Made by a program: the position numbers and the translations under genes
The notes under the pieces: model-generated
The model's input: the letters and a program-made list of their open reading frames with translations, nothing else
The model's database searches: none
Told to the model about the DNA's origin: nothing
NCBI RefSeq assembly: GCF_000017505.1
Contig: NC_009675.1
Span: 1,054,001-1,118,000 of the forward strand
Length of the DNA: 64,000 nucleotides
Reading direction: 5' to 3'
DNA from: Anaeromyxobacter sp. Fw109-5
GTDB taxonomy: Bacteria > Myxococcota > Myxococcia > Myxococcales > Anaeromyxobacteraceae
Shown: positions 1 through 64,000 of the stretch, one piece after another
Position numbering within the stretch: the stretch's first letter is position 1
Layout of the letters: every line of letters starts with the position of its first letter

Positions 1-1251
1 GCCCGCGAGGCGCTGCGTCGTGTTGATCTCCAGCACCGCGCGCGGCGGCGGCGCGGCCTGGACCTCGAGCCCGAGCCGGCGCGCGGCCCAGCCGATGGAG
101 GAGCCCTGCACGACCGCGCTCACCACCACCACGAAGAACACGAGATCGAAGACGTAGTACGCGTACGGGAGCCCGGCGATGACCGGGAACGTCCCGAGCA
201 TGATCGGGACCGCGCCGCGCAGCCCGACCCAGGAGACGAAGGCGATCTCCCGCTTCGGCATGCGGAAGGGCAGGAGCAGCGCGAACACCACCAGCGGCCG
301 CGCCACGAGCGCGAGGAAGAGGCCGAGGAACAGCCCGGCCCCGGCGACGCTCATCAGCCGCGAGGGGAACGCGAGCAGGCCGAGCAGGAGGAACATCGAG
401 ACCTGGCTGAACCACGCGAGCGCGTCGTGGACGCGCCGCAGCCCGGAGGCGAACGGCAGCGGCCCGTTGCCGAGGACCACCGCCGCCGCGTACACCGCGA
501 CGAAGCCGCTGCCCTGGAGCAGCGTCGGCGCGCCGAACGCCAGGAACGCGAGCGCGATCGTGAGCACGGGGTAGAGGCCGCTCGCGGAGAGCCGCACGCG
601 CGCGAGGGCCCATCGGCCGGCGTACCCGACGCCCACCCCCCCGGCGAGCCCGACCGCGAGCTGCAGGAGGACGTGCAGCGCGAGGGTGGGCCCCGGCCGC
701 TCCTGCGCGACGAGCGCGCCGGTCACCGCCAGGGTCAGGATCACCGCCATCGGATCGTTCGCGCCGGACTCGACCTCGAGCAGGCGCGCGAGCCGCTGCC
801 GGATGCTGATCCCGGCGCTGCGCAGGATCGAGAAGACCGCCGCGGCGTCGGTGGAGGAGACGATGGCGCCGATGAGGAGCGACTCCGGCCAGCCGAGGCC
901 GATCGCGCGCGCCCCGAGCGCCAGCGCCGCGGCCGTTCCCACCACGCCGACCGTGGCGAGCACCGTCGCGGGCGCGAGGACGCGTCGCAGACTCGCCAGA
1001 TCGGTGTTGAGGCCACCGTCGAAGAGGATGAGGACGAGCGCGACCGTGCCGAAGCGAAAGGTGAGGGCGTAGTCCTCGAACGCGATGTTCCCGAGCCCCT
1101 CCGAGCCGGCCAGCATCCCGACGAGCAGGAACAGGAGCAGGAACGGCAGCCCGAGCCGCCCCGAGGCGCGCGCGGCCGCGAGCACGCTCGCGAGGAGCAG
1201 CACCCCGACGGCGGTGAGCAGGAGGGCGGTAGGGAGTGGCTCGGTCGGCAC
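1..1251 (-). CDS. NhaP2-type potassium/proton antiporter (3' end outside window)
   Basis: Cation:proton antiporter of the CPA1/NhaP2 group in the inner membrane, expected to exchange K+ (or Na+) for H+. The visible 417 residues are almost entirely hydrophobic segments joined by short loops. They include the conserved stretch VESGANDPMAV, which holds the membrane-embedded Asp pair of the family, and WVGLRGAVPIML near the end of the transporter domain. The frame stays open to the left edge, so the usual cytosolic TrkA_C regulatory domain would lie outside. I chose the GTG at 1251 as the first plausible start before the first hydrophobic segment. It lies about 75 bp after the radical SAM gene on the same strand. 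The family call is firm; the transported ion is not. Confidence 0.85.
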   Translation of the reverse strand, partial: MPTEPLPTALLLTAVGVLLLASVLAAARASGRLGLPFLLLFLLVGMLAGSEGLGNIAFEDYALTFRFGTVALVLILFDGGLNTDLASLRRVLAPATVLATVGVVGTAAALALGARAIGLGWPESLLIGAIVSSTDAAAVFSILRSAGISIRQRLARLLEVESGANDPMAVILTLAVTGALVAQERPGPTLALHVLLQLAVGLAGGVGVGYAGRWALARVRLSASGLYPVLTIALAFLAFGAPTLLQGSGFVAVYAAAVVLGNGPLPFASGLRRVHDALAWFSQVSMFLLLGLLAFPSRLMSVAGAGLFLGLFLALVARPLVVFALLLPFRMPKREIAFVSWVGLRGAVPIMLGTFPVIAGLPYAYYVFDLVFFVVVVSAVVQGSSIGWAARRLGLEVQAAPPPRAVLEINTTQRLAG

Positions 1252-1325
1252 GGCGCGGGAGACTACCGTACGGCGGGGCGGCGGTCGTGTGCGCGGCTGG
1301 GGCGAGGCGCCTCACGGCGGGCGCG

Positions 1326-2426
1326 TCACGCGCCGCCAGGGCGGCGCAGCGGGCAGGCCCGGCAGACCGGGTGATCCTGCCACCCTGCGACGAGCGCGCG
1401 GAGCGGCTCGCTCGCCCAGATCTCGCGGAGCGGCGCGTCCGCGACCGAGCCGAAGTCGCCCAGCCCACCCCGCGCGGCGGTCGGGTGCGGGCACGGCGCG
1501 AAGCGGCCGTCGGGGTGGATCCAGGCCTCGCGCCCGACGAACGGACAGGGGCCTCGCGGCGCCGGCGCCGCGGGGTCGGGCGCGAGCTCCACGGCGTTCT
1601 GGAGGAGCACGGCCCTGCCGTCCGGCAGGCGCTCGGTCTCGGCGGCGGCCCTGGCCGCGCGGACCGCCGCGTTCCAGCGGGCGATCGCCTCGGGCGAGCG
1701 GCGCAGCGAGCCGGCCTCCAGGCCGGCGAGGCGTGGCTGGAGGTGGTTGAGCTTCACGCGATCCACGCCCAGCGCCGCTGCGAGGCGCACGATGCCGGGG
1801 AGCTCGCCGACGTTCGCCTCCTGGGCGGTGACCTGGAAGGAGACCCGGCAGCGCCGCCCGCCCGCCCGGGCGTGCGCGTCGCGCGCCCGGACGAGCGCGC
1901 GTACGTTCTCCGCCGCCTGGTCCAGCGAGAGGCCGGGCATCACGGCCTCGGCGGTCTCTCGGGTCGCTCCGTTCCAGGAGATCTTCACGTCCGAGGCGAC
2001 CGGGACGAGCAGGGCGGCCCAGGCGGCGGCGCCGCGACCGGGGAACGTCCCGTTGGTCGTGAGGTTGAGCGCGAGGCCGCGCTCCGCGCACCGCTCCACG
2101 AGCGCCCCGAGCCCCGTCCACAGGAGCGGCTCGCCCATCGTCGAAGGGATCACCTCTCGCAGCGGCGAGCCGAGACGCTCGTCGAGGACGCGCAGGGCGA
2201 GCGCCGCCTCCATCCGCCGCGGCGGCCGGCCCGGGCCGGAGGCCGCCCGCGCCGCGCCGCACTCGCACATGGCGCAGGCGAGATTGCAGTCGTCCGGGTT
2301 CGTGACGAGGGTGAGCCGCCACGGCCCCGACCCCGCGGCGGCGCCGGGAGCGCCTGCTCCGGGCGCGGGGGGAAAGGTCGCGTGCGTTGACAACGCGTCC
2401 GTTGTAACGGAAAAGGGACGGCACAT
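1326..2426 (-). CDS. Radical SAM protein with SPASM-like C-terminal cysteines
   Basis: Radical S-adenosylmethionine enzyme. The 4Fe-4S motif CNLACAMC (CX3CX2C) follows a short N-terminal strand. It is followed by STMGEPLL (the GGE-like SAM-binding region) and NLTTNGT. The C-terminus carries CPF, CPHP and CRAC cysteines that resemble a SPASM/twitch auxiliary cluster domain. Such proteins often modify peptides or act as anaerobic sulfatase-type maturases, but no substrate is evident here. The start is uncertain: an ATG at 2426 overlaps the start of the divergent regulator, and a TTG at 2393 lies inside an inverted repeat. Neither has a clear ribosome binding site. No obvious precursor peptide gene sits next to it. 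Confidence 0.75.
   Translation of the reverse strand: MCRPFSVTTDALSTHATFPPAPGAGAPGAAAGSGPWRLTLVTNPDDCNLACAMCECGAARAASGPGRPPRRMEAALALRVLDERLGSPLREVIPSTMGEPLLWTGLGALVERCAERGLALNLTTNGTFPGRGAAAWAALLVPVASDVKISWNGATRETAEAVMPGLSLDQAAENVRALVRARDAHARAGGRRCRVSFQVTAQEANVGELPGIVRLAAALGVDRVKLNHLQPRLAGLEAGSLRRSPEAIARWNAAVRAARAAAETERLPDGRAVLLQNAVELAPDPAAPAPRGPCPFVGREAWIHPDGRFAPCPHPTAARGGLGDFGSVADAPLREIWASEPLRALVAGWQDHPVCRACPLRRPGGA
2386..2408. promoter_or_regulatory. Inverted repeat, candidate operator of the XRE-cupin regulator
   Basis: GTTGACAACG and CGTTGTAAC face each other across a 4-nt spacer (one extra G in the left arm). The repeat lies 17 bp before the regulator's ATG, between two divergent genes, and overlaps a TTGACA hexamer. 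This is where an autoregulating XRE protein would be expected to bind. Binding is inferred. Confidence 0.5.
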
Positions 2427-3099
2427 GAAGAGCGCGCGCGAGAGCACGAAGCGTGGCAAGCGTCCGGTCAGCCCACCGCCCGAGGCGCGGCCGGTGCCCC
2501 CGCCCGAGCCTCCGGCCGAGGAGGCGGTGTCGGCGCGCGACCTCACCCCGGTCGTCGGCGCGAACCTGCGCCGCCTGCGCAACCAGCGCGGCCTGTCCCT
2601 CGAGCGGCTCTCGCACCTCTCCGGCGTCTCGCGCGCGATGCTCGGCCAGATCGAGCTGGGCCAGAGCGCGCCGACGATCAACGTCCTGTGGAAGATCTCC
2701 TCCGCGCTCGGGGTGCCGTTCTCGGCCCTCATCACGGCGCGCGGGAGCCCCGGGCCGCACGTGCTCCGCGCCGAGCAGGCGAAGCTGCTGCGGAGCAACG
2801 ACGGCTCCTTCAGCTCGCGGGCGCTCTTCCCGTTCGACGAGCCGCGCCGGGTCGAGTTCTACGAGCTTCGCCTGGCTCCGGGCGGGCTCGAGCGCGCCGA
2901 CGCGCACAACCCCGGCACCACCGAGAACCTCGTGGTGGCGCGGGGCGAGGTCGAGATCGAGGTGGCGGGCCGCAAGGAGAGCCTGGCCGCCGGCGACGCG
3001 ATCGTGTTCGAGGCCGACGTCCCGCACGTGTACCGCAACCGCTTCGACGGCGAGTCGGTGATGTACCTCGTCATGACGTACGCGGACACGGTCGGGTAG
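2425..3099 (+). CDS. XRE-family transcriptional regulator with C-terminal cupin domain
   Basis: A 224-residue cytosolic regulator. A Pro-rich, basic N-terminal tail (about 1-38) precedes a helix-turn-helix at about 42-102 (LRRLRNQRGLSLERLSHLSG, then SRAMLGQIE). The C-terminal half (about 150-224) is a cupin_2 barrel, with EVEIEVAGR and VPHVYRN as typical strands. Regulators of this architecture sense a small ligand through the cupin and usually control a neighbouring metabolic gene. The divergent radical SAM gene and the inverted repeat between them make that gene the likely target. The ATG at 2425 is chosen because the HTH needs only sequence after it. The ligand is unknown. Confidence 0.85.
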   Translation: MKSARESTKRGKRPVSPPPEARPVPPPEPPAEEAVSARDLTPVVGANLRRLRNQRGLSLERLSHLSGVSRAMLGQIELGQSAPTINVLWKISSALGVPFSALITARGSPGPHVLRAEQAKLLRSNDGSFSSRALFPFDEPRRVEFYELRLAPGGLERADAHNPGTTENLVVARGEVEIEVAGRKESLAAGDAIVFEADVPHVYRNRFDGESVMYLVMTYADTVG

Positions 3100-3201
3100 A
3101 CGCCTCCCCCACCCTCTCCCGCCCCTCGCGGAGGTTACGCCGCATTCGTGGGACGGCGCCGCCACGGACTCGGCGTAAGATCGCCTCCATCGGAGGGGGA
3201 C

Positions 3202-4572
3202 TTGGCGTCCAGGACGGGGGACATCCTCATCGCGCGGGGGCTGGCGACGCGCGATCGGCTTCACGAGGCCCAGCGCGAAGGGAACGCGAGGCGGGAGCCC
3301 ATCTGCTCGCGCCTGCTCGCCGCCGGCGTCCCCGAGGGCGCGCTCGCCTCCGTGCTGTCCGAGAAGCACGGCGTCCCCGGCGTCGACCTCTCCCGCACGG
3401 CGATCGCCGTCTCCGTGCTCGACCTCGTGCCGCGCGGGGTGGCCCAGGGCGATCTGATCCTGCCGCTGTCGCTGGAGGGCGAGCGCCTGCACCTCGGCAT
3501 GGCGCGGCCGCTCGACGAGCGGATCCTGTCGGAGGTGCGGTTCGCCACCGGGCGGGAGGTGTCGCCGTACGTCGCGGTCCGTGCGTCCCTCGCGCGCGCC
3601 GTGCAGGAGGCGTACGACTGCCGCGAGCGGGGGGAGCCCCTCTGGTGTGGCGCGGACGCCGGACCCGGTGGGCCGTTCCTCGCCGCGGTGGTGCCGGGCG
3701 GCGACCTCGTCGAGGCCGAGCTCGTCGATGATCTCCTCCCCGAGAGCGCCGATCCGCTCGAGGTCACCGAGGTCCCCATCGAGGTCGAGGTCCCGCCTCC
3801 ACCGGCGCGCGCGGGCGGGCGACGGCTGGTGCTCGTCGTGGACGACGAGCCGGAGATCAGGAAGCTCGTGCGGCGAACGCTCGAGGCGAAGGGGTACGCG
3901 GTGGAGAGCGCCGCGGACGGCGCCGACGCGCTCGCGAAGGCCGAGGCCCTCGTCCCCGACCTCGTGCTGCTCGACGCGATGCTGCCGAAGGTCCACGGCT
4001 TCGAGGCCGCGCGGCGGCTCAAGGCCGGCCCCCGCACGCGGGGTGTGCCCGTCGTGATGATGACCGCGATCTACCGGGGCTGGCGCTTCGCGGCGGACGC
4101 GCGCGAGGCGTACGGCGCGGAGGACTACGTCGAGAAGCCCTTCCGCATCGACGATCTGCTCCGCAGGGTCGAGGCCGCGCTCGACGCCGGCGCGGCCCGC
4201 GCGCCCGCCGCGCCCGCGCGCGTCTCGCCGGAGCTCGCGCGCGGCCGCGAGCTCCTCAGCGCGGGGCAGGCCGCCGAGGCGATCGTCGCGCTGGAGCAGG
4301 CCGTCCGGGGCGATCCGTACTCGGCCGAGGCGCATCACCTGCTCGGGCGGGCCCTGCGCGCGCGCGGCGAGCACTTCCGCGCCATGACCGAGCTGGAGCG
4401 CGCCGTCGAGCTGCGGCCGGGCCACCTCGCCGCGCTGCGCTCGCTGGCCGCGCTGTACGAGGAGACCGGCTTCCGCCGCAAGGCCGCCGAGACGCTGGAG
4501 CGCGCGCTCCCCGCGGCGCCCGACGAGGCCGTCCGTGGCGCGATCCGGCGAGACCTGCTTCGCCTGCTGTGA
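3202..4572 (+). CDS. MshEN domain - response regulator receiver - TPR protein
   Basis: A 456-residue protein of three modules. Residues 1-140 resemble the MshEN/GspE N-terminal domain (GDILIARGLATRDRLHEA, then VPGVDLS), a fold that in some proteins binds cyclic-di-GMP. Residues about 207-325 are a receiver domain with the acidic pair VVDDEPE, phosphoacceptor Asp258 (LLDAMLP) and conserved Lys312 (EKPFR). Residues about 345-450 form TPR repeats. There is no DNA-binding or enzymatic output, so it probably acts through protein contacts. A TTG at 3202 is preferred over the GTG at 3148 because a perfect GGAGG lies 5 nt upstream and the MshEN domain begins directly after it. No kinase gene is adjacent. 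Confidence 0.8.
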   Translation: MASRTGDILIARGLATRDRLHEAQREGNARREPICSRLLAAGVPEGALASVLSEKHGVPGVDLSRTAIAVSVLDLVPRGVAQGDLILPLSLEGERLHLGMARPLDERILSEVRFATGREVSPYVAVRASLARAVQEAYDCRERGEPLWCGADAGPGGPFLAAVVPGGDLVEAELVDDLLPESADPLEVTEVPIEVEVPPPPARAGGRRLVLVVDDEPEIRKLVRRTLEAKGYAVESAADGADALAKAEALVPDLVLLDAMLPKVHGFEAARRLKAGPRTRGVPVVMMTAIYRGWRFAADAREAYGAEDYVEKPFRIDDLLRRVEAALDAGAARAPAAPARVSPELARGRELLSAGQAAEAIVALEQAVRGDPYSAEAHHLLGRALRARGEHFRAMTELERAVELRPGHLAALRSLAALYEETGFRRKAAETLERALPAAPDEAVRGAIRRDLLRLL

Positions 4573-4638
4573 CCGCGTGCGGTCGCGTGCCACTCCCGCG
4601 GCGCGCACGCGCGGAGCAGATTGCGGCGGGGGGAGTGC

Positions 4639-4761
4639 ATGCGCGCGACGGCGGACGAGGGGCGTGAGGTGGCGCGGGCGGCCCTCTGGTTCGGCGTGCG
4701 CTGGGCCGGGATGGTCGCGCTGGCGCTCGCGGCGGCGGCGGTGATCGCGATCGCCACGTGA
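4639..4761 (+). CDS. Small single-span membrane protein (40 aa)
   Basis: A 40-residue ORF, ATG to TGA. It has a charged N-terminus (about residues 1-15) and one long hydrophobic segment of Ala, Val, Leu and Ile (about 23-39). A GGGGAG sequence lies 3-4 nt upstream of the ATG. It is transcribed in the same direction as its neighbours, between the receiver-TPR gene and another small gene. Function is unknown. The match of purine-rich leader, start and hydrophobic helix supports a real gene, but its size makes this uncertain. Confidence 0.45.
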   Translation: MRATADEGREVARAALWFGVRWAGMVALALAAAAVIAIAT

Positions 4762-4903
4762 CGTGCGCGGTGCGGCCGGCCCCCGCCGGGATCCAGGCGC
4801 AGGATCGAGGGCCTCGGGGGCTCGCTGACGGCGACCGGGGGCACCCCGCGCGAGCCCGGCGGCACGCTGCGGGGACCGATAGCGATCCCCGCGGAGGTGC
4901 CCC

Positions 4904-5104
4904 ATGGCGGACGCGGGAAGAGGGGCCGGCGAGCTCCTGCCTCACGGTGAGTCCTTGCGACGAGCGCTCCGCTGGCTCGACGAGCGGATCCGGGAGGACC
5001 CCACGCTCGACCGCACGCGGCTCGTCGGCGAGGCGTCGCTGCGCCACGACCTCGGCCCCGAGGAGGAGGAGTTCCTGCTCCGGCAGTGGGCTCGCGGAGC
5101 GTGA
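4904..5104 (+). CDS. Small conserved-looking acidic protein (66 aa)
   Basis: A 66-residue soluble protein with a strong GGAGGTG ribosome binding site 4-5 nt before the ATG. It is helix-rich and strongly charged (ALRWLDERIREDP, then GPEEEEFLLRQW). The sequence has the pattern of a compact three-helix protein with no metal-binding cysteines. I do not recognise the family and cannot assign a function. The ribosome binding site and amphipathic pattern argue that it is expressed. Confidence 0.65.
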   Translation: MADAGRGAGELLPHGESLRRALRWLDERIREDPTLDRTRLVGEASLRHDLGPEEEEFLLRQWARGA

Positions 5105-5195
5105 AGTCGCGGGGTCGCCCCAGGCGCGGCGCCGGGGCAGGCGGGCGGCGCCGCGCCGCGACGCGCCATAGCTTTGCTCCCGGGGGGCGCCGCGC

Positions 5196-6335
5196 ATGCG
5201 GATCGTCGTCTTCGGCCTGACGGTCAGCTCGACCTGGGGCAACGGCCATGCGGGCCTGTGGCGAGGGCTCGCGGCGGCGCTCGGCCGCGAGGGTCACCAC
5301 CTCGAGTTCTTCGAGAAGGACCAGCCGTGGTACGCGGCGCACCGCGACCTGGACGCGCTCCCGGGGGGCGCGCTCCGCCTCTACGCCAGGCTGGCGGACG
5401 AGCGGGCGCGGGTGGAGACGGCGCTCGCCGGCGCCGACGTCGCGATGGTCACCTCGCACTGCCCCGACGCGCTCCTCGCGACGCAGCTCGTCCTCGGCTC
5501 GCCCGCGCAGCTGAAGGTCTTCTACGACCTCGACACGGGCGTGACCCTGGCGCGCCTCGCGGCCGGCGAGCCGGTGGAGTGGGCGGGCGCGGGCCTCTCC
5601 GGCTTCGATCTCGTGCTGGCCTTCACCGGCGGTCGAACGCTGCACCTGCTGCGCGAGCGCCTCGGCGCCCGGCGCGTCGCGCCGCTCTACGGGAGCGTCG
5701 ACCCCACGGTGCATGCGCCGGCCCCGCCCGCGGCGGCGTTCCGGGGGGACGTCTCGTACCTCGGCACCTTCGCGCCGAGCCGGCAGCGCGCGCTCGAGCG
5801 GCTGTTCCTCGAGCCCGCCGCGCGGATGCCGAACCGCACGTTCGTGCTCGCGGGCTCCATGTACGACGCGGCCTTCCCCTGGCGCGAGAACATCCGCTAC
5901 GTGCGCCACCTCGAGCCGTCGCTCCACCCCGCGTTCTTCTGCTCGTCTCCGCTCACCGTCAACGTGACCCGCGCCGAGCTGGCGGCCATGGGGCACTGCC
6001 CGTCGCCGCGCCTCTTCGAGGCGGCCGCGTGCGGCGTGCCCGTGCTGTCGGACTGGTTCGACGGCCTGGACGAGCTCTTCACGCCCGGCGAGGAGCTCCT
6101 CGTCGCCCGCAACGCCGACGAGGCGACGCACGCGATCTCGCTGCCGCGCATGGCGCTCGAGCGGATGGGTCGCCGGGCGCGCGAGCGGGCGCTGGCGGAG
6201 CACACCGCGGAGGCTCGCGCGGAGGAGCTCGTGCGGCTGTGCGAGTCCGCCGCCCGCGCCGGGGACGCGGTGGACGAGGGGATCGCCGCGCGCGAGCCGG
6301 GCGCGGCGGCGTCCCCGCTCGGCGGGTACGCCTGA
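5196..6335 (+). CDS. CgeB-like glycosyltransferase
   Basis: A 379-residue cytosolic protein with two Rossmann-like halves, consistent with a GT-B glycosyltransferase of the CgeB / glycosyl transferases group 1 type. The N-terminus MRIVVFGLTVSSTWGNGHA is a typical first strand and nucleotide loop. The C-terminal SPRLFEAAACGVPVLSDWF matches the donor-binding EX7E-like region of Glyco_trans_1_2 domains. There is no signal peptide or membrane segment. No other polysaccharide genes are adjacent, so donor and acceptor remain unknown. Confidence 0.8.
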   Translation: MRIVVFGLTVSSTWGNGHAGLWRGLAAALGREGHHLEFFEKDQPWYAAHRDLDALPGGALRLYARLADERARVETALAGADVAMVTSHCPDALLATQLVLGSPAQLKVFYDLDTGVTLARLAAGEPVEWAGAGLSGFDLVLAFTGGRTLHLLRERLGARRVAPLYGSVDPTVHAPAPPAAAFRGDVSYLGTFAPSRQRALERLFLEPAARMPNRTFVLAGSMYDAAFPWRENIRYVRHLEPSLHPAFFCSSPLTVNVTRAELAAMGHCPSPRLFEAAACGVPVLSDWFDGLDELFTPGEELLVARNADEATHAISLPRMALERMGRRARERALAEHTAEARAEELVRLCESAARAGDAVDEGIAAREPGAAASPLGGYA

Positions 6336-6476
6336 CGCGTGCGTCGCCGTCGCGCCCGGCCCCACCGGTGGGTGAAGGTCGGCAGCGCCGGGTCCCGTGC
6401 GGGAGGCGATCTGCGCTTGCGGTCGGGCCGGGCTCGGCCGAAAATCCGCCCCTTTCCCGAACCAGGAGGTCACTCG

Positions 6477-6992
6477 ATGCGTCACCTCAGCGTCGCCCTC
6501 GCCGTCCTCGTCCTCGCAAGCGCGTCGCGTGTCTCGGCGCAGACGCCGTGGGACGCGGCGAAGAAGGCCGCCGGCAGCGCCACCGTCGGCAAGCTCGAGA
6601 AGCAGATCAACAAGCGGCTCCTCGAGGAGGGACGCAAGAACCAGTGCTCGTTCAAGACGGACACCGACGAGCTCGAGCCCGGCTGCGACGCCAAGATGAA
6701 GCGCCTCGCGAACGCGCTCGTCGACGCGAAGAAGCAGCTCAACGGCGCCGGGGTGCAGAACTTCAAGTTCGTCGTCTCGGGCCACACCGACTCGAGCGGC
6801 AGCGCCAAGCACAACGACGCCCTCTCCGCGAAGCGCGCCGCGGTGGTCGAGCGGGAGCTCGTCGCGAACGGCATCCCGAAGGACGAGATCCAGTCCGTCG
6901 GGATGGGCTCCAAGCGCCCGCTCGTGAAGCCGGACGACACGCCCGCGAAGAAGGCGAAGAACCGGCGGTACGAGCTCCAGGTGAAGCTCTAG
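6477..6992 (+). CDS. OmpA-family peptidoglycan-binding periplasmic protein
   Basis: A 171-residue secreted protein. Residues 1-22 are a Sec signal peptide ending in VSAQ. After a charged region with two cysteines (NQCSFKT and PGCDAK) comes an OmpA C-terminal domain at about 85-171. It carries SGHTDSSGS, with the Asp that contacts peptidoglycan, and LSAKRAAVV, with the partner Arg. No beta-barrel or lipobox is visible, so this is a free periplasmic OmpA-like domain. The ATG at 6477 is chosen over an upstream start at 6339 because AGGAGG lies 7 nt before it and the signal peptide starts there. Confidence 0.88.
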   Translation: MRHLSVALAVLVLASASRVSAQTPWDAAKKAAGSATVGKLEKQINKRLLEEGRKNQCSFKTDTDELEPGCDAKMKRLANALVDAKKQLNGAGVQNFKFVVSGHTDSSGSAKHNDALSAKRAAVVERELVANGIPKDEIQSVGMGSKRPLVKPDDTPAKKAKNRRYELQVKL

Positions 6993-7134
6993 CCTGGACC
7001 GGCGGCAGCGCCGCCCGAACGAACGAAGGGCACCCCACACGCGCGCGAGCGGCTCGCGGGACCGGAGGCTCGCGGCCGGCGACCGGGCGAGCGAGCGGTC
7101 GTGCTAGCATCGCGCCGCAGGGGAGGCGAACGCG

Positions 7135-7554
7135 ATGGCGTGGTGGCTCTGGGTGCTCGTCGGGCTGGCGCTGCTCCTCGTGGAGCTCGTCACCCCGGGC
7201 GGACTGTTCGCCCTCTTCTTCGGTGTGGGCGCGCTCTGCGTCGCCGTCCTCGCCGCCCTGGGCGTCGGCTCCGTCGCCCAGTGGCTGGCCTTCAGCGCGC
7301 TCTCGCTCGCGCTGCTCGCGACGCTGCGGCGCGCGCTGCAGGACCGGCTCCAGGGCCGGCACGCCCCGGTCGACTCCCTCGTGGGGGAGGAGGCGGTGCT
7401 GCTCGCCGATCTCCCGCCGGGCGGCGAGGCGAAGGCGGAGCTGCGCGGGGTGCCCTGGAACGCGCGCGCGGCGCCCGGCGTCTCGCTGCGAGCGGGCCAG
7501 CGCTGCCGGGTGGAGCGCGTGGAAGGGCTCGTGCTCTGGATCCGCGCCGACTGA
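7135..7554 (+). CDS. NfeD-family membrane protein
   Basis: A 139-residue short NfeD protein. Three or four hydrophobic helices (about 2-75) precede a small OB-fold domain (SLVGEEAVLLADL to RVERVEGLVLWI). Short NfeD proteins are partners of SPFH/stomatin proteins in the inner membrane. The next gene, 30 bp downstream, is exactly that, so the two form the standard nfeD-paraslipin operon linked to membrane microdomain or quality-control roles. A GGGGAGG sequence precedes the ATG. Confidence 0.88.
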   Translation: MAWWLWVLVGLALLLVELVTPGGLFALFFGVGALCVAVLAALGVGSVAQWLAFSALSLALLATLRRALQDRLQGRHAPVDSLVGEEAVLLADLPPGGEAKAELRGVPWNARAAPGVSLRAGQRCRVERVEGLVLWIRAD

Positions 7555-7584
7555 GCGGCGCGCCTCTCGAAAGGACGGATCTCC

Positions 7585-8586
7585 ATGGAAGGGTTCTCGG
7601 CCGCGCTGGCGATCGCGATCGTGCTCGCCGCCTTCGCGCTGTTCGTGGTCGTGAAGACCGCGGTGGTGGTGCCGCAGCAGAACGCGTACGTCGTCGAGCG
7701 GCTCGGAAAGTTCTACTCCGTGCTCGACGCGGGCTTCCACCTGCTCGTCCCGTTCATGGACGCGATCCGCTACCGCCACACGCTGAAGGAGCAGGCGCTC
7801 GACATCCCGGAGCAGATCTGCATCACGCGCGACAACGTGCAGGTCGGGGTGGACGGGGTGCTCTACCTCAAGGTGCTCGATCCGCAGCGCGCGTCCTACG
7901 GCATCAACGACTACTACTACGCCATCAGCCAGCTCGCGCAGACCACGCTGCGCAGCGAGATCGGCAAGATCGAGCTCGACCGCACCTTCGAGGAGCGCAG
8001 CAACATCAACGGCGCGGTGGTCTCGGAGCTCGACAAGGCGACCGGGCCGTGGGGCATCAAGGTGCTGCGGTACGAGATCAAGAACATCACCCCGCCGAGG
8101 GACGTGCTCGCCGCGATGGAGAAGCAGATGCGGGCCGAGCGGGAGAAGCGGGCCGTCATCCTCACCTCCGAGGGCGAGCGCGACGCGGCCATCAACACCG
8201 CGGAGGGCAAGAAGCAGCAGGTCATCAAGGAGTCCGAGGCGGAGCGCCAGCGGCAGATCAACGAGGCCGAGGGTCAAGCCCAGGCGATCCTCGCCATCGC
8301 CCGCGCCACCGGCGAGGGGCTGCGCGAGGTCGCGTCCGCGATCCGCAGCGAGGGGGGCGTCGAGGCGGTGCAGCTCCGCGTCGCCGAGCAGTACGTCGAG
8401 CAGTTCGGGAACCTCGCGCGCACCACGAACACCGTGATCCTCCCGGCGACCCTCTCCGACGTCGGCTCGATGATCGCCGCGGCGACGAACGTGCTGCGGT
8501 CGGCGACGCCTCCCGTGCGCAGCACGACGGTAGCCGCCCGGCCGCCTCCTCCGCCGTCCCCGGGCCGGCCGCCGGCGGGCCCCTAG
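7585..8586 (+). CDS. SPFH/Band 7 (paraslipin, QmcA-type) protein
   Basis: A 333-residue stomatin-like protein. An N-terminal membrane anchor (about 5-27) is followed by the SPFH domain (PQQNAYVVERLGKFYSVLDA, then DVLAAMEKQM) and an Ala/Glu-rich coiled coil (EAERQRQINEAEGQAQAIL). The C-terminus is Pro-rich. These proteins oligomerise at the inner membrane and partner with NfeD, which is encoded directly upstream. The start has AAGGA in front. Confidence 0.9.
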   Translation: MEGFSAALAIAIVLAAFALFVVVKTAVVVPQQNAYVVERLGKFYSVLDAGFHLLVPFMDAIRYRHTLKEQALDIPEQICITRDNVQVGVDGVLYLKVLDPQRASYGINDYYYAISQLAQTTLRSEIGKIELDRTFEERSNINGAVVSELDKATGPWGIKVLRYEIKNITPPRDVLAAMEKQMRAEREKRAVILTSEGERDAAINTAEGKKQQVIKESEAERQRQINEAEGQAQAILAIARATGEGLREVASAIRSEGGVEAVQLRVAEQYVEQFGNLARTTNTVILPATLSDVGSMIAAATNVLRSATPPVRSTTVAARPPPPPSPGRPPAGP

Positions 8587-8698
8587 GGCGCAGCGCGCGG
8601 GAGCCGCCCGGCGCTCCACTCCGGTGCGGCCGCCGCGCCGGCCGTGGGGTCGCGCACCCACCCGGCCGGGCCCAGATTTCTCCCCAGGGGGAAGTCCA

Positions 8699-9397
8699 AT
8701 GGGCTCGAAGATGATCAAGGCTGGCGTGATGGCCGCGGCGCTCGCCGCGAGCGGCGTGTCGTTCGCGCAGGTGCCGCGCCTGCCGGGGCGCGAGGGGACG
8801 CCGCGCCCGGCGCCCGCGCCGCCCCGTCAACCGGACGTGCCGGGGGCCGAGCAGGGGGCGCGCCGCATGGACGAGCGCCAGGAGCGCATGCTCGGGGCGC
8901 TCCGGCAGCGCAGCCAGCAGGGGCAGGAGCTCGGGCGGCTCGCCCAGGAGCGTGGCGCCTCGGGCCAGGTGAAGGACCTCGGCCGCAAGCTCGTCGAGGA
9001 CCACGCGCGCGTGGAGCGCGAGCTGGGCCAGCTCGTCGCCGAGCGCGGCCGGAGGGCGGAGGATCTGCGCGGGCCGAAGGAGGAGCGCAAGGGCCACGAC
9101 GCCACGTTGAAGCGGCTGCGCGACCTCTCCGGAGCCGAGTTCGATCGGACGTTCCTGCAGCAGCTCGAGCTCGCGCAGCGCGGCCAGCGCGAGGACCTGC
9201 AGCGCTGGCGCGACGAGACTCCCGGCGAGGACGCCCGGCTGAAGAAGTGGCTCTCCGACACGGAGCAAGTCGCGGAGTCGGACCTGCTCGCGAGCCGGAA
9301 CGCCATGGCCGCGATCGGGCAGCCGTGGGAGCAGGATCCGCGCTCAGGCGCCGCCGGCCGGCGGCCCCCGGCGCACGGGCCGCGGGGTGACAGGTAG
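8699..9397 (+). CDS. DUF4142 (ferritin-like helical) periplasmic protein
   Basis: A 232-residue secreted protein. The signal peptide covers about residues 1-23 (ending SFAQ), and a Pro-rich linker follows. Residues about 60-215 are long charged helices (RQRSQQGQELGRLAQERG, KLVEDHARVERELGQL, FLQQLELAQ) with the pattern of the DUF4142 four-helix fold. The function of the family is not established; it is often found in stress-linked or envelope settings. The ATG at 8699 has GGGGGA about 6 nt upstream and starts exactly at the signal peptide. Confidence 0.75.
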   Translation: MGSKMIKAGVMAAALAASGVSFAQVPRLPGREGTPRPAPAPPRQPDVPGAEQGARRMDERQERMLGALRQRSQQGQELGRLAQERGASGQVKDLGRKLVEDHARVERELGQLVAERGRRAEDLRGPKEERKGHDATLKRLRDLSGAEFDRTFLQQLELAQRGQREDLQRWRDETPGEDARLKKWLSDTEQVAESDLLASRNAMAAIGQPWEQDPRSGAAGRRPPAHGPRGDR

Positions 9398-9415
9398 CAG
9401 AGGGGTCGGGGAGGT

Positions 9416-9476
9416 GGGGTCGCCCGGATCGCGGCGCCTGCGGGCGCCGCGGCCCGGGGTTCGATGAGGCGACCCC
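9416..9476. terminator. Nested hairpin downstream of the DUF4142 gene
   Basis: An inner perfect stem GCGGCGCC/GGCGCCGC (9431-9438 with 9443-9450, loop TGCG) sits inside an outer 9-bp stem GGGGTCGCC/GGCGACCCC (9416-9424 with 9468-9476). It follows the plus-strand stop and faces the end of the minus-strand MerR-TPR gene. It probably ends one or both transcripts. There is no T-run. Confidence 0.5.
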
Positions 9477-9490
9477 GACTCGAGCCCGCT

Positions 9491-9519
9491 GCTCGCCCTT
9501 CGGCAGCCTCAGGGCGAGC
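9491..9519. repeat. Short palindromic (REP-like) intergenic element
   Basis: GCTCGCCCT and AGGGCGAGC form a perfect 9-bp stem around an 11-nt loop. The sequence, with CTTCGGCAGCCTCAGG in and around the loop, resembles short dispersed elements found between convergent genes in many high-GC genomes. It lies between two convergent genes. Dispersal elsewhere in the genome cannot be checked here. Confidence 0.4.
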
Positions 9520-9549
9520 GGCTCAGGGACTGCGCGGCGACGCCCGCCA

Positions 9550-10389
9550 TCACGTCCCCGCGTCCACGAGCCGGCGGTAGGCGGCGAGGTGCCGGAGCGC
9601 GTCGGCGCCACGCCCGAGCCTCTCCAGCAGCCGGGAGGCGTTGTAGTGCGCGTCGGCGAGCGCCGCGTCCGCCTCGATGGCGCGGGCGTAGGCGAGCAGG
9701 GCCTCGTCGTCGAGGCCCTGGTCCTCGAGCGCGACGCCGAGGTTGAACGACGCGAGCGCGCGCTGCTCGGCGGCGGGGATGGCGCGGCGGTAGTGGAACT
9801 CGGCCGCGCGGGGATCGCCGCCCTCGTGCAGCAGCCGTCCCAGGTTGAGGTGGGCGCCCGCGTGGTCGGCGTCGAGCGCGAGCGCGCGCCGGTAGGCCTC
9901 GAGCGCCTCCGCCGGCGCGCCGTCCTCGAGATCGCAGCCCCAGCGGTACCACGCCTCGGCGTCGAGCTTCGGGCCCCCCGGAGCGCGGCCGGCCCGCACG
10001 AGCGGCGCGACCTTGCGGGCCACGTCCCTGATCTCGAAGTCGAGCAGGACCTGGCCGGTGTCCGGGCGCCAGCGCGCGCCGCCCTCCTGCACGACGACGT
10101 TGCGCCCGTCGGCGAGGACGCGGACGCCGGCGAGCGAGCGGTCGTGCGGGAGCTGCGCGCGGAGCGCCGCGAGCGCGCGCCGCACGCGCGCGGCGGGGAC
10201 CTCGGCGTGGACGAGCTCGGCCGCCGCGCGGAAGAGGACCAGGTCCTGGAAGGCGAAGCGCAGCTCGCGTCGCGGACCGCGTCGCGGCGTCACGAAGCCC
10301 GCGCGCGCGAGGCGCCGGACCTCCGCCACGGGGAGACCGAGGAGCCGGGCGACGTCGGTGGCGCGGTACCCCCACACCCGCCGAACCAT
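9550..10389 (-). CDS. MerR-like HTH protein with C-terminal TPR repeats
   Basis: A 279-residue protein. The N-terminal segment (about 5-75) resembles a winged MerR-type helix-turn-helix (YRATDVARLLGLPVAEVRRL, then RELRFAFQDLVLFR). The C-terminal half (about 145-275) holds three to four TPR units (AEALEAYRRALALDADHAGA and similar). No MerR effector-binding domain or metal-binding cysteines are seen. It lies 12 bp after ku on the same strand, so it may be cotranscribed with the end-joining genes. The link to repair is only positional. Confidence 0.7.
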   Translation of the reverse strand: MVRRVWGYRATDVARLLGLPVAEVRRLARAGFVTPRRGPRRELRFAFQDLVLFRAAAELVHAEVPAARVRRALAALRAQLPHDRSLAGVRVLADGRNVVVQEGGARWRPDTGQVLLDFEIRDVARKVAPLVRAGRAPGGPKLDAEAWYRWGCDLEDGAPAEALEAYRRALALDADHAGAHLNLGRLLHEGGDPRAAEFHYRRAIPAAEQRALASFNLGVALEDQGLDDEALLAYARAIEADAALADAHYNASRLLERLGRGADALRHLAAYRRLVDAGT

Positions 10390-10401
10390 CGCACGGCCGG
10401 G

Positions 10402-11295
10402 TCACTTGCGGGAAGAGGCTTTCCCGCGCGCGTCCGCGTCGCGCCGCGCGCGCTTCGCCCCCTTGCGCTCCTCCGGCTCGGCCGCCGGCGCCGCGGGCGC
10501 CGGGGCTCGCCGCTCGCCTCCACGCGCCGCGTCGATGCTCGCCTTCAGGGCGTCCATGAGGTCGATCACCTGCGCCGCGGGCTCGGCCACCTCCGCCACC
10601 TTTATCTCCTGGCCCTCGACCTTCCTCTCGATGGCCGCCTGCACGCGCGCCTTCACCGCGTCCTCGTACTGCTCCGGACGGAAGGCGTCGGAGGCGGTCT
10701 GCTCGATGAGCTGGAGCGCGAGCTGCACCTCCGTGTCCTTCGGCTGGGCGTCGTCGATCGGGACCTCGTCGGCCGGGCGGACCTCGTCCGCGTAGTAGAG
10801 CTGCTGCATCACGAGCCGGCCGTCGCGCGGGCGGATGAGCACGAGGTACTGCTTGCCGCGCGCGGCGTAGCGCGCCAGGGCCGCCTTCCCGGCCCGCTCC
10901 AGCGCGAGGGCGAGGAGCCGGTACGCCTTCCCGCCGCCCTTGTCGGGCCCGAGGTAGTACGCCCGGTCGAAGTAGACCGGGTCCACCTGGGCGGCCGGCA
11001 CGAACTCGGCGATGTCGATGGTCTGCGTGGCGAGCTCGTCGAGCGCCCGCAGCTCCTCCTGCGTGAACGTGACGTAGCGGTCCTTGGCGAACTCGTACCC
11101 CTTCACCATCTCCTCGCGCTCGACCTTCACCCCCTCCCTCGCGCAGACGTACTGCTGCTTCAGGCGCGAGCCGCACGCGCCGTGAAGCAGGTTGAACGAG
11201 ATCGACGCGGAGGGCTGCGTCGCGGGATAGAGGCGGACGGGGATCGACACGAGTCCGAAGGAGATCGTGCCGGTCGCGATCGAGCGGGGCGCCAT
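10402..11295 (-). CDS. ku: Ku protein, non-homologous end joining
   Basis: A 297-residue bacterial Ku homodimer subunit. It binds double-strand DNA ends and recruits LigD. The core begins MAPRSIATGTISFGLVSIPV, the hallmark start of bacterial Ku, and runs through VYFDRAYYLGP and KQYLVLIRPRDG. The C-terminal tail (about 265-297) is Ala/Lys/Arg-rich and probably contacts DNA. The partner ligD is divergent, 30 bp away. The Shine-Dalgarno AAGGAGG sits only 1-2 nt before the ATG, unusually close. Confidence 0.95.
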   Translation of the reverse strand: MAPRSIATGTISFGLVSIPVRLYPATQPSASISFNLLHGACGSRLKQQYVCAREGVKVEREEMVKGYEFAKDRYVTFTQEELRALDELATQTIDIAEFVPAAQVDPVYFDRAYYLGPDKGGGKAYRLLALALERAGKAALARYAARGKQYLVLIRPRDGRLVMQQLYYADEVRPADEVPIDDAQPKDTEVQLALQLIEQTASDAFRPEQYEDAVKARVQAAIERKVEGQEIKVAEVAEPAAQVIDLMDALKASIDAARGGERRAPAPAAPAAEPEERKGAKRARRDADARGKASSRK

Positions 11296-11299
11296 GCCT

Positions 11300-11312
11300 C
11301 CTTAAATTAAGG
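11300..11312. promoter_or_regulatory. AT-rich palindrome between ku and ligD
   Basis: CCTTAA-A-TTAAGG is a perfect palindrome around one central A in the 30-bp gap between two divergent genes, within otherwise very GC-rich DNA. The same bases supply the ribosome binding site of ku on one strand and GGGAG for ligD on the other. A common operator or promoter is possible, but no -35/-10 pair is clear. Confidence 0.35.
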
Positions 11313-11325
11313 GAGCGAGCTGCCC

Positions 11326-13869
11326 GTGCCCGACCGCCTCGAGCGATATCGCGCCAAGCGCGACCCGGAACGGACGCCGGAGCCGTTCGGCCCGGCCGAG
11401 GCGGGGGCACGCGCGCTCGACGCCCCGCGCCTGTTCGTGGTCCAGAAGCACGCCGCCCGCCGCCTCCACTGGGACTTCCGGCTCGAGCTGGGCGGGACGC
11501 TGCGCTCCTGGGCCGTCCCCAAGGGGCCCTCCGCCGACCCCTCCGACAAGCGGATGGCGGTGGAGGTGGAGGACCACCCCATCGAGTACGCGAACTTCGA
11601 GGGGATCATCCCCGCGGGGAACTACGGCGCCGGCGCGGTGATCGTCTGGGATCGCGGGACCTGGCGGCCGGTCGGCGATCCGTACGACGGGCTGGCGCGC
11701 GGCAAGCTCGTCTTCCAGCTCTCCGGCCACAAGCTGCACGGCGAGTGGACGCTCGTCCGCACGCGCGCGGCGCAGGGCGGCAAGCAGCAGTGGCTGCTCC
11801 TGAAGCACCGCGGCGACGCGTGGGCCGGCCCGGGCCGGCCCTTCCCGGAGGAGTCGGTGCTCTCCGGCCGGCTGCTCGAGGAGCTCGCCGCCGGCGAGGG
11901 ACGCGCCGAGGCCGCGGTGCGCGCGGCGGAGGGGCTCGGGGCCCCGCGGCGAGCGCTGGCGGACGCGGACGCCCGCCCCATGCTCGCGGAGACGCGCGAG
12001 GGGCCGTTCGACGCGCCGGGGTGGCTGTTCGAGCTCAAGTACGACGGGTACCGGCTCGTCGCGCGTCGCGAGGGCTCGCGCGTCTCGCTGCGCTACCGGA
12101 GCGGCGAGGACGCGACGGCGCTCTACCCGGAGCTCGCGAAGGCGCTCGAGTCCTGGCCCCTCGACGCCGTCCTCGACGGCGAGGTGGTCGTGCTCGGGCC
12201 CGACGGCCGCCCGTCCTTCCAGGCCCTCCAGGGCCGCGCGCAGCTCGCGCGCCCGGCGGACGTGGCGCGCGCCGCGCTCGAGCGTCCCGCCACCTACTTC
12301 GTCTTCGATCTCCTCTCGCTCGCCGGCCTCGACCTCCGCGCGCTCCCGCTGGTGGAGCGCAAGCGCCTCCTCGCGGAGGTCGCGCCGCGGCTCGGACCCG
12401 TCCGCCTCGCCGAGCACGTCGAGGCGCGCGGCGAGGACCTCTACCGCGAGGTGCGCGCCCGCGGGCTCGAGGGGATCGTGGCGAAGCGGGCGGACGCGCC
12501 CTACCGCGCCGGCCGCTCCGCCGCGTGGCTCAAGATCCGGGTCGAGCGCACGGGCGACTTCGCGATCGTCGGCTTCACCGCGCCGGCCGGCGCCCGCGCT
12601 CGCTTCGGCGCGCTGCACCTCGCCGTGCACGACGGCGAGGGGCTCCTGTACGCGGGCAGCGTCGGGACGGGGTTCGGCGAGCGGCTGCTCGAGGAGCTCC
12701 ACGCGCGCCTCGCGCCGCGCGCACGAAAGACGCCTCCCTGCCGCGGGGCGGTCCCGCGCGGGCGCGGGCACACCTGGGTCGAGCCGGAGCTCGTGTGCGA
12801 GGTGCGCTTCAGGGAGTGGACGGCGGAGGGCCTCCTCCGGCAGCCGGTGTTCCTGAGGCTGCGCGAGGACAAGCGGCCGGAGGAGGCCGTGCGCGAGGTC
12901 GCGCCGCACGAGGGCCCGCCGCCGGTGCCGCGCCCGGCGCGCGCCGAGCGGCGCGTGGAGGTGACGAACGGCGCCAAGGTGTGGTTCCCGGCGGAGGGCA
13001 TCACCAAGGCCGAGGTGGTGGACTACTACCGCGCGATCGCGCCCTTCATGCTGCCGTACCTGAGGGACCGGCCCGTCGTGCTGACGCGCTACCCCGACGG
13101 CATCGACGGGAAGAGCTTCTTCCAGAAGGACGCGCCGGAGTGGCGGCCCGAGTGGATCCGCACGGTGCGCATCCGCAGCGAGGAGGCGGAGCGCGACCTC
13201 GACCACTTCCTCGTCGACGACGCCGACGGCCTCGCGTGGATCGCGAACCTGGGGACCATCCCCCTGCACGTGTGGGCGAGCCGCGCCGGCGCGCTCGAGC
13301 GGCCGGACTGGTGCGTCGTGGATCTCGATCCGAAGGAGGCGCCGTTCGAGCACGTGGTGCGCATCGCGCGGGCGCTGCACGCGCTGTGCGACGACCTCGG
13401 GCTGCCCTCGTACCCGAAGACCACGGGGCAGAAGGGCCTGCACGTGCTCGTCCCCCTCGGCGGCCAGCTCACCCACGCGCAGTCCCGGACGCTCGGCGAG
13501 CTCCTCGCCCGCGCGGTGGAGGGGGAGCTGCCGCGGCTCGCCACCACCGCGCGCGCTCTCTCCGCCCGCGGCGGCCGCGTCTACCTCGACTTCCTGCAGA
13601 ACGGGTACGGCAAGACGATCGCCGCGCCGTACGCGGTCCGCCCCAGGCCGGGCGCGCCCGTCTCCACGCCGCTGCGCTGGAGCGAGGTGACGCCCAGGCT
13701 CGATCCCGCGCGCTTCACCATCCGGAACGTCCCGGCGCGCGCGAGGCGGCTGCGCGCCGACCCGCTGCTGCCCGTCCTGTCGGAGCGGCCCGACCTCGCC
13801 GCCGCGCTCGAGCGCCTGAGGGTGCGCATGGGCGAGGGGGAGCGCGCCGCGGCGCGGCGGCGCTCGTAG
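11326..13869 (+). CDS. ligD: Multifunctional DNA ligase D (phosphoesterase-ligase-polymerase)
   Basis: An 847-residue ATP-dependent end-joining ligase with all three LigD modules, in the order PE-LIG-POL. The 3'-phosphoesterase domain is at about 30-170 (KHAARRLHWDFRLEL). The adenylating ligase domain is at about 210-520, with nucleophile Lys238 in FELKYDGYR. The primase-polymerase domain is at about 545-840 (KVWFPAEGITKAEVVDYYR, catalytic DLD in VVDLDPKEAPF). This is the domain order of Pseudomonas LigD, unlike the mycobacterial order. The GTG at 11326 has GGGAG 10 nt upstream. Ku is divergent next to it. Confidence 0.95.
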   Translation: MPDRLERYRAKRDPERTPEPFGPAEAGARALDAPRLFVVQKHAARRLHWDFRLELGGTLRSWAVPKGPSADPSDKRMAVEVEDHPIEYANFEGIIPAGNYGAGAVIVWDRGTWRPVGDPYDGLARGKLVFQLSGHKLHGEWTLVRTRAAQGGKQQWLLLKHRGDAWAGPGRPFPEESVLSGRLLEELAAGEGRAEAAVRAAEGLGAPRRALADADARPMLAETREGPFDAPGWLFELKYDGYRLVARREGSRVSLRYRSGEDATALYPELAKALESWPLDAVLDGEVVVLGPDGRPSFQALQGRAQLARPADVARAALERPATYFVFDLLSLAGLDLRALPLVERKRLLAEVAPRLGPVRLAEHVEARGEDLYREVRARGLEGIVAKRADAPYRAGRSAAWLKIRVERTGDFAIVGFTAPAGARARFGALHLAVHDGEGLLYAGSVGTGFGERLLEELHARLAPRARKTPPCRGAVPRGRGHTWVEPELVCEVRFREWTAEGLLRQPVFLRLREDKRPEEAVREVAPHEGPPPVPRPARAERRVEVTNGAKVWFPAEGITKAEVVDYYRAIAPFMLPYLRDRPVVLTRYPDGIDGKSFFQKDAPEWRPEWIRTVRIRSEEAERDLDHFLVDDADGLAWIANLGTIPLHVWASRAGALERPDWCVVDLDPKEAPFEHVVRIARALHALCDDLGLPSYPKTTGQKGLHVLVPLGGQLTHAQSRTLGELLARAVEGELPRLATTARALSARGGRVYLDFLQNGYGKTIAAPYAVRPRPGAPVSTPLRWSEVTPRLDPARFTIRNVPARARRLRADPLLPVLSERPDLAAALERLRVRMGEGERAAARRRS

Positions 13870-14019
13870 GCCGCAGATCGCCTCCTCCCGTCGGCGCCGC
13901 TCCCACACGCCGCCCGCCGCGCGCCGGCCTCGTTTTGCCAATCGGGTGCAATCGCGCAGAAGACGGTGGACAATCCCCGCGGGCGGGCTATCTTCCGGGC
14001 TCTCGATCGGAGCAATTCA

Positions 14020-14352
14020 ATGGCACGCCAGTCCAGCATCGACGACATCATCCGCGAGACCGCCGACGAGGTGGTCGCCCGCGTCTCCGCCGCGATCTCG
14101 CGGCACGTGGGCGACCTCGTGCAGGAGGGGATCCGGCGCGAGCTCGGCAAGAGCCCTGCCGCGCGCCGGCCCGCCGCGGCGGCTCGACGCGGCGAGATCA
14201 CGCGCTGGGTCGCCGACGCGCGCGCCCGCCGCGTCCCCAACTTCGTCATCGAGGCGACCGGGCTCGAGACCAAGAAGAAGATCGTCGCGAAGTTCGGCGA
14301 GAACGCGGCGTTCGAGAAGGGCAAGCCGCTGCCGAAGGCCAAGGCTGCCTGA
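14020..14352 (+). CDS. Conserved-type small basic protein (110 aa)
   Basis: A 110-residue protein with an N-terminal amphipathic helix (SSIDDIIRETADEVVARVSAAI), a basic Ala/Arg linker and a C-terminal block (ITRWVADARARRVPNFV, then TGLETKKKIVAKFG). The C-terminal half looks like a small DNA- or RNA-contacting module, with many Lys/Arg and one Trp. The Ala/Lys tail also fits nucleic-acid binding. I do not recognise a named family. The ATG at 14020 is preferred over one at 13966 because GGAGC precedes it closely. Confidence 0.65.
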   Translation: MARQSSIDDIIRETADEVVARVSAAISRHVGDLVQEGIRRELGKSPAARRPAAAARRGEITRWVADARARRVPNFVIEATGLETKKKIVAKFGENAAFEKGKPLPKAKAA

Positions 14353-14355
14353 GGC

Positions 14356-14631
14356 TCAGCGCTGCACGAGGCCGCGCTGGTGCCCGGCCCGCTCGAGCGC
14401 GTCGGCGCAGGCGGCGAGCTCCGCCGCCGGCACCCAGAACCCGGCGCCCCGCCGCGGCTGGTTCGAGCCGAGGGCGGTCGGCGACGCGAACGTCTCGACC
14501 TCGATCGCGAAGGGGAAGCCCGCGGCCTCGAGCGCGTCCTCGACGGCGCGGGCCTCCGCGAGCGTCGCCGCGAGGTAGACGCGCACGATCTCGGTCCCCT
14601 CCTCGAAGTCTTCCATGCCGATGCGCGCCAT
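14356..14631 (-). CDS. DUF2007-like small protein
   Basis: A 91-residue soluble protein whose central part (VRVYLAATLAEARAVEDALEA, AGFPFAIEVE) has the alpha/beta pattern of DUF2007 (putative signal-transducing) proteins, which bear a single ferredoxin-like fold. GGGGGGA lies about 8 nt before the ATG at 14631, while the internal ATG at 14616 has none. The gene ends 3 bp from the convergent upstream gene. Function is unknown. Confidence 0.6.
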   Translation of the reverse strand: MARIGMEDFEEGTEIVRVYLAATLAEARAVEDALEAAGFPFAIEVETFASPTALGSNQPRRGAGFWVPAAELAACADALERAGHQRGLVQR

Positions 14632-14701
14632 CCGAGCCGTCCCCCCGTGGCACCAATGTAACGGCGAAGGCGGGCCGCGCGTGCGGTATCCTCGCCGCGC
14701 C

Positions 14702-16018
14702 ATGACGCCGCCCCTCCGAACCGCCCCGCGCGTCGCGCTCGCCGTCCTCCTCGTGGCCCTCGCCGCGCCCGCGGCGCGCGCGCAGGCCCCGGCTCCCGCC
14801 GTCGAGCGGCGCGCCGCGGAGCGCGCCGCCCGCGCGGAGCGGGCCGCCCAGGCGGCGCGCGCGGCCGTCGAGCGCGAGGAGGCGCGCCCGTTCTTCGAGG
14901 AGCACCTCCCGGCGCCGCTCCTCGGGGAGGGGCCGCGCGGACTGCTCTGGTGGCAGTGGCTGGCGCTGCCGTCGCTGCTCGTCCTCGCGTTCGCGCTCGG
15001 GTCGGTGCTCGGCTGGATCACCCGGCGGATCCTCGGCCACCTCGCGGCGCGAACGAAGACCACGTGGGACGACGTGCTCCTCGAGCGCATCACCGCGCCG
15101 CTCACGGCGCTCTGGGCCATCGCCCTCTTCACCGTCCTCCAGCCGTGGCTGGTCCTCCCCGAGGGGCCAGCGGCCGTCCTGCACCGCGTCCTGCGCTCGG
15201 TGACCTACCTGGTGGTCTTCTGGATGGGATTCCGCTCGGTGAACGTGGCGTTCGCCGTCATGGCGGAGGCGCCCTGGACCCGCGCGAACGCGAACCTCGC
15301 CGGGCTGCTGCCGGTCGGGCGGAAGATCGCGAAGGTGGTGCTGGCCGCGCTCGGCGGCGTCGCCGTGATGAACGAGCTGGGGTTCCAGGTGGCGAGCCTC
15401 CTCGCCGGCCTCGGCATCGGCGGCATCGCCCTCGCCCTCGCCGCCCAGAAGACCGTCGAGAACCTCTTCGGCTCGCTCTCCATCGGCGTCGACCAGCCGT
15501 TCCGGACCGGCGACTTCGTGAAGATCGAGGACTTCGTCGGGACGGTCGAGACGATCGGCATGCGGTCCACCCGCATCCGGACGCTCGACCGCACGATCGT
15601 CACGATCCCGAACGGGAAGCTCGCGGACATGCGCACGGAGACGTTCGCGCCGCGGGACCGCATCCGGCTGCTCGCCAACCTCGGGCTGGTCTACTCGACC
15701 ACCCCAGCGCAGATGCGCGCGGTGCTCGCGGGGATCGAGCGGACGCTGCGCGCGCACCCGAAGCTCTGGCCGGAGTCGACGTCCGTGCGATTCTCGGCGC
15801 TGACCGACTCCACGCTGAACGTGGAGGTGGTCGCCTGGCTCCAGACCTCCGACTTCGCCGAGTTCACCGCCATCCGGCAGGAGCTCTTCCTCGCGTTCAT
15901 GGAGGTCGTGGAGCGGGCGGGGACGTCGTTCGCGTTCCCCACGCGCACGCTCCACCTCGTGCCGGCGGGCGCGCCGGACGGCGCGCCACCTGCGCGCGCG
16001 TCGGGCGGCCGCGGGTGA
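14702..16018 (+). CDS. MscS-family mechanosensitive ion channel
   Basis: A 438-residue channel. It has a Sec signal peptide (to about 27) and a charged Ala/Arg/Glu coiled-coil periplasmic segment (about 30-65), then four to five membrane helices. The pore-lining helix carries the Gly/Ala pattern LLAGLGIGGIALALAAQKTVENLFGS. The beta domain follows (SIGVDQPFRTGDFVKIEDF, GTVETIGMRSTRIRTLD, VTIPNGKLAD). The C-terminal alpha/beta domain and a short Pro/Ala tail complete it. It releases solutes on hypo-osmotic shock. The ATG at 14702 begins the signal sequence. Confidence 0.92.
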   Translation: MTPPLRTAPRVALAVLLVALAAPAARAQAPAPAVERRAAERAARAERAAQAARAAVEREEARPFFEEHLPAPLLGEGPRGLLWWQWLALPSLLVLAFALGSVLGWITRRILGHLAARTKTTWDDVLLERITAPLTALWAIALFTVLQPWLVLPEGPAAVLHRVLRSVTYLVVFWMGFRSVNVAFAVMAEAPWTRANANLAGLLPVGRKIAKVVLAALGGVAVMNELGFQVASLLAGLGIGGIALALAAQKTVENLFGSLSIGVDQPFRTGDFVKIEDFVGTVETIGMRSTRIRTLDRTIVTIPNGKLADMRTETFAPRDRIRLLANLGLVYSTTPAQMRAVLAGIERTLRAHPKLWPESTSVRFSALTDSTLNVEVVAWLQTSDFAEFTAIRQELFLAFMEVVERAGTSFAFPTRTLHLVPAGAPDGAPPARASGGRG

Positions 16019-16032
16019 TGTGCGGAAAAGGA

Positions 16033-16062
16033 AGAGGGCCCGGCGTTTCCGCCGGGCCCTCT
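16033..16062. terminator. Hairpin terminator between MscS gene and tRNA-Ala
   Basis: A perfect 13-bp stem (16033-16045 with 16050-16062; left arm AGAGGGCCCGGCG) closes a TTTC loop directly after the MscS stop and before the tRNA 3' end on the other strand. It can serve both convergent transcripts. Confidence 0.75.
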
Positions 16063-16067
16063 CGGAT

Positions 16068-16143
16068 TGGTGGAGCTGATCGGGATCGAACCGACGACCT
16101 CTAGAGTGCGATTCTAGCGCTCTCCCAGCTGAGCTACAGCCCC
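16068..16143 (-). tRNA. tRNA-Ala (anticodon CGC)
   Basis: A 76-nt cloverleaf read on the minus strand. It has acceptor GGGGCTG pairing with CAGCTCC including the G3-U70 pair that identifies alanine tRNA, a D-arm GCTC/GAGC, an anticodon stem CTAGA/TCTAG with a 7-nt loop ATCGCAC (anticodon CGC), a T-loop TTCGATC and an encoded CCA end. It reads GCG codons, which are frequent here. Confidence 0.97.
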
Positions 16144-16251
16144 ACAAACTTGCGTCGCTGTCGAGGACGCGCTTCATAGCGGCTGCGCCCGGGACGTGTC
16201 AAGCGTGTCGTTTGACTCGTCCAGGACCCCTTGCTAGACCCGACCGGCCCC

Positions 16252-18528
16252 ATGCCCGATCCCAAGCAACTCACGCCCGCCGAGCTGTCCGCCCTCGAGC
16301 ACGCGTTCGCGGCGGATCCCGCCTCCGACGCCTACCGGCCGCTGACCGAGGCCTACCTCGCCATGGGCCGGTACATGGAAGCGATGGTCGTCTGCAAGAA
16401 GGGTGTGAAGGCCCACCCGGACGACCCCGCGGCGCGCGTGCTGCTCGCCCGCGTCTACGCGGACCAGGGCAAGGACCGCAAGGCGCTCGAGGAGCTCCAG
16501 GGGGTGCTCGCCGCCTTCCCGACCTTCGCGGCGGCGCTGCGGATGGCGGGCGGGCTGCACCTCAGGCTCGGCGAGCGCGAGGCCGGCGAGGCGGCGCTGC
16601 GGCGCGCCGCCGAGGCCTCCCCCGACGATCCCGAGCTCCGGCAGGCCCTCGAGCGCCACGGCATCGCGGCGGCGCCGGCGAGGCCCGCTCCCCCCGCGGT
16701 GGGGGTCTCGCCGAAGCCGGCCGTGCCCCGCACCGGGCCGGACGCGCCCCCGGTCGCTCCGCGCGTCGCGCCCGCTTCGACCCGCCCGGCGGCGACCGCG
16801 GCAGGGGCCGTCCGCGCCGCGCGTCCGGCGAACGCGATCGAGGAGGACGTGCCCGTCCCGACGCCGACCCCGGTCCCGGCGACGAGGACGCGCGGCAGGG
16901 CGTACGCGCAGGAGCTCGCCGACAAGTACGCGACGCAGGAGTTCCAGCTCTCGCCGGGCACGCCGCCGAGGAGGCGCGCGAAGCGCGGCACGTTCGCGAC
17001 CACCGTGGCGCTGTTCGTCGTGCTCGCCGTCGCGCTCGGCGGCTGGGCGGTCTTCAGCCGCGCGCGGAAGGAGCGGATCGAGGCGATCGACCGGCTCCTC
17101 AAGGACACCCTCCCGCTCCTCGAGAAGGACGCGCACGCGAGCTACGTCGAGGCGGCGAGCAAGCTCCAGCAGATCCTCGACCGCGACGACCAGTCCATCG
17201 CGGGCCACGCGTTCCTCGCCTACGTCGACGCGCTCCGCGCGGGCGAGCACGGCGAGGGGGAGGCGGTCCGCGGGGAGGCGGTGCGGCACGTGGAGGCGGC
17301 GCGCGCGCTCGTCCAGCGCCACTCGCACCTCGTGGCGGCGGAGGCGTACCTGAAGCTCTACGGCGGCGACGCCGCCGGCGCGAAGGAGGTCGTGAACGCG
17401 GTCCTCGAGGGCGCGGAGGGGACCCAGAGCCCGTTCCTCCAGGGCGTGCTCGGCGCGATCCTGCTCCGGGAGGGCGATCTCGACGGCGCCCGTGACGTGC
17501 TGGGGAAGGCGCAGAAGGCGAGCCCGGGCGACGTGCGGATCGCGTACCTGCTCGGCGAGCAGTACCGGCGCCGGGGCGAGGGGTACGAGCTGCAGGCGAC
17601 GGGCTTCTACGACTACGCGCTCCGCATCCAGAAGGACCACGTGTGGTCGATCCTGGGCAAGGCGGAGGTGCTCGTCGCCCGTGGCCAGGTGGGGGAGGCG
17701 GGGAAGGCGGCGGAGCTCGTGCTGACGCCGCAGGCGGCCGCGTCGCGTCCGCAGCAGGCCCTCGCGTACGCGCTCCGCGGCGCGGTGCTGGCCGCGCAGG
17801 GCAAGGCGTCGGAGGCCTCGGCGGCCGAGGCCGAGGCGGCGAAGCTCGACCCCGCCAGCCCCGAGATCCCCCACCTCGTGGGGCAGCGCAAGCTCCGCCA
17901 GGGCGACGCCGCGGGCGCGGTCGAGGCGCTCCAGCACGCCGTCTCGATCGACCCGAGGCGCGTGTCGCTGTACGCCGACCTCGTGCGCGCGCAGCTGGCG
18001 CTCGAGGGCGGGGCGCAGCAGGCGCTCGAGACCCTGAAGCGCGCGGTCGGTCGCGTCGGCGAGAGCCCGCGCCTGGCGCTGCTCCTCGGCGACGCCTACC
18101 AGGCCGCGGGGGACGCGGACCTCGCGCGCGGTCAGTACGAGAAGGCGATCCAGCTCGGCCGCCCGTTCCCCGACGCGCGCGTCGCGCTCGCGAGGCTCCA
18201 CCGCGCGAAGGACAACGTCCCCGGGGCCCTCGTGGAGCTCACCCAGGCCATCGACGAGTACGGCCAGGGCGGCGCCGGGGGCGCGGCCCGCGCCTACGTC
18301 GAGATGGCGGAGGCCGAGCGCGCCCGCGGCGCGAAGCGCGAGCTGCTCGCGGACCTCTACGAGAAGGCCCTCGAGCGCGATCCGGCGAGCTGCGAGGCGC
18401 TGTGGGGCGCGGGCAAGCTCGAGGCGGACGTGCAGCGGACGGATCGGGCGAAGCAGCGGCTCGGCGCGTACGCGAAGCTCTGCCCTCGCGGCCCGCACGC
18501 GAGCGAGGCGGCGCAGCTGGCGAGGTAG
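16252..18528 (+). CDS. Large membrane-anchored TPR protein
   Basis: A 758-residue protein. The N-terminal TPRs (about 10-140: DAYRPLTEAYLAMGRYMEAM, ARVLLARVYADQGKDRKALE) are followed by a Pro/Ala linker, one membrane helix at about 248-270 (TVALFVVLAVALGGWAVF) and a long C-terminal array of TPRs. By the positive-inside pattern the N-terminal TPRs are cytosolic and the C-terminal array periplasmic. It probably scaffolds an envelope complex, but no partner is visible. The ATG at 16252 is taken; a TTG at 16231 with AGGA in front would add seven residues. Confidence 0.8.
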   Translation: MPDPKQLTPAELSALEHAFAADPASDAYRPLTEAYLAMGRYMEAMVVCKKGVKAHPDDPAARVLLARVYADQGKDRKALEELQGVLAAFPTFAAALRMAGGLHLRLGEREAGEAALRRAAEASPDDPELRQALERHGIAAAPARPAPPAVGVSPKPAVPRTGPDAPPVAPRVAPASTRPAATAAGAVRAARPANAIEEDVPVPTPTPVPATRTRGRAYAQELADKYATQEFQLSPGTPPRRRAKRGTFATTVALFVVLAVALGGWAVFSRARKERIEAIDRLLKDTLPLLEKDAHASYVEAASKLQQILDRDDQSIAGHAFLAYVDALRAGEHGEGEAVRGEAVRHVEAARALVQRHSHLVAAEAYLKLYGGDAAGAKEVVNAVLEGAEGTQSPFLQGVLGAILLREGDLDGARDVLGKAQKASPGDVRIAYLLGEQYRRRGEGYELQATGFYDYALRIQKDHVWSILGKAEVLVARGQVGEAGKAAELVLTPQAAASRPQQALAYALRGAVLAAQGKASEASAAEAEAAKLDPASPEIPHLVGQRKLRQGDAAGAVEALQHAVSIDPRRVSLYADLVRAQLALEGGAQQALETLKRAVGRVGESPRLALLLGDAYQAAGDADLARGQYEKAIQLGRPFPDARVALARLHRAKDNVPGALVELTQAIDEYGQGGAGGAARAYVEMAEAERARGAKRELLADLYEKALERDPASCEALWGAGKLEADVQRTDRAKQRLGAYAKLCPRGPHASEAAQLAR

Positions 18529-18552
18529 GGGCGCTGGGAGCCGCTCGACCGC

Positions 18553-18576
18553 GCTCCGCCGCGATCGCAGCGGAGC
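18553..18576. repeat. Degenerate palindromic element after the TPR gene
   Basis: GCTCCGC and GCGGAGC pair around a 10-nt loop that itself contains GCGATCGC. The surrounding bases (CTCGACCGCGCTCCGC, then GGAGCTACGCTCGCGG) resemble the core of the two 68-bp elements at 20.7-20.9 kb, so this looks like a diverged copy. It may also end transcription. Confidence 0.4.
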
Positions 18577-18719
18577 TACGCTCGCGGTGAGCGGGCTCGA
18601 GGCTCAGGCGAGAGGGGATCCAGGGGAGCGGGAGGAACGTGTCCCCGCGCCGAGGCCCTCGCCTGCGCGTGTACGGCCAGCTCGCGCGGGGCGGCCTGAG
18701 GCCGCCGCGAGGGCGCCCC

Positions 18720-19403
18720 TCACTTCCCCTTCTGCCGCGCCTCCTCCGCCTCGCGCTCCTTGACCTCCTTCTCGATCGCCTCCATCGGGTTGCCGGAGAC
18801 GCGCTTCGGCTTCCCCTCCGCGGTGCGCCGGTCCACCACCTTCACCGCGACCTCCGCGCGCGCCCCCTCCACCTCCACGATCGCGGTGGACGCCCCCTCG
18901 CCGACCCCCCAGAGCTGACCGCGGCCGTCGCCGCGGCAGACGCGCTCGTCGGCGCAGCGCGTGTAGGCGACGCGCCCGAGCACCGGCGCTCCGGTGTCGT
19001 CGAACGCGGCGATCCGTAGAGCGACCGGGCGCGGCTCGTCCTCCATGCGGAGCTCGACGGACGCGGGCGTCACCGCCAGCCGCGTGACCACGCGCACGAT
19101 CACCGGCACCTCCCCCGCCGCGTCCCCGATCGTGCAGCGCACGGTGGCGGTGCCGGGCCCGACGGCGGTGACCGTCGCGTCGTTGTGGGGGCCGGTCGCG
19201 GTCGCGACGCGCTCGTCGGAGGACGACCAGCGGCAGGCCTCGCGCGGCACCGCCTTGCCGTCCCGCAGGCGCGGCGTGGCGTGCACCGAGGCGGTCTGGC
19301 CGCGAACGCCGAAGCGCAGGGAGCTGGGCTCCACCTCGATCCGGACGGGTTCGTCGCAGGCGGCGAGGAGGAGGGGGAGGGCGAGCAGCGAGCGGGCGCG
19401 CAT
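18720..19403 (-). CDS. Lipoprotein with bacterial Ig-like (BID_2) domains
   Basis: A 227-residue protein with a lipoprotein signal (LPLLLAAC, lipidated Cys at about 17). Two Ig-like domains follow: about 20-95 (VEPSSLRFGVRGQTASVHAT, then WSSSDERVATA) and about 100-190 (LAVTPASVELR, VAYTRCADERVC). The pattern 'value at this time ... TVTAVGPGTATV' is typical of Big_2 domains. The C-terminus (about 195-227) is a charged helix rich in Glu/Lys. It is probably anchored in the outer membrane. Function is unknown. The ATG at 19403 begins at the signal peptide. Confidence 0.75.
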   Translation of the reverse strand: MRARSLLALPLLLAACDEPVRIEVEPSSLRFGVRGQTASVHATPRLRDGKAVPREACRWSSSDERVATATGPHNDATVTAVGPGTATVRCTIGDAAGEVPVIVRVVTRLAVTPASVELRMEDEPRPVALRIAAFDDTGAPVLGRVAYTRCADERVCRGDGRGQLWGVGEGASTAIVEVEGARAEVAVKVVDRRTAEGKPKRVSGNPMEAIEKEVKEREAEEARQKGK

Positions 19404-19460
19404 GGCGCCGATGGTACCGCGCCGGGCGCCCGGCACCACTCCGCGTCCGCGCGGCCCGCC

Positions 19461-19892
19461 TCACGGAGGCGAGGGCGCGAGGTGGTACAGCATCACGTAG
19501 ACGACCACCCCGGTCACCGAGACGTACATCCAGATCGGCAGCGTCACGCGGGCGATGCGGCGGTGGGAGGGGAAGCGCTCCCGCAGGGCCAGGAACAGGG
19601 TGCGCAGGACGAGCGGGGCGGCGAGGGCGGCGAGGACCGTGTGGCTCGTCAGGACCGCGAGGTAGACCGCGCGCAGCGCGCCGCCCCCGGGGAAGCGGTG
19701 AGTCCCGGTGAGGGCGATCCGGGTGAGATAGCTGACGAGGAACAGCGCCGAGGCGGCGCACGCGGACAGCATGAGCGCGCGATGGCGGCGCTGGTCTCCC
19801 CGGCGGATCGCGAGGAAGCCGAGCAGGAGGAGCACGAAGGCGAGCCCGTTGAGCGCGGCGTTCACCGTGGGGAGCGCCTCGGCGAGGGTCAT
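19461..19892 (-). CDS. DUF420 membrane protein, cytochrome oxidase-linked
   Basis: A 143-residue protein with four membrane helices (LNGLAFVLLLLGFLAI, LMLSACAASALFLVSYL, AVLTSHTVLAALAAPLV, WMYVSVTGVVVYVMLY) and conserved His/Arg residues at their ends (RRHRALM, TSHTV). DUF420 (CtaM-like) proteins are found with haem-copper oxidase assembly genes. Its start overlaps the ABC gene stop by 4 nt (ATGA), and ctaB heads the same operon. A role in oxidase maturation is inferred. Confidence 0.85.
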   Translation of the reverse strand: MTLAEALPTVNAALNGLAFVLLLLGFLAIRRGDQRRHRALMLSACAASALFLVSYLTRIALTGTHRFPGGGALRAVYLAVLTSHTVLAALAAPLVLRTLFLALRERFPSHRRIARVTLPIWMYVSVTGVVVYVMLYHLAPSPP

Positions 19893-21886
19893 GACCGTGG
19901 GGACCTCCGGGTGGCGAGGGCGGCGAGGGCGAGCGCGCCGGCGGCGAAGAGCGCGCAGACGGCGAGATCGCGCGCGGCGGAGCCGGGCAGCGCGCCGGGC
20001 GCCGCGGCGCCGCCGAAGGCGCGGCGCGCGGCCGACACGGCGTAGGCGACGGGGTTCGCGTGCATCACCGTGGCGAGCGGGCCGCCGCCCGAGGGCGCGG
20101 GGAACATCGCGCCGGACACGACCCAGAGCGGCACGAGCAGCGTCATCTGGATCGCATGGTACCCCTGGACGTTGTCGACACCCCACGCGACCGCGAACCC
20201 GAGCGCCGCGAGGGCGATCGCGCAGAGCGCGAGCGCCGCGAGCAGGAGCGGCCACCGGATGGTCAGGTATGGGAAGCCGGCGAGCGGCGCGAGCGCCACG
20301 AACAGCGCCGCCTGCGTGAGCGCCACCGCGGCGGAGCCGAGCGTCTTCCCGACGACGAGCGCCCCGCGGGAGCCGGGCGCGGCGAGGACGGACTGGAGGA
20401 AGCCGCGGTGCCGGTCCTCGATGACCGAGGCGGTGGTGAAGATGGACGCGAACAGCACCACCATGAGCACCACGCCCGGGAAGAAGTAGGCGAGGTACGG
20501 CACCGTCGAGCCGGGCATCCGGAACGTCTCCCCGAAGCCGGAGCCGATCACGAGCCAGAAGATGACCGGCTGGCCCAGGGCGCCGGCGAGGCGGGAGGGC
20601 TGCCGGAAGAAGCGGACGAGGTCGCGCCGGGCGAGCACCGCGATCGTCGCGAGGTCGTAGGCGAGGGGGAGCGTCCGTGGGGTCGGGGTCGGGGTCCCTC
20701 GACTCCGCGTCTCCGCTCCCGCGGAGACGCTACGCTCGGGACGACCGGCCTCAGGAGATCGGGTCGAGGTCGCGGTCGAGGTCGCGGTCGAGGTCGAGGT
20801 CGAGGTCGAGGTCGAGGTCGAGGTCGCGGTCGAGGTCGAGGTCGCGGTCGCGGTCGGGGTCCCTCGACTCCGCGGCTCCGCTCCCGCGGAGACGCTACGC
20901 TCGGGATGACCGGCCTCAGGAGATCCGGTCGCGGTCTCCTCCAGCGCCTCCCCCGTGATGGCGAGGTAGGCGTCGGCGAGCGTCGGCCGGCGGAGGGAGA
21001 TGCTCCGCAGCCGGCCGGCCGGGAACGCCTCGACGAGGCGGGGCACGAGCGCGTGCGCCCCCTCGTGCTCCACGTGGACGCCGTCCGCCCGGACGTGCGC
21101 CGCGAGGCCGAGGCGCCGCGTCACCTCCGCCGCGACCGCCTCCGGCTCGTCCGCCTCGATGACCACGAGGTCGCCCGCCACGCGGGCGCGCAGCGCCTCG
21201 GGCGTGTCGCAGGCCACGATCTCGCCGCGCGCGAGCACTGCCAGGCGATCGCAGCGCTCCGCCTCGTCCGGCCGGTGCGTGGTGAGCACCACCGTGGTCC
21301 CCGCGTCCCGGCGCACCGCGGCGACGCGCGCCCAGAAGGCGCGGAAGGCGGCCGCGTCGAGCCCGGACGTGGGCTCGTCCATGACGAGGAGCGCGGGGCG
21401 GTGGATGCGCCCGCGGGCGAGCTCGAGCCTCCGCCGCATCCCGCCCGAGAGCCGCTCCACCGGCTCGCGCGCCCGCTCGGACAGGCCGGCCTCGTCGAGG
21501 AGCTCCGCGACGCGCCCGCGCAGCTCGCGCCTGGGCACGCGGTGGAGCGCGCCGGCGAGGCGGAGGTTCTCCTCCGCGGTGAGCTTGCCGTCGAGCCCGG
21601 GCTCCTGGAAGACGATCCCCGCCGCGCTGCGGAGGCGTCGCGCCCCGGGGGCGATCTCCACGCCGTCGAGCAGGAACCGGCCTTCGTCCGGCCGGAGCAG
21701 GCCGGCGAGGATCGCGAAGAGCGTCGACTTGCCGGCGCCGTTCGGCCCGAGCAGCCCGAAGATCTCCCCCCGCGCGATCTCGAGGGACACGCCGCGGAGC
21801 ACCTCGCGGTCGCCGCGGCGGACGGCGACCCCGTGGAACGCGAGGCGGGGGATGGCCGGCGTGGCGTCCGCGGCGAGCGCGCGCAT
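19889..21886 (-). CDS. ABC transporter: ATPase fused to ABC-2 permease through a repeat-built linker
   Basis: A 665-residue fusion. Residues 1-315 are an ABC ATPase with Walker A GPNGAGKS, signature LSGGMRRR, Walker B LLVMDEP and an H-loop His. Residues about 406-665 are an ABC-2 type permease with six hydrophobic segments (YLAYFFPGVVLMVVLFASIF and others). The linker at about 320-405 is low complexity, mainly Thr-Ser and Thr-Ala, flanked by two copies of a block beginning SPEAG.PERSVSAGAE. It is encoded by two 68-bp palindromic elements around a GAGGTC-type hexamer array. In most relatives ATPase and permease are separate genes. Gene order ctaB-ABC-DUF420 points to a role in oxidase or metal handling. 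Confidence 0.85.
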   Translation of the reverse strand: MRALAADATPAIPRLAFHGVAVRRGDREVLRGVSLEIARGEIFGLLGPNGAGKSTLFAILAGLLRPDEGRFLLDGVEIAPGARRLRSAAGIVFQEPGLDGKLTAEENLRLAGALHRVPRRELRGRVAELLDEAGLSERAREPVERLSGGMRRRLELARGRIHRPALLVMDEPTSGLDAAAFRAFWARVAAVRRDAGTTVVLTTHRPDEAERCDRLAVLARGEIVACDTPEALRARVAGDLVVIEADEPEAVAAEVTRRLGLAAHVRADGVHVEHEGAHALVPRLVEAFPAGRLRSISLRRPTLADAYLAITGEALEETATGSPEAGHPERSVSAGAEPRSRGTPTATATSTSTATSTSTSTSTSTSTATSTATSTRSPEAGRPERSVSAGAETRSRGTPTPTPRTLPLAYDLATIAVLARRDLVRFFRQPSRLAGALGQPVIFWLVIGSGFGETFRMPGSTVPYLAYFFPGVVLMVVLFASIFTTASVIEDRHRGFLQSVLAAPGSRGALVVGKTLGSAAVALTQAALFVALAPLAGFPYLTIRWPLLLAALALCAIALAALGFAVAWGVDNVQGYHAIQMTLLVPLWVVSGAMFPAPSGGGPLATVMHANPVAYAVSAARRAFGGAAAPGALPGSAARDLAVCALFAAGALALAALATRRSPRS
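20693..20760. repeat. 68-bp palindromic element, copy 1
   Basis: It contains the perfect hairpin GCGTCTCCGC-TCCC-GCGGAGACGC and ends CCTCAGGAGATC. It repeats with few changes 165 bp away (20858-20925), so both copies read in the same frame of the ABC gene. Its translation contains PERSVSAGAE, which resembles the peptide encoded by dispersed intergenic repeats in other genomes. Confidence 0.8.
20761..20857. repeat. Hexanucleotide tandem array (GAGGTC/GCGGTC), about 16 units
   Basis: About 97 bp of GAGGTC and GCGGTC units, bracketed by the two 68-bp elements. It encodes alternating Thr-Ser/Thr-Ala on the minus strand. As the unit is 6 bp, gain or loss of copies changes linker length without shifting the frame. 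Confidence 0.9.
20858..20925. repeat. 68-bp palindromic element, copy 2
   Basis: Nearly identical to the copy at 20693-20760. The left arm is GCGGCTCCGC instead of GCGTCTCCGC, so its hairpin has mismatches, and GATGACC replaces GACGACC. It lies on the ATPase side of the linker. Confidence 0.8.
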
Positions 21887-21895
21887 CGCGGCGCC

Positions 21896-22786
21896 TCAGC
21901 GTGCGCCGAGGAACAGCGCGACGAAGAGGAGCGTCAGGTAGAGGATGGTCGCGAGGAAGAAGTTCCGCGCCCAGCGCCCCCCCTCGCGGCCGACGCCGGC
22001 GAAGGCGTAGCCCGCGAGGGCGACGCCGAGCACCGCCGCGACCGCGCCGTACGAGGGACCCGCGACGCGGAGCGGGACGAGCAGGAGCGACACCGGGACG
22101 AGGGCCGCCGCGGTGGCCGCGATCCAGGCGCGGGTGGTGCGCTCCCCGTGCACGATCGAGAAGACGCGCAGCCCGCCGCGGGCGTAGTCGTCCCGCAGGT
22201 AGATCGACACGGCCAGGAAGTGCGGGAGCTGCCACGCGAAGAGCAGCGCGAACAGCGCGAGCCCGCCCGCGTCGAGCCGGCCGGTCGCCGCCGTCCAGCC
22301 CATGAGCGGCGGGATGGCGCCCGGGACGGCGCCGACCAGCAGCGCGAGCGTCGAGCGCTGCTTCATGGGGGTGTACACCGCGACGTACGTGACGAGCGCC
22401 ACGAAGGCGAGCGCCGCCGTGAGGGGGTTCGCGACGAGCGCGAGCACCGGCAGGGCGAACACCGGGACCATGATCCCGAGCCCCAGGGCGGTGAACGGGT
22501 CCACGCGCCCCGCCGGGAGCGGGCGGTCGCGGGTGCGCCGCATGCGGGCGTCGATCTCCCGCTCCATCCAGCAGTTGAGCGCGTTCGCCGCGCCCACGAC
22601 CGCCGCGGTCGCGAGGACCGTCAAGGCGGCGCGGGCAGGCGCGACGTGGCCCGGGGCGAGGGCGAGGCCGCCCGCGCTGGTCACGATGACGAGCCCGGAC
22701 AGGCGCGGCTTGGCGAGGAGGAGGAGGTCCTTCGCGTACTGGAGGGAGGAGGGGCGTGCGCGGGCGGAGGCGGTGGCGATCGTCAC
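21896..22786 (-). CDS. ctaB: Protohaem IX farnesyltransferase (haem O synthase)
   Basis: A 296-residue UbiA-family prenyltransferase with eight to nine membrane helices that converts haem B to haem O for haem-copper oxidases. Signature motifs are present: NCWMEREIDARMRRTRDRPL (NDXXD-type site, here NxxxxxxID) and the second site YLRDDYARGG. LAKPRLSGLVIVTSAGG is the usual start of CtaB. The GTG at 22786 is used. It heads the operon with the fused ABC transporter and the DUF420 protein; no oxidase subunit genes are in the window. Confidence 0.93.
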   Translation of the reverse strand: MTIATASARARPSSLQYAKDLLLLAKPRLSGLVIVTSAGGLALAPGHVAPARAALTVLATAAVVGAANALNCWMEREIDARMRRTRDRPLPAGRVDPFTALGLGIMVPVFALPVLALVANPLTAALAFVALVTYVAVYTPMKQRSTLALLVGAVPGAIPPLMGWTAATGRLDAGGLALFALLFAWQLPHFLAVSIYLRDDYARGGLRVFSIVHGERTTRAWIAATAAALVPVSLLLVPLRVAGPSYGAVAAVLGVALAGYAFAGVGREGGRWARNFFLATILYLTLLFVALFLGAR

Positions 22787-22824
22787 GGAGGTCCCGGTCG
22801 CATGAGGGCTGTGCAGGCGAGAGG

Positions 22825-22853
22825 GACCTAGTGAAGGCTCGCGCGGGGGTCAA
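22825..22853 (-). promoter_or_regulatory. Candidate promoter of ctaB
   Basis: On the minus strand TTGACC (22848-22853) and TAGGTC (22825-22830) are separated by 17 bp, about 40 bp before the ctaB start. The -35 fits well but the -10 is weak. Confidence 0.3.
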
Positions 22854-22971
22854 CGTCGCGTTCGGGGGTCGGTTCATCCGTCCGGAGGTGCGCCGCCGCG
22901 CCGGTTGCGAGGCGGAGCCGGCGGAGCTATTCGGTGCCCGCCCTTCGCCGAGCCCTCACCCGAGGTCGACC

Positions 22972-23646
22972 ATGCGTCTCCTCCGTCCGCTTCACCTCGC
23001 CGCGCTGACCGTCGCCCTGGGCGCGCCCGCGCTCGCCGGAGCGGGCGAGGTGAAGGGCAGGGTGCGCTACGCCGGCACGCCGCCTCCGCCGGCCTCGCAG
23101 CCGGTCACCAAGGATCGGGGCGCGTGCGGCGAGTCGGCCCCCGACGAGTCGCTGGTCGTCTCCGGCGGCGGGCTCGCGAACGTGGTCGTCCGCATCGTCG
23201 CGCCGGGCGCCCCGGTGGAGCCGCGCGCCCTGACCCTGGACCAGCGCGGCTGCCGGTTCGTGCCGCACGTGCAGGCCGCGCCGGCCGGCTCGACGGTGGC
23301 GCTGCTGAACGGGGACCCCATCCTGCACAACGTGCACGGCTGGTCCGGAGTCGCGACCGCGTTCAACGTCCCCATGCCGAACCCCGGCCAGCGCGTGGAG
23401 CGGCCGCTGGCGCGCCCCGGGCCGGTTCGGGTGGGCTGCGACGTCCACGCCTGGATGAGCGCGTGGATCCTCGTGGTGGACACGCCCTTCCACGCGGTGA
23501 GCGACGCCGAGGGGCGCTTCGCGATCCAGGGGGTGCCCCCCGGTCGCCACACCGCCATCGCGTGGCACGAGCGGATGGGCGAGAGGATCGCCACGGTCGT
23601 CGTGCCGGCGACCGGCCCGGCGACCCTGGAGCTCTCGTATCCGTAG
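22972..23646 (+). CDS. Secreted carboxypeptidase-regulatory-like / cupredoxin-like protein
   Basis: A 224-residue secreted protein with a signal peptide of about 23 residues. The first part (about 25-145) resembles the methylamine-utilisation / plastocyanin-like fold, with GEVKGRVRYAGTPP, then LNGDPILHNVHG and GCDVHAWM; His, Cys and Met there resemble a type 1 copper site. The C-terminal part (VSDAEGRFAIQGVPPGRHTAIAWHERMG) is a carboxypeptidase regulatory-like beta sandwich. It is divergent from ctaB. Copper binding is inferred from residue pattern only. GAGGT precedes the ATG. Confidence 0.75.
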   Translation: MRLLRPLHLAALTVALGAPALAGAGEVKGRVRYAGTPPPPASQPVTKDRGACGESAPDESLVVSGGGLANVVVRIVAPGAPVEPRALTLDQRGCRFVPHVQAAPAGSTVALLNGDPILHNVHGWSGVATAFNVPMPNPGQRVERPLARPGPVRVGCDVHAWMSAWILVVDTPFHAVSDAEGRFAIQGVPPGRHTAIAWHERMGERIATVVVPATGPATLELSYP

Positions 23647-23707
23647 GCCGCGCCGGACCGGAGCCCGGTCGCGCGGCCCGGCGGCGGGAGGCTGCTGAAG
23701 GAGAGCC

Positions 23708-23980
23708 CTAGGGCTCGTCTTCCTCGGCGGCGTCCTCGTCGGCCTCCGCCTCCTCGAGGTCCTCCTCGAGCTCGGTCTCGGTCTCGACCTCCTCTGGCTC
23801 GGCCACCGGGCGGGCGGCCGCCCGCTGGCGCCGCTCCGAAGGCGGGGGAGCCTTCAGGGCCGGGCTGTCACGCTGGTCCGCGCCGCACTTCGGGCAAAGC
23901 GGCTCCAGCTTCTTGAGGTCGTAGAACTTCGTGCCGCACTTGAAGCAGGTGTGCTTGGTGCCCAGGTCCTTCGCAGGCAT
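23708..23980 (-). CDS. TIGR02300-family (FYDLN acid) zinc-ribbon protein
   Basis: A 90-residue protein with two CXXC pairs (CFKCG and CPKCG) forming a zinc ribbon at residues 12-34, with FYDLKKLEP between them as in the FYDLN acid family. An Ala/Pro/Arg linker leads to a highly acidic tail of almost pure Glu/Asp (about 60-90). The family's function is unknown. GAGGGGAGC precedes the ATG. It is divergent from ttcA. Confidence 0.88.
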
Positions 23981-24102
23981 GCTCCCCTCGTGTTTCCCGA
24001 CGGAACCCGCGCCTTTATCGCAAGGCCGCCGCCGGCGTCAAAGGAAAATCGGGCCGGGGCCCGGTGCGCGCTCCCCGGCGGCGCTGCTATAGAGTGCGCC
24101 CG

Positions 24103-24975
24103 ATGCACGACGTGTCGAAGCTCGAGAAGAGGCTCCTGCGCGCAGCCGCCAACGCGATCCGCGACTTCGAGCTGATCGGCGACGGCGACAGGATCATGGT
24201 CGCCGTCTCCGGAGGCAAGGACTCGTACACCCTCCTCCACGTGCTCATGCGGCTGCGCGAGCGCGCCCCCATCGACTTCGACCTCGTGGCGGTGAACCTC
24301 GACCAGGGGCAGCCGGGCTACCCCGCCGAGATCGTCGAGCGGCACTTCCAGGCGGTCGGCGTGCCGCACCGCATGCTCTACGCCGACACGTACTCGATCG
24401 TGCGTCGCCTCGTCCCGGAGGGGAAGACCACCTGCCCGGTGTGCTCGCGGCTGCGCCGCGGCGTGCTCTACAACGCCGCCGCGGAGATGGGCTGCACCAA
24501 GATCGCGCTCGGCCACCACCGCGACGACCTCGTCGAGACCCTGCTGCTCAGCGCGCTCTACTCCGGCGCGCTGAAGAGCATGCCGCCGAAGCTCCGCTCC
24601 GACGACGGGCGCAACGTCGTCGTCCGCCCGCTCTGCTACGCGGCGGAGGAGGACATCGCGGCGTTCGCGACCGCGATGCGGTTCCCCATCGTCCCCTGCG
24701 ACCTGTGCGGCTCGCAGCCGAACCTGCGCCGCAAGCGCGTGAAGGCGCTGCTCGCGGAGCTCTCGGACGAACACCCCGCGGTGAAGGGCAACCTCCTCAA
24801 CGCGCTCGGTCACGTGGTGCCCTCGCACCTCCTCGATCGCGACCTGCACCGGCTGGTGGCGTCGACGGGCCGGGACCCGTGGCTCGACGGGGACGAGGAC
24901 GAGGACGGCGGCTGCCTCCAGGGCGAGGTCGCGGACGCCCTCGTCAAGCTCGCCGGCGCGCGGGAGGACGCATGA
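24103..24975 (+). CDS. ttcA: TtcA-like tRNA 2-thiocytidine biosynthesis protein
   Basis: A 290-residue cytosolic enzyme expected to thiolate C32 of some tRNAs. The PP-loop SGGKDS (36-41) binds ATP. CPVCSRLRRG supplies the CXXC that with a third Cys (CDLCG near 205) holds the 4Fe-4S cluster. GHHRDDLVETLL is the second conserved block. The acidic C-terminal segment DGDEDEDGG is unusual. Its stop overlaps the start of deoC by ATGA, so the two are coupled. Confidence 0.92.
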   Translation: MHDVSKLEKRLLRAAANAIRDFELIGDGDRIMVAVSGGKDSYTLLHVLMRLRERAPIDFDLVAVNLDQGQPGYPAEIVERHFQAVGVPHRMLYADTYSIVRRLVPEGKTTCPVCSRLRRGVLYNAAAEMGCTKIALGHHRDDLVETLLLSALYSGALKSMPPKLRSDDGRNVVVRPLCYAAEEDIAAFATAMRFPIVPCDLCGSQPNLRRKRVKALLAELSDEHPAVKGNLLNALGHVVPSHLLDRDLHRLVASTGRDPWLDGDEDEDGGCLQGEVADALVKLAGAREDA

Positions 24976-25652
24976 GGACCGTCGACCCCGCCCGGATCCG
25001 CACCCCGCGAGATCTCGCCCCGTTCCTCGACCACACCCTGCTCTCCGCGGGCGCGACCGGCGCGGACGTCGCGCGCGTGTGCGCCGAGGCGCGGGCGTAC
25101 GGCTTCGCGGGGGTCTGCGTGCACGCGGCGCACGTCCCGGAGGTGCGGCACCTCCTCGCCGACGCGGCCTCGCTGACCATTGCCGTCGTGGACTTCCCGC
25201 GCGGCGAGGGGACGCCCGAGGCGCGCGCGGCGGAGGCGGCCGCGGCGGTCGCCGCGGGCGCGCAGGAGATCGACGTCGTGCTCCCGCTGCCGGCGCTGCT
25301 CGCCGGCCGGCACGAGGCGGTGCTCGACGACCTGCTCGGCGTCGTGAGCGCGGCGAAGGTCCCGGTGAAGGTGATCCTCGAGACGGCGCGCCTCACGCGC
25401 GACCAGCAGGTGGTCGGCGCCGCGCTCTCGCGCAGCGCCGGGGCGGCCTACGTGAAGACCTCGACCGGGTTCGGCGGGGGAGGGGCCACCGTCGAGGACG
25501 TGGCGCTCCTGCGCAAGGCCGTCGGGGATGCGCTCGGGGTGAAGGCGTCGGGCGGCGTCCGGACCGCCGCCCAGGCGCTCGCGATGATCCGGGCCGGGGC
25601 GAGCCGCGTCGGCGCCTCGGCCTGCGTCGACATCGTCCTCGGCACGTTCTGA
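24972..25652 (+). CDS. deoC: Deoxyribose-phosphate aldolase
   Basis: A 226-residue class I aldolase that splits 2-deoxyribose-5-phosphate into acetaldehyde and glyceraldehyde-3-phosphate. DHTLL at the N-terminus, EIDVVLPL, KVILETARL and the Schiff-base Lys in AYVKTSTGFG are visible, and KASGGVRT closes the TIM barrel. It overlaps ttcA by 4 nt and is followed by deoB 36 bp later, giving a deoxynucleoside salvage unit. Confidence 0.95.
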   Translation: MRTVDPARIRTPRDLAPFLDHTLLSAGATGADVARVCAEARAYGFAGVCVHAAHVPEVRHLLADAASLTIAVVDFPRGEGTPEARAAEAAAAVAAGAQEIDVVLPLPALLAGRHEAVLDDLLGVVSAAKVPVKVILETARLTRDQQVVGAALSRSAGAAYVKTSTGFGGGGATVEDVALLRKAVGDALGVKASGGVRTAAQALAMIRAGASRVGASACVDIVLGTF

Positions 25653-25688
25653 TCGCTCGCGCGGCGCGCGGCCGGTTAGGATCGGGCC

Positions 25689-26858
25689 ATGGACCGACGC
25701 CGCTTCGTCATCCTCGTCGCGGACAGCGTGGGCTGCGGGGCCCTCCCGGACGCGCGCGCCTACGGCGACGAGGGCTCCGACACCCTCGGCAACACGAGCC
25801 GCGCCGTGGGGGGCCTCTCCCTCCCGGTGCTCGGACGGATGGGGATCGGTCACCTCACCCCGATCCTGGGCGTGCCCCCGGAGCCCTCGCCGCTGGCCTT
25901 CCACGGCCGCATGGCGGAGCGCTCCCAGGGCAAGGACACCATCACCGGTCACTGGGAGATGATGGGCATCGTCCTCTCCGAGCCGCTCGCGCTCTTCCCG
26001 CGCGGCTTCCCGCCGGAGATCCTAGATCCCTTCCTCCGCGAGACGGGCCTCCCGGGCGTGCTCGGCAACGTGGCGGCGAGCGGCACCGAGATCATCCGGG
26101 AGCTCGGGGAGGAGCACCAGCGGACCGGGATGCCGATCGTCTACACCTCGGCCGACTCGGTGTTCCAGATCGCGGCGCACGAGGAGACGGTGCCGCTCGA
26201 GACGCTGTACGCGTGGTGCCGCGTCGCGCGGCGCATCCTCGACCCGTACCGGGTGGCGCGCGTCATCGCCCGCCCGTTCGTCGGCAAGCCCGGCGAGTAC
26301 GTGCGCACGTACCACCGCAAGGACTTCTCCATCGCGACGCCGGGCCGGACCGTGCTCGAGAAGCTCGTCGACGCCCGGGTGCCGGTGGTCGGGGTCGGCA
26401 AGATCCCCGACATCTTCGACCGCAAGGGCATCACGGACGAGCTGCACACGGCGGGGAACGCCGACGGCCTGGCGAAGACGGAGGCGCTCCTCGATCGCGT
26501 GGACCACGGGCTCGTCTTCGTGAACCTCGTGGACTTCGACATGCTGTACGGGCACCGGAACGACCCTCAGGGCTACGCCCGGGCGCTGGAGGAGATGGAC
26601 CGCGCCCTCCCGCGGATCCTCGGCAAGCTCCGCCCGGGAGAGGTCGCCGCCCTGACCGCGGACCACGGCTGCGATCCGACCACCCCGTCCACCGACCACT
26701 CCCGCGAGTACGTCCCGCTCGTCGTCCACGCGCCGGGCCGCGGCGGCGGCGCGCTCGGCACGCGCGGCTCGTTCGCGGATCTCGGCGCGACGGTCGCCGA
26801 CTTCTTCGGGGTACGCCACGAGACCGGCCGGAGCTTCCTCGGCGATCTGGGGCCCTGA
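25689..26858 (+). CDS. deoB: Phosphopentomutase
   Basis: A 389-residue alkaline-phosphatase-superfamily enzyme interconverting (deoxy)ribose-1- and -5-phosphate. The N-terminal VADSVGCGALPDA holds the first metal ligand Asp. KDTITGHWEMMG includes the Thr that is phosphorylated. The C-terminal ALTADHGCDPTTPSTDHSREYVP holds further metal ligands. It supplies substrate for the neighbouring DeoC. Confidence 0.95.
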   Translation: MDRRRFVILVADSVGCGALPDARAYGDEGSDTLGNTSRAVGGLSLPVLGRMGIGHLTPILGVPPEPSPLAFHGRMAERSQGKDTITGHWEMMGIVLSEPLALFPRGFPPEILDPFLRETGLPGVLGNVAASGTEIIRELGEEHQRTGMPIVYTSADSVFQIAAHEETVPLETLYAWCRVARRILDPYRVARVIARPFVGKPGEYVRTYHRKDFSIATPGRTVLEKLVDARVPVVGVGKIPDIFDRKGITDELHTAGNADGLAKTEALLDRVDHGLVFVNLVDFDMLYGHRNDPQGYARALEEMDRALPRILGKLRPGEVAALTADHGCDPTTPSTDHSREYVPLVVHAPGRGGGALGTRGSFADLGATVADFFGVRHETGRSFLGDLGP

Positions 26859-26916
26859 GGGCGTCCCGGCGGGCGCCTCTGCGCGAGGCACCGCCGCGGC
26901 GAGCCCGGCCCCCGCG

Positions 26917-29037
26917 TCACCTCCGCCCGGCCGCGGGCGCGGCGCGCCGCGGCGCCTCGACGGTCGCCGGGTCGACCGTGAGCTCCTGGAGGCGCCGCGC
27001 CACGGCCGGTGGCATGTCGGCCTGGAAGCGTCCGCCCAGGTGCTTCGCGAGGAACCTCTCGGCGGACGCGAACGCCGCCATGTTGTTGACCGGCCGCTGG
27101 AACCCGTGCCCCTCGTCCGGCGCCACGAGGTACTCGACCGGGAAGCCGCGCTCGCGCAGGGCGACGACGATCTGATCGGACTCCGACTTCTTCACCCGCG
27201 GATCGTTCGCCCCCTGGACGATCTGCAGCGGGGTGCGGATCGCCGCGACGTGGTTCAACGGCGACTGACGCTCCAGCTGCGCCCTGCCCTCCGGGGTGTT
27301 CGGGTCGCCCATGCGCGTGTGGAACACGACGCGTCCGGCCTCCCAGTAAGGCGGGATCGTCTCGAGCAGCGTGATGAGGCTCGACGGCGCGACGATCGCG
27401 ACGGCCGCGGCGTAGAGGTCGGGCGTGAACGTCACGCCGGCGAGCGTCGCGTAGCCTCCGTAGGAGCCGCCCATGATCCCGACGCGCTTCGGATCCACCG
27501 TGCCCTGGGCCACGAGGTGCCGCACGCCCCACGTCAGATCGTCCTGCATCCTGTCGCCCCACTGCCGGTTCCCGGCATCGACGAACCGCTTCCCGTAACC
27601 GGTCGAGCCGCGGAAGTTGGGCTGCAGGACTGCGTACCCGCGGTTGGCGAGGAACTGCGCGAGGGGGTGATAGCGCCAGCTGTCGCGCCACCACGGCCCC
27701 CCGTGCGGAAGCACGACGAGCGGCAGGGCCTTCGCAGGCACGCCCACGGGGAGGGTGAGGAAGGCGCGGATCTCGAGCCCGTCGGAGGACGGGTACCTGA
27801 TCGCCTGCATGCGGGCCAGGTCCGCGCGCGGGAGCCGCTCGCGCAGGCGGTACTGCTCCGTCACCTTCTTCGTGGTCCGGTCGAAGAGCTGGACCTCGCC
27901 CGGCTCGACGTCCGCCTTCACCGACACGAGCCAGAGCCGGTCGTCCCGGGTCGAAGACTCGATGACGACGTCGCGATCCGGGAAGCGGGCCTGCAGCGCG
28001 GCGTGATCCGCCGCGTAGCCGGGGTCCGTCCAGTGGAAGCGCAGCCGCTCGTCGTCGTACACCGTCCCGACGAGCCGGTCGGTCGCCTCCGAGAACACCG
28101 GCGCCACGAGGTCCACGCGCCGCTCGGGATCCGACGCGACGACCTCCTCCACCCCGGTCTGGACGTCGAGCAGCGAGAGCCGGACGAGATCGCCGGCCCC
28201 GCGATTCGAGACGAGGTACGCCCGCCGGCCGTCCGGGTCGAACCGGACCGCCGAGCAGTCCTCGAGCACCGTGCAGCCGTAGACCTTCTTCATCCCGGCG
28301 GGATCGACGCGGAGGATCTCCGTGTCGCCCTGCTCGGTGACCCGCGTGCCGAGCCGCAGCCGGCCGTCCAGGTCGAAGGTCCAGCTCACGAAGCGCTGGT
28401 CGTTCCTGCGGAGCAGGGTCCGCTTGCCGGTCGCGATCTCGATCTCGTACAGATCGTGCCACCTGGCGTCCCGATCGTTGAGGCCCACGTACACGATCCC
28501 CGGCCGCGCCTTCGGGACCTCGTAGATCTCCGCGCGCACGCCCTTCAGCTCGGTGAGCCCGCGGGCGGGAGGGACCTTCGCTCCCGGGCCGGGCGGCGCC
28601 CGCGGATCGACGGCGAAGACGTCGAAGTTCTCGTCGCCGCCGCGGTCCTGCACGAACAGGATGAACCGTGAGTCCCAGCTCCAGAAGTACGCCGGGACCG
28701 GCCGCGCGGTGTCGGCGGTGACGGGCTTCGCCTGCTCGAAGGGCGCGTCGACCGGCTTCACCCACACGTTGCGCGTCCCGTCGAGCGGCCTCAGGAACGC
28801 GAGCCACGCGCCGTCCGGCGAGAGCCGGGCGCCGGAGATCTCGGGGTCGCCGAAGATGAGCTCGCGGTCGATGATGGGCGGCAGGCCATCGCGCGGTGCG
28901 GCGGCAGCCGCGGGCGCTCCGGCCTCCCCGGACGCGGCGTTGGGCGCCGCGCCGGCACCGTCGCGGCGCGCGCCGGCGCAGCCGAGGGCCGCGAGCGCGG
29001 CGGCGAGGACGAGCTTCGGGGCGAGGCTTCGGGTCAT
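26917..29037 (-). CDS. S9-family prolyl oligopeptidase-like peptidase, lipoprotein
   Basis: A 706-residue exported serine peptidase. The signal ends ALAALGC (lipobox, Cys about 19). A beta-propeller domain (about 45-430) precedes the alpha/beta hydrolase domain (about 440-680), with HGGPWWRD, nucleophile Ser in GGSYGGYA, the acid in GANDPRV and His in DEGHGFQ. The arrangement matches acylaminoacyl peptidase / dipeptidyl peptidase IV relatives that degrade peptides in the periplasm or at the cell surface. Convergent with deoB. Confidence 0.9.
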   Translation of the reverse strand: MTRSLAPKLVLAAALAALGCAGARRDGAGAAPNAASGEAGAPAAAAAPRDGLPPIIDRELIFGDPEISGARLSPDGAWLAFLRPLDGTRNVWVKPVDAPFEQAKPVTADTARPVPAYFWSWDSRFILFVQDRGGDENFDVFAVDPRAPPGPGAKVPPARGLTELKGVRAEIYEVPKARPGIVYVGLNDRDARWHDLYEIEIATGKRTLLRRNDQRFVSWTFDLDGRLRLGTRVTEQGDTEILRVDPAGMKKVYGCTVLEDCSAVRFDPDGRRAYLVSNRGAGDLVRLSLLDVQTGVEEVVASDPERRVDLVAPVFSEATDRLVGTVYDDERLRFHWTDPGYAADHAALQARFPDRDVVIESSTRDDRLWLVSVKADVEPGEVQLFDRTTKKVTEQYRLRERLPRADLARMQAIRYPSSDGLEIRAFLTLPVGVPAKALPLVVLPHGGPWWRDSWRYHPLAQFLANRGYAVLQPNFRGSTGYGKRFVDAGNRQWGDRMQDDLTWGVRHLVAQGTVDPKRVGIMGGSYGGYATLAGVTFTPDLYAAAVAIVAPSSLITLLETIPPYWEAGRVVFHTRMGDPNTPEGRAQLERQSPLNHVAAIRTPLQIVQGANDPRVKKSESDQIVVALRERGFPVEYLVAPDEGHGFQRPVNNMAAFASAERFLAKHLGGRFQADMPPAVARRLQELTVDPATVEAPRRAAPAAGRR

Positions 29038-29144
29038 TGCGGCCTCCGCGGGATCCCGCGGGATCCCGCGGGTTCTAGCGGCTCGGCGGGCCGGCGTCGA
29101 GGCGCCCGGACGGGCGGCGATGGGGACCCAGCACCCGGACGCGA

Positions 29145-29178
29145 CGAGGGGAGGCGCCGCGCGGGACGCCTCCCCTCG
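29145..29178 (-). terminator. Terminator hairpin after the octahaem cytochrome gene
   Basis: A perfect 12-bp stem CGAGGGGAGGCG/CGCCTCCCCTCG (29145-29156 with 29167-29178) around a 10-nt loop, 24 bp past the stop of the nrf/octahaem operon and before the S9 peptidase start. Confidence 0.65.
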
Positions 29179-29201
29179 AGGTCACCTCACGACGGGTGAC
29201 G

Positions 29202-30536
29202 CTACCTCTTGGGCTTCGCCGGGGCCGCCGCGGCGTGCTCGCGCCGCAGCGTCGCCGCCTCCGCCTTGATCTCCACGAGGTCGCGCGCCATCTCGCTCCA
29301 GCCGTACCAGTTCGCGTAGTCCGGGTTGGCGTGGAAGGCGCCCTGGAACGCGCGCATGCGGTGCTCGAGGAACATGACGAAGAGCTTCTGCTCGATGGGC
29401 GTCGGCGCGTCGTGGAACGTGAGGAGGTCCGGGAAGGCGAAGGCGTAGTTCTTCGGCTTGGGGAGGATCCCCTCCTGGTAGAGCCCGGCGATGGCCCGGA
29501 TCGCCTCCGCCATCGCGTGATCCGCGTCGCGGATCAGCCCGTCGGCCTGCTGGAGCTGGACCTTCGCGAACTCGCCGGAGTGGCACTCGTTGCAGGTCTT
29601 CAGCATCTTCGTGCGCTCCGTCTGCCAGGCCTCCTCGGTGAGCCGCGCGACGTCGGCGGCCTTCACGACGTCGAGGCGGCCGGTGGGGTTGCCCGACGGG
29701 TCGAGCACGCCGAGGCCCTGCAGGATGGTGATGCGGTCCGCCTTCCACTGCGGGTCGTCCTCGGGGAAGGGCAGGCGGACGGCGAGGAAGCCCCACGCCG
29801 TGCGCACCTCGTGGTTCCCCTCCTGCATGTGGCAGGTCTGACAGCTCGGTGCGGCCGAGTGCTCCGGGATCGCGCCGGTCTGCTTGAGGGCGTTCCGCAC
29901 GCCGTGCTTCGAGCTGCTGTACATCTCCCACTGAGGGTGATCGAAGCCCATGTGGCACGTCTGGCACGCCTCCGGCCGGCGCGCCTCCGCCTTCGAGAAC
30001 AGGTGGCGCGTGTGGCACGCATCGCAGGACGCGTTGCCGTACGGCCCCGCCACCTTCCGGAGCTCGGCCTGCTCCTCGGGCGTCTTCAGGCCGAGCTTGT
30101 GGCATCCGCCGCAGCCCTTCAGGCCCTCCCGGATCGCCATCGGCTGGTAGTGGAAGGTCGGCATGGCCTTCACCGCCGCCCACGCGAAGGCGTGCTTGCC
30201 CTTCTTGAACTGCGCGACCTGGGCGTCGTGGCACTGCGCGCAGGTGTCGGGCGTGGGCATCGTCGCCTTGGCGAAGTCGTCCTCGGTCTTGTGCGCGTCG
30301 CCGTGACAGGCCGTGCAGTCGACCTCCACCTGCGAGTGCCGCGACAGCTCCCAGTCCTTCACGATGTTCGGGTTGACCTTCGCGTGGCAGGTGACGCACG
30401 CGCCCCCGGCGCCCTTCGCCGCGGGCCGGGTCGCCGCGGGCTTCTTCGCGGGGGCGGCGGGCTTCTTCTGCGCCGCGGCGGGGACGGCGAGCACCGCGAG
30501 CGCCGCGGCGAGCAGGATGCGAGTCTTCATCGACAT
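29202..30536 (-). CDS. Octahaem c-type cytochrome of the HAO-like family
   Basis: A 444-residue secreted cytochrome with a signal peptide (to about 22) and a Lys/Ala/Pro linker. It has eight CXXCH sites: CVTCH 47, CTACH 74, CAQCH 99, CGGCH 142, CDACH 171, CQTCH 191, CQTCH 232 and CNECH 315. Number, spacing and the helical C-terminal half (FHANPDYANWYGW) match octahaem proteins related to hydroxylamine oxidoreductase. Some members without the cross-linking Tyr reduce nitrite or hydroxylamine. Whether that Tyr is present cannot be judged by eye. It is last in the nrfHA-napD operon, so a reductive nitrogen role is likely. GGAGG lies 4 nt before the first ATG. Confidence 0.85.
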   Translation of the reverse strand: MSMKTRILLAAALAVLAVPAAAQKKPAAPAKKPAATRPAAKGAGGACVTCHAKVNPNIVKDWELSRHSQVEVDCTACHGDAHKTEDDFAKATMPTPDTCAQCHDAQVAQFKKGKHAFAWAAVKAMPTFHYQPMAIREGLKGCGGCHKLGLKTPEEQAELRKVAGPYGNASCDACHTRHLFSKAEARRPEACQTCHMGFDHPQWEMYSSSKHGVRNALKQTGAIPEHSAAPSCQTCHMQEGNHEVRTAWGFLAVRLPFPEDDPQWKADRITILQGLGVLDPSGNPTGRLDVVKAADVARLTEEAWQTERTKMLKTCNECHSGEFAKVQLQQADGLIRDADHAMAEAIRAIAGLYQEGILPKPKNYAFAFPDLLTFHDAPTPIEQKLFVMFLEHRMRAFQGAFHANPDYANWYGWSEMARDLVEIKAEAATLRREHAAAAPAKPKR

Positions 30537-30555
30537 GGAACCTCCGTTCAAGGTG

Positions 30556-30573
30556 GTCGCCGCATGCGGCGAC
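30556..30573. promoter_or_regulatory. Perfect 18-bp palindrome upstream of the octahaem gene
   Basis: GTCGCCGCATGCGGCGAC reads identically on both strands and lies 19 bp before the octahaem start, in the 187-bp gap after napD. It could be a regulator site or a 5' leader hairpin. A separate promoter for this gene is possible. Confidence 0.45.
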
Positions 30574-30723
30574 GACGTGGGTGCTGCCGGGCGGCGAGCG
30601 GATGCTGACACCGCCCGATCCAGGAGCGCGACGCCTCGCGCGGGGAAACCCAACTGCCCGGGCGCGGCCGGGCGCGGCCGCAGCGGGCGAGCGCTCCGCA
30701 GGCTCCGCCGCGACGTCGCGATG

Positions 30724-30996
30724 TCACCGAGGGTCACGGCCGGCCCTCGCCGCGGGAGCCGCGTCCGGCTCGTCCGCGACGTAGGTCGGGAAGACGCCGA
30801 CGACCTCGGCGAGGCCGTGCACGAGCCGCTCGGCGAGCGCGTCGAGCGCCGCGCCGTCCGCGCAGGTGACGACCGCGGCGAGCCGGCGGTCCCCGTCGCC
30901 GCCTTGCAGCTCGACCCCGGGCTCGTGGAGGAGCCGGGCCGCGACGCGCGGCGCGGCTCCCGGGACGGTCTCGATGACGACGCCGGCGACGATCAC
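30724..30996 (-). CDS. napD: NapD-like chaperone
   Basis: A 90-residue ferredoxin-like small protein (VAGVVIETVPGAAPRVAARL, PGVELQGGDGDRRLAAVVT, VVGVFPTYVADE). The beta-alpha-beta layout and lengths match NapD, which binds the twin-arginine leader of periplasmic nitrate reductase NapA during cofactor insertion. No napA is in the window, so it may serve a distant NapA or another Tat substrate. The GTG at 30996 has GAGGAG 8-9 nt upstream. It is in one operon with nrfHA and the octahaem cytochrome. Confidence 0.75.
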   Translation of the reverse strand: MIVAGVVIETVPGAAPRVAARLLHEPGVELQGGDGDRRLAAVVTCADGAALDALAERLVHGLAEVVGVFPTYVADEPDAAPAARAGRDPR

Positions 30997-31007
30997 GCGC
31001 GCGCTCC

Positions 31008-31211
31008 TCAGGGGGGCTCGAGCCCCGCGGCGGGCGAAGGGCCGTCGCTCCCTGCCGCTTCGACCGGCGACCGGCGCTCGGGGCGAGCGAGGAGCTTGGC
31101 CCGCTGCTCCCGGGCGTTCGCGGCGAGCGCCTCGGCGGGCAGGTGGAGCGCGGCGAGCGCCGAGGCGGCGGCGGCGGCCCGAAGGGAGTCACGGTGTCTG
31201 GTCGGCATCAT
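31008..31211 (-). CDS. Small exported-looking protein between nrfA and napD (67 aa)
   Basis: A 67-residue ORF. The N-terminus MPTRHRDSLRAAAAASALAA followed by LHLPAEALA resembles an export signal with an AxA cleavage site. A basic RHR replaces the RR of a true twin-arginine motif. The remainder is charged (REQRAKLLARPERR). Its stop is 12 bp before napD. A small Tat-type partner of NapD would fit here, but no family is recognised and the gene could be spurious. Two adjacent ATG codons (31211, 31208) could start it. Confidence 0.4.
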   Translation of the reverse strand: MMPTRHRDSLRAAAAASALAALHLPAEALAANAREQRAKLLARPERRSPVEAAGSDGPSPAAGLEPP

Positions 31212-31313
31212 CGATCTCGTTCACGTCCGGCGATACGGGCCGCGACAGGGCGAGCGCCGCGCGGGGGCGGCCGACGTGGCCGGGGCGCGGCTCGGGCCAG
31301 GGGAGGGACGGGA

Positions 31314-31351
31314 GCCCCTCCGGGCGCGGCAGGCGACGCGCCCGGAGGGGC
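31314..31351 (-). terminator. Strong hairpin between nrfA and the small ORF
   Basis: A perfect 15-bp stem GCCCCTCCGGGCGCG/CGCGCCCGGAGGGGC (31314-31328 with 31337-31351) and an 8-nt loop, only 8 bp after the nrfA stop. It may end most nrfHA transcripts or stabilise their 3' ends, reducing expression of the genes after it. Confidence 0.6.
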
Positions 31352-31359
31352 CGGCGGCG

Positions 31360-32829
31360 CTACCTCTTCACCGCGGCGGGCTGCACGGCGGGCGCGGCGC
31401 CCGGTGCGGGCGGCGGCGGCGGGATGGTCACCACCGCCACCGTCGGCTCGAAGGACGGATCCCTCAGCGCGAGCTGACCCTGTCGCGAGGCGTCGACCGA
31501 CTCGAACAGCACGCGGGCTGCCTCCTGAGGCGCGTGGAAGCCGGTCGAGTTCTCCGCCTCCACGAAGTCGAAGAGGAACTGCGCACGGCGCTGGAGGAAG
31601 CGCGCCTTCTCGAGGTCGGCGTCTCCCTTGCCCGCCTCCTTCGCGGCCTTGATGTCGCCGATGAGCGCGACGAGCGCGTCGAACGCCTGCTCGCGGAGCT
31701 CCATGTGCTTGTCCTGGATCGCCTCGACCCGGGCCTTGAGCTCCTCCTCGGGCCACTTGTGGCAGCCCTGGCAGGCGCGGTTCAGGTTGAGCACCGGGCT
31801 GCGCACCCAGTGGTCGGAGACCTTCGTCCCGCCCACGCGCATGTAGGGCATGTGGCAGTCGGCGCAGGCGACGCCCGAGCGGGCGTGGATCCCCTGGTTC
31901 CACATCTCGAACTCGGGGTGCTGCGCCTTGAGCGCCGGCGCGCCCGACTCCTTGTGCGTCCAGTCACGGAACCCGACCTCGTCGTAGTACTCGGCGATCT
32001 GGTCGGCCTTCATGCCCTTCGACCAGGGGAACGTGAGCCGCTTCTCCGCCCCCTTGAAGTAGTACTCGACGTGGCACTGGCCGCAGACGTAAGCGCGCAT
32101 CTCCTGGCGCGTCGCCATGGTGTTCGGGTCGTAGTTCTCGATGCCCTGCGAGGCCTTGAACGCGCGGATGCCCTCCATGAACCCGGGGCGGGTCACGCGC
32201 AGCGCCATGGTCTTCGAGTCGTGGCAGTCGATGCAGGCGACGGGGTGCTTGAAGTGCTGCTTCGCCTCGGAGTACGGCATCTTGTTGAGGGCCTCGAAGC
32301 CCTTGAAGATGTCGCCGTCGCCGAGCTTCTTCATCGGGACGTAGACGGACGCGTGGCACTGCCCGCAGGTGCCGGGCTGCTTAGCGACGACCTGGCGCTG
32401 GGTGAAGATCTGGTCGTCGAGCGTGTACGCGTGGCCGCGCTCCTCGCGGAAGTCGGCGGCGAACGCGTAGCCGGCCCACATCGTCTTGAGCCGCGGGTCC
32501 GCGTCGGTCTTCGACTGCGAGGTCACCTTCCGCGGGTCCTGCTCGGTGGGCGAGCGCGGGATGGCCTCCGACCCGCCGTACTTCGTGCGGACCATGTCGG
32601 TCGTCTTCTTGTAGAGGTCGTACTCGACCGGGAAGTTCTTGCCCCACACCGCGGGGTCCTCCGTGTCGTCGTTCAGCTCCACCACGCGGACGATCGGGTT
32701 CTTCGCCTCGCTCTTCTTCTCCGCGATGTTCACGAGGAGCGCGGCGGCGAGGACGGCGGCGAGGGCGAAGGCGCCGGCCACGAGGCCGATGAGGAGCCCG
32801 CGCTTCTTCGGGGCGGTTTCGGGGGTCAT
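31360..32829 (-). CDS. nrfA: Ammonia-forming cytochrome c nitrite reductase NrfA (CXXCH type), membrane-anchored
   Basis: A 489-residue pentahaem enzyme reducing nitrite to ammonium in six-electron steps on the periplasmic face. Haem sites: CGQCH 155, CIDCH 199, CGQCH 249, CADCH 322, CQGCH 353. The first, the active-site haem, is CXXCH rather than the usual CXXCK. Active-site Arg131 (RGH), Tyr256 (HVEYYF) and His304 (KAQHPE) are kept, as are the calcium ligands Glu255, Tyr256, Lys301 and Gln303. Residues 10-33 are one hydrophobic helix without a clear cleavage site, so the protein may stay anchored. The C-terminus is a Pro/Ala tail. It follows nrfH by 29 bp; AAGGAG is 8 nt before the ATG. Confidence 0.93.
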   Translation of the reverse strand: MTPETAPKKRGLLIGLVAGAFALAAVLAAALLVNIAEKKSEAKNPIVRVVELNDDTEDPAVWGKNFPVEYDLYKKTTDMVRTKYGGSEAIPRSPTEQDPRKVTSQSKTDADPRLKTMWAGYAFAADFREERGHAYTLDDQIFTQRQVVAKQPGTCGQCHASVYVPMKKLGDGDIFKGFEALNKMPYSEAKQHFKHPVACIDCHDSKTMALRVTRPGFMEGIRAFKASQGIENYDPNTMATRQEMRAYVCGQCHVEYYFKGAEKRLTFPWSKGMKADQIAEYYDEVGFRDWTHKESGAPALKAQHPEFEMWNQGIHARSGVACADCHMPYMRVGGTKVSDHWVRSPVLNLNRACQGCHKWPEEELKARVEAIQDKHMELREQAFDALVALIGDIKAAKEAGKGDADLEKARFLQRRAQFLFDFVEAENSTGFHAPQEAARVLFESVDASRQGQLALRDPSFEPTVAVVTIPPPPPAPGAAPAVQPAAVKR

Positions 32830-32858
32830 CTGCGTATCTCCTTGGTGTGGTGAGACGT

Positions 32859-33311
32859 TCAGCGGAGGTGTCCGACGGAGGGGTGGCAGCGGATGCAGGA
32901 GACCTCACCGCCCGCCGTCATCGCGTCGACGACGTCGGCGTGGCAGTGGCGGCACTGGCCCTCGACGACCTCGCGGCTCTCGGGCCGCGCGCGGATCACG
33001 TCGGGGAACCCGCCGAGCGTGAAGGCCATCGAGTGGTGGTAGCCGTTGGTCGCCTTGGTCAGGTACTTCCCGACCGGCGTGGCGGGGGTGTGGCAGTCGT
33101 TGCAGGTGGCGACCGCGTGGTGGGAGGACTGCTGCCAGCCCTCGAGGTGTCCGGACATCACGTGGCAGTTGGCGCACGTGGCCGGGTCGTTGCCGAGGTA
33201 CGACGTCCCCTTCGCGTACGCGAAGGCGTAGCCGCCGATGCCCGCCGCGACGCCGAGGGTACCGGCGACGAGGAGCAGCGGCCACGAGAGGAGCGAGCTT
33301 CCGATGGGCAT
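32859..33311 (-). CDS. nrfH: NrfH, tetrahaem quinol dehydrogenase of the NapC/NirT family
   Basis: A 150-residue membrane-anchored cytochrome that takes electrons from menaquinol and passes them to NrfA. One membrane helix (about 9-31) precedes four haem sites: CANCHVM 46 (with the Met after the His that ligates haem 1 in NrfH), CNDCH 70, CRHCH 120 and CIRCH 139. Length matches NrfH. The ATG at 33311 is chosen; a GTG at 33344 would add 11 polar residues. A stem GAGGGGC/GCCCCTC ends directly before this ATG and could hide its ribosome binding site. First gene of the nrfHA-napD-octahaem operon. Confidence 0.93.
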   Translation of the reverse strand: MPIGSSLLSWPLLLVAGTLGVAAGIGGYAFAYAKGTSYLGNDPATCANCHVMSGHLEGWQQSSHHAVATCNDCHTPATPVGKYLTKATNGYHHSMAFTLGGFPDVIRARPESREVVEGQCRHCHADVVDAMTAGGEVSCIRCHPSVGHLR

Positions 33312-33518
33312 GAGGGGCCTCGCGAGCGAGTTGCCCCTCTCCACTTCGCAAGCGGCGCGCCAGCGCCTCCGCGCGGCGCGCGCACGCGTCGACGCGGGTT
33401 TGCGCGCGCGGCGGACAGGAACGCGCAGGGCGGTCGGATGCCCCGCCGCAGCGGATCGGATGCCGGCATCCGAGGCGCGCGCAGCCGCGCGAGCGTGATC
33501 ACCCGGGGGAAAGGCGAA

Positions 33519-33549
33519 CGGCCCGCTCGCCGGGAGGGCGAGCGGGCCG
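33519..33549 (-). terminator. Terminator after the haem-porin/partner-switch operon
   Basis: A perfect 13-bp stem CGGCCCGCTCGCC/GGCGAGCGGGCCG (33519-33531 with 33537-33549) with loop GGGAG, followed on the minus strand by TTCGCCTTTCCCC. It lies 39 bp after the STAS gene stop. Confidence 0.75.
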
Positions 33550-33587
33550 CGTGAGGAGCCGCGCGCGGGGCGCGGCCGGATGCCGCG

Positions 33588-33980
33588 CTACTCCATGGAG
33601 ACGCTGTTCACGCCGTAGCAGGACAGCGCGAGGAGGCTCGTGCGCTGCCACTTGCGCGCGGGGTTCGACAGGAAGTGCAGCGAGTAGCGCTTCCCGTCGG
33701 GCAGCGCACCGATCCGCTCGATCCAGTGGATGAAGGACTTGAAGCCGGACGAGTTGCAGAACTCGAGCTCGCGCAGGTCGACGCGGACGCGGTGCTGCCC
33801 CAGCTTCGCCAGCTCGCCGTGCACGGCGTCCACGAAGGGGTTGAGGATCACCGCGGGGTTGACGGTGCTGATGGTGCCGCGGAACACGACTCGGGGTCCG
33901 TCCGCGTCGCTGGCGAGCAGCGCGGAGTACTTGTCGTCCGCGACCTGCAGCGGGTTGGTCGGGACCGGCAACTCAGGCAT
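33588..33980 (-). CDS. STAS-like / SiaC-like partner-switch protein
   Basis: A 130-residue soluble protein. The central block RVRVDLRELEFCNSSGFKSF is the phosphorylation loop pattern of STAS/SiaC-like antagonists, where Ser (or Thr) next to a helix is phosphorylated by a cognate kinase. It overlaps the HATPase gene by 8 nt, and that gene overlaps the SpoIIE phosphatase gene by 8 nt, giving the full phosphatase-kinase-substrate set. The layout resembles SiaA-SiaB-SiaC of Pseudomonas but with no diguanylate cyclase. The output target is unknown. Confidence 0.75.
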   Translation of the reverse strand: MPELPVPTNPLQVADDKYSALLASDADGPRVVFRGTISTVNPAVILNPFVDAVHGELAKLGQHRVRVDLRELEFCNSSGFKSFIHWIERIGALPDGKRYSLHFLSNPARKWQRTSLLALSCYGVNSVSME

Positions 33981-34497
33981 GGGCTCCTCCGGGAACCTTC
34001 AGTGCCGGCGCGCGCAGCGCGCCGGAGGCGTGGACGGTGACGCGGCCACCCGAGCGGCTCAGGGAGAGCTCGAGCTGCGATTCGAAGCGGACCCGCGCGA
34101 GGCCGAGGCCTCCGCGCACGGTGGCCGGGGACGTGCTCATCTCGGTGAGGTAGTGCCGGAGCGCGTCCGGCTCGCGGTTCATGCGCGCGATGCGCTCCTC
34201 CAGCGCGCGGAACTCGGCCTCGGTGCACCGGTTCGTCACCGCGACCTCGACGCGATCGGCGTCCGGGTCGACCTCCAGGACGAGATCGACCTCCTCGTCG
34301 TGCGAGTGCGGCACCGCGTTCTGCATGAGCTCGTGCACGGCGAGCGCGAGCTGCGACTCGCGGTTCGCGGCCACGTCGCACGCGCACGCGCAGAACGACT
34401 CGACGAAGCGGCGGATCTCGTCGATGAAGACCCAGGGCGGCTTCATCCGGAGCATGAGGTAGATGGGCTGGCGCGGCTCGGGCTTCCGGTCAGGCAT
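33973..34497 (-). CDS. RsbW/SiaB-like HATPase with degenerate ATP-binding motifs
   Basis: A 174-residue protein related to anti-sigma serine kinases. The N-box region is present as AVHELMQNAVPHS and a G2-like segment as GGLGLARVRF. The expected G1 box (DXGXG) is missing: the strand VEVAVTNRCTEAEF occupies its place. ATP binding may therefore be altered, or the protein may resemble SiaB-type (DUF6272) kinases. Gene overlaps on both sides imply tight stoichiometry with the SpoIIE and STAS partners. Confidence 0.7.
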   Translation of the reverse strand: MPDRKPEPRQPIYLMLRMKPPWVFIDEIRRFVESFCACACDVAANRESQLALAVHELMQNAVPHSHDEEVDLVLEVDPDADRVEVAVTNRCTEAEFRALEERIARMNREPDALRHYLTEMSTSPATVRGGLGLARVRFESQLELSLSRSGGRVTVHASGALRAPALKVPGGAHA

Positions 34498-36391
34498 GGG
34501 GCTGGCGCCTCAGGACGACTGCGGTCATGTCGTCCGCCTGCGTGGCGGCGAAGGCCTCGACCCTGGAGAAGATCGCGGCGAGCGCCTGCGAGGCGGACGC
34601 GGTGTGGACGGCGGGCTCGGAGAGCATCTGGGCGAGGCGGTCCTCGCCGAAGAGGTCGCCCCTCGCGTCCGGCGCCTCGACGACGCCGTCGGTGATGAGG
34701 CAGAGCATCTCGCCCGGGCGGACCTCGAACTCGTACTCGCGCGGCTGCACGTGGGGGCCGAGGCCGCACCAGGGCCCGGCGGGCTCGATGACCTCGACCT
34801 TCCCGCTGCCGCGGGAGAGGAAGATGGGCTGGTGGGCGCCGGCCGCGACGAAGCGCCCGTCGCCGAGGTGCCGCGCGGCCATGAGGGTGAGGTAGTCGTC
34901 GCGCCGCATGCGCTTGCGCACGTTCTCGTGGACGACCCGGTTCACCGCCGCGATGACGCTCTTCGGCGAGAGGCGCGGGTTCTCGGCGATGGCGGCGTAC
35001 GCGGCGGCCTGCGCCATCATCATGACGAGGCCGGAGTTGATCCCGTGGCCCGAGACGTCGCCGACGAGGACCCAGAAGGTGTCCTCGAACGGCAGCAGGT
35101 CGTACAGGTCGCCGCCCACGTCGTCCGCCGGCTTCATGCGCGCGGCGACGTCGTAGCCAGCGAGCGACGGCGCGACGGGGAGGATGGCGGTCTGGATCCG
35201 GTGCGCGATCTCCACCTCGCGGCGGAGCGCCTCGGTTCGCTGCAGCTCGTCGCGCGAGCGCTCGACCTCGCTCACCATCACGTTGAACGAGTGGACGAGG
35301 TCTCCGAGCTCGTCCCGGTACGCCTCGGGGACGCGGGTGGAGAGATCGCCGCCCGCGACCGCCGACATCGAGCGCGTGATGTCGGTCAGGGGCCGTGAGG
35401 CCTGGCGGATCGCGCCCACGCTCGCGAGGCCCGCCGCGGCGAGCACGATCGCGAACATGACGCCGAGGAGGGCGCGGAGCCAGTACAGCCGGCCGTAGGC
35501 GTCGGACTCGTGGACAGCCATGAGCGTGCGCCAGCCGGGGACCCCGACGCCGGCGGCGGTCCGCACGGAGAGCACCGGCTCCGAGCCGGCGAGCGCGACG
35601 TGCTCGAGCTCGCCGGGAGCGCCCGCCGCCGCCTCCGCCAGGGCGCGCGCCTGCTGGGTGCTCGCGCCCGGCAGCGAGAGCACGAGCGTGAGCCCCTCGT
35701 CGGCGACGACGGGCTGGTAGTGGCCGTCGGCCGCGATGCCGCCCAGGAGGCGCGAGAGCGCCTGCGGGGGCATGATCGCGACGACCACCCCCACGAGGTC
35801 GGCGGCGAAGTCCTTCACCGGCGCAGCGACCATCACGCCGAGCGCGCGCGCCTCGGTGGGGTCGAGCCGCGAGAGCGGCGCGACCCCGGCGGCGACGCCG
35901 TCGCCGAGCTCGGTCGTGGCGTCCAGCGCCGCCTTCACCGGGGCGTCGCCGAGCACCACGCCGCGCAGGCTGGCGACGGGCAAGCCGCGGCGCTCGCCCT
36001 CCGCGCCCTCGCGCACCGCGGCGATGATCGCGCCGTCCATGTCGAGGAGCGCCGCCGCCGAGATCGAGCCCCCCTGGTCCTGGATGGTGCGACGCAGGTA
36101 GTCCTCGGCGAACTTCGGGTCGCCCGAGTCGATCGTCATCTGCATCGCCTCGGCCTCGGCCCAGCTCCGGACCGCCAGCGCGCGCTCACGCTGGAACCGC
36201 ACCACCGCGGCCTGGACCTCCTCGGCGCGGGCGGAGAGGTGCGAGTGGATGGCGTCGACGATCACCGAGCGCGCGACGCGCTCGAAGGCGACCGCGGCGA
36301 CACCGAGGGCGAGCGCGACGAGGACGAGGGTCGCGACGAGGAGCCGGAAACGCAGCGAGCTCTTCGCGCGCTCGGGGACGGAGGAGAACAT
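34490..36391 (-). CDS. Membrane sensor PP2C (SpoIIE) phosphatase with Cache and HAMP domains
   Basis: A 633-residue inner-membrane sensor phosphatase. Helix 1 (about 16-37) and helix 2 (about 308-330) frame a 270-residue periplasmic Cache-like sensor. A HAMP domain (about 330-385) and short coiled coil (ELQRTEALRREVEIAHRIQ) lead to the SpoIIE/PP2C domain (about 415-630), with metal-binding DDVGGDLYDL, GDVSGHGINSGL and the terminal DDMTAVVL. It would dephosphorylate the STAS partner encoded two genes downstream. No CXXCH is present in its sensor. It begins 13 bp after the monohaem cytochrome gene, so redox conduit and signalling genes share one transcript. Confidence 0.9.
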   Translation of the reverse strand: MFSSVPERAKSSLRFRLLVATLVLVALALGVAAVAFERVARSVIVDAIHSHLSARAEEVQAAVVRFQRERALAVRSWAEAEAMQMTIDSGDPKFAEDYLRRTIQDQGGSISAAALLDMDGAIIAAVREGAEGERRGLPVASLRGVVLGDAPVKAALDATTELGDGVAAGVAPLSRLDPTEARALGVMVAAPVKDFAADLVGVVVAIMPPQALSRLLGGIAADGHYQPVVADEGLTLVLSLPGASTQQARALAEAAAGAPGELEHVALAGSEPVLSVRTAAGVGVPGWRTLMAVHESDAYGRLYWLRALLGVMFAIVLAAAGLASVGAIRQASRPLTDITRSMSAVAGGDLSTRVPEAYRDELGDLVHSFNVMVSEVERSRDELQRTEALRREVEIAHRIQTAILPVAPSLAGYDVAARMKPADDVGGDLYDLLPFEDTFWVLVGDVSGHGINSGLVMMMAQAAAYAAIAENPRLSPKSVIAAVNRVVHENVRKRMRRDDYLTLMAARHLGDGRFVAAGAHQPIFLSRGSGKVEVIEPAGPWCGLGPHVQPREYEFEVRPGEMLCLITDGVVEAPDARGDLFGEDRLAQMLSEPAVHTASASQALAAIFSRVEAFAATQADDMTAVVLRRQPHA

Positions 36392-36404
36392 GGGGACGCC
36401 GGGC

Positions 36405-36737
36405 CTAGCCCAGCCCTTCCTTCTCGGCGCGGAACTTCAGGAACTCGTAGATGCGCTGCGCCTGCTCCTCGTTGATCCCGGAGTTCGGGCGGCGGAGCAT
36501 CTTCTTCATGTAGCGCTTCCACTGCTGGGAGCTGAAGTGCGAGTTCACGGCGCGCGCCGCCGGGTGGCACTTGTTGCACTTCGAGATGAGCAGGTCGTAC
36601 TTGCGCTGGTGCTCCTCGGGGTACCCCGAGACGTCCATGGTCCCCGGGCCGAAGTCGCGCGGATCGGGGGGCGCCTTCTCGGGCTCGGCGCCGAGCAGGA
36701 GCCCGAGGACGGCGGTGGCGGCGAACGTGACGGGCAT
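36405..36737 (-). CDS. Small monohaem c-type cytochrome
   Basis: A 110-residue exported cytochrome. A hydrophobic N-terminus (about 2-17) acts as signal or anchor. The single site CNKCH is at 54-58 and the likely axial Met is in YMKKMLRRP near 77-80, followed by SGINEEQAQRIYEFL, the typical last helix of class I cytochromes. It overlaps the porin gene stop by one base (TGATG), so they are translationally coupled. It may shuttle electrons to or from the haem-bearing barrel. Confidence 0.88.
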   Translation of the reverse strand: MPVTFAATAVLGLLLGAEPEKAPPDPRDFGPGTMDVSGYPEEHQRKYDLLISKCNKCHPAARAVNSHFSSQQWKRYMKKMLRRPNSGINEEQAQRIYEFLKFRAEKEGLG

Positions 36738-37915
36738 CAGAAGGCTCCTCCGAAGCCGAGGTGCATGGAGTTGAAGTCCTGGAACGGCGTCGTGCCCGCG
36801 GGCGTCCCGATCATCGTCTCGTCGCTCCAGTACTCCCACGCCAGCTTGACGTAGACCGCCGAGGCCGGCGTCAGCACGAGGCCGGCGGTGTAGCGGACCA
36901 GCAGGCTGTCCGGGGTCAGGGGCGTCGGCCCCGGGAGCGGGACGCCGCGACGGCGGAGCTCGTCGTAGCGGTAGACCACGTCGAGGTGGCTGCCGAGGGG
37001 GTGCTCGATCTCGGCGTACCAGCCCTCCTTGACGACGAACGGGTCGACGATCGCCCACTTGTACCCGGGCGCGTTCGTGTCGATGTCGGTGCGACGGGCG
37101 GCGTACTCGCCGCGCAGCGTGGCCGGGCCGAGCTTCATGGAGGCGTCGGCCCCCACGGCGACGTAGTCCAGCCTGGCGGCGCGATCGTAGCGGCCGCCGG
37201 TGGCGGAGGCGCCGACGCTGACGTCGCCGAAGAACCCCTTGCCGTCGGTGGAGAGGGTGAACGAGACCCGCGCGCCCGCCGCGGGCTGGTCGTTGTTGTC
37301 GGTGTAGTAGACGGTGCGCAGGGAGGTGAAGTCGAGATCGTTCGCGCCGCGCATGCCGGCCACGCCGTAGAGCCCGTACCAGACCTGCACGCTCTCGCCC
37401 AGCCAGGTGACGCCGTACAGGAGCGCGCCCGTGTCGGAGTACGGCTGGGGGATGACGCCGAGGTTCATCTGGCTCTTCTCGCCGTAGGCCATCCGCCCCA
37501 TGTCGTAGATGAGCGGCGCGGACGCGGTCTTGTGTCCGGACTGATCGACCCGGTTCGCGTATTCACCGAACGGCACGGCGATGCGGCCGACCTGGAGGTT
37601 GAACCAGGTCTTCGGCGTGTAGTCGAGGTGGGCGTGCTCGAGGTCGATGCCGTGGCAGCTGAAGCAGGCCTTGGCCGAGAAGGCGAGGTCGTCGTGGATG
37701 TCGACCTGCACCTTCAGCGAGGCGTCCGGCGACACGGAGCGCGGCGCGCGGGCGGCCACGTCCTTCCGCTCGATGCCCCAGTAGTCGACGTACACGGACC
37801 CGGAGACGATCACGTTGTCTTCGCCGGCGGCGGCCGCGCGCGGGAGCGCGAGCAGGGCGGCGGCCAGGGTGAGCACGGCGGCGGTGGTCCGCCGCTGCGC
37901 GCTACGGCTAGTCAT
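36737..37915 (-). CDS. Outer-membrane beta-barrel (porin-like) carrying one CXXCH haem site
   Basis: A 392-residue protein with a signal peptide (to about 30) and alternating beta strands to the C-terminal aromatic (HLGFGGAF), typical of an outer-membrane barrel. After two or three strands it has CFSCH at 84-88 (SAKACFSCHGIDLEH), a complete c-type haem motif inside the barrel sequence, followed by HLDYTPKTWFNLQVGRIAVP. Porins of known porin-cytochrome conduits do not usually carry a haem site. Its gene overlaps the upstream CX4CH lipoprotein gene by 8 nt and the downstream cytochrome gene by 1 nt, implying a complex. Haem attachment is inferred from the motif. Confidence 0.8.
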   Translation of the reverse strand: MTSRSAQRRTTAAVLTLAAALLALPRAAAAGEDNVIVSGSVYVDYWGIERKDVAARAPRSVSPDASLKVQVDIHDDLAFSAKACFSCHGIDLEHAHLDYTPKTWFNLQVGRIAVPFGEYANRVDQSGHKTASAPLIYDMGRMAYGEKSQMNLGVIPQPYSDTGALLYGVTWLGESVQVWYGLYGVAGMRGANDLDFTSLRTVYYTDNNDQPAAGARVSFTLSTDGKGFFGDVSVGASATGGRYDRAARLDYVAVGADASMKLGPATLRGEYAARRTDIDTNAPGYKWAIVDPFVVKEGWYAEIEHPLGSHLDVVYRYDELRRRGVPLPGPTPLTPDSLLVRYTAGLVLTPASAVYVKLAWEYWSDETMIGTPAGTTPFQDFNSMHLGFGGAF

Positions 37916-38378
37916 TCGGCGCTCCGTTCGCGATCCACGCCTCGATCGCCTGGATTTCGGACTCGTCGAGGACGGCGTCGCCGATCGGCATCGGGCTCGC
38001 GACGCCGCCCACCTCGCCGGCGGTGCCGCGGAGCTTCAGGACGAGGTAGCTGTTCTCGGGCTCGAAGGGCTCGACGAGGTTCATCGTCATCTGCAGCGAG
38101 GGCGCGCTGACGAGGAAGCCGTACGCGAGGTGCGCGTCGAGCGGCGGGTACTCGCCCCACTCGCCGGCGTGGCAGGACGCGGTGGCGCAGCGCGGCGCGA
38201 GGATCTCCTGCGCGAGCGTGGCGAAGCTCTGGGAGGGGCCGGGCGGACCTTCCTGGGCGGGCTTCCGCTCGCCCACGCCGGGCGCGGGCGCGCACGCGAC
38301 GAGCGCCGCGAGGGCGACGGCGCCGCAGATGCTGTCCAGAGAGCGCGGCCGGCGCCAGTCGCCGCGGCCGAGTCGCAT
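37908..38378 (-). CDS. Cytochrome-like lipoprotein with a CX4CH motif
   Basis: A 156-residue lipoprotein with an N-terminal basic leader and lipobox ALVAC (Cys 29). After a Pro-rich linker comes APRCATASCHAG at 61-72, in which the cysteines are four residues apart (CX4CH) as in some tetrahaem cytochromes c3. Its C-terminus (SPMPIGDAVLDESEIQAIEAWI) matches the last helix of planctomycete/myxobacterial cytochrome domains with a Met ligand. It is the first gene of the haem-porin operon. GGGGAGG lies 5 nt before the ATG. Haem binding by CX4CH is plausible but not certain. Confidence 0.8.
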   Translation of the reverse strand: MRLGRGDWRRPRSLDSICGAVALAALVACAPAPGVGERKPAQEGPPGPSQSFATLAQEILAPRCATASCHAGEWGEYPPLDAHLAYGFLVSAPSLQMTMNLVEPFEPENSYLVLKLRGTAGEVGGVASPMPIGDAVLDESEIQAIEAWIANGAPND

Positions 38379-38393
38379 GTCGTCCTCCCCGAC

Positions 38394-38414
38394 GCGGCGG
38401 ATCTCTTCCGCCGC
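38394..38414 (-). promoter_or_regulatory. Inverted repeat in the leader of the haem-porin operon
   Basis: GCGGCGGA/TCCGCCGC (38394-38401 with 38407-38414) with a 5-nt loop, 16 bp before the operon's first start codon and after its likely promoter. It may be an operator or a leader hairpin. Confidence 0.4.
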
Positions 38415-38433
38415 GAAGTCGGTCCCGGGGCGC

Positions 38434-38464
38434 ATCGTACGTGCCGAGATCCTGTGGGTGTCAA
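38434..38464 (-). promoter_or_regulatory. Candidate sigma-70-type promoter of the haem-porin operon
   Basis: On the minus strand a consensus TTGACA (38459-38464) and TACGAT (38434-38439) are 19 bp apart, about 55 bp before the first start. The spacing is longer than ideal. It lies in the 285-bp divergent region shared with the decahaem gene. Confidence 0.45.
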
Positions 38465-38663
38465 CTTCGCGACCGGCGCTCGATGCGCGGCGCTCCGCAC
38501 CTCGGCGCCGGATCGCGCCGGCCCGGCGCCGCGCGCGCACCTCCGCGCGTCCCACGCGCGCGGCGCGGCGGTCCGCGGAATGTGCCTCCCGGTTGCTTCG
38601 TGCTATGGGCGACGAGGTGCGCGCTGCGCGACGGGTCAGCGCGCCGCGCCCGGGAGGCAACGG

Positions 38664-41030
38664 ATGAGCGGCCGGATCACGAAGGGCGCATTCGCCGCGG
38701 TGACGCTCGCGCTCGCCGCCTGTCAGCAGGCGCCGAAGCTCGGTGCGCCCGTCGGCGCGCCCCCGCCGACGGGGCCGCACATCGAGCTCAGCGGCGCGCA
38801 GGTCGTCGACGGGCGCGTGGTCGCCACCGTCCGGATCTCGCGCGACGGGACGCCGCTCGGGCTCGAGGCGGCGCGCGCGCTCGATCCGGCCTTCACGCTC
38901 GCCGCGCTCGGGAAGGGGCCGCTGAACCAGCTCCCGGTGTGGCGGAGCCTCGTGCTCACGGGGGAGCTGCAGCCCGGAGCCGAGAGCCACGGCGCCTGGA
39001 CGGCGCTGGGCGGCGGGGCGTTCACCTACGCGTTCGCCGAGCCGCTGCCGGCGGGGCACGATCCCGCGGAGACGCTGCGCGTCGGCGTGTGGCTGCGCGC
39101 GGTCACGGGGACGGCGCTCACCACCTCCACGACGGACTTCGTCCCGAGCAGCGGGAAGCTCGGCGGACGCGAGCTCGTGCTGGACGCGCGCTGCGGCGAC
39201 TGCCACGGCACGCTCAGGGCGCACGAGGGCTCGCGCACCGGGACGCGCATCTGCGTGACCTGCCACACCCATCAGCTCGTCGACGCGCAGACGGTCGATC
39301 CGGCGGCGCCCGCGGACGCGACGCCGGCGACGAGCCCGAACCCGCTCGAGCTGGGCCGGCTCGTCCACCGCATCCACCGCGGCAAGAACCTCCCCACGCT
39401 GTACGCGTCGAGCACCACCGCCGCGGCGCCGCCGATCGGCGCGCAGAGCCCGAAGCCCTTCCTCCCGGGACGGAACGCGCCGGTGCTCGGACGGAAGTTC
39501 TCGGTGGTCGGCGAGCAGAGCCGCGAGCGGGTCTTCGGGCAGGTGGTGGCGCGCACCGACAACGGGCAGGCCCCGCGCCTGCTCGCGCGAGGGGTCACGT
39601 TCCCGCTCGACTACCGCAGCTGCACCGCGTGCCACGAGGGCGCGGTGGACGCGCCCCGGCTCGACACCGAGATCTCGCGGCGGAGCTGCCAGGGCTGCCA
39701 CCCCGACGTCTGGTTCGGAGAGGGCGCGCCGCCCGACGCCGTCCACTTCGCTCACTCCGGCGGGCCCAAGGCGGACGACGACGGCTGCGTCACGTGCCAC
39801 GTGTCGCGGCAGGGCGATCCGGCGGACTGGGTCGACATCAAGGAGGCGCACGTCGCGCCGCCGAAGAGCCCGCGCTTCGACAAGCCGGTGCTGGAGATCG
39901 TCGAGGTCAGGAACGCCGCCCCCGGACAGTCCCCGACGATCGTGTTCACCGTGTCCGATCGCAACGGCCCGCTGGAATCGCTCACGACGCCCGCTCCGGC
40001 GTACGACGCGACGAGCCCGATCCCCCGCGGCGGGTTCGCCTACCCAGGCTGGTTCGAGGCGACGATCGCCGGCCCTCCGGACCCGGACTTCCGATCCTTC
40101 GGCAGCCCCGCGGTCCCGATCAGCGAGCTGGTCCCGGTGGACACCCACGTGAACGCGGAGGGGCGGTTCGAGTACACCTTCACGGCGAAGCTGCCCGCGG
40201 ACGCGGCCGGCACGTGGGTCGTGGCGCTGGACGCGCGGCGGGCGGGGTACACGCAGCTGTTCGACGCCGCGAGGAACGCCTTCGCCTGGCCCTACACCGG
40301 CGAGTCCCTCTACGAGCCGGCGGACACGGCGCTCGTGTGGATCGACCTCGCCGCCGGCGGGACCGGCGGCGGCTCCCCCCAGCCGCGCCGGAGGATCGTC
40401 GACGTCGACAAGTGCAACCAGTGCCACGGGCGCGTCGCCTACCACGGGTCGATGCGCACGAACGTGGACTACTGCGCCGCGTGCCACGCGCCGGACCGGA
40501 GCGACTGGCACGCGCGCCCGAAGACGGGCGGGGGCGACACCGACCTCGCCGGCACCTACGACGGGGTGGAGGAGCGCTCGATCCACTTCAAGGTGATGAT
40601 CCACCGGATCCACACGGGCGGACGCTCGGGCACGGCGGAGCTCTCCTCGCTCCGGCCGTACGCGTCGTACGGAAGGTACGGCTTCCGCTTCCGCGACGTC
40701 GGCGAGTTCCCGGGCGATCTCTCGCAGTGCACGCTCTGCCATCTCGACGGCACGTACCGCGTCGAGTCGGTCCCGGCGGACGCGCTCCCGACCCTCGCGA
40801 ACGAGACGGCGACCATCCGCCACGCGGGCTCGAGCGCGCACGGCGAGGACGAGCCGGCCACCCCGCCGATCACCGCGGCGTGCACCTCCTGCCACGCCAC
40901 CGCGTACGCCATCTCTCACGCCGCGCGCCAGACCGGGAACGGCAAGGAGCAGTGCGCCTCCTGCCACGGCGTCAAGGGCGCCCACTCCGTCGACAAGGTC
41001 CACCGCCTCCCGCTGCCGGTCCCGCTGTAG
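38664..41030 (+). CDS. OmcA/MtrC-family decahaem c-type cytochrome lipoprotein
   Basis: A 788-residue outer-surface cytochrome. The lipobox LALAAC puts the lipid on Cys20. An N-terminal beta domain (about 40-180) precedes the first pentahaem group (CGDCH, CVTCH, CTACH, CQGCH, CVTCH). A second beta domain follows (VEVRNAAPGQSPTIVFTVSD), then the second pentahaem group (CNQCH, CAACH, CTLCH, CTSCH, CASCH). Ten sites and split beta domains match the OmcA/MtrC family that moves electrons to extracellular metals or shuttles. GGGAGG is 6 nt before the ATG. The haem-porin operon is divergent, and no MtrA-like periplasmic decahaem protein is in the window. Confidence 0.95.
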   Translation: MSGRITKGAFAAVTLALAACQQAPKLGAPVGAPPPTGPHIELSGAQVVDGRVVATVRISRDGTPLGLEAARALDPAFTLAALGKGPLNQLPVWRSLVLTGELQPGAESHGAWTALGGGAFTYAFAEPLPAGHDPAETLRVGVWLRAVTGTALTTSTTDFVPSSGKLGGRELVLDARCGDCHGTLRAHEGSRTGTRICVTCHTHQLVDAQTVDPAAPADATPATSPNPLELGRLVHRIHRGKNLPTLYASSTTAAAPPIGAQSPKPFLPGRNAPVLGRKFSVVGEQSRERVFGQVVARTDNGQAPRLLARGVTFPLDYRSCTACHEGAVDAPRLDTEISRRSCQGCHPDVWFGEGAPPDAVHFAHSGGPKADDDGCVTCHVSRQGDPADWVDIKEAHVAPPKSPRFDKPVLEIVEVRNAAPGQSPTIVFTVSDRNGPLESLTTPAPAYDATSPIPRGGFAYPGWFEATIAGPPDPDFRSFGSPAVPISELVPVDTHVNAEGRFEYTFTAKLPADAAGTWVVALDARRAGYTQLFDAARNAFAWPYTGESLYEPADTALVWIDLAAGGTGGGSPQPRRRIVDVDKCNQCHGRVAYHGSMRTNVDYCAACHAPDRSDWHARPKTGGGDTDLAGTYDGVEERSIHFKVMIHRIHTGGRSGTAELSSLRPYASYGRYGFRFRDVGEFPGDLSQCTLCHLDGTYRVESVPADALPTLANETATIRHAGSSAHGEDEPATPPITAACTSCHATAYAISHAARQTGNGKEQCASCHGVKGAHSVDKVHRLPLPVPL

Positions 41031-41051
41031 CGACTCCGGAGGAGGAGGAGA

Positions 41052-41076
41052 CCCCGACCGCCAGCGGCGGCCGGGG
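41052..41076. terminator. Hairpin between convergent decahaem and nrfA2 genes
   Basis: CCCCGACCGCC and GGCGGCCGGGG (41052-41062 with 41066-41076) pair around AGC with one mismatch that becomes a G-U pair in the minus-strand RNA. It lies in the 76-bp gap between two convergent genes. Confidence 0.5.
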
Positions 41077-41106
41077 CCTCCCTGCGTCCACGGGCCGCGC
41101 GCCCCG

Positions 41107-42654
41107 CTACCTCGACGGGCTCTGCGGCTTCGGCGCCGGCGCCGGCGCGGGCCGCGCGTCCGGCGCCGTGCCGGTCGCCTGGCTCGGGCCGGGCTGCGCC
41201 GTCGGGATCGACACCACCTTCACGTCGGGCTGGAAGGAGGCGTCGCGGAGCACCAGCTGCCCCTGGCGCGAGAAGTCGATCGACTCGCCGAGGATCCGCA
41301 GCGCCTCCTGCGGAGCGTGGAAGCCGGTCGAGTTCTCGGCCTCCACGAAGTCGAGGAAGAACTGCGCGCGCCGCTGGAGGTAGCGCGCGGCGTCGAGCTG
41401 CGCCGGCGAGGCCTTGCCGCCTGCCTGCGCCTTCTCGAGGTCGGCGACGAGGCCCATGAGCGCGTCCATGGCGTTGTCGCGCTGCTTGAAGAAGCGGTCC
41501 TGCTCCGTGAGGACGCGCTGCTTCAGGGCGTCGGGCTTCACGTCCGCGTGGCACTTCGTGCAGGACGCCTCGACCTTGAGGAGCGGGCTGTTCACCTGGT
41601 GATCGGTGATCCGCTCGCCCTTGTACGCGATCTCCGGCATGTGGCAGTCGACGCAGCTCACGCCCGAGCGGCCGTGGATCCCCTGGTTCCACATCTCGAA
41701 CTCGGGGTGCTGGGCCTTCAGCGCCGGCGCGCCGGTGGTCTTGTGGACCCAGTCCTTGAACTTCACCTCGTCGTAGTACGCGATGATGTCGTCGACCTGG
41801 AGGCCCTTCGACCAGGGATAGGTGAGCTGCTTGTCCTCGCCCTTGAAGTAGTACTCCACGTGACACTGTCCGCAGACGAACGCGCGCATCTCCTTCTGGG
41901 ACGCCTGCGCGTTCACGTCGTAGTTCTTCACGCCCTGCGTCGCCTTGAGCTCGCGGATCCCGTTGATGAACCCGGGGCGCGTCACGCGAAGCGCCATGGT
42001 CTCGGGATCGTGGCAGTCGATGCAGGCCACCGGGTGCTCGACGTGCTTGCGCGCCTCCACGTACGGCATGGCGTTCATCTTCCGGAAGCCGGCCTGCAGG
42101 TCGCCGTTCCCGAGCTTCCTGTACGGGACGTACACCGAGGCGTGGCACTGCATGCACGAGCCGGGCTGCTTCACGACCGCCTGGCGCTTCGTGAAGGTCT
42201 GGTCCTCGAGCATGTACGCGTGGCCGCGCTCCTCGCGGAAGTCGACGCTGAACGCGTAGCCCGCCCACATCGTCTTGAGGCGCGGGTCCTCCTCGATCTT
42301 CTCCTGCGACACCACCGAGCGCGGGTCCGCCTCGTCCGGTGTGCGCGGCAGCGCCTCCGACCCGCCGTACTTGGTGCGGATCTGGTCCACGGTCTTCTTG
42401 TAGGTCTCGTACTGGAGCGGATACTCCTTGCCCCAGACGGCGGGATCGTCGGTGTCGTCGGTGATCTTCTGTCCGGCGGGCGCGGCCTTCGCGCCGGGAG
42501 GCTTCGCGCTCGCGCCGGACTTCTTCCCCTTCGGGGCGGCGCCCGGCTTCGCGGCGTCGGAGCGGGTCTGCGCGTGCGCGAGGGTGGCGCCGGCGCCGAG
42601 CAGCGCCGCGAGGGCGATCGCGAAGAAGTGGCTTCGGTGGTTGCGGTGGGTCAT
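41107..42654 (-). CDS. nrfA: Second NrfA-type cytochrome c nitrite reductase (CXXCH type), soluble
   Basis: A 515-residue paralogue of the NrfA at 31-33 kb. A cleavable signal (to about 28, ending AHAQ) and a Lys/Ala/Pro-rich linker to about 62 replace the membrane helix. Haem sites: CMQCH 167, CIDCH 211, CGQCH 261, CVDCH 334, CTKCH 365, again with CXXCH at the active-site haem. Active-site RGH, HVEYYF and KAQHPE are intact. There is no nrfH beside it, so electrons must come from elsewhere. The likely regulators, an NtrC-type activator and a haem-motif kinase, are encoded just upstream on the same strand. GGGCGGG precedes the ATG directly. Confidence 0.92.
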   Translation of the reverse strand: MTHRNHRSHFFAIALAALLGAGATLAHAQTRSDAAKPGAAPKGKKSGASAKPPGAKAAPAGQKITDDTDDPAVWGKEYPLQYETYKKTVDQIRTKYGGSEALPRTPDEADPRSVVSQEKIEEDPRLKTMWAGYAFSVDFREERGHAYMLEDQTFTKRQAVVKQPGSCMQCHASVYVPYRKLGNGDLQAGFRKMNAMPYVEARKHVEHPVACIDCHDPETMALRVTRPGFINGIRELKATQGVKNYDVNAQASQKEMRAFVCGQCHVEYYFKGEDKQLTYPWSKGLQVDDIIAYYDEVKFKDWVHKTTGAPALKAQHPEFEMWNQGIHGRSGVSCVDCHMPEIAYKGERITDHQVNSPLLKVEASCTKCHADVKPDALKQRVLTEQDRFFKQRDNAMDALMGLVADLEKAQAGGKASPAQLDAARYLQRRAQFFLDFVEAENSTGFHAPQEALRILGESIDFSRQGQLVLRDASFQPDVKVVSIPTAQPGPSQATGTAPDARPAPAPAPKPQSPSR

Positions 42655-42723
42655 CCCGCCCTTTTGCCGGGGGGCGCGGCAATCCGGCGCGCCTTTGCGG
42701 GGCTGGCCCGCGTGGGATGGCGT

Positions 42724-42739
42724 GCAAGCGGGCACTTGC
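42724..42739. promoter_or_regulatory. Inverted repeat upstream of the second nrfA
   Basis: GCAAG-N6-CTTGC, 70 bp before the nrfA start. It could be a site for the adjacent NtrC-type activator. A matching sigma-54 promoter with correct GG-N10-GC spacing was not found. Confidence 0.3.
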
Positions 42740-42765
42740 CGGAGGGCCGGGCAGCTGCCGGCGGG

Positions 42766-42792
42766 CTCGGTCGGGCCTCGGGCCCGACCGAG
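42766..42792 (-). terminator. Terminator after the NtrC-type regulator gene
   Basis: A perfect 12-bp stem CTCGGTCGGGCC/GGCCCGACCGAG (42766-42777 with 42781-42792) with a 3-nt loop, 70 bp past the regulator stop and before the second nrfA. Confidence 0.6.
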
Positions 42793-42862
42793 AGTTCCGG
42801 CTTTCGGCCGCAGCGGCCGGATCGCGGCCGGTGGCCCCGGACCCCTCGGCCGCCTCGCCGGC

Positions 42863-44259
<1,397 letters not shown>

Positions 44260-44263
<4 letters not shown>

Positions 44264-45999
44264 GGAGCCTCCGCGGGCGCGCGATCGTGGCCAGCCTCGT
44301 CCGCCTCGGCGATGGCCGCCGGTGCGGCGGCGCGGCGGACGGGGAAGCGGATCGCGGCGACGGTCCCGCCGCCCTCGCGGGGCGACAGCGCGAAGCGGGC
44401 GCGGTGCTGCTCCGCCGCGCGGCCCACCACCACGAGGCCGAGCCCGGTGCCGGTCGGCTTGGTCGTGACGAACGGGCGCAGCACCTCCTCGAGCATCTCG
44501 GGGGGCACCCCGCAGCCGCGGTCGCGCACCTCCACGACGATGGTGCCCTCGCCGCCCGCGGTCTCGTAGCGGCTCGCGAGCTCCACCGGAGCCTCCCCGC
44601 CGGCCTCGAACGCGTTCTGCAGCAGGTTCACGAGGGCCTCCGTGATCATGGGGGCGTCCACGTCGAGGACCGGGAGGTCGGGGGAGAGGTCGAGCCGCAC
44701 CGCCTCCGGCGCGAGCCCGCGGGCGACGGCGACCTTCTGCGCGGCCTCGCGGAGCAGCCGGTTCACCGAGACCGCGCGGAAGTCGGGCTCCGCGGGGCGC
44801 GCGACCTGGAGCAGCTCGGAGACGAAGCGGTTAACCCGCTGCACCTCCTCGCCGATGAGCCCGGCGTACTCGGCGACCTCCGCGTCGCCGTCGAAGCGGC
44901 GGCGCAGGTACTGGGCCGCGCCGCCGATGGCGTTCAGCGGGTTGCGCAGCTCGTGCGCGATCTGGGCGGACATCTGCCCCAGCCCGGAGAGCCGCTCCGC
45001 GTCGAGCAGCCGCCGCTCGAGCGTGCGCCGCTCCGCGATGTCCCGGATCACCATGACGGTCCCGAGGTAGGCCCCGCCGGCGCCCTTCACCGGCGCGTAG
45101 GTCGTCTCGAACCGGCCCTCGCGCTCCTTGATGATCGAGTGGGCCGGCCCGGCGTCGTCCCCGTCGCGGAGGTAGCGCATCACGCGCTCCAGCATCGAGT
45201 GCGAGGCCTTGGGGTGGCAGTCGCGGAGCGGCCGCCCCGGGCCGCCGGTGAGGTTGCGCAGCACGCGGCCGGCCTGGTTCACGAGGGCCACGTTGTCGTC
45301 GGCGTCGATGAAGAGCACGCCGTCCGCCATGGAGTCGAGGATCGCCTGGAGCCGCGCCAGGTCGGCGGCCCGCGCCTCGCGCGCGGCGTTCGCGGCGGCG
45401 AGCGCCTCGGCGAGCCGCTGGGTGCGGTCGGCGACCCGCCGCGCGGCGCGGACCACGAGGACGACGGCCGTGCCGATGGCGAGGAAGGTGAGCCCGACGA
45501 GCGCCCAGATCCGGCGCGCCGAGGCCGCGAGCCGCGGGCCGAGGTCGGTGGTGTCGAGCGCGACGAGCAGCGCCCCGTTCACGGCCGTGGTGCCGTGGCA
45601 CGACCGGCAGGCGCCGGCGTTCGCGATGGGGCTGGAGTGGACGAAGCGGGTCTCCGTCCAGCGGCGCTCCGCGGCGAAGCCGAGCCGGCTCGGGGCCTCG
45701 CCCGCGGCGAACCGCACCCGCCCGTCGGGACCGGCGAGCGCGGCGCCGGCGACGCCCTGCGTGCGCGACACGGCGGCGAGGATGGCGCCCATGCTCTCGG
45801 GCCGGTGCTCCTCCATGGCCTCGGTGACGGAGCGCTCCAGCGCCTCGGCGAGCGCGCTCGCGCGCCCCTCCACGAGCCGGCGCTCCGCGTTCGCCTCCTC
45901 GGCCTGGAGGTACGCGCCCGCGACGCCGGAGACCACGGCGGCGACGATGAGGAGGAGGACGGCCGTGCGGCCCGCGGCCGCGAACGTCGCTACGGGCAT
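44260..45999 (-). CDS. Histidine kinase with CXXCH in its periplasmic sensor domain
   Basis: A 579-residue membrane kinase. Helix 1 (about 12-31) and helix 2 (about 165-184) frame a periplasmic domain of about 130 residues that contains CRSCH at 131-135 (NAGACRSCHGTT), a c-type haem motif. The cytosolic part has a coiled coil, a PAS domain (about 215-325, with DCHPKASHSML as in PAS_10/DUF438 proteins), the HisKA box with His349 (QIAHELRNPLN) and an HATPase with NLLQNAFEA and GTGLGL. A covalently bound haem would let it sense redox state, NO or nitrite. It pairs with the NtrC-type regulator that follows. Confidence 0.9.
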
Positions 46000-46055
46000 G
46001 CGCCCGGAACGTACCGCGGACGGGCCGAGCAGGAAAGGCGCCGGGCGCGCTCGAC

Positions 46056-46082
46056 GGGGGGCGCGGTGACGCTGCGCCCCCC
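46056..46082 (-). terminator. Candidate terminator after metY
   Basis: GGGGGGCGC/GCGCCCCCC (46056-46064 with 46074-46082) with a 9-nt loop in the 216-bp gap between the metY stop and the kinase start. Nothing else is recognisable in this gap. Confidence 0.4.
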
Positions 46083-46215
46083 GGACCCCCGCTCGCTCCG
46101 GAGGCACCTGCGCCTGCCCCGGGCGCTCGCCGCAGCGGCACGGGCGGGAGCCCCGCTCGCCGGCCTCGTGGCTCCGGCGGCGGGGCGGTCCCGAGCCGAG
46201 CGAGCCGAGCCGCCG

Positions 46216-47679
<1,464 letters not shown>

Positions 47680-47696
47680 TCACGGAGAGCCGACCC

Positions 47697-49520
47697 TTGG
47701 CCGATCTCGCCCACCCTCGCAACGTCCCCGAGCTGTTCCTGGAGCGCGTCGGCAAGACCCCGGCCGCCGAGGCCTTCCGGTATCCGATCGACGGAGGGTG
47801 GCGGAGCCTGACCTGGTCGGACACCGAGGCGCGCGTGCGCGCGATCGCGAGCGGGCTGCGCGCCCTCGGGGTCGAGGACGAGCAAGTCTGCGCGATCCTC
47901 TCGTCCACGCGCGTCGAGTGGACCCTCTCCGACTTCGGCGTCCTCTGCGCGGGGGCGGCGACGAGCACGATCTACCCCTCGTCGGTGGCCGAGGAGTGCG
48001 CCTTCATCCTCTCCGACTCGGGGACGGTGGTCGCGTTCGCGGAGAACGACGAGCAGGTCGCGAAGCTCGCCTCGCGCCGCGCCGAGCTGCCGGCGTTGCG
48101 CCACGTGGTCACCTTCGACGGCCGGCCGAGCGCCGACGGGTGGGTGATGACGCTCGGGGAGCTCGAGGAGCGTGGCCGCGCGTGGGACGCCGCGCACCCC
48201 GGCGAGTTCGAGGAGCGCGCCGCTGCCATCCGCGGCGACGCGCTGGCCACCCTCATCTACACCTCCGGGACGACCGGGCGCCCCAAGGGCGTCGAGCTCA
48301 CGCACGCCTGCTGGGTCGCGCAGTCGAAGTCGGTGGAGGACACCGGCATCCTGAGCCACCCCGACCCGCTGCAGCTCTTCTGGCTCCCGCTCGCGCACGT
48401 CTTCGGGAAGATGATCGGGACCGCGCAGCTGCGCATCGGTTTCCCCACCGCCATCGACGGGCGCATCGAGAAGCTCGTGGAGAACCTGGGCGCCGTCCGG
48501 CCGACCTTCGTCTGCGCCGTGCCTCGCATCTTCGAGAAGGTGCACGCGAAGGTGCTCCAGAACGCGCGCGAGGGCGGCGCGGCGAAGGCCGCGATCTTCC
48601 GCTGGGCGCTCGACGTCGGGCTCGCGCGCTCCCGCGCGCTCCGGTCGGGGAAGCGGCCCTCGCCCCTGCTCGCCGCCCAGTACGCCGCGGCGGACCGGCT
48701 GGTGTTCCAGAAGGTCCGCGCGCTCTTCGGCGGGCGGTTGCGCTTCTTCGTCTCCGGGTCGGCGCCGCTCTCCAAGGACGTCGCCGAGTTCTTCGACGCC
48801 ATGGGCATCGTGATCCTGGAGGGCTACGGCCTCACCGAGTCCTCCGCGGCGACGCACGTGAACCTGCCGTGGAGGCGCAAGATCGGGACGGTCGGCCCGG
48901 CGCTGCCCGGCGTGGACGTCAAGATCGCGGAGGACGGCGAGATCCTGATGCGCGGCCCGTGGATCATGCGCGGCTACCGCGGGCTCCCCGAGCAGTCGGA
49001 GGAGGCCCTCGACGGCGACGGCTTCCTCCACACGGGCGACGTCGGCCACGTCGACGCCGACGGCTTCCTCACCATCACCGACCGCAAGAAGGACCTCATC
49101 AAGACCTCCGGCGGGAAGTACGTCGCGCCGACCGAGCTGGAGGGGCGCCTGAAGGCGCTCTCGCCCGTGGTCTCGCAGGTGCTCGTGCACGGGGACCGCC
49201 GCAACTACGTGACCGCGCTCGTGACGCTGGAGCCCCAGGCGGTGGCGCACTGGGCGGAGGCGCACGGGCTCGCGGGGACCCCGCCCGACGTCCTGTCGGG
49301 CGACGCGAAGGTGCGCCGGCTCGTCCAGGACGCGGTGGACCAGCTCAACGCCGGGCTGCCGCGCTTCGCCGCCGTCAAGCGGTTCACCGTCCTGCCGCGC
49401 GAGTTCAGCGAGGCGGAGGGCGAGGTGACGCCCTCGCAGAAGCTCAAGCGGAAGGTCATCGAGGAGCGCTACCGCGCCGAGCTGGACGCGATGTACCGCG
49501 AGCCGTCGAAGATGCCGTAG
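47697..49520 (+). CDS. Long-chain fatty acid-CoA ligase (AMP-binding)
   Basis: A 607-residue acyl-CoA synthetase of the FadD15/FAA type. The P-loop-like motif TLIYTSGTTGRPKGVELTH, the acceptor motif GYGLTESSA and the hinge ITDRKKDLIKTSGGKYV are intact. It activates long-chain fatty acids with ATP and CoA at the membrane. A TTG at 47697 is preferred (GGAGAG about 8 nt upstream); the frame is open to a GTG at 47631, which would add 22 residues of atypical composition. Divergent from metY. Confidence 0.92.
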   Translation: MADLAHPRNVPELFLERVGKTPAAEAFRYPIDGGWRSLTWSDTEARVRAIASGLRALGVEDEQVCAILSSTRVEWTLSDFGVLCAGAATSTIYPSSVAEECAFILSDSGTVVAFAENDEQVAKLASRRAELPALRHVVTFDGRPSADGWVMTLGELEERGRAWDAAHPGEFEERAAAIRGDALATLIYTSGTTGRPKGVELTHACWVAQSKSVEDTGILSHPDPLQLFWLPLAHVFGKMIGTAQLRIGFPTAIDGRIEKLVENLGAVRPTFVCAVPRIFEKVHAKVLQNAREGGAAKAAIFRWALDVGLARSRALRSGKRPSPLLAAQYAAADRLVFQKVRALFGGRLRFFVSGSAPLSKDVAEFFDAMGIVILEGYGLTESSAATHVNLPWRRKIGTVGPALPGVDVKIAEDGEILMRGPWIMRGYRGLPEQSEEALDGDGFLHTGDVGHVDADGFLTITDRKKDLIKTSGGKYVAPTELEGRLKALSPVVSQVLVHGDRRNYVTALVTLEPQAVAHWAEAHGLAGTPPDVLSGDAKVRRLVQDAVDQLNAGLPRFAAVKRFTVLPREFSEAEGEVTPSQKLKRKVIEERYRAELDAMYREPSKMP

Positions 49521-49606
49521 CGGGGCCCGACGCGGGCCGGGCCCGGACCGAGCGCTCCGGATCCCCGCCGCGGCGGCGGAGCGCGGGGCCCGCACCGAAG
49601 ACCGCC

Positions 49607-50656
49607 TCACTCCTCCGCGGCGATCGTCGCCCGCAGCCGCTCGAGCGACGCCTCGGCGTCGGAGAGGAAGCGCACGTCGTCCACGCCCGCGCGGCGGGCG
49701 AGGTCGAGCGTCTCCTCGTACGCGGTCATCGCCTTCGCGGCGAGGACGCGCACCTCGCGGCGGAGCTCGGCGCGGTATTGCTCCGCCTCCGCGGGATCCA
49801 GGCCGGGCGGGAGCGGAGCGTCGAGCAGCTGCGCGCGCAAGGCGTCGTAGAGCTCGCCCACCCGGTACCCCGCGGCCACCGCCCAGCGCTCGTCCCCGAG
49901 CCGGATGGCGGCGAAGTACTCCTCCTGCGCGGCGAGGAGCAGGTCCGCCTTGCGCTCCAGCTCGGCGGCGAGCGCCTCGGCGCCGGCACGGGAGGGATCG
50001 AGCGGCGCCGCGAGCAGCGCCCCGCGGCGCAGCTCGCCGAGGTAGAAGCGGGCCTGCGCCGCCGCGGCGGGATCGAGCCGCTCGGTGGCGCTCGCCGCCT
50101 CGTGCGCCGCGAGCGCCGCGCGCAAGGTCGCCTCCGCGGCGTCCGCGCGGCCCTGCTCGAGCTCCACCACGCCGCGCTGCGCGAGCGCCCGCACGCGCTC
50201 CGCGGCCGGCAGCGCCGGTCGCGCGAGGATGCCCTCCAGCGCCGCGTGCGCCGCGGGCAGGTCGTCGAGCCGGTAGTGCGCCTCGGCGGCGCGGAACGTC
50301 CCCTCGAGCGCCTCGGGGCCGCCGCGCGCCTCCAGCGCGCGGAAGCGCTCGAGCGCGAGCCGCCACTCGTCGAGGCGCGCGTAGGCGGCGCCCGCCCCGA
50401 GCAGCGCGGCCGCCACGTGCGGCGAGCTCGGGTGACGGTCGGCGAGCGCGGCGAAGGCCGCGGCGGCGCGGCGGTCGTCCCCCGCGCTCGCGGCGGCGGT
50501 GCCGATCGCGTTCAGCTCCTCGTCGTTCTTGCCGGCCAGCTCCGCGTCGAGCGCGGTGCGTCCGGTCGCGTCGGGAGGGAAGGTGACGGACGCGGGGCGG
50601 CGCGAGGTGGCGCACGCGAGGAGGAGCGCGGGGGCGACGAGGAGGAGGCGGCGCAT
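49607..50656 (-). CDS. TPR-containing lipoprotein
   Basis: A 349-residue lipoprotein. The signal ends LLLAC (Cys about 15). The body is all helical TPR-like repeats (NDEELNAIGTAAASAGDDRRA, PHVAAALLGAGAAYARLDEW, AAEAHYRLDDLPAAHAALE) with an acidic tail. It resembles YbgF/BamD-type repeat lipoproteins in style but has no specific signature. It is anchored in the outer or inner membrane. It is followed by no coupled gene and starts 9 bp after yjbQ ends on the same strand. Confidence 0.75.
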   Translation of the reverse strand: MRRLLLVAPALLLACATSRRPASVTFPPDATGRTALDAELAGKNDEELNAIGTAAASAGDDRRAAAAFAALADRHPSSPHVAAALLGAGAAYARLDEWRLALERFRALEARGGPEALEGTFRAAEAHYRLDDLPAAHAALEGILARPALPAAERVRALAQRGVVELEQGRADAAEATLRAALAAHEAASATERLDPAAAAQARFYLGELRRGALLAAPLDPSRAGAEALAAELERKADLLLAAQEEYFAAIRLGDERWAVAAGYRVGELYDALRAQLLDAPLPPGLDPAEAEQYRAELRREVRVLAAKAMTAYEETLDLARRAGVDDVRFLSDAEASLERLRATIAAEE

Positions 50657-50665
50657 CGGCGGAGC

Positions 50666-51076
50666 CTACCCCGCGAGGACCTTGAGGAGCACCTTCCGCG
50701 TGCGCGGGCCGTCGAACTCGCACAGGTAGACGCCCTGCCAGGTCCCGAGCACGAGCTCGCCGCGGTCCACCACGATCGTCGCGGAGCTGCCGACCAGCGA
50801 CGCCTTCACGTGCGCGTCGCTGTTCCCCTCCGCGTGGCGGTACGCGCCGCCGGGCGGCCGCGCGGGCACCGCGCTGGCGAGCGCGAGCAGGAGGTCCGCG
50901 CGCACGTCCGGGTCGGCGTTCTCCTGGACGGTGATCCCCGCGGTGGTGTGGGGGACGTAGGCCACGAGGACGCCGCTCTCGACGCCGCTCTTCCGCAGCG
51001 CCGCGCGGACGAGCGCCGTGATCTCGACGAGCTCGGTCGCGGCGCGGGTGGCGATCTCGAGGGCGGGGAGCAGCAT
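50666..51076 (-). CDS. YjbQ/UPF0047 family protein
   Basis: A 136-residue single-domain enzyme-like protein. VAYVPHTTAGITVQENADPDV and GNSDAHVKASLVG are the signature blocks with conserved His residues, and GTWQGVYLCEFDGPR closes the fold. Members form trimers and have weak thiamine phosphate synthase activity; the physiological role is unclear. It lies 12 bp after the ArsA-like gene pair on the same strand. Confidence 0.9.
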   Translation of the reverse strand: MLLPALEIATRAATELVEITALVRAALRKSGVESGVLVAYVPHTTAGITVQENADPDVRADLLLALASAVPARPPGGAYRHAEGNSDAHVKASLVGSSATIVVDRGELVLGTWQGVYLCEFDGPRTRKVLLKVLAG

Positions 51077-51088
51077 GGCGCGAGGAAG

Positions 51089-52216
51089 CTACAGCCGCTC
51101 GATGAGCCTGGCGAGGCCCCGGAGGTCGTGGACGTCGCTCTCGAGGCGGGGGACCACCGCGTGCGGGGCGGCGACGTCCTCGAACAGCCGCCCGAGCGCC
51201 CGGCGCTCGGCGCCCGCGAGCGTCTGGTTCTCGGCGAGCGTCGCGGCGAGCCGCCGCGCGAAGCCGCCGTCGCGCGCGCCCGCCTCGCCGAGCCCGGGGG
51301 CGAGGTCCTCCGGCGAGGGCAGCGGCCCGTCGCCCGGCCACAGGTCCGGCGTGACGCGGTTCGCGACGAGGCCCGCGATCGGCATCGACTCGGCGTGCAG
51401 CCGCTCGTGGAAGGCGAGCGCCTCGTCGATCGAGATGGGGCTCGGCGAGGTGACGAGGACGAACCCCACCTCCGGCTGCGAGAGCAGCGCGTGCACCGCC
51501 CCCGCCCGGTCCTTGAACCCCTCGTACATCCCCTGGAACCCCTGCAGGAAGTCGCCGAGGTCGGAGAGCGCCGCCTGGCCGGTGAAGCGCGCGAGCGTCT
51601 TCGCCACGTAGCCGCCGCCGAGCTGCGCGAGCCGGAGCCCGAGCTTCCCCGCGCCGATGGCGGGGGCGAGGAGGACGCGCGCCGCGTCGTTGCCGAGGAA
51701 GTCCAGGATCCGATCCGGCGCGTCGAGGAAGTCGAGCGCGTGCGCGGTGGGCGGCGTGTCGAGGACGATGAGGTCGTAGTCGCGGTCGGTGGCGAGCTCG
51801 TAGAGCTTCTCCATCGCCATGTACTCCTGGGAGCCGGCCAGCGCGGAGGACATCTGCTGGTACATCCGGTTCTTCAGGATGCGCTCGCGGCGCGCGGGAT
51901 CGGGCGAGTGGCGCGCGACGAGATCGTCCCACGTGCGCTTCACGTCGAGCATCATCGCGTGCAGCTCGCCCTTCGGGCGGAGCCCCGCGTCCGCGAACTT
52001 GTGGTCCGGGACACGCGACTCGACGTTGCCGAGCGACGACAGGCCGAGGGCGTTGGCGAGCCGCCGGGCCGGGTCGATGGTGCACACCAAGGCGCGCCCC
52101 CCCGCGAGCGCCCGATCGAGGGCGAGGGCGGCTGCGACCGTCGTCTTGCCGACGCCGCCCGAGCCGACGCACACGACGATGCGTCGAGCGGCCGCGCTGT
52201 CGCGCACCCCCGTCAC
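51089..52216 (-). CDS. ArsA/Get3-like ATPase, second of a tandem pair
   Basis: A 375-residue P-loop ATPase with Walker A VGSGGVGKTTVAAALAL and switch-like DTPPTAHALDFLDAP, characteristic of the ArsA/Get3 group. It lacks the metal-binding cysteines of arsenite pump ArsA, so arsenic resistance is unlikely. Its GTG overlaps the stop of the partner ATPase (GTGA). Such bacterial pairs may form heterodimers like the two halves of ArsA. No ArsB or other transporter is adjacent. Confidence 0.85.
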   Translation of the reverse strand: MTGVRDSAAARRIVVCVGSGGVGKTTVAAALALDRALAGGRALVCTIDPARRLANALGLSSLGNVESRVPDHKFADAGLRPKGELHAMMLDVKRTWDDLVARHSPDPARRERILKNRMYQQMSSALAGSQEYMAMEKLYELATDRDYDLIVLDTPPTAHALDFLDAPDRILDFLGNDAARVLLAPAIGAGKLGLRLAQLGGGYVAKTLARFTGQAALSDLGDFLQGFQGMYEGFKDRAGAVHALLSQPEVGFVLVTSPSPISIDEALAFHERLHAESMPIAGLVANRVTPDLWPGDGPLPSPEDLAPGLGEAGARDGGFARRLAATLAENQTLAGAERRALGRLFEDVAAPHAVVPRLESDVHDLRGLARLIERL

Positions 52217-53166
52217 GGCGCCTCCAGCGGCGGGGTGGACGCGATCGCGTCGGCGATGCGCTCCACGGCCTCCGGGCCCCAGTCCGCGATCGGCAGCAGC
52301 GGGAGCACCGTGGTGGGGAGGTCGAGGGCGGCGCGGGCGCGCGCGAGGTAGCGCTGCGCCTGCTCGGCGCGGAGCGCCTGCAGGCGGGCCGCGGCGGCGG
52401 CGGGACCGACGGGCGGTGGCGCGGCGACGAGCTCCTCGAGCCGCGCCTCCTCCTCGTGCGTGAAGCGCGCCTCGGGCATCGCGTTCACGAAGAGCGCGGC
52501 GCGCGCGATCCCGAGCAGCCCGCGCACCTGCGCGTCCAGCTCGATGGCCTCGTTCACCGGCATCTCCTCCGGCAGGGTGACGATCGCGAGGGCGGTGCGC
52601 GCGGGGTCGAGGAGCAGCGCCTGCATCCACTCGGCGTCGCCGCGCAGCGGGCCGGCGGGGATCGTCTCGAGGAGGGCGCCCGGGACGCGCAGGAGCTGGA
52701 CGGCGTGGCCCGTGGCGGGGGCGTCCAGGATGACGACGTCCCAGCGCGGCCTCCCGCGCTCCTCCGCCTTCGCCTCGAAGAGGATCTTCCCGAGCATCAC
52801 CAGCTCGGAGAGGGACGGGATCACCCGGAGGAAGTGGCGCACGAGCCGGTTCTCGAAGACGGCGTCGTAGATGGTCCGGAACTTGAGGACCATGATCCCG
52901 TACTCGCGCATCGCCTCCGGCGGGGTCACGTTCAGCGTGAAGATCCCGGGGCGGGCCTCGCGGACCTCGTACCCGGACGGCGGGGCGCCGAGCATGGGCG
53001 CGATGCGCTCGCGCGCGTTCACCTCGCAGACGAGCACGCGCTTGCCGGCGCGCGCCGCGAGGAGCGCCAGGGCGGCCGAGACGGTCGACTTCCCGACGCC
53101 GCCCTTGCCCGTCACCACGACGAGCCTCCGATCGAGAAGGGTCGGGGTGGGCACGAGGCTTGACAA
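52213..53166 (-). CDS. ArsA/Get3-like ATPase, first of a tandem pair
   Basis: A 317-residue P-loop ATPase with the deviant Walker A VTGKGGVGKSTVSAALALLAA (second Lys in GKGGVGK) and VVILDAPATGHAVQLLRVP. The long helical middle (LSELVMLGKILFEAKAEE) matches the ArsA_ATPase family. Start is uncertain between TTG 53166 and GTG 53154, neither with a good ribosome binding site. It is divergent from the phasin-like gene, with 29 bp between. Heterodimer formation with the overlapping downstream ATPase is inferred. Confidence 0.85.
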   Translation of the reverse strand: MSSLVPTPTLLDRRLVVVTGKGGVGKSTVSAALALLAARAGKRVLVCEVNARERIAPMLGAPPSGYEVREARPGIFTLNVTPPEAMREYGIMVLKFRTIYDAVFENRLVRHFLRVIPSLSELVMLGKILFEAKAEERGRPRWDVVILDAPATGHAVQLLRVPGALLETIPAGPLRGDAEWMQALLLDPARTALAIVTLPEEMPVNEAIELDAQVRGLLGIARAALFVNAMPEARFTHEEEARLEELVAAPPPVGPAAAAARLQALRAEQAQRYLARARAALDLPTTVLPLLPIADWGPEAVERIADAIASTPPLEAP

Positions 53167-53195
53167 GCTAGCGAGGGGAGGGTGACAAGTCCAAC

Positions 53196-53519
53196 ATGCC
53201 GTTCGGCGACATGCTCCGGAACCCCATGCTGAAGCGCGCCCTGGAGGCGAGCGAGGAAAGGATGGGGCGTACCGTCGGGAAGCTCCTCGCGAGCGAGCGC
53301 GTGACCGCCGGGCTACAGACCCTGTTCTCCTCGGTGATGCAGGCGAAGGACACCTTCGACAAGGGGGTCCGCCAGGCGCTGCACGCGGCCAACCTTCCCT
53401 CCAAGGACGAGGTCGCCTCGCTCAAGCAGAAGCTGGCCGACCTCGAGTCCGTGATCGACGGCCTCGCCGCGAAGGTGGACCGCGGCGGGAAGGCCGGCGA
53501 CGACGATCGCCGCGGGTAG
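53196..53519 (+). CDS. Phasin-like small helical protein
   Basis: A 107-residue protein of long helices: an N-terminal part (MLRNPMLKRALEASEERMG), a middle part (LQTLFSSVMQAKDTFDKGV) and a C-terminal block NLPSKDEVASLKQKLADLES plus an acidic tail. The C-terminal block resembles PhaM/PhaF-type phasins, whose NLPxKxDV-L coiled coil mediates oligomerisation. It precedes a ParA gene by one base and lies near phaR, so it may link PHA granules or another cargo to the ParA. Family assignment is by similarity of pattern only. Confidence 0.65.
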   Translation: MPFGDMLRNPMLKRALEASEERMGRTVGKLLASERVTAGLQTLFSSVMQAKDTFDKGVRQALHAANLPSKDEVASLKQKLADLESVIDGLAAKVDRGGKAGDDDRRG

Positions 53520-53520
53520 C

Positions 53521-54282
53521 ATGCGGCGGATCGCCTTCGTCAACGAGAAGGGCGGCACCTGCAAGACCACGCTGTGCGTGAACGTGGCGGCGCACCTCGC
53601 CGGGCGCGGCCTGCGCGTCCTCGTCGCCGATCTCGACACCCAGGGCCACGCCGGCAAGTCGCTCGGGGTGGACGTGCGCGGGATCTCGCCCACCATCCAC
53701 GACCTGCTCGCAGGCGATCTCCCGCTCGAGGCGGTCGTCGTGCGCACGCCCGTCCCCGGCCTCGACCTGCTGCCCGCCAACAAGGAGCTGGCGGGCTTCC
53801 CGGTGGCGGTCGCGGCGGCGGCCGATCGGGCCGAGCGGCTCGCCCGCCGCCTCGACGGGATCCCCGCCGGCGCGTACGACGCCGTGCTCATCGACGCGCC
53901 GCCGTCGGTCTCGCTCGTCACCGAGAACGTGCTCGTCGCGGCGTACGAGCTCGTGGTCCCGGTCGCGCTCACCTACCTCGCCCTCGACGGCTGCGCCGAG
54001 ATCGTCCAGAGCCTCGAGGCGATGCGCGCCGCGCGCGGCCGCGCGCCGGCGCTCCGCCTGGTGGTGCCGACGCTCTACCGGAAGACGCAGCTCGCGGACG
54101 AGATCCTCGCGCGGCTGCGCGCGCGCTTCCCGGCGGAGCTGTCGCGCACGGTGCTCGGGTGGTCGGTCAAGATCGACGAGGCGCAGAGCCACGGGCGCAC
54201 GATCTTCGAGTACGCCCCGCGCTCGTCGGGCGCGCGGGCGATCGCGGCGATCGCGGACGAGCTGCTGGCGCGCGCGCCCTGA
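53521..54282 (+). CDS. Orphan ParA-family ATPase
   Basis: A 253-residue MinD/ParA-type ATPase with deviant Walker A EKGGTCKTT (signature Lys), A' motif DLDTQGHAGKSLG and Walker B VLIDAPP. It has no N-terminal HTH, like cargo-positioning ParAs rather than plasmid type Ia. No parB follows. It begins one base after the stop of the phasin-like gene, suggesting that protein is its adaptor. PhaR is convergent 6 bp downstream. Function in positioning PHA granules or another cargo is inferred from context. Confidence 0.88.
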   Translation: MRRIAFVNEKGGTCKTTLCVNVAAHLAGRGLRVLVADLDTQGHAGKSLGVDVRGISPTIHDLLAGDLPLEAVVVRTPVPGLDLLPANKELAGFPVAVAAAADRAERLARRLDGIPAGAYDAVLIDAPPSVSLVTENVLVAAYELVVPVALTYLALDGCAEIVQSLEAMRAARGRAPALRLVVPTLYRKTQLADEILARLRARFPAELSRTVLGWSVKIDEAQSHGRTIFEYAPRSSGARAIAAIADELLARAP

Positions 54283-54288
54283 CCCGCG

Positions 54289-54888
54289 CTACGGCTTCGG
54301 GGCGAGCTCGTCCAGGCGCTTCTCGAGCGCCTCGATGCGCCGCGTGATGTCCTCGAGCTGCTTCCGCGCGTCGGACGCCGTGGACATCCCCTCCACCGCG
54401 GCGCGCACGCGGTCGTCGACGCGCTTCTGGAAGGTCGCCATCGTCTCCTGCGAGGTCTGGACCATCTCGCGGGCGCGCTCGCTGGTCTGCTGCCCCATCA
54501 CGCGCAGGTTCTGGACGCGCTGCTCGGCGGCGGCGCGCACCGCCTCGACGCGACCGCGCAGCTCGGCCTGAGTCCCCTCGACGAGCCGCTGCGCGACCTC
54601 GCCGCCGTGGCGGATGAGATCGCGCAGCGTGTCGAGGCTCATCTTCGAGGTCTTCTTCTCCTCCTCGAAGATGATCTGCGCGAGCGTGACGGACGTGAGA
54701 TCGTCCTTCGTCCGGTTGTCGATGATCTTCACCTCGGCGCCGGCCTTGATCATCTGGCCGATCTCGTCGAGCGTGACGTACCGCGACTCCACCGTGTCGT
54801 AGAGCTTGCGGTTGGTGTAGCGCTTGATGACCTTGGGCTCGCGCCCACCCGCGGAGGGCTCGCTTCCTGCGGTGCGTTCTTCATTCAT
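54289..54888 (-). CDS. phaR: PHA synthesis regulator PhaR
   Basis: A 199-residue regulator. The N-terminal PHB/PHA accumulation DNA-binding domain is clear (VIKRYTNRKLYDTVESRYVT, then EIGQMIKAGAEVKIIDNRTK and DLTSVTLAQIIFEEEKK). The C-terminal half is a long coiled coil (about 90-199). PhaR represses phasin genes and binds PHA granules, being released when polymer is scarce. The nearby phasin-like and ParA genes fit a granule function, though phaC is not in the window. Confidence 0.93.
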   Translation of the reverse strand: MNEERTAGSEPSAGGREPKVIKRYTNRKLYDTVESRYVTLDEIGQMIKAGAEVKIIDNRTKDDLTSVTLAQIIFEEEKKTSKMSLDTLRDLIRHGGEVAQRLVEGTQAELRGRVEAVRAAAEQRVQNLRVMGQQTSERAREMVQTSQETMATFQKRVDDRVRAAVEGMSTASDARKQLEDITRRIEALEKRLDELAPKP

Positions 54889-54999
54889 CGGTTGCCGTCC
54901 GAGGTGAGTAAGTGCGCGATTCCAAAGGATTGTTCTGGTCTGGACGCTTTGTGTCAAGCGCCGTCGCGGTGTAATCTGCGGATCCCCCACGGGGTCCGC

Positions 55000-56766
55000 A
55001 TGATCGTCGCCTGCACGAGCTGTCGAGCGAAGTTCCGGATCGCGGACGAGAAGATCGGCCCGCGTGGCGCCAAGGCCCGTTGCTCCAGGTGCCAGACCGT
55101 CTTCGTGGTCCATCCGGAGCTGGGCGCCGTGCCACCGCCGAGCCCCGGGCCTGCGGCTCCGCCCGCGCGCGACTCCCGGCCCGGGTCGCCGCAGCCGCGG
55201 CGCCCCGAGCCCCGGCTGGACCTCGATCTCGAGGCGCCCTCGCGCGCGAGCGCCCCACCGGCGCCTTCGGACGACCCGTTCGCCTTCGCACGGGGGCAGC
55301 GCGCGTCCGGAGGCGACCCGTTCGATGCGCGCTCCGCTCCCGTGCACGACCCGTTCGCGGCCGCCGGCGCCCCTGGCGCCGGCCCCGATCCCTTCGGCTG
55401 GACGATCCCGCGGGCTCCGGCGCGGGCCGACGTGGACCCGGGGGCCGCGAGCGATCCGTTCCAGCCAGGCGCCGATCCGTTCTCGCCCGACCGGCCGAGC
55501 GCGGAGGCGGCTTCGGCCGCGGACGGCGACGCCGAGCTCGACCCGCTCGGCGCGCGGGATCCGTTCGCCGCGCAGGATCCCTTTGCGGCGCAGGATCCCT
55601 TCGCGGCGCCGGCGACCGGCCCACAGCCGGACGGCGCGGGCGAGCCCTGGGACACGCGGCCCGCCGAGCTCCTGGCGCAGTCGGCCGCCGCCTTCGAGGA
55701 GTCGCCGCCTCCGGCTGGGCACCGGCTCGCCCTCACGGACCTCGGCGATCTCCTCGGCGCCGGCCCGGGACCGTCGGTGCCCGAGAGCGCGCCGCTCGCC
55801 GGTTCGGCAGCGCCGCGCGCGGTAGCCGATCTGACGCTCGAGGATCGAGCCACGCCCCCCGCGTTCCGCTCGCCCGGCGCCGCCCTCGACCTCTCGCTCG
55901 GCGCCTCCGGAGCGCAGGAGCCGCCGTTCGCGGGCCCGGCGTTCGATCTCGGCCGGTCGGCGCCCTGGCCGGAGCTCTCGCACGCCCAGGGGCCAGAGCC
56001 GTCGGCGGCCCTCGCGCTGGCCACCGAGCCGACCCCGGCGCTTCCCGCGCGAGCTTCGCCACGTCCGCCGCCGCTGCCGCCGGCCGCGCCCTCCCGTCGG
56101 CCCGCGCCGGCGCTCGACGCGCTGGCGCTCGACCCGGTCGCGTCGCCTCAGCCGGCGCCCGCGCCGGCGCAGCCCGCCGTCCCGGACCCGGCGCGAGCGA
56201 GCCCCGTGCGCGCTCGCCCGGGCGCGCGATTGCCCGCCCTCGCCGTGAACGCGGTCGCGCTCGCGGCGCTCCTCGCCATCGCGCTCGCGATCCTCGTCGT
56301 CTGGCGAGGCGGCCGGTTGGACGCGGCGGCCTTCCACCCGGCCGCGATCGTCGCGGCCCTGCGCCACGGACCGGCGACGGGGCCGTTCGTCGCCGAGCGC
56401 GTCCGGAGCGGCCTGTACGAGCGCGAGCGCGGCGCGCCGCTGCTGTTCGTCCGCGGCGAGATCGTCTCTCGCGCGTCCGCGCCGGTGCGCGCCGTCCGCG
56501 TCGCCGTGGAGGTCGTCCGCGAGGGGACGGTGGTCGCGCGGGGCGAGACGCTCGCCGGCGCGGTCCCTGCGCCCGAGGAGCTCTGGCGCGCGGGCTCCGC
56601 GGACGCGCTCGCCCGGGCGGCGCGGCGGGCCGCCGCGCGGGTGCCGGAGCGGTTCGGGCCCGGCGAGACGCTGCCCTTCCTCGTCGCCCTCGACGAGTAC
56701 CCCGCGGAGCTCGCGGGCGCCGCGCTGCGCGTCTCCGCCGCCGAGGAGCAGGGGCGCTCCCGATGA
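55000..56766 (+). CDS. Zinc-ribbon protein with DPF-repeat linker, membrane helix and DUF3426 domain
   Basis: A 588-residue protein. The N-terminal MJ0042-type zinc ribbon (1-38) has CTSC and CSRC pairs. A long disordered Pro/Ala/Asp linker (about 40-390) holds nine DPF motifs, three of them in a tandem DPFAAQ repeat near 187-204. One membrane helix lies at about 413-436 (ALAVNAVALAALLAIALAI). The periplasmic C-terminus (about 465-588: GAPLLFVRGEIVSRASAPVR, VAVEVVREGTVVARGETL) is DUF3426. Myxobacterial gliding proteins such as GltJ/AgmX also start with such a ribbon, so a polarity or motility role is possible but unproven. ATGA overlap with the next gene. Confidence 0.82.
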   Translation: MIVACTSCRAKFRIADEKIGPRGAKARCSRCQTVFVVHPELGAVPPPSPGPAAPPARDSRPGSPQPRRPEPRLDLDLEAPSRASAPPAPSDDPFAFARGQRASGGDPFDARSAPVHDPFAAAGAPGAGPDPFGWTIPRAPARADVDPGAASDPFQPGADPFSPDRPSAEAASAADGDAELDPLGARDPFAAQDPFAAQDPFAAPATGPQPDGAGEPWDTRPAELLAQSAAAFEESPPPAGHRLALTDLGDLLGAGPGPSVPESAPLAGSAAPRAVADLTLEDRATPPAFRSPGAALDLSLGASGAQEPPFAGPAFDLGRSAPWPELSHAQGPEPSAALALATEPTPALPARASPRPPPLPPAAPSRRPAPALDALALDPVASPQPAPAPAQPAVPDPARASPVRARPGARLPALAVNAVALAALLAIALAILVVWRGGRLDAAAFHPAAIVAALRHGPATGPFVAERVRSGLYERERGAPLLFVRGEIVSRASAPVRAVRVAVEVVREGTVVARGETLAGAVPAPEELWRAGSADALARAARRAAARVPERFGPGETLPFLVALDEYPAELAGAALRVSAAEEQGRSR

Positions 56767-57533
56767 CGGACGGGCAGGACGTCGACGCGGGACGCCGGCT
56801 CGCGCAGCGGCTCCTCGTCCTCGAGGAGGGGCCGATCCGCGCCCGCGCGGCGGCGCGCGCCCTCGCGGCCGAGGACCCCGCGGCCGCCGCCGGGCTCCTC
56901 TCCGCCCTCGCCCGCGCCGCAGATCCCGGCGCGCGCGTGGCGATGGCGGCCGTGGGGCAGGCCCTCGCGGATCCGGATGCGGAGCTCCCCTACGCGTGGC
57001 GCGCCGACCTCTACGTGGCGGCCGCGGAGCGCGGCCTCGACGAGGTCACGAGCCTGCTCGCCTCGCCGCCGCCGTCGCGCGCTTTTCCTCAGGCGCGCGA
57101 TCGGGCGGACGCGCGACTCGCGAGCCTCTCCCTCGGCCACAAGAAGGCCTTCGCGCGCGGCCGCGGCGACCCCGATCTGCTGGCACGCCTCGCGGCCGAG
57201 GGCGAACCCACCGTGGTCGCGGAGCTGCTGCGCAACCCGCGGCTCACCGAGCCCTTCGTGGTCCGGATCGCGGCGCGCCGCCCCTGCCGGCCGGAGACCC
57301 TCCGCTGCCTGTTCGCGTCGCGCTGGCGTACCCGGCCCGCCGTGGCGCGCGCCATCGCCCGCAACCCCTACGCCTCCCCGGACGTCGCGCTGAAGCTCGT
57401 GCCCTTCCTCCCGGCGCCGGACCTCCACGCGGTGGCGGGGGACTTCTCCATCCACCCGCTCGTCCGCGCGCTCGCGGAGAAGCTGTCGCGCGCGCGGACC
57501 GGAGGGGAGGCGCCGGGGTCGGGGCCGGGGTAG
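56763..57533 (+). CDS. HEAT-like/leucine-rich-variant repeat protein
   Basis: A 256-residue all-helical soluble protein with short helix pairs (ARALAAEDPAAAAGLLSALARA, PTVVAELLRNPRLTEPFVVRIA, RPAVARAIARNPYASPDVALKLVP) like the DUF2336/leucine-rich-repeat-variant or HEAT families. No catalytic motif. It overlaps the zinc-ribbon protein gene by 4 nt, so the two are probably made together and may interact. Confidence 0.7.
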   Translation: MTDGQDVDAGRRLAQRLLVLEEGPIRARAAARALAAEDPAAAAGLLSALARAADPGARVAMAAVGQALADPDAELPYAWRADLYVAAAERGLDEVTSLLASPPPSRAFPQARDRADARLASLSLGHKKAFARGRGDPDLLARLAAEGEPTVVAELLRNPRLTEPFVVRIAARRPCRPETLRCLFASRWRTRPAVARAIARNPYASPDVALKLVPFLPAPDLHAVAGDFSIHPLVRALAEKLSRARTGGEAPGSGPG

Positions 57534-57557
57534 CGAGCGTCGCGCTCGCGACTCTCC

Positions 57558-57731
57558 TCAGCGATCGCGCCGCGCCTCGCCCTCGCCGGCGTCTCCTCCG
57601 GAGCGCTCCCCGGACGCGCCCGCGCGGGCGTTCCGCACGGCCCTCCCCAGCGCGTCGCCGAGGGCCGGGACGCGCGTCGCGCCGAACACGAGGAGAGTCA
57701 CGAAGAGTACGACGAGGAGCTCGGTCATCAT
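57558..57731 (-). CDS. tatA: TatA/TatE-type twin-arginine translocase subunit
   Basis: A 57-residue protein with an N-terminal membrane helix (TELLVVLFVTLLVFGATRVP), the FG-X-P-LG hinge (FGATRVPALGDALG) and an amphipathic helix (RAVRNARAG), then a charged tail. These are the marks of TatA/E. It is short because the tail is reduced. tatB and tatC are not adjacent. Two tandem ATGs (57731, 57728) can start it, and no ribosome binding site is clear. Confidence 0.8.
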   Translation of the reverse strand: MMTELLVVLFVTLLVFGATRVPALGDALGRAVRNARAGASGERSGGDAGEGEARRDR

Positions 57732-57835
57732 CGGCCGTCCGGAGGGGCGCCGCCGCGAGACGGGCGGGGGCGTCGCCACGCGCGGGGTAGGATAGCCGCG
57801 CGCCCGCCGGTGCGCCAGGCGCGAGGGGAGACCGC

Positions 57836-58615
57836 ATGCCGCAGACCGGGAGCGCGTCGCCGAGGGCCGAGGGGAGGGCGCTCGTGCTCGGCCACCGCGG
57901 CGCCAGCGCGGACGCGCCGGAGAACACGCTCGCCGCGTTCCGCCTGGCGCTCGCGCAGGGCGCCGACGGCGTCGAGCTGGACGTGTGGCGCTGTGCGACG
58001 GGCGAGGTGGTGGTGTTCCACGACGAGGACACCGCGCGCCTCACCGGCGTTCCGCTCGCCGTCCCGGACGCCCCGCTCCCGGCGCTGCGCGCGCTCGACG
58101 TGGGCGCATGGCGCGGGGCGCGGTTCGCGGGCGAGCGGATCCCGCGCCTGGAGGAGGTCCTCGAGGCGCTCCCGGGCGCGATCGTGAACGTGGAGCTCAA
58201 GGCGCGCCGGCGCCGGCCGGATCTGGCGCTCGCGGCGGCGGTGGCGCGGGTGCTGCGCGGGGGGAGCACGGCCGGGCGGGTCGTCGTCTCGTCCTTCGAC
58301 CACCGGCTGGTGGTCGCCTTCCGCCTGGCGGCCCCGGAGATCCCGGTCGGCCTGCTGGTGGAGGCCGAGCACCCGCGCCCGCTCCTGACGGCGCTCGCCA
58401 CCCGCCTGCTCCGCCCCGCCGCCATCCACCCGGACCGCCGCCTCGTGACGCCCGCGCGGGCGCGCCGCTGGATCGCCCGCGGCCTCGCGGTGAACGTCTG
58501 GACGGTGGACGATCCCGAGGAGGCGCGCCGGCTCGCGGCGCTCGGCGCGAGCGCGATCATCACGAACGTGCCCGGGAGGATCCGGGCGGCGCTCGGGCCG
58601 ACTCCGGCCTCCTAG
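57836..58615 (+). CDS. Glycerophosphodiester phosphodiesterase
   Basis: A 259-residue cytosolic GDPD-type TIM barrel enzyme that releases glycerol-3-phosphate from glycerophosphodiesters. Catalytic GHRGASADAPENTLAAF (His-Arg and Glu/Asn), ELDVWRCATGEVVVFHDED (metal Glu-Asp and His) and VNVELKAR are present, as is VNVWTVDDPEEARRL near the end. There is no signal peptide, unlike periplasmic GlpQ. Its TAG stop overlaps that of the convergent outer-membrane gene within CTAG. Confidence 0.92.
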   Translation: MPQTGSASPRAEGRALVLGHRGASADAPENTLAAFRLALAQGADGVELDVWRCATGEVVVFHDEDTARLTGVPLAVPDAPLPALRALDVGAWRGARFAGERIPRLEEVLEALPGAIVNVELKARRRRPDLALAAAVARVLRGGSTAGRVVVSSFDHRLVVAFRLAAPEIPVGLLVEAEHPRPLLTALATRLLRPAAIHPDRRLVTPARARRWIARGLAVNVWTVDDPEEARRLAALGASAIITNVPGRIRAALGPTPAS

Positions 58616-59631
58616 AACTCCCAGCCCGCCTTGAGGGCCCCGCCCCAGGAGGACGCGAGGCGGAAGTCCGGATACTCGCCGGGCGCGGGGTTCGCCCCGC
58701 CGTCCCGCGTCGCGCCGCCGAAGTACGTCACCTCGCCCGCGAGGGAGACCACGTGCGCGGTGAACCGGAGGCCGCCGGTCGTCCGGTAGTAGCCGGCCCG
58801 CAGCCTGGGGAACGAGGCCTGCGTCGCCCGCAGATCGGTGGGGCTGGTGGACGTCGTGTCGCCCGGGCGCCGCGGGCCGAAGTCGATGACCTCGGACGAC
58901 GCGCTCACGTAGGTGAACCGCGCCGCGAGGTAGGGCGTGAAGCTCGTCACGCCGTTCACGCCGAAGCGCTTCGACACGATGAGGTCCAGGTCCGTGGCGC
59001 CCAGGTTCCAGTCCCGCTGCCCGAAGAGCTGCGTGTGGGCGGCGCGCACGGCGAGATCGGGCAGCACGCGGAAGCCCTCGTTGAGGGCCCACTTCCCCTC
59101 GATCTGGCCCGCGAAGTACGAGGACTGCGACAGGTACATCATGCGGCCGCCGACCTCGAAGCTGAAGGGCAGCGCCTTGCGCACGTGCACGGAGGGGAGG
59201 AAGAGCTCGTGCGGCGTCATGGTCCGGGTCTGCCAGGGCCCCCGCGGCTCGAACGTCGGCGGCGAGCCCTCCGCGCCGAACGCGGTCGCGCCGACGGTCT
59301 GGGGGTGCACCGCGACGTAGGCGGCCTCCAGGTCCACGTCGAAGCCGGAGTGACCCGTGGTGGAGGCCGGGGCGAGGATCGCGGAGGAGAGCGCCAGCGC
59401 GGTCTCCGAGGACAGGATCGCGAAGCGGGTCTTCGCCTCGCTCGCGAGCAGCGCGGCCGTCGCGTCCGGCAGCGTGAACGGCGTCTGCTGCGCCTCGGCG
59501 AGCCGCTTCCAGACGTCCGCGCTCGGGGCGCCGAGGCGGCCGAGATCGAGATCGAGCGGCTCCGCGGCGGCGGGGCCCGGGCCCAGCGACAGGACGGCGG
59601 CGACGGCGACGGGCGCCAGCAGGCGACGCAT
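58612..59631 (-). CDS. Outer-membrane beta-barrel protein
   Basis: A 339-residue protein with a signal peptide (to about 23) and alternating amphipathic beta strands ending in the aromatic WEF, typical of an outer-membrane barrel. Strands such as PFSFEVGGRMMYLSQSSYFAG and FTPYLAARFTYVSASSEV are visible. No ligand motif is recognisable. It could be a porin or a lipid-transport barrel. Confidence 0.75.
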   Translation of the reverse strand: MRRLLAPVAVAAVLSLGPGPAAAEPLDLDLGRLGAPSADVWKRLAEAQQTPFTLPDATAALLASEAKTRFAILSSETALALSSAILAPASTTGHSGFDVDLEAAYVAVHPQTVGATAFGAEGSPPTFEPRGPWQTRTMTPHELFLPSVHVRKALPFSFEVGGRMMYLSQSSYFAGQIEGKWALNEGFRVLPDLAVRAAHTQLFGQRDWNLGATDLDLIVSKRFGVNGVTSFTPYLAARFTYVSASSEVIDFGPRRPGDTTSTSPTDLRATQASFPRLRAGYYRTTGGLRFTAHVVSLAGEVTYFGGATRDGGANPAPGEYPDFRLASSWGGALKAGWEF

Positions 59632-59762
59632 GGAACCTCCGGAGCGCCCCGTCCCGATGGTCCGGCGAGGCGTGGCGGGAGGTTACAGCCGCGATCCGGA
59701 TGGGTCAATTCGGGGAGGATCGACCGTCGGTCGCTGGTCAGGACACGTCCGCGCCGGTCCTG

Positions 59763-60047
59763 CTACACGCCGGCGCCGGCGCTGTAGCCCTCGGGCGAGG
59801 TCGTCCGCCTCGCGCCGCCGAGGCCGCGCTGGGGCAGGGCGACCTCCTTCGCGAGCTTGTTGTAGAGGCCCGTGATCAGGATGGACGGGGCCCACTGGCC
59901 GACGAAGTTGCCGAGCTGCTTCTTGCCCATGAGCACGAGCGCCGCCGACGCCGCCATCGCCCCCACCGCCAACCCCATGAACGCGAGGGACGGCACCTTC
60001 GCGGTCTGGCGCTCCACCGTCTCGGTGGCACGATCTTCGTAGTTCAT
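59763..60047 (-). CDS. Small membrane-associated protein (94 aa)
   Basis: A 94-residue protein with one or two hydrophobic segments (SLAFMGLAVGAMAASAALVLMG at about 20-41, WAPSILITGLYNKL at about 52-65) and a basic, Gly-rich tail. GGAGGA lies 5 nt before the ATG. It resembles small proteins of unknown function found near envelope genes. Divergent from cydA by 158 bp. Confidence 0.65.
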   Translation of the reverse strand: MNYEDRATETVERQTAKVPSLAFMGLAVGAMAASAALVLMGKKQLGNFVGQWAPSILITGLYNKLAKEVALPQRGLGGARRTTSPEGYSAGAGV

Positions 60048-60205
60048 CGCGTTCCTCCGGTGCTCACGTTGCGGACGGCACCCCCCGTGTGCGCGCCCGT
60101 GCGGCCGCGATCCGGGCGAGGGGGCGTGCGGGGGCGGACCGCCACCTCCCGTGCTCCCCAAGGGGATGCGCCCCGGTCGCGGAGCGCGGAGCAGAATGAG
60201 GCCCC

Positions 60206-61540
60206 GTGAACGACCTCCTCGCCGCCCGCTGGCTCTTCGGGACCTCGCTCGCCTTCCACATCGTGTGCGCCGCGATCGGCGTCGCCATGCCGCTCTTCAT
60301 GGTGCTCGCGGAGTGGCGCTGGCGGCGGACCGGCTCGCCGGCGTACCACGAGCTCGCGAAGCGCTGGGCCAAGGGGACGGCGATCCTCTTCGCCGTGGGG
60401 GCGGTCTCCGGCACCGTGATCTCCTTCGAGCTGGGGCTCCTGTGGCCGCGCTTCATGGAGTTCGCCGGGCCGATGATCGGGATGCCCTTCTCGCTCGAGG
60501 GCTTCGCCTTCTTCGCGGAGGCGATCTTCCTCGGCATCTACCTCTACGGCTGGGGGCGGGTGGGGCCACGGCTGCACCTCGCGAGCGGCGTCGTGGTGGC
60601 GGTGAGCGGCGCGGCGTCCGCCTTCTTCGTCACCCTGGCGAACGCCTGGATGAACGTCCCGGCCGGCTTCGAGGTCGCCACCGGCGGCGCTGCCGCGGAG
60701 GTGCGGCCGCTCGTGGCCATGTTCCCGCCGGGCTGGGTGCACGAGGTCGTGCACGTGCTCGTCTCCTGCTACGTCGCGACCGGGTTCGCCGTCGCCGGGA
60801 TCCACGCCTTCTACCTGCTGCGGGAGCGCGACAACCCCTTCCACCAGGGCGCCCTCCGCATCGCCCTCGGGGTCGGCGCGGTCGCCGCGCTCGTGCAGCC
60901 GCTCTCCGGCGACCTCTCCGCGCGCCAGGTGGCCGCCACGCAGCCCGTGAAGCTCGCCGCGCTCGAGGGGCAGTTCCGGACCGAGCGAGGCGCGCCGCTC
61001 CGCATCGGCGGCCTGCCGGACGAGGGGGCGCGCGAGACCCGCTGGGCGCTGGAGATCCCGTACGGTCTCTCGATCCTCGCCTTCCACGATCCGGGGGCGG
61101 AGGTCCTCGGGCTCGAGGCGTTCCCGCGGGAGAACTGGCCGAACGTCCGCAACGTCCACCTCGCCTTCCAGCTGATGGTCGGCCTGGGCAGCGCCCTCGC
61201 GCTCGTGTCGCTCGCGTACCTGCTCTACCGGCTGCGCCGCCGCCCGATCCCGCGGCGCCTGCTCCAGGCGGTGCTCGTCACCTCGCCCTTCGGCTTCCTG
61301 GCGCTCGAGGCCGGCTGGCTCGTCACCGAGTGGGGCCGCCAGCCCTTCACCATCCGCGACGTGATGCGGACCGCCGACGCCGTGACGCCGGTCGGCAACA
61401 TCGCCGTGCCGTTCGTGCTGTTCACGATCCTGTACCTGTTCCTCGCGGCGGTGGTGATCGTCCTCCTGCGGCGGCAGATCGCGAGCGCCCCGCCTGCCTC
61501 GGAGCTGCGAGCGCGCGCCCGGGCGGAGGGCCTCGCGTGA
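60206..61540 (+). CDS. cydA: Cytochrome bd ubiquinol/menaquinol oxidase subunit I
   Basis: A 444-residue membrane subunit of the high-affinity bd oxidase that reduces oxygen to water. His18 (SLAFHIV) corresponds to the haem ligand of the first helix. FSLEGFAFFAEAIFLGIYLYGW and GWLVTEWGRQPF are signature segments, the latter at the quinol site. The Q-loop is short, as in GC-rich relatives. GTG start with GAGG 4 nt upstream. It is coupled to cydB by GTGA. Confidence 0.95.
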   Translation: MNDLLAARWLFGTSLAFHIVCAAIGVAMPLFMVLAEWRWRRTGSPAYHELAKRWAKGTAILFAVGAVSGTVISFELGLLWPRFMEFAGPMIGMPFSLEGFAFFAEAIFLGIYLYGWGRVGPRLHLASGVVVAVSGAASAFFVTLANAWMNVPAGFEVATGGAAAEVRPLVAMFPPGWVHEVVHVLVSCYVATGFAVAGIHAFYLLRERDNPFHQGALRIALGVGAVAALVQPLSGDLSARQVAATQPVKLAALEGQFRTERGAPLRIGGLPDEGARETRWALEIPYGLSILAFHDPGAEVLGLEAFPRENWPNVRNVHLAFQLMVGLGSALALVSLAYLLYRLRRRPIPRRLLQAVLVTSPFGFLALEAGWLVTEWGRQPFTIRDVMRTADAVTPVGNIAVPFVLFTILYLFLAAVVIVLLRRQIASAPPASELRARARAEGLA

Positions 61541-62592
61541 GCCCCGCCGACCTGCTGGGCGGCGCCATCCTCGCCGCCCTCGTGCTGTACGCGCTGCTCG
61601 GCGGCGCCGACTTCGGCGGCGGGATCTGGGACCTGCTCGCGACCGGGCCGCGCCGGAAGGCCCAGCGCGACCTCGTCGAGCAGGCGATCGGGCCGATCTG
61701 GGAAGCCAACCACGTGTGGCTGATCCTCGTGATCGTCCTCCTCTTCACCTGCTTCCCGTCCGCGTTCGCGGCCATCTCGATCGCGCTCTTCGTGCCGCTC
61801 GTGCTGCTGCTGTTCGGGATCGTGCTGCGCGGCGCGGCGTTCACCTTCCGCACCTACGACCGGCCGGAGGACAAGGTCCAGGTGCGCTGGGGCCTGGTGT
61901 TCTCGTCCTCGTCGGTGCTGGCCCCGGTGGTGCTCGGGGTGGTCGTGGGCGCGATCGCCTCGGGGCGCCTCGCCGGGCCGCCCGAGGGGGTCGACCCGCT
62001 CGCCTGGCTCTCGCCGTTCCCGCTGTCCGTCGGGCTGTTCGCGGCGGCGCTCTTCGCCTTCCTCGCCGCGAGCTACCTCGCCGTCGAGGCGAAGGGCGAG
62101 CTCCAGGAGGACTTCCGGCGGCGCGCCATCGGCGCGGGGGGGGTGGTGTTCGGCGCGGCCGTGCTCGCCGGGGTCCTCTCCTGGTTCGACGCACCGCTCG
62201 TGTTCGCGGGGCTGACCCGGCGCGGCTTCTCCCTCCCGCTCCACGCGGCCACCGCCCTCGCGGCGGTGACGGCCTTCGCCGCGCTCTTCCGGCGGCGCTA
62301 CCGCCTCGCGCGCGCGGCGGCGGCCGCCCAGGTCACCCTCATCGTGCTCGGCTGGGGCGCCTCGCAGTACCCGTACCTCGTCGTGCCGGGGCTCACGCTC
62401 GCCGACGCCAGCGCGCCGCGCGCCACGCAGGTGGCCGTGCTCTGGGCGCTCGCGGCCGGCGCCGTGTTCCTCTTCCCCGCCCTCTACCTGCTCTTCCGCG
62501 TGTTCAAGGGGGAGCGCCCGCTCTCGGTCGTCGATCGCGCGACCCCCGGCGCAGGCGTCGGGGACCGCCCGCGCGCCCGCGGGGACGTGTAG
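61537..62592 (+). CDS. cydB: Cytochrome bd oxidase subunit II
   Basis: A 351-residue subunit with eight to nine membrane helices. YALLGGADFGGGIWDLLA and QAIGPIWEANHVWLILVIV are the hallmark CydB blocks; the second holds conserved Trp, Glu and His residues. The C-terminal helix is followed by a basic tail. The GTG overlaps the cydA stop. No CydX-type small subunit was found after it. Confidence 0.95.
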   Translation: MSPADLLGGAILAALVLYALLGGADFGGGIWDLLATGPRRKAQRDLVEQAIGPIWEANHVWLILVIVLLFTCFPSAFAAISIALFVPLVLLLFGIVLRGAAFTFRTYDRPEDKVQVRWGLVFSSSSVLAPVVLGVVVGAIASGRLAGPPEGVDPLAWLSPFPLSVGLFAAALFAFLAASYLAVEAKGELQEDFRRRAIGAGGVVFGAAVLAGVLSWFDAPLVFAGLTRRGFSLPLHAATALAAVTAFAALFRRRYRLARAAAAAQVTLIVLGWGASQYPYLVVPGLTLADASAPRATQVAVLWALAAGAVFLFPALYLLFRVFKGERPLSVVDRATPGAGVGDRPRARGDV

Positions 62593-62644
62593 GCGAGCGC
62601 ACCGACCGTGAGCGGTCGTCGCGGGCGGCGGGCGCCGCTCCCGA

Positions 62645-63691
62645 TCAGCGGCTCGCGACCTGAGCGAGGTCCGCGGCGAGCGCGCGGACGTCCGCCTCGG
62701 TCACGTCCCAGGCGCACATGAAGCGCGAGCCGCCGCCGATGAAGTCGTAGAAACGCCAGCCGCGCGCGCGGAGCGCCTCGCCGGCGCCCTCCGGCAGCGC
62801 CGCGAACACGGCGTTCGCCTGCCGGGGGTGGAGGAGGCGGACGCCCGGCACGGCGCGCAGCGCCGCCTCGAGCAGGGCGGCCATCTCGTTCGCGCGGCGC
62901 GCGTGGCGCAGCCAGGCCCCGTCGCGGAGCATGCCCACCCACGGCGCGGCGAGGAAGCGCATCTTGGAGGCGAGCTGCCCGGCCTGCTTGCAGCGGTAGT
63001 CGAACTCCGCGGCGAGGGCGCGGTCGAAGAACACCACCGCCTCGCCGACGGCCATGCCGTTCTTCGTCCCGCCGAAGCAGAGGACGTCCACGCCCGCCCT
63101 CCAGGTGAGCTCCTTCGGCGCCACGCCGAGGGCGGCGACCGCGTTCGCGAAGCGCGCGCCGTCCATGTGGACGCGGAGCCCGTGAGCCCGCGCCCGCTCG
63201 CCGATCGCCGCGATCTCCTCGGGCCGGTACACGGTCCCGAGCTCGGTGGCCTGGGTCAGCGAGACGACGCGCGGCTTCGGGTAGTGGATGTCGCTCCGCC
63301 GCTCGACCATGTGGTCCACGCCGGCCGGGTCGAGCTTCCCGTCCGCGCCGGGGAGGGTGAGGACCTTCGTCCCGTTGGAGAAGAACTCGGGCGCGCCGCA
63401 CTCGTCGGTCTCGACGTGGGCGGCCTCGTGGCAGAGGATCGAGTGGTAGGACTGACAGAGCGACGCGAGCGCGAGCGAGTTCGCGGAGGTGCCGTTGAAG
63501 ACGAAGAACACCTCGCAGTCGGCCTCGAAGGTCTCCCGGAGCAGGTCCGCCGCCGCCGTGGTCCAGCGGTCGTCGCCGTACCCGGGGGCGTGGCCGGCGT
63601 TCGCCTCGGCCATGGCCGCCCAGGCCTCCGGGCAGATGCCGGCGTAGTTGTCGCTCGCGAAGTGCCGCTGCGGCCCGTGCGTCGTCGTCAT
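62645..63691 (-). CDS. Low-specificity L-threonine aldolase
   Basis: A 348-residue PLP enzyme that splits L-threonine (and allo-threonine) into glycine and acetaldehyde. SDNYAGICPEAWAAM at the N-terminus, FFVFNGTSANSLAL, MDGARFANA and the PLP Lys in CFGGTKNGMAVGEA match the LtaE group. It converges with cydB, with 52 bp between. The gene name is left blank because close serine-specific relatives exist. Confidence 0.9.
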   Translation of the reverse strand: MTTTHGPQRHFASDNYAGICPEAWAAMAEANAGHAPGYGDDRWTTAAADLLRETFEADCEVFFVFNGTSANSLALASLCQSYHSILCHEAAHVETDECGAPEFFSNGTKVLTLPGADGKLDPAGVDHMVERRSDIHYPKPRVVSLTQATELGTVYRPEEIAAIGERARAHGLRVHMDGARFANAVAALGVAPKELTWRAGVDVLCFGGTKNGMAVGEAVVFFDRALAAEFDYRCKQAGQLASKMRFLAAPWVGMLRDGAWLRHARRANEMAALLEAALRAVPGVRLLHPRQANAVFAALPEGAGEALRARGWRFYDFIGGGSRFMCAWDVTEADVRALAADLAQVASR

Positions 63692-63748
63692 GGGCCGGGC
63701 ATCGTACGGCCGAGGCGCCCGGCGCGCCAGCGCGGCGGGGAGCCGCGC

Positions 63749-64000
63749 TCAGCGGTACGGGCGAACGGGCCGGATCTGCGAGGCGAGCTTCTCGGGGGCG
63801 ATGGCCGGCAGGCTGCACTGGCCGCGCTCGCACACGTAGGCGGTGACGCGGCCGCCGAGGGCGACCTTCTCGGCCGCCACGAGCGCCACCCGGCCGAGCC
63901 GCTCGATCGCCGCGCCCTCCGCCGCGCCCGCGAGCGCGCGGTTCGGCAGGAAGCTCCGCCGCAGCACCGCCAGGAACGGCTCGGGGGACGGGCCCTCCTC
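63749..64000 (-). CDS. C-terminal end of a YyaL/DUF255-like (thioredoxin domain) protein, partial
   Basis: Only the last 83 residues before the stop are in the window. The final block ALGGRVTAYVCERGQCSLPA, followed by AIAPEKLASQI, resembles the C-terminus of DUF255/YyaL (spermatogenesis-associated 20-like) proteins, which combine an N-terminal thioredoxin domain with an alpha/alpha barrel. The frame runs open to the right edge. Family call is tentative because so little is visible. Confidence 0.5.
   Translation of the reverse strand, partial: EEGPSPEPFLAVLRRSFLPNRALAGAAEGAAIERLGRVALVAAEKVALGGRVTAYVCERGQCSLPAIAPEKLASQIRPVRPYR

Follow-up and report, generated by a model that had tools for sequence, protein, structure and literature searches.

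The window analysed here, a stretch of 64,000 nucleotides from Anaeromyxobacter sp. Fw109-5, includes a gene for a predicted outer-membrane barrel protein that has a c-type haem-attachment motif of its own and overlaps genes for a small cytochrome on either side. This arrangement raises the question of whether a porin may carry a covalent haem in its own wall and, if so, with what it would exchange electrons. The family to which the protein belongs appears to be an unrecorded variant, found in some soil and sediment bacteria, of the single-haem electron-carrying pore proteins.

The barrel protein and the setting of its haem motif

The barrel gene (36737-37915, minus strand) has an ATG start at 37915-37913 and a TGA stop at 36739-36737, and its 392-amino-acid product is predicted from the reading frame, an AF2 model and a fold match to be a monohaem 16-strand outer-membrane porin. 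The earlier note, made from the letters of the window, had assigned a CFSCH motif to residues 84-88 of this frame, and the translation confirmed it (37652-37666, minus strand) as the only CXXCH in the protein. The signal peptide and aromatic C-terminus described there were also found, the former at residues 1-30 (37826-37915, minus strand) as judged by eye, and the latter as the terminal Phe of GGAF. Searches of Pfam and NCBIfam gave no family above cut-off for the protein, and a scan for promoters and terminators found none.

The mature protein was modelled by AF2 without haem, using an alignment of 30 sequences. The model (pLDDT 85.6, pTM 0.87) has 16 strands, and its nearest solved folds, which were also sought with Foldseek, are OprO (Z 27.8, rmsd 3.0 over 304 residues) and OprP (Z 27.7), porins of the same fold but with no haem. 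Seven of the 30 family members match Pfam Porin_O_P (best 9e-8), the window protein itself falling under the model threshold.

Structure prediction put CFSCH at the tip of a short barrel hairpin formed by strands 3 and 4 (residues 77-99; 37619-37687, minus strand), which occupy residues 47-56 and 59-69 in mature-protein numbering. The motif is preceded by two complete strands and the greater part of another; the earlier note had it after two or three strands, and the position where predicted strand 3 ends agrees with the second of these counts and not with the first. C84 shares a face with residues 78, 80 and K82 and is opposite to the hydrophobic residues 77, 79, 81 and 83, and by this alternation it would be in a lumen-facing register on strand 3. 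Short turns and long loops are spaced in the model as they are in a classical porin. Hence, by the usual topology, the hairpin tip (loop L2) would be on the outer side of the membrane, and the long loop L3 (residues 114-159; 37439-37576, minus strand), which includes an MGRM segment, would be the constriction loop. The confidence of the model falls to a block mean of 79 around the motif and to 63 for part of L3; from the conservation described below, we infer that His88 and Met139 would be the two ligands of the iron.

A CXXCH motif normally starts a helix. The two-residue beta turn in which the motif is set in the model is an unusual place for CXXCH and would suit a protein in which no haem is attached and the two cysteines form a disulfide or a metal site at the hairpin tip. 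However, the CxxCHG sequence is invariant in the family, a methionine segment co-occurs with it and cytochrome genes adjoin it, and we consider a haem-free motif very unlikely.

Conservation of the motif and of a methionine in loop L3

A collection scan with two DNA patterns, one of which contained the motif, fetched 29 loci, most of them titled Anaeromyxobacter, Myxococcales, Myxococcaceae or Myxococcota; the closest were from Anaeromyxobacter terrae and A. soli (84-86%). Protein and profile searches independent of the motif were also run to avoid circularity and gave the same result. The protein search found barrel homologues in all nine genomes of the genus and in 30 of the 147 of the class, and the family reaches several lineages of Myxococcota. 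When 195 genomes of the phylum were searched with a profile, full-length matches with E < 1e-100 were separated by a gap from the rest, which were at 3.5e-30 or weaker, the one exception being a 3' fragment of a split gene. CxxCHG was present at every locus read with E < 1e-100.

The homologue search bore out the conservation of the motif: C84, C87, H88 and G89 are invariant in all 30 aligned homologues, at identities down to 33%, and each has exactly one CXXCH. No cysteine besides the motif pair occurs in 21 of the 30. Of the two residues between the cysteines, the first is freely variable and the other is one of G, S and T. H88 is the sole conserved His in the alignment, and the only other invariant His or Met is M139 (37499-37501, minus strand; 30/30), located in the MGRM segment of L3. 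M142 is kept in 28 of the homologues (93%).

Six porin relatives from the same phylum-wide search are haem-less, having neither CXXCH nor the methionine segment. The first of these (L088) is the next relative below the gap, at E 3.5e-30, and the other five (L027-L031) are weaker matches that align to the family profile from about strand 4 onward. In these five, a clean 14-residue gap removes exactly the MGRM part (YDMGRM) of L3. The attachment site and the methionine segment thus appear, from this comparison, to be gained or lost together, and their co-absence in the haem-less relatives is the strongest sequence argument for M139 as the distal haem ligand. Chance occurrence of CXXCH was ruled out by the invariance of the motif and by the haem-less outgroup. 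The barrel proteins probably constitute a family of conserved monohaem porins that is apparently unrecorded; no account of it was found in the searches made of open papers.

Cytochrome partners and neighbouring genes

According to the earlier note, the barrel gene has on each side an overlapping gene for a single-haem protein. Both genes do overlap it, by 8 bases on the upstream side and by 1 base on the downstream side, but the upstream motif is CX4CH and not CXXCH. The downstream gene (36405-36737, minus strand) encodes P0002, a 110-amino-acid class-I monohaem cytochrome with a CNKCH motif. In the PDB, its family profile (A3) has matches to cytochrome c 3a9f (8e-6) and to cytochrome 7uea_C (4.7e-5), and C54, C57, H58, W73 and M80 are invariant in the family.

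The upstream gene (37908-38378, minus strand) encodes P0003, a 156-amino-acid lipoprotein cytochrome with the lipobox LVAC, the haem motif C64-ATAS-C69-H70 and a near-invariant MP motif. Its orthologues in the genus are also lipoproteins, as judged by the lipobox. Distant orthologues at two loci (L050 and L058) have an ordinary CXXCH in place of CX4CH, the former a CVKCH together with a PSCyt1 match, which makes it very likely that the CX4CH of P0003 binds haem. A P0003-like protein with a motif apparently shortened to C-G-C-H is encoded at L048:119-808 (plus strand). A single-sequence AF2 model of P0003 (pLDDT 41) was set aside.

In almost all lineages, the barrel has a P0002-type cytochrome next to it. 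The cytochrome gene is downstream of the barrel in most Anaeromyxobacteraceae loci and upstream in f17 and the marine lineages (L049, L051, L052 and L093-L095), and at one locus (L044) it is about 2.5 kb away. In seven Archangium-type loci, the downstream P0002-type protein has two haem motifs, CLYCH and either CSKCH or CSRCH. No P0002-type partner was seen in the stretches read of L048 and L050. Several Archangium-type loci further include a gene for a cupredoxin-like protein near the barrel, e.g. L054:13424-14341 (minus strand), assigned by a weak Pfam match. For haem attachment, System II cytochrome c biogenesis (ResB) was found in the genome of Fw109-5, and a search of the genome for CcmF/NrfE gave a sub-threshold match only.

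For each haem, one family-conserved Met was found besides the motif His, namely M139 in the barrel, M80 in P0002 and M130 in P0003, which suggests His/Met ligation in all three proteins. In c-type cytochromes, His/Met ligation leads to a fairly high potential, and the three single haems, given the predicted ligands, probably share this property. With an invariant Met as the likely sixth ligand, the iron would have no free site, and this counts against a catalytic or substrate-binding haem, e.g. one for ferrous iron oxidation or peroxide turnover, to which the porin would admit the substrate. The solute-channel nature of the OprO/OprP scaffold would suit such a role, as would the resemblance of the P0003 family to the iron oxidase FoxE (profile A4 matches 5mab at 2.3e-8). 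With these points taken together, we regard catalysis at the barrel haem as quite improbable.

Beyond P0002, the window includes genes for a partner-switching module. A HAMP-SpoIIE phosphatase gene (RsbU-like by Pfam; 34490-36391, minus strand) lies 13 bases after P0002 and is followed, with overlaps, by genes for an RsbW-like ATPase (HATPase_c_2; 33973-34497, minus strand) and a STAS anti-anti-sigma-like protein (33588-33980, minus strand), the latter two assigned with the aid of synteny and the STAS_2 match (1.6e-4) being under the curated cut-off. The order barrel-P0002-RsbU-RsbW-STAS is kept in most Anaeromyxobacteraceae loci. This common order and the close spacing of the genes are what would be expected if the barrel and P0002 formed an outer-membrane redox sensor that signals the external redox state, or the presence of a ligand, to the membrane phosphatase of the RsbU/RsbW/STAS switch. 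However, in the stretches read from Myxococcaceae, Archangium-type and marine lineages, the switch genes were not found and the barrel and cytochrome were still paired, and we consider a sensing role unlikely.

On the other side of P0003, a divergent gene (38664-41030, plus strand) encodes a decahaem cytochrome of the MtrC/OmcA type (10 CXXCH; Mtrc-MtrF_II-IV 2e-43), which is a possible surface partner. NrfH and two NrfA-type cytochrome c552 genes are at 31360-33344 and 41107-42735 (minus strand). A histidine kinase (44260-46107, minus strand), paired with an NtrC-type regulator (42863-44263), has a CRSCH motif in the predicted periplasmic portion that would act as its sensor, and it may be a haem-c sensor. 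An MtrC-type decahaem gene adjoins the barrel in several Anaeromyxobacteraceae, and this, with NrfH/NrfA and other multihaem genes nearby, would fit a barrel that passes electrons outward to the decahaem protein in the respiration of metals or nitrogen oxides. Such a role is improbable in view of the high potential suggested by the predicted His/Met ligation and of the Archangium-type loci, which include no multihaem cytochrome beyond the dihaem partner within 9 kb, as far as the contigs extend.

Proposed electron path and relation to known haem porins

The reading that we favour, and to which we give an even chance, is that the protein is an OprO/OprP-type porin whose own wall bears a single covalent haem, and that this haem exchanges electrons with P0002. 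C84 and C87, at the tip of the hairpin between strands 3 and 4, would hold the haem covalently, and its iron would be bound by His88 on the proximal side and by Met139, from constriction loop L3, on the distal side. L3 and the haem together would fill the pore near its outer half, and P0002 would dock at the periplasmic mouth to exchange electrons with the barrel haem. In Anaeromyxobacteraceae, P0003, and perhaps the MtrC-like decahaem protein, may lengthen the electron path.

A fairly high potential would tip the balance slightly away from outward metal reduction and towards the inward passage of electrons from a soluble reductant, by analogy with Cyc2 and ferrous iron. An inward path is likewise favoured by the Archangium-type loci, where the barrel and cytochrome occur with no multihaem cytochrome seen nearby. 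Against a wire of either direction is the distance, as a single haem in the outer half of the barrel would probably be too far from the periplasm for electrons to pass quickly unless the haem of a partner enters the barrel.

Cyc2 is the best-known monohaem porin and serves as a marker for iron oxidation. It is a 16-strand cytochrome-porin for which the haem and iron oxidation have been shown in vitro (PMC8406198). A monohaem porin fusion with 16 predicted strands, Cyc572 of Leptospirillum, has its haem motif at C51-H55 (PMC10654088), and in Geobacter sp. M18 the decahaem protein GM18_3465, predicted to be porin-like, has its motifs in the loops (PMC4245776). The view of the earlier note that known conduits keep haem on separate proteins is contradicted by all three, which carry motifs of their own. 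Its proposal of a different and smaller kind of conduit survives in part: the predicted placement of the haem and the set of partners differ from those of known systems, but haem on the barrel itself has precedents.

The window protein resembles Cyc2 in its single CXXCH, signal peptide and 16-strand OprO/OprP-like barrel. In Cyc2, however, the haem is in an N-terminal domain (plug) before strand 1, as is the haem motif of Cyc572, whereas the motif of the window family is in the internal strand 3-4 hairpin. Cyc2 also has AxPxFAR[QK][TY] upstream of CXXCH and PxL downstream, both of which are absent from the aligned members of the barrel family, and a FAR[QK][TY]...CxxCH DNA pattern had no match in the genome of Fw109-5. 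Membership of Cyc2 was ruled out by motif and haem position. GM18_3465 is similar in that it, too, is predicted to be a barrel whose own loops include CXXCH, but it has ten motifs and 21 predicted strands, compared with one motif and 16 strands here. The MtrCAB and Pcc systems likewise have an outer-membrane barrel encoded beside cytochrome genes, but theirs is larger (26 strands in MtrB) and surrounds a multihaem cytochrome, whereas the window family has 16 strands, one predicted haem on the barrel and small partners with one or two haems.

The Cyc2 signature FAR[KQ][TY]...CxxCH was found in 23 of the 195 Myxococcota genomes, including two others of the genus, and L096-L115 encode Cyc2-type barrels with N-terminal haem. 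Among the Cyc2-type proteins of the phylum that were translated, the haem motif is at residues 33-48 with one exception. When profiles of Cyc2 and of the window family were compared by hhalign, only the barrel parts aligned (90%, 13% identity), and the haem motifs were out of register, as would be expected if porins of similar fold had acquired haem on two separate occasions. It is tentatively proposed that the window family is a second, independently evolved type of monohaem porin, in which a haem between L2 and L3 closes an OprP-type pore at its constriction and forms, with a stack of single-haem cytochromes, the smallest wire across the outer membrane.

A second family with haem in the barrel wall and with surviving haem-less relatives would show how a pore changes into a wire, and C84, H88 and M139 provide sharp points for testing by mutation. 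It would also widen searches for iron oxidation and electron exchange to Myxococcota that have no Cyc2 motifs. One contig of the collection, MEMX01000117.1, has two copies of the haem-barrel gene (L041 and L042), about 12 kb apart and in opposite orientation.
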